Below, piece after piece: positions 1 to 43,158 of a stretch of 43,158 bases of DNA. Location: NCBI GenBank assembly GCA_031266805.1, contig JAISAH010000100.1, positions 1 to 43,158 on the forward strand, given 5' to 3'. A model generated the notes under the pieces. It was not told the DNA's origin and made no database searches. It worked only from the letters and a program-made list of their open reading frames with translations. Numbering within the stretch: position 1 is the first letter of the stretch; every line of letters begins with the position of its first letter. Both the position numbers and the translations under genes were made by a program. The stretch comes from Gracilibacteraceae bacterium. GTDB lineage: Bacteria; Bacillota; Desulfitobacteriia; Desulfitobacteriales; Syntrophobotulaceae.

Positions 1-12
1 ATAAACATATGG

Positions 13-28
13 ATTCAAAGGTGTGAAT
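13..28. promoter_or_regulatory. Inverted repeat upstream of the sigma-54 activator pair
   Basis: ATTCA-N6-TGAAT forms a short perfect inverted repeat in the AT-rich leader before the first activator gene. It could be an operator, but no regulator can be assigned from the sequence. Confidence 0.25.
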
Positions 29-100
29 TTATCAAAAAATCGCAAAAACATATTGATTTTGGCCTGAAGTTATGATAATCTGAAAATCACCAACAACTGT

Positions 101-118
101 CAAAAGGTACACCTTTTG
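101..118. promoter_or_regulatory. Perfect palindrome, possible operator
   Basis: CAAAAGGT-AC-ACCTTTTG has perfect 8-base arms and lies about 40 bases before the start codon at 160. Its position between the likely promoter region and the ribosome binding site suits an operator or an attenuating hairpin. It has no T-run and is not a terminator. No convincing -24/-12 promoter is visible in 1-159. Confidence 0.35.
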
Positions 119-159
119 AGACTATTTTAACAGAGGACGATCCGGCAAAGGAGGTCGCC

Positions 160-1923
160 ATGACCGCTGAACACGGGCGTTATCACCCACATGATCCGGG
201 GTTTTTATGGGAGAAGGAGATACTTGATTCTATGCACAACGGCGTCGTAGCGATTGACGCCCGTGGTATAATCAGAATATTCAATAAATCAGCGGCGGAC
301 ATGGCTCATGTCGACCGCGAAGAGGTTTTGGGCAAGAAAATAATTGAGGTTATCCCCACCACGGGACTGCCGGAAATCCTGCGCACCCAAAAACAGGAAC
401 TAAACCAGATGATGGTTTTTGGCGACGTCGCCGTGATATCCAACCGCAGCCCGATTTTTCGGGACGGCGTCATCACCGGCGCAGTCGGCGTATTTCAAAA
501 TATATCCAATTTTAAGGCCCTTTCCTACGAACTGCCCTATGTAAAGGAGATGAACCGGGAACTGGAAGCGATCTTTGAATCCGTCGCTGACGGGATCGTC
601 GTAGGCGGCGCGGACGGGATCATCGTCCGGGCCAATAAAGCCTATCAGAATATGACCGGCGTCGTGGAGCGGGAGTTTGTGGGCAAGCATGTGCAAACTC
701 TGCTCAAACAGGGTTATATGAACAAGTCGGTCACGGAAATCGTCATCGAAAAGAAATCCCGCGCGACCGTGGTCGACGTCCGCAACGGCAAAGAACTCCT
801 GATCACCGGCATCCCGCTTTTTGACAGTGAAGGCAATCTCGACAAGGTCATCAGCGCCGTCCGGGATATTACGGAATTATCCGATCTGAAAAAGAAACTG
901 GAGCAGGCCGAAGTTACGAAAGATCATTATCTACGGGAATTGAATCATATGCGTTCCCAGAAAAATCTGACGGCCATCATCACGAAAAACGCCGAAATGC
1001 AAAAACTGATCGAGACGGCCTGTTATGTCGCCAATGTGGATACGACCGTGCTCCTGTTAGGCGAGTCGGGCGTCGGCAAAGAATTGATCGCCCAGTTGAT
1101 CCAGCGGGTGAGTCCGCGTGCCGGCAAGCCTTTCCTCAAAATCAACTGCGGCGCGGTGCCGGTAAATCTTTTGGAATCCGAATTTTTCGGCTATGAGCCC
1201 GGCGCCTTCACCGGCGCGCTGCGCAAAGGGAAAAAAGGCCTGTTCGAACTGGCCGAGGGCGGCACGCTTTTTTTGGATGAAGTCGGCGAACTGCCGCTGG
1301 AACTCCAGGCCAAAGTGCTGCATGTCATTCAGGACAAAAAAATCATGCGGGTAGGCGGCAAAGACATCATTTCCCTCAATATCAGGATAATCGCCGCGAC
1401 AAACCGGGATTTGCAGGAAATGGTCCGGAAAAAGGAATTTCGTGAAGACCTGTATTACCGGCTGAACGTGGTGCCGATCAGAATCCCGCCCCTGCGCGAG
1501 CGGAGGGAAGACGTCACGCTTTTGACGATGGAATTTCTTACCAGGTTCAACACCGCTTACGGTTATCAAAAATGGATAACCCCCGACGTCATGAAAGTAT
1601 TTCTGGAGTACGACTGGCCGGGCAACGTCCGCGAGTTGGAAAACACTGTGGAAAGGCTGGTCGTTACCTGCCGCGACGACTATATAACGGCGGACGCTTT
1701 AAGAGAGATGGCCCGGCCGCTGCTGACCGCGCAAAAGGAGAAGATGGGTTCTTTGAAATCATATCTGGCCGGCGAGGAACGCCGTCTGTTGGAGGAAACG
1801 TACGCGAGCGCCGGGAGTACGCGCAAGGCGGCGGCCGTCTTGAAAATGAGCCAGTCGGCTCTGGTGAAAAAAATGAAAAAATATGACTTGGAACGCCATA
1901 ACAACCATGCGGGAACTGTGTGA
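160..1923 (+). CDS. Sigma-54-dependent transcriptional activator with two PAS domains
   Basis: This is a bacterial enhancer-binding protein that would remodel RNA polymerase-sigma54 at -24/-12 promoters. Two PAS sensor domains (about residues 20-125 and 135-245) precede a AAA+ domain with Walker A GESGVGKE (301-308), the sigma54-contact loop GAFTGA (348-353) and Walker B LFLDEV (370-375). The C-terminus has an arginine-finger region and a Fis-type helix-turn-helix (about 550-580). There is no receiver domain, so the signal is probably a small ligand or redox cue sensed by PAS. The ATG at 160 follows a strong AAAGGAGG site. The gene is directly followed by a second activator of the same class. 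The regulated genes are not identifiable and may lie to the left of the window. Confidence 0.93.
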   Translation: MTAEHGRYHPHDPGFLWEKEILDSMHNGVVAIDARGIIRIFNKSAADMAHVDREEVLGKKIIEVIPTTGLPEILRTQKQELNQMMVFGDVAVISNRSPIFRDGVITGAVGVFQNISNFKALSYELPYVKEMNRELEAIFESVADGIVVGGADGIIVRANKAYQNMTGVVEREFVGKHVQTLLKQGYMNKSVTEIVIEKKSRATVVDVRNGKELLITGIPLFDSEGNLDKVISAVRDITELSDLKKKLEQAEVTKDHYLRELNHMRSQKNLTAIITKNAEMQKLIETACYVANVDTTVLLLGESGVGKELIAQLIQRVSPRAGKPFLKINCGAVPVNLLESEFFGYEPGAFTGALRKGKKGLFELAEGGTLFLDEVGELPLELQAKVLHVIQDKKIMRVGGKDIISLNIRIIAATNRDLQEMVRKKEFREDLYYRLNVVPIRIPPLRERREDVTLLTMEFLTRFNTAYGYQKWITPDVMKVFLEYDWPGNVRELENTVERLVVTCRDDYITADALREMARPLLTAQKEKMGSLKSYLAGEERRLLEETYASAGSTRKAAAVLKMSQSALVKKMKKYDLERHNNHAGTV

Positions 1924-1935
1924 ATGAGGAAGAGC

Positions 1936-3843
1936 ATGGCTGATATCCTCTTTTTAGCGCCGCATCAGGAAATCATGCAGGTCGCCGGTGAAATCTGCGC
2001 CGGCAGCGACGACATCGAAATTGAGATCGCCCGCATGGACGACGCGGTCCAAAAAGCCGCCCGGGCGGAACATGACGGATACCATATTCTGATCAGCCGG
2101 GGTCTGACGAGCTGGCGGATCGTAAATTCTGGCGTTCCCATGCCGCTGGTTGATGTGTCTATCAGCGGTTATGACATCATCAAAGCCTATTATGAAGCTA
2201 AAAAAATAGGCCGGACCGTCGGTTTTATCGATACGGAGGAAGTGGCGGGCAACGCTGATTTGGAGACGTTTGCCGCCTCGGTGCGGGATCGGGTGGTCAA
2301 ATATTATTGCAGTAACGACTTGGACGATATCGACCGCGGCGTCCGCTGTCTGATCAAGGCCGGCGTCGACGTGGTGATCGGCAAAGTGGCTATGGCAAAT
2401 GAAGCCCGCCGGCAGGGCTTGGCCGCGGTCGTGATCACCTCCGGTTACGAAGCCGTTCGCAGCGCCGTCAACGAGGCCCGGCGCATGAATATGGTGCGCA
2501 AACTGGAACGGCGCAAAGCCGAACAGCTCAAGGCTATTTTGGAATTCACCTATGACGGGATCATCGCTCTGGATAAAGAAGGCAAGATCACGGTTTTTAA
2601 CCGAACCGCCGAAAGGCTGTCCGGCTGGGAAGCCAAAAACGCCGTAGGCAGACATATCGCCGAGGTGATCCCCAAGGCTCATTGCCATGAACTGTTGATC
2701 ACCGGGCAGGCGGAAATCGCCAAAATCCTGGATATCGGCAGTTATAAAACCATCGCCAACCGCGTGCCGATCATCGTGGACGGCAGAGTAGACGGCGTGG
2801 TCACCACATTCCAGGAAATGGACAGGCTGAAAAAGATCGAGGGCAAGGTGCGGGAGCAGCTCGCTCAGCGGGGATTTGCCGCCAAGTACGATTTTTCTCA
2901 TATCCTCGGGGACAGCGCCCCGATCCGGAACGCCGTCAATCTGGCCGGCGAATACGCCTGGGTCGATTCCACCGTGCTTCTTTATGGGCGGACAGGCTCC
3001 GGCAAGGAGATATTCGCCCATGCCATCCACAACGCCAGTCATCGTAAGGGCGAACCGTTCGTTTCCGTGAACTGCGCGGCTCTGCCGGAAAATTTGCTGG
3101 AGAGCGAACTGTTCGGGTATAGGGGCGGGGCGTTTACCGGCGCGCGCAAGGAAGGCCGGGCCGGTATGTTTGAGATGGCGCATAAGGGTACGCTTTTTCT
3201 GGACGAAGTGGGCGAAATGTCGCCGATGCTGCAATCCAAACTGTTGCGGGTGATCGAAGAAGGAGAGGTCATGCGTCTGGGCGACAGCAGCATGATCCCG
3301 GTCGACGTGCGCCTGATAGCGGCCACCCACCGCAATTTGCGTCAAATGGCCGCCGAAATGGAGTTCCGGGAAGACCTATACTACCGTTTAAGCGTGCTCA
3401 CCATTTATATACCGCCTCTGTGTGAGCGCGGAAGGGATGTCATAACGATCGCCAATCACTTTTTAGCCGGATTCTGCGCGAAAAGAAACCGCTCTGCGCC
3501 GGCGCTCAGCGCCGATGCGGAAAAGATACTGCTCACTTATTCCTGGCCCGGCAATATACGGGAGCTGCGCAATGTTATGGAACGGCTGGCCATGCAGTTT
3601 TGGCAGCAAACAATCGACGCGTCCGACATTATCGGCGTACTCCACCCGGGCGACGAGAGCGCGAACATCATCGCCGGCGCGCCGCGACCGATGGTTCCGG
3701 CGCCGCCGGCGGCCGGGTTAATGGACGCGGAGCAGCGCCGCGTTATCCGGGAAATGCTGGCCGCGACCGGCGGCAATAAAGCGGAAGCGGCCAGACGTTT
3801 GGGCATCAGCCGAACGACCCTGTGGCGTAAACTGCAAACTTAA
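1936..3843 (+). CDS. Sigma-54-dependent activator with PrpR-type N-terminal sensor
   Basis: The N-terminal 190 residues resemble the PrpR_N ligand-sensing domain found in propionate-catabolism regulators. A PAS domain follows (about 200-320), then a AAA+ module with a Walker A variant GRTGSGKE, GAFTGA and LFLDEV, and a Fis-type helix-turn-helix ending in RRLGISRTTLWRKL. The protein would activate sigma54 promoters in response to a metabolite; a propionate or other organic-acid pathway is possible but not shown. The preferred start is the ATG at 1936, preceded by GAGGA at a usable distance. An in-frame ATG at 1924 abuts the previous stop but lacks a good ribosome binding site. The genes are tandem and probably co-transcribed with the first activator. 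Confidence 0.9.
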   Translation: MADILFLAPHQEIMQVAGEICAGSDDIEIEIARMDDAVQKAARAEHDGYHILISRGLTSWRIVNSGVPMPLVDVSISGYDIIKAYYEAKKIGRTVGFIDTEEVAGNADLETFAASVRDRVVKYYCSNDLDDIDRGVRCLIKAGVDVVIGKVAMANEARRQGLAAVVITSGYEAVRSAVNEARRMNMVRKLERRKAEQLKAILEFTYDGIIALDKEGKITVFNRTAERLSGWEAKNAVGRHIAEVIPKAHCHELLITGQAEIAKILDIGSYKTIANRVPIIVDGRVDGVVTTFQEMDRLKKIEGKVREQLAQRGFAAKYDFSHILGDSAPIRNAVNLAGEYAWVDSTVLLYGRTGSGKEIFAHAIHNASHRKGEPFVSVNCAALPENLLESELFGYRGGAFTGARKEGRAGMFEMAHKGTLFLDEVGEMSPMLQSKLLRVIEEGEVMRLGDSSMIPVDVRLIAATHRNLRQMAAEMEFREDLYYRLSVLTIYIPPLCERGRDVITIANHFLAGFCAKRNRSAPALSADAEKILLTYSWPGNIRELRNVMERLAMQFWQQTIDASDIIGVLHPGDESANIIAGAPRPMVPAPPAAGLMDAEQRRVIREMLAATGGNKAEAARRLGISRTTLWRKLQT

Positions 3844-3863
3844 ACTCGGAATGCCGGCGGCAA

Positions 3864-6800
3864 TTACTCAAATAATAACGTGAGCTGTCTGCTTTCCGGC
3901 AACCCGGCCAAAGACCCGTGCCGGCGCAGGGCTTCGATGACCGGCTGAGCCACGCCGCGCAGCTGAAAATCCTCGACGGAACATATTTCCCGGCCGGAGC
4001 GCAAATCAGCCAATTGCTGGGCCGCGGCCGCCCCGATCCCTTTCAGGGAGGTAAAAGGCGGCAGTATGCCCGTATCCGTGATGAGAAAACTCGTCGGGTG
4101 CGACTCTTTGATATCCACCCGGCGCAGGGCGACCCCGCGGGCGTACATCTCCGCCGCCAATTCCAGGATCGTGTACAGATTTTTATCCCGTTGCGAGGCG
4201 TCGCGCTCTTTTTGTTTTATCGCCTTCAAAGCCTCCTGGCAGGCTTCCTTCCCGGCCGCCGCTATATCGGCGTCGAATTCGTCGGCCCGCACCGTAAAAA
4301 AACTGGCGTAAAACGCTTCGGGGAAATGGATCTTGAACCAGGCGATGCGCACGGCCATCGTCACATAGGCCACGGCGTGCGCCTTGGGGAACATATACTT
4401 TATCTTGCGGCAGGAATCGACGTACCAGGGCGGCGCGTCCACGGCCCGAACGGCCTTCTCCCATTCCGGCGTCACCCCTTTGCCTTTGCGCACGCTCTCC
4501 ATGACGGCGAACGCCAGAGGCGGCGTCATCCCCCGACTCATGAGATAAGTCATGATATCGTCCCGGCAGGCGATGATCTGCTCGATGCCCGCCGTGCCCG
4601 CCCGCACCAAATCCTGGGCGTTGCCGCGCCAGACGCCCGTGCCGTGCGACAGACCGGAAATACGCACGAGATGGGAAAAATTGCGCGGTTTGATGTCCGC
4701 CAGGATCTGCCGCGAGAGGTCGGTGCCGAATTCCGGGATGCCCAGCGTCCCCGTGAGCGAGCCGATCTCCTCCGACGACACGCCGAGCGCCGCCGTGCCG
4801 GAAAAAAGCGACAGCGTTTCCGCGTCGTCAAGCGGGATAGTTTTCGCGTCCACCCCCGTCAGATCCTCCAGCAAACGGATGACCGTCGGGTCGTCATGCC
4901 CGAGCAGGTCGAGTTTGACGAGACTGTCGTGCAGATAACTATATTCAAAATGCGTCGTGACGATTTCCGTCTTTTGGTCGTTGGCCGGACGCTGCAAAGG
5001 GGTAAAATCATAGATATCCGCTTCCTTCGGCAAAACCATCAGCCCGCCGGGATGCTGGCCGGTCGTGCGTTTAACCCCGACGCAGCCCCGGACCAGCCGC
5101 TCCCGCTCCGCCGCTCTCATGATCTCCCCGTGCTCTTCCGCGTATTTTTTGCAAAACCCGTGCGCCGTTTTCTCCGCCACGGTGGCAATCGTTCCGGCCC
5201 GGAAGATGTTTTCACTGCCAAAAATTTCCTCGACAAATTTATGGGCCCGGGCCTGATAATCGCCGGAAAAATTCAGGTCGATATCCGGCGCTTTTTCCCC
5301 CTCAAAGCCGAGGAAAGTCTCAAAGGGGATATCGTGTCCGTCCTTGACCAGCGCCCGGCCGCAGAGAGGGCAGTCCTTGTCCGGCAGATCCGCCCCGGCT
5401 CCCGCGCCGCCCGTGACGAATTCCGTGTAAGAACAGCTTGTCTCCGAGCAGCGGTAATGCGGCGGCAAGGGGTTTACCTCCGTGATCCCGGTCAGAGTGG
5501 CCACGAGGGAGGAGCCGACCGAACCGCGCGAGCCCACCATATAGCCGTCCTCATTCGATTTTTTTACCAGCAGATGCGCTATATAATACAGAACGGCGTA
5601 ACCGCTGTCTATGATCGCGTGCAGTTCTCTCTCCAGCCGCGCCGCCACGACGGGAGGGAGCGGGTCGCCGTAGAGGGCGCGGGCTGTTTGCATGGTCATC
5701 TCCCGGATATGGCCGGCGGCTTCGGGGATATGCGGGGTGTGCAGCTCGGCGGGAAAAGGCCGCAGTTCCTCCACCCGGGCGGCTAGGGCGCGGGGATTGG
5801 TCACCACGACGCGATAAGCGGTCTCCTCGCCGAGATAGGCGAATTCCGCCAGCATTTCCTCCGTGGTGCGCAGAAAAAGCGGGGCCTGATTGTCGGCGTC
5901 CTCAAACCCTTTGGCCGCCATGATGATCCGCCGGTAAACCTCGTCCTCCGGATCGAGAAAATGCGCGTCACAGGTGGCGACGACCGGGAGACCCAGTTCG
6001 TCGCCCAGCGCCACTATAGCGCGGTTCAGATCGCGCAGGGCTTCTTCGTCCGCCACCCGCCCGCCTTGGATGAGAAAATTATTGTTGGCCGCCGGCTGTA
6101 TTTCCAGGTAATCATAAAAGGAGGCGACGGCGCGCAGTTCTTCCGCCGGCGCGCCGCGAAGCACCGCCTGATAGACCTCGCCCGCCTCGCAGGCCGAGCC
6201 GAGGAGGAGCCCTTCCCGGTGAGCAGCCAAGACTTCCCGCGGCAGGCGCGGGCGGCGGTAAAAATACCGCAGATGCGAATCCGTCACCAGCCGGTATAGG
6301 TTTTTCAGGCCGGCCGCGTTTTGGGCCAACAGGATTATGTGAATATTTGGCATTTTTTCGTTGATGATACCCTCGGTATAATGGGTAAACGGCTGGCCAA
6401 GCAGATACCCCTCCATCCCGAAAATCACCTTGATCTTGCCCCGGGCCACCGCCGCCGCTTCCGGAAAAGCCTGCACGACGCCGTGGTCGGTGATGGCGAC
6501 CGCCTCGTGCCCCCAATCGGCGGCGCGGCGCACCAGAGCCGCCGGCGCGGACACGCCGTCCATATCGGACATCTGCGTATGGAGATGCAGCTCGACCCGT
6601 TTTTCCGCCGCCAGATCCCGCCGGAGACCGGGCGGGGCGATGGCCGTGACGTCTTTCGCCATCAGAGTCAGTTCCTGAGTGTACATGTCCGTCTTCACTT
6701 CGCCGCGCATCCGGTACCATTCGCCGTCGCTCAGGGGCGGCGTCGAAGTTTTTTCCTCCAGGAAAATTTTTACAGCGAGAGAATCCGTGTTGTCGCTCAA

Positions 6801-7346
6801 GACGCAGGTGATGATGCGCCGCCCTGTTTTGGTCTCCCGCGTCTCTATCTGGAAAATATAGCCCTCGGCGACGACCGAGCGCTCCTCCTCCGTGATTTCC
6901 CGCAGCGGGGCGGCCGGAGAGCGGATCTCTCGGCCGGTCAGCACGGCGCCCAGCTCTTTTTGTTTGGCCGCGCTCTTGGCCCGCTGGCGGCGCAGCTGTT
7001 CGGCGTATTTTTCTTCTTCCCGGGCGAACTCATCCCGGACCGCGGCCAGCGAACCCGGAGCGGGCGCTGTCTCCGGCTGCTCCGACGACTTCGCCTGCTC
7101 CGCCTGCTCGCGCCATATGATCTCCGCCGCGGCCGGCAGACAGGCGGCGGTCAAAATCTTGGCGCAAAACTCCCGTTCCGCCGGCGGCGCGGCGCCTGAG
7201 ACGCGCAAATAGATCCGGGCGCGGTTTTCCCGCTCCAAAAGATCCACTTGTTCCAGCCACAGCGCCTCCGCGTAAGGGCTCAGGCGCTCCCGCGCTTCCG
7301 GCGTCAGGGCCCGGAAAAAGGGGGCTTCGGTAATTTTAACGGCCAT
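3864..7346 (-). CDS. polC: PolC-type DNA polymerase III alpha subunit lacking the exonuclease insert
   Basis: This is the replicative DNA polymerase of the PolC family. Visible parts, in order, are a shortened N-terminal region, an OB-fold (about 155-240), the PHP domain with HLHT (254-257) and ITDHG (285-289), the zinc-binding segment with CxxxxC and CPLCG, the polymerase palm with DIDLNF, and the C-terminal fingers and HhH region. PolC normally carries a DEDDh 3'-5' exonuclease inside the PHP domain. Here the PHP strand IKVIFGMEGYL runs straight on to the NIHIILLAQN strand with no DIETTG motif, giving 1160 residues against about 1430 for the B. subtilis enzyme. Proofreading would have to come from another protein. 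The gene lies 4 bases after the proS stop codon and is probably co-transcribed. Confidence 0.95.
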   Translation of the reverse strand: MAVKITEAPFFRALTPEARERLSPYAEALWLEQVDLLERENRARIYLRVSGAAPPAEREFCAKILTAACLPAAAEIIWREQAEQAKSSEQPETAPAPGSLAAVRDEFAREEEKYAEQLRRQRAKSAAKQKELGAVLTGREIRSPAAPLREITEEERSVVAEGYIFQIETRETKTGRRIITCVLSDNTDSLAVKIFLEEKTSTPPLSDGEWYRMRGEVKTDMYTQELTLMAKDVTAIAPPGLRRDLAAEKRVELHLHTQMSDMDGVSAPAALVRRAADWGHEAVAITDHGVVQAFPEAAAVARGKIKVIFGMEGYLLGQPFTHYTEGIINEKMPNIHIILLAQNAAGLKNLYRLVTDSHLRYFYRRPRLPREVLAAHREGLLLGSACEAGEVYQAVLRGAPAEELRAVASFYDYLEIQPAANNNFLIQGGRVADEEALRDLNRAIVALGDELGLPVVATCDAHFLDPEDEVYRRIIMAAKGFEDADNQAPLFLRTTEEMLAEFAYLGEETAYRVVVTNPRALAARVEELRPFPAELHTPHIPEAAGHIREMTMQTARALYGDPLPPVVAARLERELHAIIDSGYAVLYYIAHLLVKKSNEDGYMVGSRGSVGSSLVATLTGITEVNPLPPHYRCSETSCSYTEFVTGGAGAGADLPDKDCPLCGRALVKDGHDIPFETFLGFEGEKAPDIDLNFSGDYQARAHKFVEEIFGSENIFRAGTIATVAEKTAHGFCKKYAEEHGEIMRAAERERLVRGCVGVKRTTGQHPGGLMVLPKEADIYDFTPLQRPANDQKTEIVTTHFEYSYLHDSLVKLDLLGHDDPTVIRLLEDLTGVDAKTIPLDDAETLSLFSGTAALGVSSEEIGSLTGTLGIPEFGTDLSRQILADIKPRNFSHLVRISGLSHGTGVWRGNAQDLVRAGTAGIEQIIACRDDIMTYLMSRGMTPPLAFAVMESVRKGKGVTPEWEKAVRAVDAPPWYVDSCRKIKYMFPKAHAVAYVTMAVRIAWFKIHFPEAFYASFFTVRADEFDADIAAAGKEACQEALKAIKQKERDASQRDKNLYTILELAAEMYARGVALRRVDIKESHPTSFLITDTGILPPFTSLKGIGAAAAQQLADLRSGREICSVEDFQLRGVAQPVIEALRRHGSLAGLPESRQLTLLFE

Positions 7347-7350
7347 CGCC

Positions 7351-9078
7351 TCAGTTTTCCTCTAGAATCAAACGGACCCGGGCGACGGCTTCCGCCAAAG
7401 GAATAAATTCCAGATCGCCCGTCCGGCGCCGCTTCAGCTCGATCTGCCCTTGAGCCAGGCCGGCGGCGCTGACGACCAGGCGAAGCGGAAAACCGATCAA
7501 ATCAGCGTCCTTGAACTTGACGCCCAGACGCTCGGGGCGGTCGTCCAGCACCGTTTCCACGCCGGCGGCCCACAGCTTGTCATACAGAGTCATGGCTGCC
7601 GCCGTCACCGTCGGGTCTTTTTCATTGACCGGGACGACCACGCAGTGATAAGGCGCGATGGCCGGCGGCCAGATGATGCCGCTCTCGTCGCCGCGCTGTT
7701 CAACGGCCGCCGCCATGGCGCGGCTGACGCCGATGCCGTAACAGCCCATATAAAACGGCTGCGATTTTCCGTCTTCATTCAGAAAGCGCGCGGAAAGCGC
7801 TTCGCTGTATTTTTGCCCTAAATTGAACACCTGACCGACTTCTATGCCGCGCGCGCCGCCCAGAGCGGCGCCGCAGCGCGGGCAAGGCTCGCCGGCCCGC
7901 GCCAGACGCAGATCCGCCGTCAAGGGCAGCGGAAAATCCCGGCCGGGCACGACATCCCGCCAATGGGCGTCCGGGCGGTTCGCCCCGCAGACAAAGGCGG
8001 CGGGAACGGCGGCTTCGCTGTCCACAGCCAGACGCGCCGCCGGCAAGCCGACCGGGCCGGCAAACCCGGCGCCGCAGGGCAATAGCGCCGCCAGATCGTC
8101 CTCGTCGGCCAGACGCAAATCGCGGAAGGGGCCGAGGCAGTTGTTGATCTTCACCTCGTTCGCCGTTCGGTCGCCGCGCAGCACGACGACCAGATATTGG
8201 CCGTCGCCTTTGTAAACGAGGGTTTTCAGGAAGCGTTCCGGGGGAAGACCGAGCAGGGCGGAGACTTCTTCTATGGTGCGCGCCCCGGGCGTAGCGACTT
8301 CGGTCCGCGGCGGCGCGGCCTCGGCCGCGTCCGCTGCCGGCACGGCCTCGGGCGGCGGGGCGCATTCCGCTTTTTCCGTGTTAGCCGCGTAAGCGCAGTC
8401 CGGGCAGAATACGACTTCCGCTTCCCCGGCCTCGGCCAGAGCCATAAACTCATGCGTGCCGCCGCTGCCGCCTATAGCGCCGGCATCCGCCTCCACCGCC
8501 CGGCAAGAAAGACCGCAGCGGCGAAAGATCGCTTCATAGGCCGTATACATCCGGGCATAACTTTCCCGGGCGCTTTCCGGCGAACGGTCAAAGGAATACA
8601 GATCCATCATGATGAATTCCCGGCCCCGCATCAGGCCAAACCGCGGCCGCCGCTCGTCGCGGTACTTGTTTTGGATCTGATACAGGAGGAGCGGCAGTTG
8701 TTTATAGGAATGCACGTCGCCTTTGACGAGTTCCGTGATGATTTCCTCATGTGTCGGGCCGAGGCAGAATTCCCGGGAATGTCTGTCTCGCAGGCGAAAC
8801 ATCTCCGACCCGTACAGCTCCCAGCGCCCCGTGGCCTGCCACAATTCAGCCGGCTGCACCACAGGCAGCATGATTTCCTGACCGCCGGCGGCGTTCATTT
8901 CCTCGCGCACGATTTGTTCTATTTTGCGGATAACACGCCAGCCCAGCGGCAAATACGTGTAGATCCCCGCCGTGGATCTGCGGATAAACCCGGCGCGCAG
9001 CAGCAGTTTATGACTGGCGATCTCCGCTTCCGCGGGCGCTTCCCGCAAAGTAGGCGCGAACAGCCGGCTCATTTTCAT
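7351..9078 (-). CDS. proS: Prolyl-tRNA synthetase
   Basis: A class II aminoacyl-tRNA synthetase that charges tRNA-Pro. The 575-residue length and architecture fit the bacterial-type ProS. The catalytic core has motif 1 ([19 protein letters not shown]), motif 2 around [17 protein letters not shown] and motif 3 near the C-terminal GCYGIGVSR segment. An editing INS domain occupies about residues 225-390, and an anticodon-binding domain with VVVPVN and [20 protein letters not shown] is at the C-terminus. Translation probably starts at the ATG at 9078, preceded by AAAGGA. A good promoter lies about 57 bases upstream. The mRNA leader is too short for a T-box, so no tRNA-sensing regulation is visible. 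Confidence 0.96.
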
Positions 9079-9134
9079 AATATGGATCGTCCTTTCTATG
9101 GGAGTATTTGAGGCGTCCAGTGTTCATGTTTATC

Positions 9135-9163
9135 ATTCTACATCCATCACATACTTTTTTCAA
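9135..9163 (-). promoter_or_regulatory. Promoter of proS-polC
   Basis: On the minus strand, TTGAAA (-35, 9158-9163) is separated by 17 bases from TAGAAT (-10, 9135-9140). This predicts a transcript starting near 9128 with a leader of about 50 bases before proS. Confidence 0.7.
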
Positions 9164-9268
9164 TGCCATACTTTTCGCCTGCTTTTCGCCGAAAAAACAA
9201 TAATGGATAAAATCAGGGTGTATTTTGTGATTTTTTGAACCGTTAAAATGTATTCATACAACTGAAGC

Positions 9269-9468
9269 GCCAGTAAGAGGACATAAAAAAACAATTGGCG
9301 CGCCGCCGCAGCTTTTGACAGGATCTGACTGATAGCGGTTGTTCAGTGATTTATGGGAGCATCCGCTGGCAAGTCGTCATTTGTGGAGCGACCGTGCGCA
9401 GATTGATAATATATATTTTATTGAAACAGGGTGGAGATATTCCGGATCAGCCCTGTTTCTTTTTATTT
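9269..9468 (+). ncRNA. Candidate small structured RNA in the proS upstream gap
   Basis: This stretch has no convincing gene on either strand but shows ordered pairing on the + strand. GACT/AGTC encloses AGCGG/CCGCT at about 9326-9376, a short GTCG/CGAC hairpin follows, and an intrinsic terminator closes it. A weak promoter-like pair, TTGAAC (9235-9240), 16 bases, TACAAC (9257-9262), would start a transcript of about 200 bases near 9269. The length would suit a 6S-like RNA, but I cannot match it to any known family, so this is a hypothesis. Confidence 0.3.
9423..9468 (+). terminator. Intrinsic terminator on the + strand
   Basis: GAAACAGGG (9423-9431) pairs with CCCTGTTTC (9451-9459) and is followed by TTTTTATTT, the arrangement of a rho-independent terminator read rightwards. 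On the minus strand no T-run follows the stem, so it is a poor terminator for the gene whose stop codon lies inside it. The stem overlaps the last codons of the methionine-synthase activation gene. Confidence 0.55.
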
Positions 9469-10154
9469 CTATACAAACATCGCTCCCGCATGGCGCAATG
9501 AGAGCAGCGTCCGGCGACCGCGCAGCCGGCGCGGCCGGAGGAAGATAACGGCGCCGCCGCGCCGCCGATGATCGCGGTCACCGATTTGCGGGGGACCATG
9601 ATGTAGGCGGAGGTCACGCTGAGCCCTATCCGGCGCGGAGCGTCCAAAAGACGCATGATATCCGGCTGCACCGTCAGCGGCAAATCGCCGTAACCGGGGC
9701 TGAAACGCGAAGTAAAATAAACAGGCCCGTCCCGCCCGGCGCGGCTCAGGTGGATTTCTTCTTCCGCCGCGTCCGTGACTTGTTCCACCAGGGCGGTGGC
9801 GCAGGCGTCCATGACGACGCTGTCCAAAACGTCAGTCAGCGCCGCGCGGCGAAGCAGCGCGTCCACGCCGGCGCCCAGCGTCGCCGCCAGCAGCAGCCCT
9901 TCGTCGCAGCCGTCCATATGCCGGGCTATGCTCAACCCGGGCAAAAACAGGGCGTCCTCTAACTCACAGCCCGCGGCCGCGCGGCGCGCGGGCCAGACGG
10001 CATAGATATAACGCGGCCGGGCGGCCTCCGCCACTTGACGGGCCGCGGCGGTCAACCGCTCCGTCACGGCGTCGTCGGGCGTTTCCGTATAACCGAGATA
10101 GCGGGCGGCTTCCTGCAGGTTTATTTCCCAATTTTTGCCATCAGAGGCGCTCAC
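9447..10154 (-). CDS. Vitamin B12-dependent methionine synthase activation domain protein
   Basis: This 235-residue protein matches the reactivation domain (Met_synt_B12) of cobalamin-dependent methionine synthase as a stand-alone polypeptide. The signature region, RFSPGYGDLPL followed by RIGLSVTSAYIMVPRKS, is present; in MetH it binds S-adenosylmethionine for reductive remethylation of the cobalamin. A cysteine-rich tail (CSHCAMRERC) follows, as often seen in the stand-alone forms. The ATG overlaps the metF stop as ATGA, so the two are translationally coupled. This links methylene-THF reduction to methionine synthase upkeep. MetH itself is not in the window. Confidence 0.85.
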   Translation of the reverse strand: MSASDGKNWEINLQEAARYLGYTETPDDAVTERLTAAARQVAEAARPRYIYAVWPARRAAAGCELEDALFLPGLSIARHMDGCDEGLLLAATLGAGVDALLRRAALTDVLDSVVMDACATALVEQVTDAAEEEIHLSRAGRDGPVYFTSRFSPGYGDLPLTVQPDIMRLLDAPRRIGLSVTSAYIMVPRKSVTAIIGGAAAPLSSSGRAGCAVAGRCSHCAMRERCLYRNKKKQG

Positions 10155-11038
10155 TGCGGTCCGGCCGGACCAAGCGGCGGCCTGTTCGGCAGCAGGGCGG
10201 CGATTTCCCGCGCCGCCGCCGCGTCGTTCATCGTATACAGGTGGATCCCCTCCGCGCCCCTGTGGAGCAGATCGGCGATCTGCGCCGCGGCATAGCCGAT
10301 GCCGGCCCGGCGCAAAGCCCCCGGATCATGCTCCCAGCGGCTCATGATTTTAGTCAGCGCCGGCGGCATACTCGCTCCGCAAAGAGAAACGATCCGCTGG
10401 ATTTGCCGCGCGTTGACGACGGGCATGACTCCGGCTTCGATCCGCGCCGTTATGCCGGCCGCTCTGGCCCGGCGGACAAAATCAAAAAAAATCGCGTTAT
10501 CAAAGAATAACTGGGTAATCAGATGCCCGGCGCCCGCCTCCGTTTTCTTCAGCAGCCAGCGCAGATCCTCCGCGGGGGAGACCGCTTCCACATGACCTTC
10601 CGGATAACAGGCCGCGCTCAGGTGAAAATCCCCCTGCTCGCGCAGGAAACGGATGAGATCGACCGCGTGCGGAAAATCCCATTGCCGTGGCCGGTCCGGA
10701 CTGACATCGCCGCGCAGGGCCAGAATGTTGTACACGCCTCGCTCCCGCAATTGAGTCAGATACTGCCGCACATCGGAGCGCGTGCTGCTGATGCAAGTCA
10801 AATGAGCGACGGCGGGCACGCTCAATTCTTCGTGAATGAAGGAGGCGATGTCCAAGGTGGACGTATCGGCCGGGTTGCCGCCCGCGCCGTAAGTCACGCT
10901 GATAAAATCCGGACCCAGTTCCCGCAGCTCCTTTATGGTGGCGTAAATTTTTTCTATCGGGCCGTCTTTTTTCGGCGGAAAAACTTCCAGCGAAAAAACC
11001 GCCCGGCCTCTGTCAAAAATACTGTCAATTCTTTTCAT
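10151..11038 (-). CDS. metF: 5,10-methylenetetrahydrofolate reductase
   Basis: A TIM-barrel flavoprotein of 295 residues that makes 5-methyl-THF for methionine synthesis. Family features visible are FSLEVFPPKKDG near the N-terminus, the SVTYGAGG strand, NILALRGD, GAGHLITQLFFDN and the MPVVNARQIQRI segment. An AGAAGGA ribosome binding site precedes the ATG at 11038. It is coupled by a 4-base overlap to the downstream methionine-synthase activation gene, so the pair forms a one-carbon/methionine unit. pyrF lies 51 bases upstream on the same strand. Confidence 0.95.
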   Translation of the reverse strand: MKRIDSIFDRGRAVFSLEVFPPKKDGPIEKIYATIKELRELGPDFISVTYGAGGNPADTSTLDIASFIHEELSVPAVAHLTCISSTRSDVRQYLTQLRERGVYNILALRGDVSPDRPRQWDFPHAVDLIRFLREQGDFHLSAACYPEGHVEAVSPAEDLRWLLKKTEAGAGHLITQLFFDNAIFFDFVRRARAAGITARIEAGVMPVVNARQIQRIVSLCGASMPPALTKIMSRWEHDPGALRRAGIGYAAAQIADLLHRGAEGIHLYTMNDAAAAREIAALLPNRPPLGPAGPQ

Positions 11039-11089
11039 AATTTATCCTTCTTCAAGGCGCGCATTTAAATACCAAACTCGACGCACCCT

Positions 11090-11776
11090 TTAATCCCACA
11101 GCCGTTCCAGCGCCGCGCGCGGATCTTCCGCTCCCGTGATCGGCCGGCCCACGACTAACAGGGAACTGCCGGCTGCTATCGCTTCCGCCGGCGTCGTCAC
11201 GCGGGCCTGATCATCCGGCGCGCTTCCGCGTGGGCGGACGCCGGGCGTGACGATGAGAAAATCCTTCCCGCATTCCGCTCTTAAAGCGGCGGCTTCCCGC
11301 GGCGAGGCGATCACGCCGTCCAGCCCCGCCCGCCGCGCCAGCCCCGCCAGCCGCAGCACTTGTTCTTCCATGGAACCGCCGACGCCGACCGCCCGCATGG
11401 CGCCGCTATCCATGCTGGTGAGCATGGTGACGCCGAGCAGTTTTTTGCCGGCCTCATGACAGACCGCCGCCGCGCGGACCATCATCTCCGGCCCGCCGAG
11501 ACAATGGACGTCAAAAATCGCGGCCTCCGAATCGACAAGCTTCCGCAATGTTTTTTCTACGGTGGTCGGGATATCATGCAGTTTCAGATCCAGAAACACG
11601 GCAAACCCCTGTTCCGCCAAGCGGTTGACAAAATCAAGCCCGGCCCGCGCGTACAGTTCCAGGCCCACTTTAAGTCGGCAGCCGCTGCCGCGCAGAAGGG
11701 CGGCTGTTTGCAGCGCCGCTTCCGGCCGCTCAAAATCAAGCGCGACGATCACCTTTTCCGCCATGTTCCGCATCAT
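11090..11776 (-). CDS. pyrF: Orotidine 5'-phosphate decarboxylase
   Basis: This enzyme catalyses the last step of UMP synthesis, decarboxylation of OMP. The 228-residue barrel shows VALDF near the N-terminus, the catalytic FLDLKLHDIPTTV motif, the TPGVRP phosphate-binding strand and a C-terminal VVGRPIT. The ATG at 11776 follows AGGAG at 8 bases. A second possible start is the ATG four codons on, before AEKVIVALDF. Other pyr genes are absent, so it stands apart from a pyrimidine operon; it sits between mltG and metF on the same strand. Confidence 0.95.
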   Translation of the reverse strand: MMRNMAEKVIVALDFERPEAALQTAALLRGSGCRLKVGLELYARAGLDFVNRLAEQGFAVFLDLKLHDIPTTVEKTLRKLVDSEAAIFDVHCLGGPEMMVRAAAVCHEAGKKLLGVTMLTSMDSGAMRAVGVGGSMEEQVLRLAGLARRAGLDGVIASPREAAALRAECGKDFLIVTPGVRPRGSAPDDQARVTTPAEAIAAGSSLLVVGRPITGAEDPRAALERLWD

Positions 11777-11821
11777 CTTCTTCTCCTGCCAAAATAAGGA
11801 AATCGGGTGTTCGAGGAATCC

Positions 11822-12850
11822 CTATTGCCAATTATCCACATTGCGCAAATGCTCCTCATAAGTGCGGGCAAACGCGTGATAACCGTCCGGCTTGGCGACA
11901 AAAAACAGATATTCCGTCTCCGCCGGGTACAGCGCCGCCTCCAAAGACGCGCCGCCGGGATTGCACACCGGCCCGGGCGGCAGGCCCGTATGCAGATAAG
12001 TGTTGTACGGGGATTCGATCGCTATATCCGCGTAGGTCAAAACCGGTTTGACTTCTCCGAGTATATACTGCACCGTCGCGCAGGACTGCAGCATCATACC
12101 CGTTTCCAGTCTCTTATCAAATACGCCGGCGATGACCGGCCGATCCTCGCTTTTAACAGCTTCCCTCTCCACGATCGACCCCTTGACCACCCATTCCTGC
12201 ACGCTCATACCGCGCTCCGCCAACCGCGCCTGCACTTCCGGCGTCAATTCCTCGGCGAAGCGGTCCAGAAAACGCCTGAGGGTCGCCTGGGGCGAGGCCT
12301 GCCGGTCAAAATAATATGTCGCGGGAAAAAGGAATCCTTCCAGCGGAAATTCCACATCCGCCGGAATATCATCTAAAAAATCGTATTCGGCGGCGGAAAA
12401 ATCGGCCATAGCCGCGTAAAATTCCGCTTCGGTCCCCAGACCGTTGGCGGCCAGACGCTCCACTATCTGTTTCACCGTAAACCCTTCCGGCAGATTGACC
12501 ACCGCTACGTCCGGCGCGGGACCGGCCAGAAGGATCGAAATGATTTCCCGCGGACTCATGGCGGGATTCACTTCATATACGCCGGTCCGCAAGCGCGTTT
12601 CCACCTGTTCCTGACGGCAAAGCCAGCGGAAAACCTCGGCGCTGCGAATAATACCCGCCGCCGCCAGTTCCTCCCCCACGGCCGCCGCCGTCATCCCGGT
12701 CTCCACCATAAACTGGCGCGGCGCGGTTTCGGCGGATACCGGCTCAGTATTTACCCGCCACCAGTAATACCCGCCGCCGCCCAGCAGAAGCAGACAGAGC
12801 AGCAACAGCAGCAATACCGGCGGAAGGAGGTTCCTTTTTCTTCTTCGCAT
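11822..12850 (-). CDS. mltG: Endolytic murein transglycosylase, MltG/YceG family
   Basis: A membrane-anchored lytic transglycosylase thought to cut nascent glycan strands during cell-wall synthesis. A basic N-terminus and one leucine-rich membrane segment (about residues 8-27) lead into the extracytoplasmic YceG domain. Characteristic stretches include NLPEGFTVKQIV, LEGFLFPATYYF, the catalytic-glutamate region KGSIVEREA, and SPYNTYLHTGLPPGPVCNPG near the end. The length of 342 residues is normal. A GAGGTG site precedes the ATG. It is divergent from metA, with separate promoters in the 137-base gap. Confidence 0.94.
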   Translation of the reverse strand: MRRRKRNLLPPVLLLLLLCLLLLGGGGYYWWRVNTEPVSAETAPRQFMVETGMTAAAVGEELAAAGIIRSAEVFRWLCRQEQVETRLRTGVYEVNPAMSPREIISILLAGPAPDVAVVNLPEGFTVKQIVERLAANGLGTEAEFYAAMADFSAAEYDFLDDIPADVEFPLEGFLFPATYYFDRQASPQATLRRFLDRFAEELTPEVQARLAERGMSVQEWVVKGSIVEREAVKSEDRPVIAGVFDKRLETGMMLQSCATVQYILGEVKPVLTYADIAIESPYNTYLHTGLPPGPVCNPGGASLEAALYPAETEYLFFVAKPDGYHAFARTYEEHLRNVDNWQ

Positions 12851-12889
12851 TTCTCACCTCTTGAGACATCCCTTATTTTTCTGCATACA

Positions 12890-12918
12890 AGAATAGCATA
12901 TTATATGCGGAAAAACAA
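12890..12918 (-). promoter_or_regulatory. Possible promoter of mltG
   Basis: On the minus strand TTGTTT (12913-12918) and TATTCT (12890-12895) are 17 bases apart, about 40 bases ahead of mltG. Both boxes are imperfect. Confidence 0.4.
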
Positions 12919-12923
12919 GGTCC

Positions 12924-12952
12924 TTGCCTTGGGCCCTCATTTCGTGTAGAAT
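12924..12952 (+). promoter_or_regulatory. Promoter of metA
   Basis: TTGCCT (12924-12929), 17 bases, TAGAAT (12947-12952) predicts a start near 12959 and a leader of about 30 bases. That leaves no room for a SAM riboswitch or T-box ahead of metA. Confidence 0.6.
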
Positions 12953-12987
12953 AGCGGTTAAGACTCAATTGAAGGGATTGTGGAGCA

Positions 12988-13914
12988 ATGCCAATAAGAA
13001 TCGCTGACGATTTGCCTGCCCGCGGCGTCCTAGAGCGGGAGAATATATTTGTGATGGGGGAAGACCGGGCGATGCGGCAGGACATCCGCCCACTCAGGAT
13101 AGCGCTGCTTAACCTGATGCCGACAAAAATAATAACCGAAACCCAGTATTTGCGTCTTTTGAGTAATTCGCCCCTGCAGGTCGACGTGACGCTGCTGCAC
13201 ACGCGTACCCATATGTCCGCCAATGTGTCCGGCGAGCATCTGACGCAATTTTACAAAACCTATTATGACGTACGGGAAGAACGCTTTGACGGGCTGATAA
13301 TCACAGGCGCGCCGGTGGAACTCCTGGAGTTTGAAGAGGTGGATTATTGGAAAGAATTGGTAGAAATCATGCTCTGGTCACGCCGGAACGTATTTTCCAC
13401 TATGTTCGTCTGTTGGGGGGCCCAGGCGGCGCTGTATTATTTTTATGGCATAAAGAAGCGTATCCTGCCGGAAAAAATGTTCGGCGTTTTCGCCCATCGC
13501 ATATTGCGTGAGTCCAACAACCGTTTTTTGCGCGGTTTTGACGATCTGTTCCAGGTGCCGCACTCCCGTCATACGGGTATTGATTTTGAAGATGTGGCCG
13601 CCTGCCCGGCGCTGGAGATCCTCGCCTTTTCCGAGGAAGCTGGAGTTTGCCTTATCACCGGCGGCGACGGCCGTCAGCTTTTTATCACCGGCCATCCCGA
13701 ATATGATCCGCTGACGCTGAAAGCGGAATATGACCGGGATCTGGAGCGCGGAGTCCCGATCGCCGTCCCGAAAAATTATTTTCCCGATGACGACCCCTCG
13801 CGGCCGCCGCTTGTGACCTGGCGCAGCCACGCCCATTTGCTCATGACAAACTGGCTGAATTACTATGTCTATCAGGATACGCCCTTTGAACTGTCCGGAT
13901 TGGAACCGGCCTGA
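12988..13914 (+). CDS. metA: Homoserine O-acyltransferase, MetA family (probably O-acetyltransferase)
   Basis: This enzyme activates homoserine for methionine synthesis. The 308 residues show the MetA fold with catalytic Cys142 in [19 protein letters not shown] and the GHPEYD motif. Position 111, in [10 protein letters not shown], is glutamate. In characterised MetA enzymes Gly111 goes with succinyl-CoA and Glu111 with acetyl-CoA, so acetyl-CoA is the likely donor despite the usual name 'homoserine O-succinyltransferase'. That is inference from one residue plus family knowledge. The gene has its own promoter and a GGAG site before the ATG. metF and a methionine-synthase accessory gene lie nearby on the other strand. 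Confidence 0.94.
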
Positions 13915-13946
13915 CATTTTCGCTTTCACCTTTGGTCATAGGAACT

Positions 13947-13987
13947 GCCGGCAAGTCAACCGTACTTTATTTGCTTTATTTGCCGGC
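13947..13987. terminator. Hairpin after metA, possible terminator
   Basis: GCCGGCAA (13947-13954) pairs perfectly with TTGCCGGC (13980-13987) across an AT-rich loop. It sits just after metA and before the next promoter, but has no T-run on either strand, so terminator function is uncertain. Confidence 0.3.
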
Positions 13988-14010
13988 GCTTCCATATACA
14001 TAAGTTTTTG

Positions 14011-14038
14011 TTGACTATGCGCGATTCTGGTGTATAAT
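14011..14038 (+). promoter_or_regulatory. Promoter of the chemotaxis receptor gene
   Basis: TTGACT (14011-14016), 16 bases, TATAAT (14033-14038), a near-consensus sigma-A type promoter. It gives a leader of about 85 bases before the preferred ATG at 14128. Confidence 0.7.
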
Positions 14039-14127
14039 ACCAACTGGGCGTGAGAAATCAAAATCATGAGAATTCACGCGACAATTTATTAGACACCTCT
14101 AAATTATTAAGGAAAGGCTATGTAAAA

Positions 14128-16035
14128 ATGAGTTATATTAAATCCATAAGGTTCAAACTGATGCTCCTCGTAGTTATTCCCGTGACGGCGATCGCTTTTA
14201 TTTACATCGCGACGGCCCTGATCACCTCGAATATGATACTTAGCGAGAATAATCTGTCTGTGTCGGCGGCCAATGAACACACTATTCTTTCCTCTTTGGA
14301 GGATTGGCGCCTGTCAACATTGGGGTACGCTAAAATCGCCGCCAGCAACATGTCGGACGCCGCCATCGCGGCCATAAATACAAAATCGACCCCGGCGCTA
14401 GTCGATATGTTCACGGAAGCCTTCAGCTTCACGCTGTGCGACGGTATGACCCTCACGGATATGGACGGAGTCGCCTTGGCGCGGATAACGAATCCGGCCA
14501 GATTCGGGGACAATATCAGCAGTTCGCTGGCTATCGCCGACGCGCTGGAAGGCCGCTCCGTGTCCTACGCGTATCCCACGACCAACAACGGTTTCAGCAT
14601 CACGGCGGGAGTGCCCATCCATGACCGCGACAATCAGCAGATCGGCGTGATGTTTTTATCAAAACGGCTGGATAAAGAAGATACGCTGAACACCTTGAAG
14701 CGCGTGTCCGGTTGCGATATAGTCATATATGACGGCAGCCGGCCGCTGATGAGTACGCTGGACGGGGAAGCGGAGGAGCTAGACGCCGATACCTGGGGAG
14801 CGTTAGTCGCTGGCGACAGTGTGGTAATCTCAAGGAACGGTTATGTCGACCGCTATATCCCTGTTGCGGGGCGGGACAATGCTACGGTCGGAGCTATTCT
14901 CGCCCTGAGCGAGCCCGCTTCCAATGATCAGGTCTTACTGATTTGGGTGGCGCTTTTCCTCGCTTCTATCATCATTCTGGCCCCGATCATTCATATCAAT
15001 ATCGGCCGTCTGGTCAAACCGATAAGAGCGCTGGACGCCGGCGCCAAGCAGCTGGAAACCGGAGATCTGGATATCGCCGTGGAAAAAACCCGGGGTGATG
15101 AGATCGGCGATCTGCAGCACAGCGTCAAACTGCTGGCGCAATTTATGAAAAATCAGTCCGGGGTGATCGAGCAGATTGCCGGCGGCAATATGGCCGTCTC
15201 CTACACACCCAGCTCCGAGCGTGATTCCGTCGGCAACAGTCTGGTCAAAATGATAGATAACAACAATGAGATGTTGAAGAAAGTTAAAAACGCCACGGCC
15301 GAAGTGTTCGCCATTTCCGGTCAGGCCGCTACCGGCGCTCAGAGCCTGGCGGAAAACTCCAGCGAACAGGCGGCTACGATCGAGAGTTTTCATGGCCTGC
15401 TGGGAGAAATACAGTCGGAGTCGGAGCAAAACGTCGAATTGGCGAACCGGACCAACGCGGACATTGAAAAAGCGGAAAACTTAATGGACGTCTGTCAAAA
15501 CTCCATGAACTCTTTGGTGGCGTCCATGCAAACCATCAAGGACAGCTCCCAGGATATCACAAAGGTTATCAAGGTGATTGACGACATAGCCTTCCAGACG
15601 AATATTCTCGCCTTGAACGCCGCGGTGGAAGCGGCCAGGGCCGGCCAGCACGGAAAAGGTTTTTCCGTGGTCGCGGAAGAAGTGCGGAATCTGGCGGCAA
15701 AGAGCGCCCAGGCCGCCAAAGAAACATCCGATCTGATCAAAGACAGCATGAACAAGGTTTCCGAAGGCCAGCGCCTGACCAACGAGACCCGCGAAAACAT
15801 GGAAGCCGTCGCCGCTATCGTTGCGACGAACGGAGTCTCCATTGGCAAGATCACCGAACTCAGCGAGCATCAGGAAACCGCGGTGTCAGAACTGAACGTC
15901 AAACTGAGCGAACTGGTCTCGGCCGTGCAGGCCATAGCGGCCACGGCAGAGGAGAGCGCCGCCTTCTCCGAGGAAATGTCAGCTCAGGCGGAAATTTTAT
16001 CCGAGCTGGTGAATAAATACAAATTGAGAGCCTGA
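14128..16035 (+). CDS. Methyl-accepting chemotaxis protein
   Basis: A transmembrane chemoreceptor of about 635 residues. A first membrane segment lies near residues 10-32, followed by a periplasmic or extracellular Cache-like sensor, a second membrane segment (about 270-291, [17 protein letters not shown]), a HAMP linker beginning [10 protein letters not shown], and a long coiled-coil signalling domain. The conserved hairpin tip [18 protein letters not shown] followed by [10 protein letters not shown] contacts CheA and CheW. I chose the ATG at 14128, 10 bases after AAGGAAAGG. An in-frame GTG at 14050 would add 26 non-homologous-looking residues and lies only 12 bases from the -10 box. The ligand is unknown and no che genes are adjacent. 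Confidence 0.93.
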
Positions 16036-16044
16036 CATTTTTAG

Positions 16045-16073
16045 TGGACATTCTGCGCCTGATGTTATATAAT
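16045..16073 (+). promoter_or_regulatory. Promoter of the CorC/HlyC-type gene
   Basis: TGGACA (16045-16050), 17 bases, TATAAT (16068-16073). It gives a leader of about 125 bases containing a GC-rich inverted stretch (cggccggcggccgg) and a short reading frame with its own AAAGGAG site starting at 16108 that overlaps the downstream gene. Confidence 0.65.
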
Positions 16074-16204
16074 CATTCCAAAGAACTGATTCCAAGCAGA
16101 AAGGAGCATGCCCCTCTCGTCTTCGGCCGGCGGCCGGAGTGATTGGCGGACATTCTTATGGACGAACCTCCCATATCCGTTTTTTTGCATCCCAGGAGGC
16201 TTAA

Positions 16205-17461
16205 ATGACTTCCGGCGACATAACGACAGTATTAACGCTGGTTTTGTTGCTCTTAGCCTCCGCAGGCTTTTCCGCGACGGAGACCTCGTTTTCTTCCCTG
16301 AACCGCATTCGCCTGAAACATATGGCTGACGGCGGCAACGCCAAAGCGGGGCGCGCCTTGAAACTGGCGCAGGACTTTGACAAACTGCTGACGTCCATGC
16401 TTGTCGGCAATAATATCGTAAATATCGCGGCGGCCTCCGCCGCCACGGTCTGGTTTGTACAAAAATACGGCCCTATCGGCGCCACATACGCCTCGGTCAT
16501 CATCACGGTTTTGGTGCTGATTTTCGGAGAGGTCACGCCCAAGAGTCTGGCCAAAGAATTTCCGGAGAAATTTGCCATGGCGGCGGCGCCCATTGTGCGC
16601 GCGTTGGTGTTTTTGTTCACGCCAATCAATTTTCTTTTTGTCCGCTGGAAAAAACTTTTGTCCTTGATCTTCAAATCGGACGGCGACCCCTCTATCACGG
16701 AGGACGAGCTGCTGACGATAGTCGAAGTGGCCGAGCACGAAGGCGCTATTGACGAACAGGAGAGCGAACTGATTAGGAGCGCGATCGAGTTCAATGACCT
16801 GGAAGTTGTTGACATTTTTACGCCGCGCGTGGATATTTACGGCGCGGCGATAGACGCCTCCAAGGAGGAGATCGCCGCCATGTTCGCGGACACAGGCTAT
16901 TCGCGCTTGCCGGTCTTTTCCGACAACATAGATAATATCATCGGCGTCATTACGCTGAAAGATTTTTATAACGGAGCGCTCGGCGCGGACAAAGGCATTG
17001 AGACCATCCTCAAGCCACCGCTCTTTATCACGCCGGGCATGAAGATCAGCGCCCTGTTAAAGATGCTGCAAAAAACCAAATCCCATCTGGCGGTTATTTC
17101 CGATGAATTCGGCGGGACGGTCGGTCTGGTGACGATGGAGGATATTCTAGAGGAACTGGTCGGAGAGATATGGGATGAGCATGATGAAATTATCGAAAAA
17201 ATAAAGCCGCTCACAGAGAATTCCTGGCTCATCGTGTGCAGCGACGATCTGGAGAACATGACAGAGTTCTTCCATCTGACCATCGCCGACGAGTCGCAGG
17301 CTTCCACCGTAAACGGCTGGGTTATCGAGCAAATGCAAAGGATTCCGCGGGAAGGCGAGACTTTCGATTACGAGGGGCTGAACATCAAGATCCATAAAGC
17401 GGACAGCCGCCGCGTGCTGGAGATTATCGTCACCCAAAACGGCGACGCTCAGGCGGCTTAG
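16205..17461 (+). CDS. Hemolysin-family/CorC-like membrane protein (CNNM, CBS pair, CorC_HlyC)
   Basis: A 418-residue protein of the CNNM/CorC family, whose members are linked to magnesium or cobalt transport. The N-terminal DUF21 region (about 1-160) contains several hydrophobic helices with the typical SATETSFSSLNRIRLKHMA start. Two CBS domains follow (about 195-315, including GYSRLPVFSDNIDNIIGVI and HLAVISDEFGGTVGLVTMED). The C-terminal CorC_HlyC domain ends near residue 415. The ATG at 16205 is preceded by AGGAGG. The name hemolysin is historical; ion transport or its regulation is more likely. It is convergent with the alcohol dehydrogenase gene, 28 bases away, with no obvious terminator. 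Confidence 0.92.
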   Translation: MTSGDITTVLTLVLLLLASAGFSATETSFSSLNRIRLKHMADGGNAKAGRALKLAQDFDKLLTSMLVGNNIVNIAAASAATVWFVQKYGPIGATYASVIITVLVLIFGEVTPKSLAKEFPEKFAMAAAPIVRALVFLFTPINFLFVRWKKLLSLIFKSDGDPSITEDELLTIVEVAEHEGAIDEQESELIRSAIEFNDLEVVDIFTPRVDIYGAAIDASKEEIAAMFADTGYSRLPVFSDNIDNIIGVITLKDFYNGALGADKGIETILKPPLFITPGMKISALLKMLQKTKSHLAVISDEFGGTVGLVTMEDILEELVGEIWDEHDEIIEKIKPLTENSWLIVCSDDLENMTEFFHLTIADESQASTVNGWVIEQMQRIPREGETFDYEGLNIKIHKADSRRVLEIIVTQNGDAQAA

Positions 17462-17489
17462 GAACGGCCGTACTTAGCGGATTACAAAT

Positions 17490-18512
17490 TTAGGATATTT
17501 TGCATATCGGTTTTATGACGGAGCGGTCTCTGTTTCGCAGCAAATCAATGGCCTCGCCGATCTTCTCCAATCCGGCAAAACGATGGGTCACTAATTGGGA
17601 AAAATCTATGCTGGAGTGGCGAATAGCTTCCAGTACCAGCGCGGTATGGGCGGCCCCAGTCTGTATGGCTGACGGAATAAGTTTTGGACCGGACACGCCT
17701 CTGCCCCAAGCTTCGGCATTGACCGTCAGGTTGTCGGTCGGCAGGAAAAAACAGGAATTAGTGACGACGCCGGTATATTTCTTACAAATCTGCATCCCCT
17801 TGATCAGAATGTCACTATCTCCGCCGGTGATGAAAACCCTGTCCACACCCACCCCGTTTGTAACCTTTAATATTTCTTCTACATAATCGACAGCCTTGTA
17901 ATCATAGACAATATCCGCGCCAAACTTTTTGGCCATATTTATAGTGTTGGGACGGTTGCCTACCGCGTAAACGGTTCCGGCCCCCGCGATCCTAGCCGCG
18001 GCGACGACGGAAAGCCCCAGCGGTCCTATGCCGACGACGGCGGCGCTGTGGCCGTACTGCAAGCTCGAATCTCTGATAGCGGAAAAAGCCGTGGATACCA
18101 TATCGGTGACCATCAAGGCGCTCTCGTCGCTGAGCCAGTCCGGCTGTTTTACCACGTTCAGGTCCGCGTCTCCCACATAAAGCCGTTCGGCAAAATTACC
18201 ATAGGCGGCGTAAGTCACCTGCATTGTTCCTTGAGGGCGAACGACGTGATTCACCGTCGAAATGAGGACCTTATCTCCCGGCTTGACCGCCTTAACTCTG
18301 GCGCCCGCTTCTTCAACGACGCCGATCGCTTCATGCCCCAGAACAAAGTTTTTAATATCAGGACCAAAAGCGCCGTCGTACGCGGTGTGGACATCAGTTG
18401 TGCAAGCCGCCGCCAGTGTCATCCTGACGATAACGGCGTAGTCGTCAAGCACGGGATCGGGAATATCGATAAACCCACATTTCCCCAGTTTTATCACTGC
18501 ATATGCCTTCAT
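17490..18512 (-). CDS. Zinc-dependent alcohol dehydrogenase (secondary-alcohol/threonine dehydrogenase type)
   Basis: A medium-chain dehydrogenase of 340 residues. Catalytic zinc ligands of the Clostridium-type NADP-dependent secondary alcohol dehydrogenase are recognisable: Cys37 in AAACTTDVH, His60-Glu61 in VLGHEAIG, and the aspartate of MVTDMVSTAF. The nucleotide-binding fold has GIGPLGLSVVAAA and AVGNRPNT. No structural-zinc cysteine cluster is evident, as in that subgroup. The ATG follows AAGGAGG. It is the second gene after a nitroreductase and probably shares its promoter, with a divergent TetR-type regulator beyond. Substrate is unknown; a carbonyl or alcohol detoxification role fits the context. 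Confidence 0.9.
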   Translation of the reverse strand: MKAYAVIKLGKCGFIDIPDPVLDDYAVIVRMTLAAACTTDVHTAYDGAFGPDIKNFVLGHEAIGVVEEAGARVKAVKPGDKVLISTVNHVVRPQGTMQVTYAAYGNFAERLYVGDADLNVVKQPDWLSDESALMVTDMVSTAFSAIRDSSLQYGHSAAVVGIGPLGLSVVAAARIAGAGTVYAVGNRPNTINMAKKFGADIVYDYKAVDYVEEILKVTNGVGVDRVFITGGDSDILIKGMQICKKYTGVVTNSCFFLPTDNLTVNAEAWGRGVSGPKLIPSAIQTGAAHTALVLEAIRHSSIDFSQLVTHRFAGLEKIGEAIDLLRNRDRSVIKPICKIS

Positions 18513-18575
18513 ATGAAGCGCGCCTCCTTTTTATAATAAAAAAATGATGTGACGTACCTTCGAATAAGCCGCGGA

Positions 18576-19256
18576 TCAAGATACTATGGTCAGATACTGA
18601 TCCGGCGTCATGTGCTCTGCGTTCGGCTTGTTCATGATATGATCCAGATTCGCGTGGCCGATGTATATTCCCAGCACGATATTCAGGTTATCGGGAATAC
18701 CTATCTCCTTGTGCGCGATATCGGCGAAAAGGGCGGGACCGTACGCAGGCAGCGTATGCAGCCCCTTTGCCGTGGCGGCCAGCATGAAAGTTTGGCCAAA
18801 AGCCCCCAAGTCATAATAGGAGTAATAGGAAAGGCTCTTGTGAAGACAGAGATATACACAGGCCGGCGCGTCAAAGAAATTGGCGATCCCTTGGCCGATC
18901 AATTGGCCGTGCTCATCATTTGACAGACCTGTTACCTCGACGCGGTTTTCCTTCCAGCGCACCATATTCTGCACACATTTTGGCATGTCCTTCCAGTCGT
19001 CATAGCCCGGTCCCGGAATATCCGAGCGGTTGAAATTCGCGGGCATTCCTGCGGCCATCTCTTGCCGCCACAGTGACTTGAGCGTCTCCAGCTTTTTCCC
19101 GGTGACGACGTAGACCTCCCAAGGCTGACTGCTGCTCCATGACGGTGCGCGCCCGGCGATTTCCACCAGTTCTCTGACGACAGCCTCGTCGACTGTCTTT
19201 TCCGGGATAAACGCGCGCATGGACTTCCTGGCGTAGATGGCTTCGATCGTGTTCAT
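18576..19256 (-). CDS. Nitroreductase family protein
   Basis: A flavin-dependent oxidoreductase of about 227 residues, with the family opening EAIYARKSMRAF, the RAPSWSSSQPWEVYVVTG segment and a C-terminal IGIPDNLNIVLGIYIGHA. It would reduce nitro groups, quinones or related electrophiles using NAD(P)H and FMN. The start at 19256 is chosen because GAAGGG lies 8 bases upstream; in-frame codons further upstream lack a ribosome binding site and overlap the promoter. It is first in a two-gene unit with the alcohol dehydrogenase and divergent from the TetR-type gene. Confidence 0.9.
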   Translation of the reverse strand: MNTIEAIYARKSMRAFIPEKTVDEAVVRELVEIAGRAPSWSSSQPWEVYVVTGKKLETLKSLWRQEMAAGMPANFNRSDIPGPGYDDWKDMPKCVQNMVRWKENRVEVTGLSNDEHGQLIGQGIANFFDAPACVYLCLHKSLSYYSYYDLGAFGQTFMLAATAKGLHTLPAYGPALFADIAHKEIGIPDNLNIVLGIYIGHANLDHIMNKPNAEHMTPDQYLTIVS

Positions 19257-19287
19257 TTCCATCCCTTCTTTCTTAAAATATAGCCTA

Positions 19288-19334
19288 TTGCAATAAGTCG
19301 GATTTATATTATAATGTACTTGGCAATCGGTCAA
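19288..19334. promoter_or_regulatory. Interlocked divergent promoters between nitroreductase and the TetR-type gene
   Basis: On the minus strand TTGACC (19329-19334) and TATAAT (19308-19313) are 15 bases apart. On the plus strand TTGCAA (19288-19293) and TATAAT (19310-19315) are 16 bases apart. The two -10 boxes overlap in one TATATTATAAT tract, so polymerase could serve only one direction at a time. A perfect palindrome, TATTGCAATA (19286-19295), overlaps the + strand -35 and lies just downstream of the - strand start, a good operator position for the TetR-type protein. Confidence 0.5.
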
Positions 19335-19408
19335 TTTACCGGAAGCGACCAAAGGTCCATTTTTATACTCAATGCCATAATTCGTCTAATTTGCTACAGC
19401 CCAGAGAC

Positions 19409-19435
19409 GTCATTGCGAGCGCAGCGAAGCAATCC
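19409..19435. repeat. Dispersed 'CATTGCGAG...GAAGCAATCC' palindromic repeat element
   Basis: The sequence GTCATTGCGAGCGCAGCGAA followed by GCAATCC contains the inverted arms ATTGC and GCAAT. It belongs to a very widespread class of short intergenic palindromic elements in bacterial genomes. It lies in the leader of the TetR-type gene. Only one copy is in the window, so its repeat status rests on recognition. Confidence 0.6.
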
Positions 19436-19471
19436 AGACCCGCGTTTGCACCTCAGACGGGAGGAGAGATC

Positions 19472-20050
19472 ATGGGGCGGCAAAGCAAAAAAGAACCCCG
19501 CGCCCGGCAGGATATTAAAAACGCCTTGCTTACTTTGCTCAAGGATTTGTCTTACGCCGAAATAAGAGTGATCGATTTGCTCAAAGCGGCGGGATACAGC
19601 AAGGGCGCCTTTTATTCCCACTTCAAGAGCAAAGACGACTGCATGAAAGCGATAGTGGACGACGAGGTGATCCGCTATATTGACTGTTTTGTACCGTCAT
19701 TTGCAGAACCCAATTTACGCAGTAAGGAAACCAGAGCGGTGACATATGATACTTATTTGGCTTGTTTCCGGCATGTATACGATAGAAAAGAATTCTATTA
19801 TGTCATTCTCTCTGAAGATTCTATTCATAAGTATTACGTCTATTTTCTCCTGATGATTCGCCAGCGATCATCAAAGCATTTTTTGATCAACTCAGATTTG
19901 GCCGAACTTTTTGTTTTTTATACAGTTCACGTATTCCTGGGGGTGATCGAGTATTGGTGTAAACATGACTTTAAGTTTACCCCTGAGGAATTGGCCGCAC
20001 AGGTCGTAAAATTGAACACGATCGACCAAACGAAGATCACACTTGTTTAG
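19472..20050 (+). CDS. TetR/AcrR-family transcriptional regulator
   Basis: A one-component repressor-type protein of about 192 residues. The N-terminal helix-turn-helix is clear: IKNALLTLLKDLSYAEIRVI, then LLKAAGYSKGAFYSHFKSKD. The C-terminal helical domain is divergent and would bind an inducer. The ATG at 19472 follows GGGAGGAG at a good distance; an earlier in-frame ATG at 19391 would translate through the palindromic repeat and is unlikely. The gene is divergent from nitroreductase and alcohol dehydrogenase and probably controls both. Its last 14 bases overlap the end of mfd on the opposite strand. Confidence 0.88.
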   Translation: MGRQSKKEPRARQDIKNALLTLLKDLSYAEIRVIDLLKAAGYSKGAFYSHFKSKDDCMKAIVDDEVIRYIDCFVPSFAEPNLRSKETRAVTYDTYLACFRHVYDRKEFYYVILSEDSIHKYYVYFLLMIRQRSSKHFLINSDLAELFVFYTVHVFLGVIEYWCKHDFKFTPEELAAQVVKLNTIDQTKITLV

Positions 20051-23000
20051 CGGCAAACTTCCGCAACAAGGCCTGCGCGCTTTTCAGCGTCTGCGCCGCC
20101 GGCGCCCCCTCCGGCAGCCGCAGGCTCACGCGCAGGACGTCTCCCTCCGCTGCCTGAAACGTGAGCGGCAGTTCCGGATCCTGAGCCAGCCGCAGCAATT
20201 CCTCGCCGGAAATTCCGGGATCCCGCGCGAACACGGCTGTCAGCCGCTCGGCTTGCCGGCTGATTTCCCTGACGCCGAGGGCACGGGCCGAGACGCGCAG
20301 CTCCATGACCTGCGCCAGGTTGGCCGCCGGCGGCGGCAGGGCGCCAAAACGGTCGATCAGTTCCGCGATGATATCGCTCGCTTCCTCCTCGGTCTCCGCG
20401 GCGGCCATCCGCTGATAAAGCAGGACTTTCGCCTGTTTGTCCCCTATATACTCATCCGGCAGCAGCGCCTCGATTTTGAGGTCGATCAGCGTTTCCGGGG
20501 GAGCGGGCGCCGTCTCTCCTTTTAACTCCCGCACAGCCTCCCGCAGCATTTTCGTGTACAGGCCGAAGCCGATCGCCGCCATGTGACCGTGCTGCTCCCC
20601 GCCGATCAGGTTGCCGGCCCCGCGGATCTCCAGATCGCGCATCGCTATTTTGAAACCGGAGCCGAATTCCGTGAATTCCCGGATCGTCGTCAGCCGTTTT
20701 TCCGCGTTCTCCGTCAGCACCTTCCGGGGCTGATAGAGAAAATAAGCGTAGGCCTTGCGGCTGGAACGCCCCACCCGCCCGCGCAGCTGGTAAAGCTGGC
20801 TCAGCCCGAACCAGTCCGCGTCGCTCACGATCAGCGTGTTGACGTTTGGCATGTCCAGGCCCGTCTCGATGATGGTCGTGCAGATCATCACGTCTTTTTC
20901 TTTTTGCAAAAAAGCCAGCATCTCTTTTTCCAGCAGCTTCTCAGGCATCTGGCCGTGGACCAGGCCGTAACGCGCTTCCGGCACGAGTTCCCGCAAAAAA
21001 CGCTCCGTCCGCTCTAGGGCCTGCACGCGGTTATGCACATAAAACACCTGGCCGCCGCGCCCTATCTCCCGCCGGATCGCGTCGCGCACCAGAGCGGGGC
21101 TGAACTCCGCCACATAAGTCTGCACCGGCTGGCGATCCTCAGGCGGCGTGTTGATGATACTGATGTCCCGGATACCGGTGAGCGACATGTGCAGCGTGCG
21201 CGGGATCGGTGTGGCCGTCAAAGTCAGCACGTCCACCGAGTGTTTCATCTGCTTGATTTTTTCCTTGTGCGTCACGCCGAAGCGATGCTCCTCGTCGATC
21301 ACCAAGAGGCCGAGATCCTTAAAAACGATTCTGTCGCTCAGGAGCTTGTGCGTGCCCACGACGATATCCACGGCGCCGCTGCGCAGTCCGCGCGTGACGG
21401 CCGTCTGTTCCCGGACCGGGCAAAAACGGCTGAGCATCTCGATCTGCATCGGATAATCGGCGAAACGCTCGCGCATAGTATTGTAATGCTGCTGCGCTAA
21501 AATCGTGGTCGGAACGAGGATCGCCGTCTGTTTTCCGGCTTCCGCCGCTTTGAACGCCGCCCGGAGAGCCACTTCCGTCTTGCCGTAGCCGACGTCGCCG
21601 CAGAGCAGACGATCCATCGGCCGCCGCCGGTGCATATCCCGCTTGATTTCCCGGATGCTCTGCAGTTGGTCCCGCGTTTCCGCGTAGGGAAATTTCGCCT
21701 CGAACTCTCGCTGCCACTCCGTATCCTCGCCGTAAGAAAATCCTTCCTCTTTTTCCCGCTCCGCGTAAAGAGCCACCAAGTCGATGGCCATCTCGCGCAC
21801 GGCCGCCCGCGCTTTGGTTTTCGCCTTCTGCCACTCATTTCCGTTCAGCTTGTTCAGTTTCGGCCCGTGTTCCCCGTCGCCGCCCAGATATTTTTCCAGG
21901 CTGCCGAGCTGATCCAGCGGCACATACAGCTTATCTTCCCCGGCATAGCGTATGGCAAAAAAATCTTTTTCCATTCCTTCGAGGGCGATGGTCTCGATAC
22001 CGGTAAAACGGCCGATGCCGTGGTGGAGATGCACGACGAAATCCCCCGGTTTCAGGTTTGGCAAACTGAGGGCTGTCTCCCGCCCGGCAGCCGCGCGGGG
22101 GCGAGGCCGGCGCTGATATATCTCTGTTTCCGTCAGCAAAATGAGTTTGGCGCGCGGCAGCTCAAAGCCTTGTTCCAGCGCGAACGGATAAACCCCTGTT
22201 TCTCCGGGAGGCAGTGGATCAGCGGCGGTCAGAGGGCGGCCCGGCGCCGCCGCGGCCGCCAGACCGTCAAGCAGGCGCTCTCGCCTTTCCTCGTCGCCGA
22301 CGCATAAAGCCGCCGCGTAGCCCCGGCGCGTGAAGTCCGCCATTTCTCCCGCTAAAAGGGCGTGGCCGGCATAACCGGTCGTCGAGCGGGCGTCGACTTG
22401 CATATGGCTTTCCGGGCGAAAATCCGGCGTCTCATGCGGCAAAGCGCATAATGCCATAAATTTACAGTCGGGCGCCGCCAGCATCTCGGCAAACCCGACC
22501 AGCAAATTATCCGGCGGCACGAATTCCTCGCCGCGCCGCAAATTCTCGGTATATTCCTCCAACCGCCCGGTTTTCGCGAATTCCATCTGTTCGCGCAGCC
22601 GCTGCGGCTCGTCCAGCAGCACTACGGCGCCGGGCGGCAGCCATTCCCAAAAAGGAGACGTCAGTTCCGGCCGCAAAGCCAGCCACGGATAAAATTCCCG
22701 CGGCAATTCCTCCCCGTCCCCGATCCCGCTCTCCGCCCGCGCCGCCGCCTCGCTCAGACCGGCGCGGCGCAGGCGCTCCGCTGCCTTGAGGACCGCCTCG
22801 CGCGCCGCGGCGCTCAGGGCGAGCCTTTCCGCCGGCGGCAGGCAAAATTCCTCGGCCGGCGTCAGGCACAGGGAAGACTGCCCGCCGGCGGAAAGCTGCG
22901 TCTCCAGGTCAAGGACGCGGATGGCGTCAAGTTCGTCGTCAAAAAACTCCAGGCGCGCGGGCGCGGCGCCCGGCAAAGCGACATCAAGGATTCCGCCGCG

Positions 23001-23534
23001 CAGGGCGAACTGGCCCGCGCCGCTTACGGCGTTTACGCGCTCGTAGCCGGCGCCGGTCAAATACTCCAGCAGTTCGCCCCGTCGGTATACCTCCCCCGCG
23101 CACAGCGTGAGCGTCCGCCGGCGCCAGAGGGCGGGGCGGGGCCAGCGATGGCAGACGGCTTCCGCCGTCAGCACCGGTATGGGGGCGGGCGAGGTGTTTT
23201 CGGACAGGAGACGCAGAGTCCGCAGCCGCTCGTCGGTTGTTTCGCGGCTTTGGCCGAGTATGCCGTATTTCGGCCATTCCCGGGCTGGGAAACGGCAGAC
23301 GGCGTGAGTCGGCAGCAGCGCCCGCAAATCCTCTGTCCAGGCCCGCGCCGTTTCTTCCCCGGCCGTCAGAACGGCCAGCCGCGCGCCCCGGGCGGCCAGC
23401 CGGGCGGCCAGAGCGCTCTTTTGACTGCCGACCGGCCCGGAGGTCAGAAAATATTTAGCGCCGCCCGCCAGCGCGGCGAGCATATTTTCGATGTTTAAAC
23501 CGCGATCCAGATAGTCGCCTAATGTCAGCATCAA
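20037..23534 (-). CDS. mfd: Transcription-repair coupling factor
   Basis: Mfd is a DNA translocase that removes RNA polymerase stalled at lesions and recruits UvrA. At 1165 residues it has normal length. Visible are the N-terminal UvrB-like region, the RNA-polymerase interaction domain starting near [17 protein letters not shown], the helicase motor with Walker [21 protein letters not shown]-box [23 protein letters not shown] and QLRGRVGRS, and the C-terminal TRCF domain. The start codon overlaps the pth stop codon by 4 bases, so the two are coupled. It is the last gene of the glmU-prs-pth-mfd cluster and converges on the TetR-type gene with a 14-base overlap. Confidence 0.97.
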
Positions 23535-24115
23535 ATTTCGTCAGCCTTGGACTCGCTAATGTTTAACGGATCCCGGTTGTAAATATTCATCGCTTCACCG
23601 CCCCGGCCGCGGCACCAGAGAACCGCCGCTTCCGCCGCTCTGGTCATGGCGGCGGCCATCGTTTCCGTTTCCTCCGCCATAAACCGCTTGAGGACATGCC
23701 GGGCCGGGTCGTCAAGAAGCGGCCGCCCGACGCCGACGCGCAGACGCCAGAATCCCTCCCCGCCGAGAGCGGCGATGATGGATTTGAGCCCGTTATGTCC
23801 GCCGGCGCTGCCCTTGGCGCGCATACGCAAGCGTCCGGGCGGCAGATCCATATCGTCGCAGATTACGAGGATATCCGCTGGGCTCACTTTATAATAGGCG
23901 GCCAGAGGCGCTACGGCCTGTCCGCTCAAATTCATATAGGTCAGCGGTTTGAACAGCAGAATTTTTTCGTTTTCCAGACGCGTCTCCGCCAGTTCCCCGT
24001 GAAAAGCCGGACGGAACGCCTTGCCGGTCAGGCGGTGCAAAACCATGAAACCGACGTTATGACGGGTCCCCGCGTATTGGGCGCCCGGATTGCCCAGCCC
24101 GGCCACGATCTTCAC
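23531..24115 (-). CDS. pth: Peptidyl-tRNA hydrolase
   Basis: Recycles peptidyl-tRNA released from ribosomes. The 194 residues show GLGNPGAQYAGTRHNVGFM with the catalytic histidine, PLTYMNLSGQAV, ICDDMDLPPGRLRMRAKGSAGGHNGLKSI, and RLRVGVGRP. The gene lies 3 bases after prs and overlaps mfd by 4 bases, the usual Bacillota order. Confidence 0.97.
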   Translation of the reverse strand: MKIVAGLGNPGAQYAGTRHNVGFMVLHRLTGKAFRPAFHGELAETRLENEKILLFKPLTYMNLSGQAVAPLAAYYKVSPADILVICDDMDLPPGRLRMRAKGSAGGHNGLKSIIAALGGEGFWRLRVGVGRPLLDDPARHVLKRFMAEETETMAAAMTRAAEAAVLWCRGRGGEAMNIYNRDPLNISESKADEI

Positions 24116-24118
24116 GGG

Positions 24119-25066
24119 TCAGCCAAAGAGTTTGCTGATGGAGAGGTCGTCATGCACGCGCACGATGGCCTCGCCGAGCAGGGCGGCGACCGAAAGCACC
24201 GTGATCGGCACGGCCTCCCGCATTTCCGGGTTCAGGGGGATGGAATTCGTGACTATCAGCTCCTTGATCCGGGATCCTTTCAATTTGTCAAAAGCCCGCG
24301 GCGAAAGCACCGGATGCGTGCAGCAGGCGTAAACTTCGCGCGCCCCCGCTTGGGTCAGGGCCACGGAGGCGTTGGCGATCGTGCCGCCCGTATCGATGAT
24401 GTCGTCCACCAGCACCGCCGTTCGGTCGCCTAATTCCCCGATCACATGCATGATTTCGGAAACATTGGGTTCCGGGCGGCGTTTGTCCACGATGGCCAGC
24501 GTGGCGTCTATGCGCTCGGCAAATTTACGCGCCCGCCCGACCCCGCCGATATCGGGGGCGACGACGCAAAGGTTTTCCAGTTTTTTGGAAGTGATATAAT
24601 TGGCCAGGATCATGTCGCCGGGCAGGTGGTCGAGGGGTATGTCAAAAAATCCCTGGATAGCCGGGGCGTGCAGATCCATAGCCATCATGCGGTCGGCGCC
24701 CGCCGTCACGATGAGATTGGCCACCAGTTTGGCGGAAATAGGTTCCCGCGCCCGCGCCTTGCGTTCCTGACGCGCGTAGCCGTAATAAGGCACCACCGCC
24801 GTTATTCGGCTGGCAGAGGCCCGCCGCAGCGCGTCGATCATCACCAGCAGTTCCATCAGGTTGTCGTTGGTCGGAGCGCAGGTGGGCTGCACCACGAACA
24901 CATCAGCCCCCCGGACGCTTTCTTGGATGGTCACGCTGATTTCCCCGTCCTGAAAACGTTTGACGATGGCTTTACCCAAGGCGATACCTAAATGATCGCT
25001 GATTTCCGCCGCCAATTCCCGGTTGGAATTGCCGCAGAAAATCTTCAGTTCCCGGCCTGACATCAA
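24119..25066 (-). CDS. prs: Ribose-phosphate pyrophosphokinase
   Basis: Makes PRPP from ribose 5-phosphate and ATP for nucleotide, histidine and tryptophan synthesis. The 315-residue class I enzyme shows [12 protein letters not shown], the [21 protein letters not shown] strand, the flexible loop [18 protein letters not shown] and the PRPP-binding loop [14 protein letters not shown]. It sits 12 bases after glmU, as in many Bacillota, connecting UDP-GlcNAc and PRPP synthesis in one transcription unit. Confidence 0.97.
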
Positions 25067-25078
25067 AACTTCCTCCCT

Positions 25079-26455
25079 TTAGCGTGAGTTCGCGTCTGTC
25101 CGAGCCGCCCCCGGCCAATCCGGGACGACGCGCTGCTCCGAGCGTTCCAGCCCGAGAGCGCCCGGCGGCACGTCGGCGGTAATCGTGGAGCCGGCGCCGA
25201 CGACCGCGCTCCGCCCCACCCGCACCGGGGCGACAAAATTCACGTTGCTGCCGACAAAGGCGCCGTCCTCGATGGCGGTGCGGTGTTTGCTCCGCCCGTC
25301 AAAATTACAGGTAATGGCGCCGGCGCCGATATTCACGCCGGCGCCCACTTCCGCGTCGCCGATATAACTCAGGTGGGGGACTTTGGAACCCTCGCCGATC
25401 CGGCTGTTTTTGACTTCGACGAAATCCCCGACTTTGACCCCCCCGGCCAATACCGTCCCCGGCCGGAGATAAGCGTAGGGGCCGACGACGCAGTCCGCCC
25501 CGATCACAGCCTGACGGGCCGTGCTTTGTTCCACGGCGGCCCCCGCGCCGCAAACGCAGTCCTCCAGCACCGTATACGGGCCGACGGTCGCGCCGGCCTC
25601 CACCCGCGTGCGGCCGCCGAGCATGGAAAAAGGCAGGATCGTGACATCCGGCGCCAATTCTACATCCGGGCCGATGCGGATCGTTTCCGGCGCGCAGAGC
25701 GTCACCCCGGCGTCCAGCCAGCGGTCGCGGGCGCGGGCGTACAGGATATCCTCCGCCTGAGCCAGCTGCCGCCGGTCGTTCACCCCCAGAGCCTCCTCCG
25801 CCTCCGCGGCCGCCGTCGCCACGCGCCGCCCGGCCGCGCGCATGGCCCCGAGCGCGTCTGGCAGATAATATTCCCCCTGAGCGTTTCGCGGCTCCAGAGC
25901 CGCCAGCGCCTCCCGGAGCGGCGCGGCGGCAAAACAGTATGTTCCCGCGTTGATTTCCCGGATGGCGCGCTGGGCCGGCGTGGCGTCTTTTTCCTCCGCC
26001 ACTCCGCTAAACTCCCCCGCCGCGTCGCGCAAAACTCGCCCGTATCCGGCCGGCGCCGCCACGACCGCCGTCAAAAACGCCGCCGCCGCTCCGCGCCGGC
26101 GCTCCACCAGCAAGGCCCGCAAACTTTCCGGGCGAATCAGCGGCTGATCGGCGCTCAAGACGATCACGTCCGCCCCGTCGCCGATCAAGGGCATAGCCTG
26201 CCGGAGCGCGTGTCCCGTCCCCAATTGCGCCTCCTGAGTTACGGTGATCGCCCGCGTCCCGACGCGCGCCTCCACTTCCACCCGGCCGTGGCCCAGCACG
26301 ATGTAGACGCGGGCAGGATCAAGCGAGGCCGCCAGCGCCAAAACATGTTCCAGCAAAGGCTTGCCCGCCAGCGGATGCAGGGCTTTCGGCCGCACGGATC
26401 TCATCCGCGTTCCCAGGCCCGCGGCCAAAATCACCGCCACTGTCTCCGTTTCCAT
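25079..26455 (-). CDS. glmU: Bifunctional UDP-N-acetylglucosamine pyrophosphorylase / glucosamine-1-phosphate acetyltransferase
   Basis: Makes UDP-GlcNAc for peptidoglycan and other envelope polymers. The N-terminal nucleotidyltransferase domain starts VAVILAAGLGTRMRS, followed by QLGTGHALRQAMP and EINAGTYCF. The C-terminal half is a left-handed beta-helix of hexapeptide repeats with the acetyltransferase region VGDFVEVKNSRIGEGSKVPHL and YIGDAEVGAGVNIGAG. I start at the ATG at 26455, which follows GGAGGA; an upstream in-frame start at 26515 adds 20 residues without family similarity. First gene of the glmU-prs-pth-mfd unit. Confidence 0.95.
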   Translation of the reverse strand: METETVAVILAAGLGTRMRSVRPKALHPLAGKPLLEHVLALAASLDPARVYIVLGHGRVEVEARVGTRAITVTQEAQLGTGHALRQAMPLIGDGADVIVLSADQPLIRPESLRALLVERRRGAAAAFLTAVVAAPAGYGRVLRDAAGEFSGVAEEKDATPAQRAIREINAGTYCFAAAPLREALAALEPRNAQGEYYLPDALGAMRAAGRRVATAAAEAEEALGVNDRRQLAQAEDILYARARDRWLDAGVTLCAPETIRIGPDVELAPDVTILPFSMLGGRTRVEAGATVGPYTVLEDCVCGAGAAVEQSTARQAVIGADCVVGPYAYLRPGTVLAGGVKVGDFVEVKNSRIGEGSKVPHLSYIGDAEVGAGVNIGAGAITCNFDGRSKHRTAIEDGAFVGSNVNFVAPVRVGRSAVVGAGSTITADVPPGALGLERSEQRVVPDWPGAARTDANSR

Positions 26456-26560
26456 GAATCTGTCCTCCGAGTCAGGGCGGCTGTCCGCGCCTGAATTATA
26501 GTTTCGCCGTAACAATTCGTTGCGGCTGCACCGATTCCTCTATGGAAGCTTGATTAATTC

Positions 26561-26618
26561 CCGTCATTCCGGGTCTCGCTCGCCCTTCCCCCGTCATTCC
26601 GGGCTTGCCCCGGAATCC
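26561..26618. repeat. Two adjacent 'CCGTCATTCCGGG' palindromic repeat copies
   Basis: CCGTCATTCCGGG occurs at 26561 and again at 26591, exactly 30 bases apart. The second copy forms a strong hairpin, ATTCCGGG-CTTGC-CCCGGAAT (26595-26615); the first copy is incomplete. It is a common dispersed intergenic element and lies in the 212-base gap between dnaB and glmU, where it may also act as a transcription stop for the dnaB side. Confidence 0.65.
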
Positions 26619-26667
26619 AAAAATTTATAATTAAGTATAAAATTCCCAGCTACAGCCTCTCGCCACT

Positions 26668-28005
26668 CTACTTCTTGGATAAATCTACAAATTTTGTAAA
26701 TTCTTTCAAAAAACCCAACTCCACCGTGCCCACCGGCCCGTTGCGGTGTTTGGCGATGATGATCTCGGCGATCCCTTTCTTGTCGGAATCGGGATTATAG
26801 TATTCGTCCCGGTAAATAAAGGCGACCACGTCGGCGTCCGCCTCTATGGAGCCGGACTCCAGCAGGTCGGACATGATAGGGCGTTTTTCCTGCCGCGCTT
26901 CCACGCCGCGGTTCAGCTGAGAGAGAGCGACGACCGGCGTCTTGAGTTCGCGGGCCAGCGCCTTCAGGCCCCGCGAGATCTGCGCCACTTCCTGCTGCCG
27001 GTTTTCCGCCCGGCGGCCCAGGGCCATCTGCTGCAAATAATCGATCACGATCAGCTCCAGGCGCTCTTTTTTCTGCTCTAATTCCAATTGCAGCCGCCGC
27101 GCCTTGGAACGCAGATCGCCGAGCGTCACGCCCACGGCGTCGTCGATGTAGATCTCCGCCGCGTCGAGCAGAGCCTGAGCGCCCGTCAGCCGCCGCCAGT
27201 CGTCATCCGACAACTCGCCGGTGCGCACCCGCTGCTGATCGACCATCGACTCGGAACAGAGCATCCGCTGCACCAGCTGTTCCCGCGACATTTCCAGACT
27301 GAAAAGCGCCACCTTCTTTTTCGATTTCAGCGCGGCGTTCTGGATCATATTGAGAGCCAGCGCGGTTTTGCCCATAGAGGGGCGGGCGGCGATGATGATG
27401 AGGTCGGAGGCCTGCCAGCCGGAGGTGATGCGGTCCAGATCGCGAAAATGCGACGGAACGCCCGTCAGAGTGCCGCGATGTTCAAACAGATACTCTATTT
27501 TGTCGATCGTCTCCTGCAGCAGTTCCCGCATGACGGCGAAATTTTTCCGCGTCTGGCGCTGGGCGATGTCCAGCAGCTGCCTTTCCGCTTCATCCAAGAG
27601 ATCCCGCGCTTCTTTTTCCGGCCGGTAGCCCTGTTCTTGCACAAATTGGGCCAGACGGAGCAGTTCGCGCAGCAAGGATTTTTCCACGACGATCTGAGCG
27701 TAATACTCGGCGTGAGCGGCTGAGGGCACGCTCTGGGCTATCTGGGCCACGGCGGCCATTCCGCCGATCCGCTCCAGTGCGCCGGATTTGCTCAGCTGCT
27801 CCGTCACGGTGACGAGGTCGCACGGCTCCCCGCGGTCGTAGATCTCCGCGATGGCGGCAAAAATCAGCCGGTGATTGTCACGGTAAAAATCCTCCGGCCG
27901 GAGCGACTCAAAAACGACGCCGGCCCGCTTGGCGTCCAGTAGCAAAGAACCCAAAATCGCCTGTTCCGCCTCCAGGTGATGCGGCGGTATTTTCGGATTT
28001 TCCAT
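26668..28005 (-). CDS. dnaB: Replicative DNA helicase
   Basis: Hexameric helicase that unwinds DNA at the replication fork. The 445 residues have the N-terminal primase-interaction domain (starting IPPHHLEAEQAILGSLLLD) and the RecA-like motor with Walker A ARPSMGKTALAL, LFSLEMSREQLVQRML, LIVIDYLQQM, SQLNRGVE and the C-terminal AKHRNGPVGTV. No intein is present. It follows rplI by 12 bases, a conserved pairing. Confidence 0.97.
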   Translation of the reverse strand: MENPKIPPHHLEAEQAILGSLLLDAKRAGVVFESLRPEDFYRDNHRLIFAAIAEIYDRGEPCDLVTVTEQLSKSGALERIGGMAAVAQIAQSVPSAAHAEYYAQIVVEKSLLRELLRLAQFVQEQGYRPEKEARDLLDEAERQLLDIAQRQTRKNFAVMRELLQETIDKIEYLFEHRGTLTGVPSHFRDLDRITSGWQASDLIIIAARPSMGKTALALNMIQNAALKSKKKVALFSLEMSREQLVQRMLCSESMVDQQRVRTGELSDDDWRRLTGAQALLDAAEIYIDDAVGVTLGDLRSKARRLQLELEQKKERLELIVIDYLQQMALGRRAENRQQEVAQISRGLKALARELKTPVVALSQLNRGVEARQEKRPIMSDLLESGSIEADADVVAFIYRDEYYNPDSDKKGIAEIIIAKHRNGPVGTVELGFLKEFTKFVDLSKK

Positions 28006-28017
28006 GCCCAGATCCCT

Positions 28018-28464
28018 TTACAGCGCTTCGATTTCGATCCGCAAAGACGCCGTCACCGCCGAAGGCAGCTTTATCGCCGCCGTATAGCCGCCGATCGTTT
28101 TCAGCGGCTCGCCGGTCTCGATCTTGCGCCGGTCCACGCGCACGCCGTGCCGCTCCGCCAGCGTATCGGCGATTTCTTTATTCGTGACGGCGCCGAACAG
28201 GCGCCCGGCCGATCCCGTTTTCACTTTCAGCACGAGAACGATTTCCCCCAGCCGCGCGGCCAGCGCTTCCGCTTCCTCCTGCTCCCGCGCCCGCCGCTCG
28301 TCCTCTTTTTTTATCTTATGAGCCAGATCCTGCCGGTTGCCCTCCGTCGCCGGGATGGCCAGTTTGCGCGGCAACAGAAAATTGCGCCCGTAGCCGTCCG
28401 CCACGTCGCAAAGATCGCCTTTTTTCCCGAGGTCTTTGACATCCCGCGTCAAAATAATTTTCAT
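28018..28464 (-). CDS. rplI: 50S ribosomal protein L9
   Basis: A ribosomal large-subunit protein of 148 residues. The N-terminal domain MKIILTRDVKDLGKKGDL and the GYGRNFLLPRKLA signature, the long charged helix and the C-terminal domain are all recognisable. It lies between gyrB and dnaB with short spacers, so it is probably in one transcript with them. Confidence 0.97.
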   Translation of the reverse strand: MKIILTRDVKDLGKKGDLCDVADGYGRNFLLPRKLAIPATEGNRQDLAHKIKKEDERRAREQEEAEALAARLGEIVLVLKVKTGSAGRLFGAVTNKEIADTLAERHGVRVDRRKIETGEPLKTIGGYTAAIKLPSAVTASLRIEIEAL

Positions 28465-28472
28465 GCCGCCTC

Positions 28473-30395
28473 CTAAATATCCAGATTCGTCACTTCTTTC
28501 GCGTGGGCGTATATATATTCCTTGCGCGGCTCCACCTGGTCGCCCATGAGAATCGTAAACAATTCGTCAGCCAGAATGGCGTCGTCTATGCTCACCTGCA
28601 GCAAAGTGCGTTTGGCCGGGTCCATCGTCGTGTCCCACAGCTGCTCGGCTTTCATTTCCCCCAGCCCTTTATAGCGCTGGATCGTCACTCTCTCTCGGCC
28701 GATTTCACCGAGGACGCGCTCCAGTTCCGCGTCTTCGTAGGCGTAGCGCACCGTTTGCCCCTTCGATATTTTGAACAGCGGCGGCTGGGCTATATACACA
28801 TAGTTATTTTCCAGGAGGGGGCGCATGTAGCGGTAAAAAAACGTCAGCAGCAGTATGCGGATATGGGAGCCGTCCACGTCGGCGTCCGTCATGATGACGA
28901 TTTTATGGTAACGCGCTTTTTCTATGTCAAAATTCTCGGAGATACCCGTGCCGAAAACCGTGATCATCGAGCGGATCTCCGCGTTGCCCAGTATTTTATC
29001 CAGCCGCGCTTTTTCCACGTTGAGGATCTTGCCCCTGAGCGGTAAAATAGCCTGGAACTTGCTGTCCCGGCCCTGTTTGGCGCTGCCGCCCGCGCTTTTG
29101 CCCTCGACGAGAAAAATTTCACAAAAAGCCGGATCCTTCCAGGAACAGTCGGAAAGCGTCCCCGGCAGCGAAGTGCTGCCCAGTGCCGTTTTGCGCTGCA
29201 CGAGTTCGCGGGCTTTTCGGGCGGCCATGCGGGCGCGCGCCGCTTGCAGTCCTTTTTCCACGATCCGCCGCGCCACGGAGGGGTTTTCCTCAAAATAAAC
29301 CGTCAGCGCTTCCCCGACCGCGCCGTCCACGACGGAGCGCACCTCGCTGTTGCCGAGCTTGGGTTTTGTCTGTCCCTCGAACTGCGGATCCTGCAGCTTG
29401 ATGGACAGGATGGCGGTCAGACCCTCGCGCACGTCCTCGCCGCTCAGATTGGTCTCGTTGTCTTTCAGCAGTTTGGACTTGCGGGCGTAATCGTTGATGC
29501 TGCGGGTCAGAGCCGCCTTGAAGCCGGCTTCGTGTGTGCCGCCCTCCGTCGTGTGGATATTATTGACGTAGGTAAACAGATTTTCCGCGAAACTGTCGTT
29601 ATATTGTAAAGCCAATTCCACCAAAATTTTGTCCCGCTGGGCGCTGTACATGATCGGCGCCGGGTGCAGCACTTCTTTGCTCTTGTTGAGAAAGGCGATA
29701 TAATCCCGCAAACCGTTGTTATAGGAATATATTTCCTGCCGAGGCGGTTCCGTCCGCTCGTCGGTCAGGGTAATTGTCACATTATGCGTGAGAAAAGCCA
29801 GCTCCCGCAGGCGGTTTTTCAGTATATCCGAGTCAAATTCCGTTGTTTCCGTGAATATTTCCGCGTCAGGCCAAAAAGTCACCGTCGTGCCGGAACCCTC
29901 GCCCGTCCCTTCGTCCCGCAAAGGCGTCAGCGCCTTGCCGCGGCTGAAAGTCTGGGCAAAAACGCGCCCGTCTTTGCGCACGCGCGCCTCGAGCCGCGCG
30001 GACAAAGCGTTGACCACGCTGACCCCCACGCCGTGCAGACCGCCGGAAACGCTGTACATTTTATTGCTGAATTTGCCGCCGGCGTGCAGCATGGTCAAGG
30101 CCACCTCGACGCCGGAAAGACCGTATTTGGGGTGAATATCCACCGGGATGCCCCGGCCGTTGTCCGTCACGGCCACGCCGCCGTCCGCGCGCACCGTCAC
30201 CTTGATGTCGTCGCAATAACCGGCCATCGCCTCGTCGATGCTGTTGTCCACCACCTCGTTGACCAGATGGTGCAGCCCTTTGCTGCCCGTCGTGGCGATG
30301 TACATGCCCGGTCGTTTGCGCACGGCCTCCAGGCCTTCCAGCACCTCGATCTGTCCGGCGTTATAATCCAGTGCGTCCGTGTTTAGTTCTTGCAA
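28473..30395 (-). CDS. gyrB: DNA gyrase subunit B
   Basis: The ATPase subunit of gyrase, which introduces negative supercoils. Family motifs include [16 protein letters not shown], the ATP-binding [10 protein letters not shown] and [15 protein letters not shown], the TOPRIM segment [30 protein letters not shown] and the C-terminal QRYKGLGEM. The best start is a TTG at 30395, 7 bases after GGAGGA. The longer frame from a TTG at 30410 has no upstream ribosome binding site because that GGAGGA would be inside it. gyrA, recF and dnaN are not adjacent in this window. Confidence 0.96.
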
Positions 30396-30411
30396 AACCG
30401 TATCCTCCAAA

Positions 30412-30594
30412 TTAATCAGCGTCCCGCTTTTCTATAACTACATATGCTTGTCCGGCGGGACTGGTTCCCATGGCGCAAGCCGAAAGGTGTTTTACGGTCC
30501 AACCTTTTTCCAGATAATCATTTACCGTTTTTAAACCGTCGTTCGCCGCCCCGGCTGCTTTGATCGCGCTGACGATCCATAACACTTTTTCCAT
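30412..30594 (-). CDS. Small uncharacterised protein upstream of gyrB
   Basis: A 60-residue protein starting [10 protein letters not shown]. The ATG at 30594 is preceded by AAGGAG at 8 bases, good evidence that it is translated. The middle ([20 protein letters not shown]) followed by a YVVIEK strand is reminiscent of small DUF4177-like proteins, but I cannot assign a family with confidence. Its stop codon lies immediately before gyrB, and gyrB's ribosome binding site follows the stop directly, so translation may be coupled. Function unknown. Confidence 0.65.
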
Positions 30595-30619
30595 TGCCCT
30601 CACTCCTTCGGTGTTAGCT

Positions 30620-30652
30620 ACAGGCGGGCGGGCCTCAGACCTACCCGCCTGT
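30620..30652. terminator. Strong hairpin between the binding-protein gene and the small gene
   Basis: ACAGGCGGG (30620-30628) pairs perfectly with CCCGCCTGT (30644-30652). It lies after the binding-protein stop codon and before the gyrB unit, where a terminator is expected. No T-run follows on either strand, so it may instead be an mRNA 3'-end stabilising structure. Confidence 0.4.
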
Positions 30653-30667
30653 GAGACGATTGAGGCG

Positions 30668-32341
30668 TTATTCGCTGATGCGTTTCAGGTCGAGATAGTA
30701 GCGGTCGATATATCCCGCGTTCTTCAGGTTCGAGTTTATAGCGTATTGGCCGGTGTGCTGCATCAGCATGGCGAACGGCGCGTCCTCGCTCATGGTTTTT
30801 TGGATTTGTCCGAACAGCGCGATCCGCGCTTCCGCGTCCGTTTCCGTCGCCGCCTCCGCCGCCAGAGCCGCCAGTTCCGGGTTCATGTCCGCCGCCCAGT
30901 TGGCGCGCAGACCGACACTGTTGCCGGGCAGAAAAGCCAACTGGCTGTTGTTGTCGGGATAATCAGGGTTCCAGTACCAGAGCCCCAGAGGCTGCTGGCC
31001 GGTGCGATAGGTTTCCAGGGAGATCGTGATGTCTTCCGGCACGATAGTCGTCCGGATGTTGATGGCCGCGAGATCGCTCTGGATCTTCTGCGCCAGTGTC
31101 ACGAAATCCACGCCGATGATATTCGTGGTCGGTACATAGAAATCGACGGCGAATCCGTCCGCAAAGCCCGCTTCGCTCATCAGGGCCTGAGCTTCTTCCA
31201 AACGCGGATAGCCGGTCGGGTCAAGCGGCGGCAAAGAGCCGAGCAGACCGAGCGGGAAAGGGGCGACCGGCGTCGCCGTGTCCACACCGGCGATGCTTTG
31301 GATGCCCGGATAGTCAAGCGCCAGACGGATGGCTTTCTGCACGAGCGGGTCGGCCACCGGACCGCCTATCTCCTCACTGCAGTTCATGAGCAAAAAGCTG
31401 GCCGTCAAAGTCTGGCGGTCCATGACCGTTATGCCGTCTTTACCTTCCAGCGGGCTAATCTGTTCCGATCCCAGGTTGAAAGCGACGTCAATGTCGCCCT
31501 GCTGGAGCATCATGGCCTGAGCGTTGGAGTCGGTGATCGTGCTGACGGTGATCTTATCGTAGTATGGCGCCTCGCCCCAATAATTGACGTTGCGCGCCAG
31601 CACGACCTCTACTTTGGGCGTATAGGACTCTATCACATAGGGGCCGCTGCCGGCGGAGTTTGAATCCAGCCAGGCTTTGGCCGTGTCGTTCACGGTCGTC
31701 GCCACAAACGCCGCGGATCCGTCTTCGGGACCGCGCGCCGCGTCCAGATCCGCCTCGGTCAGGGCGCCGTGTTCCTGAGCCGCTTTGCTGTCAAGGATCG
31801 AGAAGAAATTGTACGTCAGTTTTACGGGGAACGAGGGATCGGTTTCCCGGAGCCGGAAAATGACCGTCGCGTCGTCCGGAGCTTCGACGGCCTCCAGGCC
31901 TTCGGCCATGAAGGAAGCGTTGCCGCCGGTTATAATGGCGCGCTCGACGCTCCATTTCACGTCGGCGGCCGTGAGCGGGTTGCCGCTGCTGAACTTGATG
32001 TCCGGCCGCAGCGTGAATGTGTAAGTCAGGCCGTCCTCGGAGGTCTCAAAACTCTCCGCGGCGGAAGGCTGGAGATTTTCGAGCGAGCCGACAAATTCAA
32101 GCAGATTGTCATAACAGGCGTGAAGAATCAGCATACCGTAAGCTTCATAGGTGACGGCCGGGTCAAAACTCTCGTAATCCGGATCCACGGCGACGATCAG
32201 TTGTTTTTCCTCTCCCGCCGGGTTATCGCCGTCCGCCGGCACATCGCCGGCCGGCGGGGCAGGGGTGGCCGGCGCGCCGCCGCAGGCGGGCAGCCAGACC
32301 AGCAGCAGGGCAAGACACAGAAACAGTATCAGTTTTTTCAT
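30668..32341 (-). CDS. ABC transporter substrate-binding lipoprotein (family 5, peptide/nickel type)
   Basis: An extracytoplasmic solute-binding protein of 557 residues. The signal peptide MKKLILFLCLALLLVWLPAC ends in a lipobox with Cys20 as the lipid anchor, followed by a low-complexity Ala/Pro/Gly linker. The mature part has the SBP_bac_5 pattern: SFDPAVTYEAYG, LTYTFTLRPDIKFSSGNPLTAADVKWSVERAI, GSGPYVIESY, NYWG. The ligand cannot be read from the sequence; peptides are the default guess. AAGGAGG precedes the ATG. The gene follows the two transporter ATPases by 29 bases, but no permease gene is present on either side. Confidence 0.92.
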   Translation of the reverse strand: MKKLILFLCLALLLVWLPACGGAPATPAPPAGDVPADGDNPAGEEKQLIVAVDPDYESFDPAVTYEAYGMLILHACYDNLLEFVGSLENLQPSAAESFETSEDGLTYTFTLRPDIKFSSGNPLTAADVKWSVERAIITGGNASFMAEGLEAVEAPDDATVIFRLRETDPSFPVKLTYNFFSILDSKAAQEHGALTEADLDAARGPEDGSAAFVATTVNDTAKAWLDSNSAGSGPYVIESYTPKVEVVLARNVNYWGEAPYYDKITVSTITDSNAQAMMLQQGDIDVAFNLGSEQISPLEGKDGITVMDRQTLTASFLLMNCSEEIGGPVADPLVQKAIRLALDYPGIQSIAGVDTATPVAPFPLGLLGSLPPLDPTGYPRLEEAQALMSEAGFADGFAVDFYVPTTNIIGVDFVTLAQKIQSDLAAINIRTTIVPEDITISLETYRTGQQPLGLWYWNPDYPDNNSQLAFLPGNSVGLRANWAADMNPELAALAAEAATETDAEARIALFGQIQKTMSEDAPFAMLMQHTGQYAINSNLKNAGYIDRYYLDLKRISE

Positions 32342-32370
32342 CTTTTCATCCTCCTTCTTTCCATCAGAAA

Positions 32371-33395
32371 CTATATTGCGTCGGCCGGCTGGGGAATCAG
32401 CGCTTCCTCAGGGCCGTAAACGCCGCCAGAGCTGAAAAGGCAGGCCACATAATGATCTTCGCCCGCGGGGCGCAGCTTAGGCTCCCGCTCGGCGCACTCA
32501 GGCGCGGCATTGGGACAGCGGGTGTGAAACCGGCAGCCGGACGGCGGATCCACCGGGGAAGGAACGTCGCCGGTCAGGATAATGCGGCCGTCGTCCGCCT
32601 CCGAGCGGGGAATAGCGGAGATGAGCGCCTGGGTGTAGGGGTGCAGGGGATTGGCGTAAATATCGCGGCGCGAGCCGACTTCCGCCAGTTTGCCCAGATA
32701 CATGACGCCGACCCGGGTGCTGACATGATGGACCACATTCAGATTGTGGGAAATAAACAAGTATGTCAGGCCGAATTCCCGCCGCAGATCCGTGAGCAGA
32801 TTCAGCACCTGGGCCTGAATGGAAACATCCAGCGCGGAAACAGCCTCGTCGCAAACGATGAGTTCCGGGTTCAGCGCCAGAGCGCGGGCAATGCCGACGC
32901 GCTGCTTTTGTCCGCCGGACAGCTCATGCGGGTAACGGGAAAGATGATAATCCGACAGCCCGACCCGCTCCAGCAGGAAAGCGATGCGCTCCCGCCGCTC
33001 CGCCGCCCCGCCCGCCCGATGGATGCGAAAAGGCTCCTCCAGAGCGCTGCCGATGGTGACGCGCGGATTCAAAGAGGCGCTCGGGTCTTGAAAAATAACC
33101 TGAATTTTCTGACGAAACTGCTTTAACTCCCGCCCTCGCAGATCGGCGATATTCCGCCCGGCGAAGAAAATCCGGCCGGCGGTCAGGGGATGCAAAGCGG
33201 CGAGGGCGCGGCCGAGCGTGCTTTTGCCGCAGCCGCTTTCTCCCACTAGGCCGAAAGTCTCGCCCCGGCGGACGGTGAAACTGACGCCGTCCACCGCTTT
33301 GACATATTGCGGGCGAAAAGGATGCCCGCGCAAAGGAAAGTGTTTGACGACATTTTCCGCGCGAAGCAGTTCACCGGCCGTCTCAGCCGCCGCCG

Positions 33396-33399
<4 letters not shown>
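32371..33399 (-). CDS. Oligopeptide/dipeptide ABC transporter ATP-binding protein, DppF/OppF type
   Basis: A transporter ATPase of 343 residues. Walker [16 protein letters not shown]-loop [12 protein letters not shown], signature [15 protein letters not shown] and Walker [13 protein letters not shown] are intact. The C-terminal oligo_HPY extension ([12 protein letters not shown], then a cysteine pair in [14 protein letters not shown]) marks the peptide-transporter subfamily. I start at a GTG at 33399 that overlaps the dppD-like stop codon as GTGA. The open frame runs 104 codons further upstream, but that is only the other reading of the dppD end. Confidence 0.93.
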
Positions 33400-34388
<989 letters not shown>

Positions 34389-34426
34389 TGGCTACTCCCG
34401 TTTTACCATTGCGCCGTCATAGACAT

Positions 34427-34455
34427 ATTTTAGCCGAAAGAGCCGCCTTTGTCAA
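34427..34455 (-). promoter_or_regulatory. Promoter of the peptide-transporter unit
   Basis: On the minus strand TTGACA (34450-34455), 17 bases, TAAAAT (34427-34432). This is one of the best promoters in the window and marks the boundary between the transporter unit and the cas genes. Confidence 0.75.
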
Positions 34456-34466
34456 TATAGCCACAA

Positions 34467-35366
34467 TTACGCGGGTGTAGATTCCTCGAGGAGTCCCTCG
34501 TATACCCCCTTTATCATCACGCAATCCGCCGAAGCATTGTGTGTTCCCGCGGTGCTTATTCCAAAATGTTCCGCAACCGTCGCCAGCTTGTGATTTTTCA
34601 AGCTGCGCAGCTTCTTTTTGGCAAGCGCCAATGTATCAACCGTTTCATTCGCGAAGGGTTCCATGTGCAATTTCGCGCGCGCCGCGTCAAGAAACGCCAT
34701 GTCAAATTTTATATTGTGCGCAACGAGTTTATGACCGTCCGCGAATTCAGCGAACTCGCGTATGACTGTTTCGAGTTCCTTTCCTTTCGCCGCCAGCGTC
34801 TCCTGAGATATTCCCGTTAATTTCGTAATCTGCGCCGGAATCGGAACATCGGTGTTCACAAACGATTCAAAAGCATCGTCTTCTTGCCCAGGCGCCGCTT
34901 TTAACGCGCTCAACATGATGATCGCGTCTTTCTCAGGGTTCAGCCCTGTGGTTTCAATATCGACGACGACATAAGCGTGACTAGCGGAATTCGGCTGCTG
35001 TGTTTGCGCGGCGCGCCGTTTATTGGCCGCTCTGCGCGCCATAAGAAAGCGGCTGGCCTTACTGTAGCCGAGTTTCATGTCTTTCAGCTCAGGCGAAATC
35101 GGACGCATGATCAGCTTCAGCCCGTCATAATCAATCGGCAGCCAATTGCTGTTGTGCACCTTAAAATCCAAACCTTGCTCGGTATTCGAGTTGAATACCA
35201 TCGTCGCCCTGCCGTTTTTAGCGGATTCCTGTATGCGCTTCCACAGTTGTTCTCTAACACGCGCACTGACCTGCCCGACAAAAACTCCCGGATCAATTTC
35301 CAAGAGCCACTTTGTCAAATCTCCGCGCAATGACAGAGGGCAATTCGTAAGCGAAATCACAAGCAT
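34467..35366 (-). CDS. cas2: Cas2e fused to a DEDDh (DnaQ-like) exonuclease
   Basis: A two-domain adaptation protein of 299 residues. Residues 1-105 are a type I-E Cas2 (MLVISLTNCPLSLRGDLTKW, then VFVGQVSARVREQLW). A basic linker leads to a DnaQ-like exonuclease at about 130-295, with all DEDDh residues apparent: Asp136 and Glu138 in VDIETTG, Asp222 in HNIKFD, His276 and Asp281 in GTHNASAD. Cas2-DnaQ fusions are known in some type I-E systems, where the exonuclease trims prespacers before integration. The start overlaps the cas1 stop as TGATG, so the two are coupled. Both domains look intact. Confidence 0.93.
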   Translation of the reverse strand: MLVISLTNCPLSLRGDLTKWLLEIDPGVFVGQVSARVREQLWKRIQESAKNGRATMVFNSNTEQGLDFKVHNSNWLPIDYDGLKLIMRPISPELKDMKLGYSKASRFLMARRAANKRRAAQTQQPNSASHAYVVVDIETTGLNPEKDAIIMLSALKAAPGQEDDAFESFVNTDVPIPAQITKLTGISQETLAAKGKELETVIREFAEFADGHKLVAHNIKFDMAFLDAARAKLHMEPFANETVDTLALAKKKLRSLKNHKLATVAEHFGISTAGTHNASADCVMIKGVYEGLLEESTPA

Positions 35367-36376
35367 CAGCTTTCATCCTCCAAAATACACCCGGAGCCTT
35401 CTTCAAGCTCTGTTTCGCCAAACATCTCCTCCTGATCCAGTTCCTTGCCATACGAAACCGCGTTCTTGACATAACCGTTCTTTTCATCCCACAAATGCAC
35501 AACGTCGGCGGCAAAGCCATCCTCTTTCACCGTATCCTTTAAGAGCGACCGAATATCCCCGGCTGCGCGTTCCAGTATTTTCCCGTTGGAGATTGCGTCT
35601 CGAACCGCCCGGCGCGTTACGGCGCCCACTTCATCAGTCGTACTCACGGCAGCCGTTTGGAACGCGATGGGGATGGTAATCTCCGCCTTGTACAAATCCG
35701 CGATATCGTAGACAAAAGAACGTTCATGCCCTGTATGAACGAATCCCAATCCGGGCGAGCATCCCAGCGCGACAATAACGCTGTGAGCGACACCGTACAA
35801 ACACGCGTGAGCGGCGGACAAGGCCATGTTCACCACGTCGCTGCCGCCGAAATCATCCGGATCATACGCCCTGCCGGTCCACACGACCCCGGTTTCTTTG
35901 GACGCCGCGCGGTAAACGCCTCTAATCCTCGCGCCTTCCCTGCCGCGAAGTTGCTGCATCGTCAGCCCGGAGACATCTTCATCCGGAAATCGCATGTCAT
36001 ACATGGCCCGCGCTACCGAAAGCCGCGTTCTGGTGTTGGAAACAAGCGCCGCCTGAGCGATTAAAAGGCGGGAGCTGTGTGTCAGCGGCCTGCCATGGGC
36101 GTAATACCGTACCCCGCGCTCGCCGACCCAGATGATGCTTGCCCCGGCGTCGCCCAGAAGTTCAACCGCCCGATGAGAGATATTGGAACCGGGCCCCAGC
36201 ATAACCGTCCCCAGCGCGGCGGCAGGAACATGCACCGTTCCTCGAACGTCTGAAACCGTAATCGCGCTGTCTTGGCGATTGATGACACATCGTTCAAGAT
36301 ACAAGAAGGAAAAACGCTCGCGTATCGGAGGCAACTCATACAATTCGGGCTTTCCCGCGCCATGAAATTCGGCCAT
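35366..36376 (-). CDS. cas1: Type I-E CRISPR-associated integrase Cas1
   Basis: The spacer-integration endonuclease, 336 residues. It matches Cas1e closely, including ERFSFLYLERCVINRQDSAI near the start, and metal-binding Glu147 in RGREGAR, His214 in GFVHTGHE and Asp224/Asp227 in VYDIADLYK. The C-terminus has an acidic extension after the conserved region. A GGAGAGGTG site precedes the ATG. It is coupled to the Cas2-exonuclease gene, and both look functional. Unusually, a short CRISPR array lies directly upstream, between cas1 and the cas6e remnant. Confidence 0.95.
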   Translation of the reverse strand: MAEFHGAGKPELYELPPIRERFSFLYLERCVINRQDSAITVSDVRGTVHVPAAALGTVMLGPGSNISHRAVELLGDAGASIIWVGERGVRYYAHGRPLTHSSRLLIAQAALVSNTRTRLSVARAMYDMRFPDEDVSGLTMQQLRGREGARIRGVYRAASKETGVVWTGRAYDPDDFGGSDVVNMALSAAHACLYGVAHSVIVALGCSPGLGFVHTGHERSFVYDIADLYKAEITIPIAFQTAAVSTTDEVGAVTRRAVRDAISNGKILERAAGDIRSLLKDTVKEDGFAADVVHLWDEKNGYVKNAVSYGKELDQEEMFGETELEEGSGCILEDES

Positions 36377-36420
36377 TGTCTCACCTCTCCAAATATTAAC
36401 TGATTTATCGAATCAATTAG

Positions 36421-36555
36421 GGGATCACCCCGCTTGCGCGGGGAGCAGAGCGGTAAACGGGAGATCGCTAAAACTTACGAGGGATCACCCCCGCTCGCGC
36501 GGGGAGTAGATGTTTTTGACGCTGGATAATGAGTTCGATATGGGATCACCCCCGC
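36421..36555 (-). CRISPR. Mini CRISPR array: two full repeats, two spacers, one half repeat
   Basis: Full repeats lie at 36421-36448 and 36481-36509, and a half repeat at 36542-36555. The steps are 60 and 61 bases, giving spacers of about 32 bases, typical of type I-E. In crRNA sense (minus strand) the repeat core is CCCCGC-GCAA/GCGA-GCGGGG followed by TGATCCC, with a 6-bp stem. The two full copies differ in the loop and by one base. The rightmost copy keeps only the 3' 14 bases and then changes into cas6e coding sequence, so the end where a leader is expected is missing. Between the leftmost repeat and cas1 are only 44 AT-rich bases with the cas1 ribosome binding site. Confidence 0.8.
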
Positions 36556-36730
36556 GAGTCTCGGGATTCTCCCGTCTGTATAGGCTGTATCTAAGAACAT
36601 CGGTGCGCCATACGCGGCCGCTTGACTCAGGGAAACATGCCTTGGCCGACGCGTGCATGATCTGCAGGTTCAACAACGCGCGCTTCGTTTCCATGCGTTG
36701 TTTATTGATTTCAATCCTGGACAGATACAT
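36485..36730 (-). pseudogene. cas6e: Truncated cas6e running into the CRISPR array
   Basis: The frame starts MYLSRIEINKQRMETKRAL at 36730, overlapping the cas5e end by 20 bases as in normal I-E operons. It continues through ACFPESSGRVWRTDVL, a clear Cas6e N-terminus. After about 57 codons it meets the half repeat at 36555 and reads spacer and repeat sequence until a TGA at 36485, 81 codons in all. Cas6e is normally about 200-220 residues, so most of the protein, including the second RRM-like half that binds the repeat hairpin, is absent. crRNA processing by this protein is not expected. Confidence 0.8.
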
Positions 36731-37463
36731 AATCAGCCTCCAATTCGTCAAAGGGGTCATGTTTCGTTGCGATTGCGTCAAAAACCTCACTGCCCGTATA
36801 TGCCCGCGACAATTCGTTTTTTATTTCGACGGCGCGTACATCCGAAATCACGTTTCTGAATACATGTTGCCTATGGGATTGTGAAAATGTTATCGGAAAA
36901 TCGCGCATTTCAAATACGCCGGGTTCGCCGGGTTCGGCGTCCCTCACAATTTCAAGCCAAACGCCTTTGGGCTGATTTCTCCTGTAGCGTTCGGATGCTT
37001 CCCAAGGAGCGTTCAATAGCGCCGCCATGAGCGGTTGCTCGCGAATGCCGAGGACAAGCGGTACAGAGGGAGGGCATGACCTGCGACCCAAGAAGGTCGG
37101 GAAAACGGGGTTTTGGAGAGCTTTTTCGATTGTATTCAGCAATTCGCGCGGCCCTTCAAGTCCTGCAAGGAAAATCGCATCCGAAAGGTAATAGCGGTCG
37201 GATATAAACGACAGTCTCTTATCCCTGGACGTATGCGCTGTGTGAAAGTCTTTGATTATTTTCCCCGGTTGATCAACGCGAGCGGCGAATTTGAGCCGCT
37301 GCAATTTGTCAATGGGATCATCCCTCTTATAGCCGAGCGCAGCCGCCGCCAAACTGAGCACACCGCTCTTAGTCGGAGTACGTTCCGTAAGTCTGCTGTC
37401 GAATTTTGAACCTGAGCCCCATGACTGCAAGGGGCCTGCCAATCTCAAAAGAAGTGTGTGCAT
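36711..37463 (-). CDS. cas5e: Type I-E Cascade subunit Cas5e
   Basis: The crRNA 5'-handle-binding subunit of Cascade (CasD), 250 residues. Recognisable are LLLRLAGPLQSWGSGSKF, SRLTERTPTKSGVLSLAAAA, VDQPGKIIKDFHTAH, DRYYLSDAIFLAGLEG and FLGRRSCPPS. Length and motifs are complete. AGGAG precedes the ATG. It lies between the Cse2-Cas7 fusion and the cas6e remnant, in the normal operon position. With its partners damaged it may be produced without assembling into Cascade. Confidence 0.93.
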   Translation of the reverse strand: MHTLLLRLAGPLQSWGSGSKFDSRLTERTPTKSGVLSLAAAALGYKRDDPIDKLQRLKFAARVDQPGKIIKDFHTAHTSRDKRLSFISDRYYLSDAIFLAGLEGPRELLNTIEKALQNPVFPTFLGRRSCPPSVPLVLGIREQPLMAALLNAPWEASERYRRNQPKGVWLEIVRDAEPGEPGVFEMRDFPITFSQSHRQHVFRNVISDVRAVEIKNELSRAYTGSEVFDAIATKHDPFDELEADYVSVQD

Positions 37464-37527
37464 ATTATATACTCTCCTAAGGTTTTAAACATCGCCGAAA
37501 CGCGATTTGATTTCGTTTCCGAGAATC

Positions 37528-38514
37528 TCAAATCTCAAGCAATTGATTGAGGTTGACTTTTTTACAGGGACTTCCGTCTTGATTCTTTTGATTTATAAAC
37601 TCATCCGCGACATCGCTCAACATCAGAATATACGACTTTACGGGTGGCTCGGCGAATGAAGCGTACACATCGCTCGCGTATTTCCCCAACCTTTTTGTGG
37701 CGGGCCGAGCAAAACCCTCATTTTTATCCGAAAACCCGATTGGCTTTTCAAAGGCGCCGATAAGATTGACGGGCTGATCTTCGCGTATCGTAACGAGTAC
37801 AGCGTGCGCCGGCGTACGATTAGCGAAGGTGTTCTGTTTGCCTGTGGGCATAGATGTTATGAAACCCCTAGCAAATTCGGAAACGGCTTTCGCTGTCACA
37901 TCCGCGTCATTTGCTAATTCGTCATACAACAGATTTACAAATACAGTGGCATAACGATATAACGTGGATGAGTTGAATTCTATGGTACCGAGCATACCCG
38001 CGCCCGCGTCCTCAGCCTCCTCACTTCGAGCCTTTACATCGTCCACGGCTGTATAAAAATCGTATTCGTTATCTACTTTGTGTACGGAGATACTGTGTGC
38101 GACCTGCGCGGAGGCGTCCGCGTTCAGAGCCGGATCGTCGGCGACCATACGACCGAACAAAGCGATTTCGGCCGAATGTTCCTTTTGGCTCAACGCTTTT
38201 TTCGCTTTCGCCTTGTCAATGTCGGCGCCATTTTTTGTGTGCCCCTGCGAGTGCATTGCATAGAGCGTCAGGGCAATGTGGACAGCGCTTTGAGCGTACA
38301 ATGCCTTGCTCGCATCTCCCGCCAAGATGTCAGGAATATCTTCATACACATACTGCCATATCTCAGGCACGGATACCGCCTCCTTTCCGACGCTTCGCCT
38401 GAGTCTTGCCAACGCTGCTTTTTTGTCGCCGCTAAGCAAACCTTTTTCGTCACGTTTACTCAGCCAACGAAGTTTAGCCGCAACAAAATTCTCTACCGCG
38501 TCCGCTTCGTTCAT
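37528..38514 (-). CDS. In-frame Cse2 (Cas11) N-terminus::Cas7e C-terminus fusion
   Basis: A 328-residue protein made of two incomplete Cascade subunits. Residues 1-91 match the Cse2/CasB start (ENFVAAKLRWLSK, KAALARLRRSVGKE, EIWQYVYEDIP, AVHIALTLYAMHSQG). From about residue 100 it matches Cas7e/CasC from the middle onward (HSAEIALFGRMVADDP, AQVAHSISVHKVDNEYD, GTIEFNSSTLYRYA, then AFEKPIGFSDKNEGF). The second half of Cse2 and roughly the first 150 residues of Cas7e are absent. The junction falls near 38215-38245. An AAGGAG site precedes the ATG. A simple deletion spanning the cse2/cas7 boundary would explain it; the frame is kept, so a stable hybrid could be made, but normal backbone assembly is doubtful. 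Confidence 0.85.
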   Translation of the reverse strand: MNEADAVENFVAAKLRWLSKRDEKGLLSGDKKAALARLRRSVGKEAVSVPEIWQYVYEDIPDILAGDASKALYAQSAVHIALTLYAMHSQGHTKNGADIDKAKAKKALSQKEHSAEIALFGRMVADDPALNADASAQVAHSISVHKVDNEYDFYTAVDDVKARSEEAEDAGAGMLGTIEFNSSTLYRYATVFVNLLYDELANDADVTAKAVSEFARGFITSMPTGKQNTFANRTPAHAVLVTIREDQPVNLIGAFEKPIGFSDKNEGFARPATKRLGKYASDVYASFAEPPVKSYILMLSDVADEFINQKNQDGSPCKKVNLNQLLEI

Positions 38515-38553
38515 AGTTTGACTCCTTCCTTACATCCGAGTAAATTTTTTTCT

Positions 38554-40122
38554 TTAAATTAAAGCCGCTCTGAAATATATTTCCGCCTTGGAAGCCGTAG
38601 AAAGGTTTTTTTTGCCGCCGCCTTTGTTGACATACCTGCCTATAAACGCCGCGTCGCTCGCGTCATTCAATTTTGCGTTTGCTAATTGGGTCAGCAGACT
38701 CTTTACTGTTTGTTGCCATAACGACAATGCTGCCTCCATGTCTTTGCCCCCGGTCAGGCCGGCGAGCCAATTTCGAAACGGAATATCGAGTTCTCCGTAC
38801 GCATCTTCACGCGCCGCGCCGCGAATTCGCGCTATGTTGCCCTTTTCGTTGTCCGCGCCTTCCGCGAGCGCCAAATCCGAAGCGAACCGTCCGAAGCTTT
38901 GCACGGCCTTATCCGTAAATTCGAGGTTTTCAGCGATCAGGCGCCGCCACTCGGCGCCCAAATCGCTCAAAATATATGAGTTTATCGACACCGAATCCGA
39001 AAACATGTCGATTACCTTTGATCCGAGTTTGTACTCTATGCTCGGTGCCGAAAATTTCACCTGTACATCATCAATGATTTTTTTATTGATCAGTACTTCA
39101 TGCCAATGAACAACGCCGGGTGGTTTGTCTCCGTCCCTGCTTGCGACAAGCGCCGAAAAATCACGCCACAGTTGCCTTGAGGGCCTGTGTTTCATCGGTG
39201 TGAAATTTTCGGTTTTCGGATTTTGCCACCAAAGCGTCATTTGTTCTATAAAGGCGTTTTCTTCACCGAAAAAATCTCCGCCGATTAGTTTATAGCCTAC
39301 GACGGCATTATCTTTGCGCGTAAGAAGAATCCTGCGGGATTGCAGGGTGTAAAGTTCCGCAAGATTGCTTGGCTGTACTATTCTCACGCGCTCCTTCGCA
39401 CATATAGCTTTCTCCCAAACAGGCCGTCCTTCTTTAAATACTTCTTTGTCTGAGTTAAGGAGTACAAAGTTGAGGAGCAGTGTTTCGAATAGGTTCCGAC
39501 CTGCCGAAAAAAGCAGTCCCAACTTTCCCAACCAACCTACGCCGGATGATTCCATACCTACTCCCCGTTCAGAAGGTTTTACCGCAGAATCGTCAAACGC
39601 GTTCAGGTGCAGGAGCCAACGCGCGGCTTCCGGATAGTCAATGTAATCACTGTCTGTTCTGGAAAAGAACAATCTGACCTTATTCCCGCTTTGCGAGATA
39701 TCTCCGATCAGCTTGGGAGTTCGATATTCCGTACATTTTCTTGCATCCAAATCCGCTGCTTGATAAAACGGCTTGTCAGGATGAAACAGATAAAAGCGTT
39801 CCCGAAAGGATTGCAGATATTCTTCGATTTGTGCATAGGGGATCGCTTTTCTTTCCCAAAGCGTTTGCCAACGAGATAGGGCATTATCATCTGTTAAGGG
39901 ATCTGAATTGCCGTCCGCGTCGACCGAGGAAAACACAGCATACAGAATCGCTAAAAGCAAGCGCAGTATCACTATGTCGACAGTTTCCGTTTCGTTCGCG
40001 AGCCGTCTGTACAGGTGGGCGCGCTCAAACACTTCAAGCAGGGAAACATCCGTGAGCGTTCCATCCTTGCCAAGAACGCGTATCCATTTCTCATCGAGTA
40101 GATTGTATTCCGGTTCGTTCAC
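38554..40122 (-). other. cas8e: Cas8e (CasA/Cse1) portion of the fused frame
   Basis: About 522 residues matching the type I-E large subunit, which recognises the PAM and recruits Cas3. Family landmarks are EYNLLDEKWIRVL at the N-terminus, RLLLAILYAVF, FYLFHPDKPFYQ, a segment ending in GVGWLGKLGLLF, and the C-terminal helical bundle. Length is normal and no interruption is seen. It begins at a GTG codon (40120-40122) with AAAGGA directly abutting it, spacing too short for efficient separate initiation. An ancestral start seems to have been absorbed into the longer frame. Confidence 0.85.
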
Positions 40123-43100
40123 TCCTTTCGTATCACGGATAATAAGCATTTGCGAAATGTCATAAATCGCAAAGCTATCGAGATACCCGGACAAATCCCC
40201 TTGGCGGCAAAGGAATTCCTCAATGTTCGCGAGTTTCAAATTGCCTTTTGCGTGCGGAATTTCGCGGCTCTCACCGCTGTAAACCAATACCCGCGTTATT
40301 GTGAAACTATTGTCAACTCCGATGTTTCTGAGAATCCCGTCGTCGTACAGATGTTGCGCTTCGTTCGCAAAAACATTTCGTTCATCTATTTTTCCCTTGC
40401 TTTTGACTTCAATCAAATGAATAGCCTCAGCCTTTCGATTGATAACCACTGCGTCAATTTCACGGTTGGCCAAATCGCGGTACTTGAATACTTTTTCATC
40501 GGAATCGGAGGCGTGTAAAATATGTGCAAATACAATACTCTCGTTCAAATAACCTTCCGCAGCCTGTCTGATTCCGCGTTCAAAGCCCGTTCTGTTAATT
40601 CCGTCAAGCGAAAGCGCGCCGTTAATTGTTTCCCGAACCGCGTAATACATCAATGAGTTATGCGAGAAATAATACAACAACTCTCTCTTGCTCCCGCCGA
40701 AATCGGAAGTTGCGCTGAACGCTTCCATCAGGCAATCGACTTTTACCAAAAAACTAACGAGAGCCTCAATTACCAACTCCGGTCTGTCAACACCCTTGAA
40801 TTCGGAGTAGATATCAAGTGACTCAGCTATTCTTTCCTTTATATCGCGCTTATCCGGCGCCGCCCAACCGCTTATCGCGCTCCCCAAACCCATAATATTC
40901 TTAATGCCGGCGTTTTTAATGAAATGGTTTTTAAGGTCAGGCTCAACAGCGCATTTCAATATGCTTATAATCGCCTTATATATAATTGCCGCGTCAATTC
41001 CGTACAGTCTGCCTGTATATTCGTTTGTTCTGTCGGCGTCCTCCAAACAATGGTCAATGCTGTGAATCAGATTATCAACGACCGCATAACGAATAAATTC
41101 CGGCATCGTATCGGAGGTGAAAATTCCGCCGTGAGTTTTATAGTCCTCGAACGTTTTGCCCAAAACGCGTTTATACTCAGGAAAACTGTTCCAATTTGTT
41201 GAAAATTGCTCGTACCGGTGAAACAGAGATGTTCCGCGCGAAAGCCACAGCAAAAAACTGTCCGTACCCGATACGATTATTTTAATTCCGTACATCGGCA
41301 CAAACTTGTCCGGCCACTCTGCGGAAAGATTCATAAACCCGCCGAGATATGTCGCTTCATCAACGAAGAAGTGCGTATACCCTTTTTCCGCTAAAGATAT
41401 TATTTCTGCGTTTGCGTCACGCATTCCGCTTCCTTCGTAATTGAATCGCGCGTATGCGACTCTGCACCCGTGCTCTGTTAAGGCTTCAGCGGCTTGAAGC
41501 ATACCGACGGTCTTGCCCGTTGAGCGCAAACCGTAAACTATTCCGATTTTTCCGTTGTAATTCCCGTCTGTGCAGTAGTTGATCAACGGTGCGACAAAAT
41601 CGCGTTGCTTGTATTTGCCGGACGAATCGCCTGTCAATTTTGCTATTGTGTCTGTAAGCGTGTCGCCTACTACGAAATTATTGAGTTTATTTTTGTTCAT
41701 TTTCATATACCTTTTGACTCTGATTGAGGGAAACATCGACAATCCTATTTCCTCGCTGTATTCCACTGCATGGCCGCAAATCTCCGCTTTCAGGTTTTCA
41801 TTGAGAATCAACGGCAAAAACCCTCTCAATAGCGGCGATTCCTGCCAAGATCCGACGCCTGAATCAATCGCTTTTCGCTCGAGCGTTCCGATGACTTTGT
41901 CGATTATCCCGGGATTGCATAAGCGCAGAGGGAGCGACACGGTACAGGTCGCCGCAAGTCTCGCAATATCGCTTTCGGGTGTGTATTCCGTGGATATTTC
42001 GGCGCCGGGACGAACGCCTTTGCTCTCATCGTCCACCCACGGCAGGAGATACAGCCTACCGTTCGATTTTTTTTGTACTACGATAACCTCAAGACTTTCC
42101 GCTATATCGCGAACACTTGCCTCGGCCTTGAGTTCATCCTTGTTGTTTTTCATGATGTCGAGCAGATCGACCAAGCTGTCTTTCGCGTTGTCCGAAGGGC
42201 GTCTGAGCCTGAACGCTTCAGCCTTCTTTTCTTTGTGTTCTATGGCTTTGTTATAGTCCTCTTTCGCCTTCTTGTATATTTTATGCTTCGTTTGCGCGTA
42301 AACGATATCCGACTCCCGGTCGATAAGCGATTCCGCGGGACTCGCGCCGCTTCCTTCCGGCACCGTGTATGCGCTCTGTACGAGAAGCGATATATCGTCC
42401 GGCAATGTGACGCGATTTGGGGCGACGGGCAATAGCAACAATGTGTTCAACAGGGCATATCGGCTGTATATCTTCTCAATAACGCCTGCAAATTCCCATG
42501 TATCAGTGTCTTCCACGCCGGTGACGAAACATTTTGCTGCGGCGAGCTTCGCGGGGCGCTTGCGATCGTGCCTGTGCAGACGTCCGACGCGTTGCAGCAT
42601 CAGATCCATTGGGGCGATATCGGAAAAGAGCAGGTCGAAATCGATATCGAGGGATTGTTCCAAAACCTGCGTTCCAACTACGATTAAACGCCCGGGCCGG
42701 CTTCCATCCTCCGTATTGCTGCGCGGTCCAAGCTTGTCCCGGAGCGCTTTTTCCTTCCGCATACGGTCGAAACCCATAAAGCGCGCATGGATGATTTCGA
42801 TGTCGGTGGTCATCCCCATTCGTTCTTTGAGAAGCAGCGCCGTCTGCTGCGCCCTGTCCACTGTATTACAGATCACGCCCGCGCAGCCGCCGTCCGACAG
42901 CAGCTCCGACAGCTTTTCGAGCAACAATTCATCCGGCAGATACTCAAAAGTCACTGCCGTTGATCGTTCGGGAAGTGAGGTCGATATTTGCTTGATTTCA
43001 TCGCCGTCGCTGTATGTAATCAGCGGATAGGACGTATTCGTCGCCCATTTGGGTTTTTGCGGCGTATCGGTCTGCATGTCCGTATTCGTTTGCTTTTTCC

Positions 43101-43158
43101 AAGGCGGCGTCACTGCCGGCGCCGGCGACGGATCCTTGCCCATGTACATGTACGCGTC
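38554..43158 (-). CDS. Continuous Cas3(C-terminal)-ATPase-Cas8e polypeptide, start beyond window
   Basis: One frame without stop codons runs from the window edge for about 1534 codons; numbering here is from the ATG at 43149. Residues 1-480 are the C-terminal part of Cas3, with GVICNTVDRAQQ, IEIIHARF, LIVVGTQVLEQSLDIDFD and QRVGRLHRH (helicase motifs IV-VI). The HD nuclease and motifs I-III must lie outside. Residues 484-1008 are a P-loop ATPase with a PD-(D/E)XK-like motif. Residues 1010-1531 are a complete Cas8e/CasA starting NEPEYNLLDEKWIRVL. Direct Cas3-Cas8e fusions are known in some I-E systems; an ATPase between them is not one I recognise. The locus is AT-richer than its surroundings. 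Confidence 0.85.
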   Translation of the reverse strand, partial: DAYMYMGKDPSPAPAVTPPWKKQTNTDMQTDTPQKPKWATNTSYPLITYSDGDEIKQISTSLPERSTAVTFEYLPDELLLEKLSELLSDGGCAGVICNTVDRAQQTALLLKERMGMTTDIEIIHARFMGFDRMRKEKALRDKLGPRSNTEDGSRPGRLIVVGTQVLEQSLDIDFDLLFSDIAPMDLMLQRVGRLHRHDRKRPAKLAAAKCFVTGVEDTDTWEFAGVIEKIYSRYALLNTLLLLPVAPNRVTLPDDISLLVQSAYTVPEGSGASPAESLIDRESDIVYAQTKHKIYKKAKEDYNKAIEHKEKKAEAFRLRRPSDNAKDSLVDLLDIMKNNKDELKAEASVRDIAESLEVIVVQKKSNGRLYLLPWVDDESKGVRPGAEISTEYTPESDIARLAATCTVSLPLRLCNPGIIDKVIGTLERKAIDSGVGSWQESPLLRGFLPLILNENLKAEICGHAVEYSEEIGLSMFPSIRVKRYMKMNKNKLNNFVVGDTLTDTIAKLTGDSSGKYKQRDFVAPLINYCTDGNYNGKIGIVYGLRSTGKTVGMLQAAEALTEHGCRVAYARFNYEGSGMRDANAEIISLAEKGYTHFFVDEATYLGGFMNLSAEWPDKFVPMYGIKIIVSGTDSFLLWLSRGTSLFHRYEQFSTNWNSFPEYKRVLGKTFEDYKTHGGIFTSDTMPEFIRYAVVDNLIHSIDHCLEDADRTNEYTGRLYGIDAAIIYKAIISILKCAVEPDLKNHFIKNAGIKNIMGLGSAISGWAAPDKRDIKERIAESLDIYSEFKGVDRPELVIEALVSFLVKVDCLMEAFSATSDFGGSKRELLYYFSHNSLMYYAVRETINGALSLDGINRTGFERGIRQAAEGYLNESIVFAHILHASDSDEKVFKYRDLANREIDAVVINRKAEAIHLIEVKSKGKIDERNVFANEAQHLYDDGILRNIGVDNSFTITRVLVYSGESREIPHAKGNLKLANIEEFLCRQGDLSGYLDSFAIYDISQMLIIRDTKGVNEPEYNLLDEKWIRVLGKDGTLTDVSLLEVFERAHLYRRLANETETVDIVILRLLLAILYAVFSSVDADGNSDPLTDDNALSRWQTLWERKAIPYAQIEEYLQSFRERFYLFHPDKPFYQAADLDARKCTEYRTPKLIGDISQSGNKVRLFFSRTDSDYIDYPEAARWLLHLNAFDDSAVKPSERGVGMESSGVGWLGKLGLLFSAGRNLFETLLLNFVLLNSDKEVFKEGRPVWEKAICAKERVRIVQPSNLAELYTLQSRRILLTRKDNAVVGYKLIGGDFFGEENAFIEQMTLWWQNPKTENFTPMKHRPSRQLWRDFSALVASRDGDKPPGVVHWHEVLINKKIIDDVQVKFSAPSIEYKLGSKVIDMFSDSVSINSYILSDLGAEWRRLIAENLEFTDKAVQSFGRFASDLALAEGADNEKGNIARIRGAAREDAYGELDIPFRNWLAGLTGGKDMEAALSLWQQTVKSLLTQLANAKLNDASDAAFIGRYVNKGGGKKNLSTASKAEIYFRAALI
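40123..41706 (-). other. ATPase module between Cas3 and Cas8e (AAA_14-like P-loop with PD-(D/E)XK-like C-terminus)
   Basis: Within the fused frame this part shows Walker A YGLRSTGKT (539-547), Walker B HFFVDEATYLG (593-603) and a sensor strand IKIIVSGTDSFLLWLS (622-637). A long helical region follows, and then Asp899 of NREIDAVV with Glu914 and Lys916 of HLIEVKSK, the D-x14-ExK arrangement of a PD-(D/E)XK nuclease. The order resembles stand-alone AAA_14/DUF4143-type ATPases of unknown role that are abundant and mobile in anaerobes. An internal ATG at 41698-41700 has AAAAGG 9 bases upstream, so it may once have been, or still be, initiated separately. Its end abuts the first residues of Cas8e almost exactly, suggesting whole-gene insertion at the cas3/cas8e boundary. 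Confidence 0.75.

Follow-up and report, generated by a model that had tools for sequence, protein, structure and literature searches.

Does this locus encode a new kind of CRISPR effector, in which a Cas3 helicase, a P-loop ATPase and a Cas8e are made as one polypeptide, or is it a foreign gene caught in a CRISPR operon that is falling apart? The window, meaning the whole stretch of DNA analysed, is one entire contig of 43,158 bp (C31) from a draft genome of 152 contigs and 3.38 Mb. We find an insertion in a decaying locus more likely than a new kind of CRISPR effector, because the arrangement is on a single draft contig, no other genome checked has it, and the remainder of the CRISPR operon is broken.

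On the minus strand, a single frame stays open for 1534 codons, entering at the contig end (43158) and closing with a stop at 38554. The two other frames of the same strand carry about 5 stops per 100 codons, so the length of the open frame is not due to chance. Pfam places the Cas3 C-terminal domains at codons 90-473, AAA_14 at 537-662, DUF4143 at 867-920 and CRISPR_Cse1 at 1019-1491. The frame holds the C-terminal half of Cas3, a full-length ATPase of the AAA_14/DUF4143 type and a full-length Cas8e. The preliminary description of this DNA had claimed one uninterrupted Cas3-ATPase-Cas8e frame, and this is borne out; the profile search it had named matched all three regions, with DUF4143 just under the Pfam cut-off. 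Cas3 and Cas8e share one uninterrupted frame as in a Cas3-Cse1 fusion, but with the ATPase between them and in a draft assembly. Residue numbers refer to a translation (P0001) starting three codons before the initial ATG of the preliminary description, and are therefore its numbers plus 3. The parts of the frame are as follows.

41740..43158, minus strand: C-terminal part of Cas3, comprising the second helicase domain and Cas3_C (Pfam Cas3-like_C_2 and Cas3_C; alignment to the Cas3 of family member G015)
41707..41739, minus strand: read-through linker SMFPSIRVKRY with an SD-like AAAAGG just before the ATPase ATG (sequence; 23% GC, intergenic-like)
40174..41706, minus strand: full-length AAA_14/DUF4143-type P-loop ATPase with a C-terminal nuclease domain (Pfam AAA_14 and DUF4143; 45-63% identity to standalone relatives)
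41173..41550, minus strand: AAA_14 P-loop domain (Pfam; AAA+/STAND fold matches)
40159..40611, minus strand: predicted PD-(D/E)XK nuclease domain (AlphaFold2; fold matches; motif conserved in relatives)
38554..40122, minus strand: full-length Cas8e (Cse1/CasA), starting from the GTG at 40122 (Pfam CRISPR_Cse1, E=1e-93; full-length match to 3wvo)

The Cas3 part contains the second helicase domain and the C-terminal domain (PF22590 and PF18395), and it aligns to residues 539-951 of the 967-aa Cas3 of G015. The contig stops at 43158 within cas3, and the frame runs off the end. The HD nuclease and the first helicase domain, with its Walker A and DExD/H box, fall beyond that point, and for this locus the missing 5' part is on none of the genome's other contigs. 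What begins at the ATG of 43149 is not cas3; this is merely the first ATG within the end-cut gene. The protein had been described as 1531 residues long; the open frame stands, while the length becomes a lower bound because the contig ends inside cas3.

The inserted ATPase is about 510 aa long. AAA_14 scores 27.5-29.5 bits against a Pfam cut-off of 27, and DUF4143 scores 25.7-27.4 bits against a cut-off of 28.1, where close relatives reach 29.2-30.9 bits. The Walker A sequence GLRSTGKT is invariant among the relatives. In the predicted structure, the N-terminal part matches AAA+/STAND folds (VIA, Z about 11-12 over residues 5-196). The model of the whole ATPase is weak in the middle (mean pLDDT 64.6), and only its N-terminal AAA part and a separately folded tail were used. 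That tail, the C-terminal 151 residues folded alone, has an AlphaFold2 mean pLDDT of 91.9 and matches McrC (Z 10.0, 131 residues, 4.8 Å rmsd) and, with Z about 8-9, the R.BspD6I small subunit, FokI and Can2. A D-x14-ExK motif of nuclease type had been pointed out here earlier. It is formed by D902 (40453-40455), E917 (40408-40410) and K919 (40402-40404), and the D...E-x-K pattern is kept in all 11 sequences compared except L052, which has E-x-E. The tail is thus a predicted PD-(D/E)XK nuclease fold with an intact motif, a step beyond the earlier wording 'nuclease-like'. Against the PADLOC models for the anti-phage defence candidate PDC-S01, scores reach 38.3 bits at best, with partial coverage.

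The Cas8e part scores 315 bits with Pfam and 142 bits with NCBIfam, above the curated cut-off, and aligns end to end with the solved CasA structure. It starts with a GTG at codon 1013, in register with the start of cas8e in G015 (VNEPEYNLL versus MREKAFNLL), in agreement with the earlier remark that Cas8e begins with its normal first residues. Upstream, ATPase homology extends to about YLDSF and is followed by about sixteen more codons before that GTG. At the other junction, Cas3 homology reaches EIGL, after which come the AT-rich linker and the ATPase's own ATG at codon 485 (position 41706), preceded by the Shine-Dalgarno-like AAAAGG.

The remainder of the operon lies downstream of cas8e.

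37528..38514, minus strand: in-frame cas11-cas7 deletion ORF (NCBIfam, PADLOC, solved-structure and pairwise alignments)
36711..37463, minus strand: cas5e, apparently intact (NCBIfam TIGR01868)
36578..36730, minus strand: cas6e remnant of about 50 codons, running into CRISPR repeats (comparison with the cas6e starts of C112 and G015)
36421..36571, minus strand: mini-array with two type I-E-like repeats, one degenerate half repeat and two spacers of about 32-33 nt (repeat search, sequence)
35366..36376, minus strand: cas1e, apparently intact (NCBIfam TIGR03638, E=6e-105)
34467..35366, minus strand: cas2e fused to a DEDDh exonuclease domain, looking intact (NCBIfam, PADLOC)

The first of these begins with about 93 codons of cas11 and continues as cas7 from about residue 140-150, so that Cas11 lacks its second half and Cas7 lacks about 140 residues at its start. 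After cas5e come, in order, the cas6e remnant, the degenerate half repeat, the two repeats with their two spacers, and cas1e. No other copy of the mini-array repeat occurs in the genome at up to 3 mismatches, ungapped. Cas2e joined to a DEDDh exonuclease is a known kind of fusion, and it is also present in G015. Since cas11, cas7 and cas6e are all broken, the locus as assembled cannot build its own Cascade and is not a functional type I-E operon. The preliminary description was right about the fusion, but it left this damage unmentioned.

Farther along the same contig, at 3867-7346 on the minus strand, is a PolC of 1160 aa whose PHP domain is contiguous and for which Pfam gives no exonuclease domain match. 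PolC frames are 1160-1169 aa in members of the genus and mostly 1227-1312 in the rest of the family, and the exonuclease-less PolC may be a family trait.

In every other type I-E locus checked that includes upstream sequence, cas3 is directly 5' of cas8e. Searching 398 genomes of the phylum for the Cse1 family gives 29 hits, among which only the fused Cas8e lies in a frame above 717 codons. In 27 of the 29 loci cas3 is directly upstream of Cse1 without the ATPase; the remaining two are a fragment and the fusion locus itself. The check proposed earlier, for homologues with the same order in other genomes, came back empty: the whole-protein search found no other ATPase-cas8e neighbourhood in 101 relatives and 74 genomes of the order, and the search through Cse1 in the 398 genomes of the phylum found no second cas3-ATPase-cas8e order. 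In a small literature search, we likewise did not find the three-part Cas3-ATPase-Cas8e order. The genome does have a second, apparently intact type I-E locus (L033, G000:C112:1-7147) with cas3, cas8e, cas11, cas7, cas5 and a cas6e that the contig end cuts off after 73 codons; its Cas8e is about 36-38% identical to that of the fusion. The DNA of G002 is 82% identical to the contig over 30673-34455, and the similarity stops 12 bp before cas2. There are no cas genes on the remaining 8.2 kb of the G002 contig past the break. Because of this, the cas locus looks like an island in this genome.

The ATPase, in turn, has relatives that stand alone. They are about 510-590 aa long and alike across their whole length, and they include a gene on contig C139 of the same genome, two in genus member G004, and others in MAGs labelled Clostridiales and Deltaproteobacteria. 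In a scan built on the ATPase alignment, which relied on only two peptide patterns and would miss distant relatives, 84,980 species genomes gave eleven loci, all on MAG contigs, two of them apparently the G004 copies again. The isolate names Gx485, Nc350 and Rs511 of these MAGs are taken by us to denote termite-gut samples. Those neighbouring genes to which a type could be given have no relation to one another (cobalt transport, beta-galactosidase, HAD hydrolase, DNA methylase, Schlafen/AlbA), and no recognisable cas genes are near the relatives in the stretches examined, several of which are short. No relative was found in viral contigs, and plasmids and phages gave one weak match each (22.6% and 29.5% identity). 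One MAG carries six tandem copies of the ATPase-nuclease gene (L052:4696-14359; JAISWZ010000649.1). Another, labelled Deltaproteobacteria and from the same sample series (Nc350), has at L054:7983-8618 a near copy, judged by eye from the N-terminus, of the ATPase on contig C106 of G004, and either a transfer between phyla or a binning error is possible. A paper search yielded nothing on AAA_14 together with CRISPR. The one paper that names DUF4143 lists a Thermus AAA_14/DUF4143 gene downstream of a CRISPR array, which is a lead only (PMC4406477).

These observations are best accounted for if a solitary ATPase-nuclease gene landed between cas3 and cas8e, in frame with both, and the locus has since decayed; we consider this probable. 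A solitary gene for a P-loop ATPase with a PD-(D/E)XK domain would have entered a type I-E operon at the cas3/cas8e boundary, with its start codon and ribosome-binding site retained. The stop codons of cas3 and of the ATPase would then have been lost, by substitution, by a small indel or through the insertion itself, leaving three genes in one frame. The product may be one long chain, or there may also be a separate ATPase made through the internal SD and ATG. Later or parallel deletions would have taken parts of cas11, cas7 and cas6e and probably of the array, after which the locus would no longer encode its own Cascade. We infer this order of events, and likewise that the fusion protein does not serve interference in cis; whatever activity remains would belong to the ATPase-nuclease acting as a solitary gene, possibly one of defence. 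The preliminary description had offered as one option a mobile gene that landed at the cas3/cas8e boundary. The landing fits, with a complete gene whose relatives are scattered singly in unrelated contexts and with cas3 directly 5' of cas8e in the other loci checked, while for the mobility there is no sign: no terminal repeats and no convincing target-site duplication were found at the ATPase. An 8-nt direct repeat, GGAATACA, was considered as a duplication and rejected; by our estimate about 0.14 such repeats are expected by chance, and its placement is not sensible.

Three points count against the insertion reading. One is the absence of an insertion footprint just noted. Another is that the visible motifs of the fusion are all intact (helicase V-VI, Walker A/B, D-ExK). 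The third is that, in a simple race model applied to a case chosen because it is odd, the probability that two stops disappear by neutral, stepwise point mutation before one of 598 possible nonsense changes strikes is about 3e-4. Such a value hints at selection on the coding parts as the fusion took shape, or at a fusion created directly by the insertion. If the protein does not work as an effector, the locus shows clearly how a solitary ATPase-nuclease gene can be captured at the boundary between CRISPR genes, and it cautions that a fused frame found open in a draft genome may belong to an operon that is otherwise broken.

Best placed among the alternatives, and still unlikely, is that three adjacent genes only appear fused because a sequencing or assembly error near each junction hides their stop/start overlaps. 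A TGA in the +1 frame overlaps exactly both internal starts, as ATGA at the ATPase and GTGA at cas8e, so that one differing base close to each junction would be enough to give back genes that overlap in the usual way; the cas3/cas8e overlaps in G015, C112 and G004 range from 1 to about 20 bp. Also in favour are the SD and start that the ATPase has of its own, and the state of the genome as a draft in many contigs. However, two independent errors would have to be assumed, chance alone often produces NTGA overlaps given how frequently A is the first base of codon 2, and frame 0 retains recognisable Cas3 to EIGL and ATPase homology to YLDSF.

Somewhat less probable again is a working three-part effector, in which Cas8e, within Cascade, finds the target, Cas3 breaks it down and an ATP-gated cut is contributed by the tethered ATPase-nuclease, with Cas7, Cas11 and Cas6 possibly borrowed from the C112 locus. 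Natural Cas3-Cse1 fusions occur, and an engineered one works in the E. coli Cascade (PMC3890593, PMC9241507). The intact motifs, the second I-E locus in the genome and the stop-loss race, insofar as it argues that the parts were selected during fusion, point the same way. Against this, the order is found in no second genome among those searched, cas11, cas7 and cas6e are broken in cis, and exchange of subunits between the complexes is doubtful because the two Cas8e proteins are so far diverged. The stronger form, a single-chain I-E effector with Cas8e and Cas3 joined via an ATP-gated PD-(D/E)XK nuclease and supplied with Cascade subunits from the second locus in the same cell, seems to us more doubtful still. 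The earlier proposal that the ATPase adds an ATP-dependent or nucleolytic step to interference has the intact motifs in its favour and nothing beyond them. If the fusion does work, it would mean that a third enzyme can be built into type I-E interference as a physical linker, and it would offer a compact Cas8e-nuclease chain.

Least credible is a chimeric contig, with ATPase and cas pieces from different molecules joined by the assembler: the genome is a MAG-like draft, the nearest relatives are contigs with MEGAHIT-style k119 names, and the operon has several odd joins, but the DNA at the two junctions recurs nowhere else in the genome, which makes repeat-driven misassembly unlikely, and both joins fall at gene boundaries with the frame kept, which random joins do not favour.

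The nuclease tail resembles the PD-(D/E)XK domains of McrC, R.BspD6I, FokI and Can2 in predicted fold and D-ExK motif, but at just 8-14% identity, and here the domain shares a chain with an AAA_14-type ATPase. The standalone AAA_14/DUF4143-type ATPases (C139, the G004 copies, L045-L055) share the domains and motifs of the fused one; they differ in having their own stop codons and no cas genes seen nearby. The type I-E locus of G015 (contig C2) has the closest Cas3, Cas8e, Cas5, Cas1 and Cas2-DEDDh found (39-71% identity) in the same gene order. There, however, cas3 and cas8e, which overlap by 20 bp, are separate genes with no ATPase, cas11 and cas7 are full-length, and there are a cas6e-like ORF and a long array after cas2. 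Finally, natural Cas3-Cse1 (Cas3-Cas8e) type I-E fusions likewise carry Cas3 ahead of Cas8e in a single polypeptide read in one frame, whereas here a complete ATPase-nuclease intervenes and the remaining operon is damaged.
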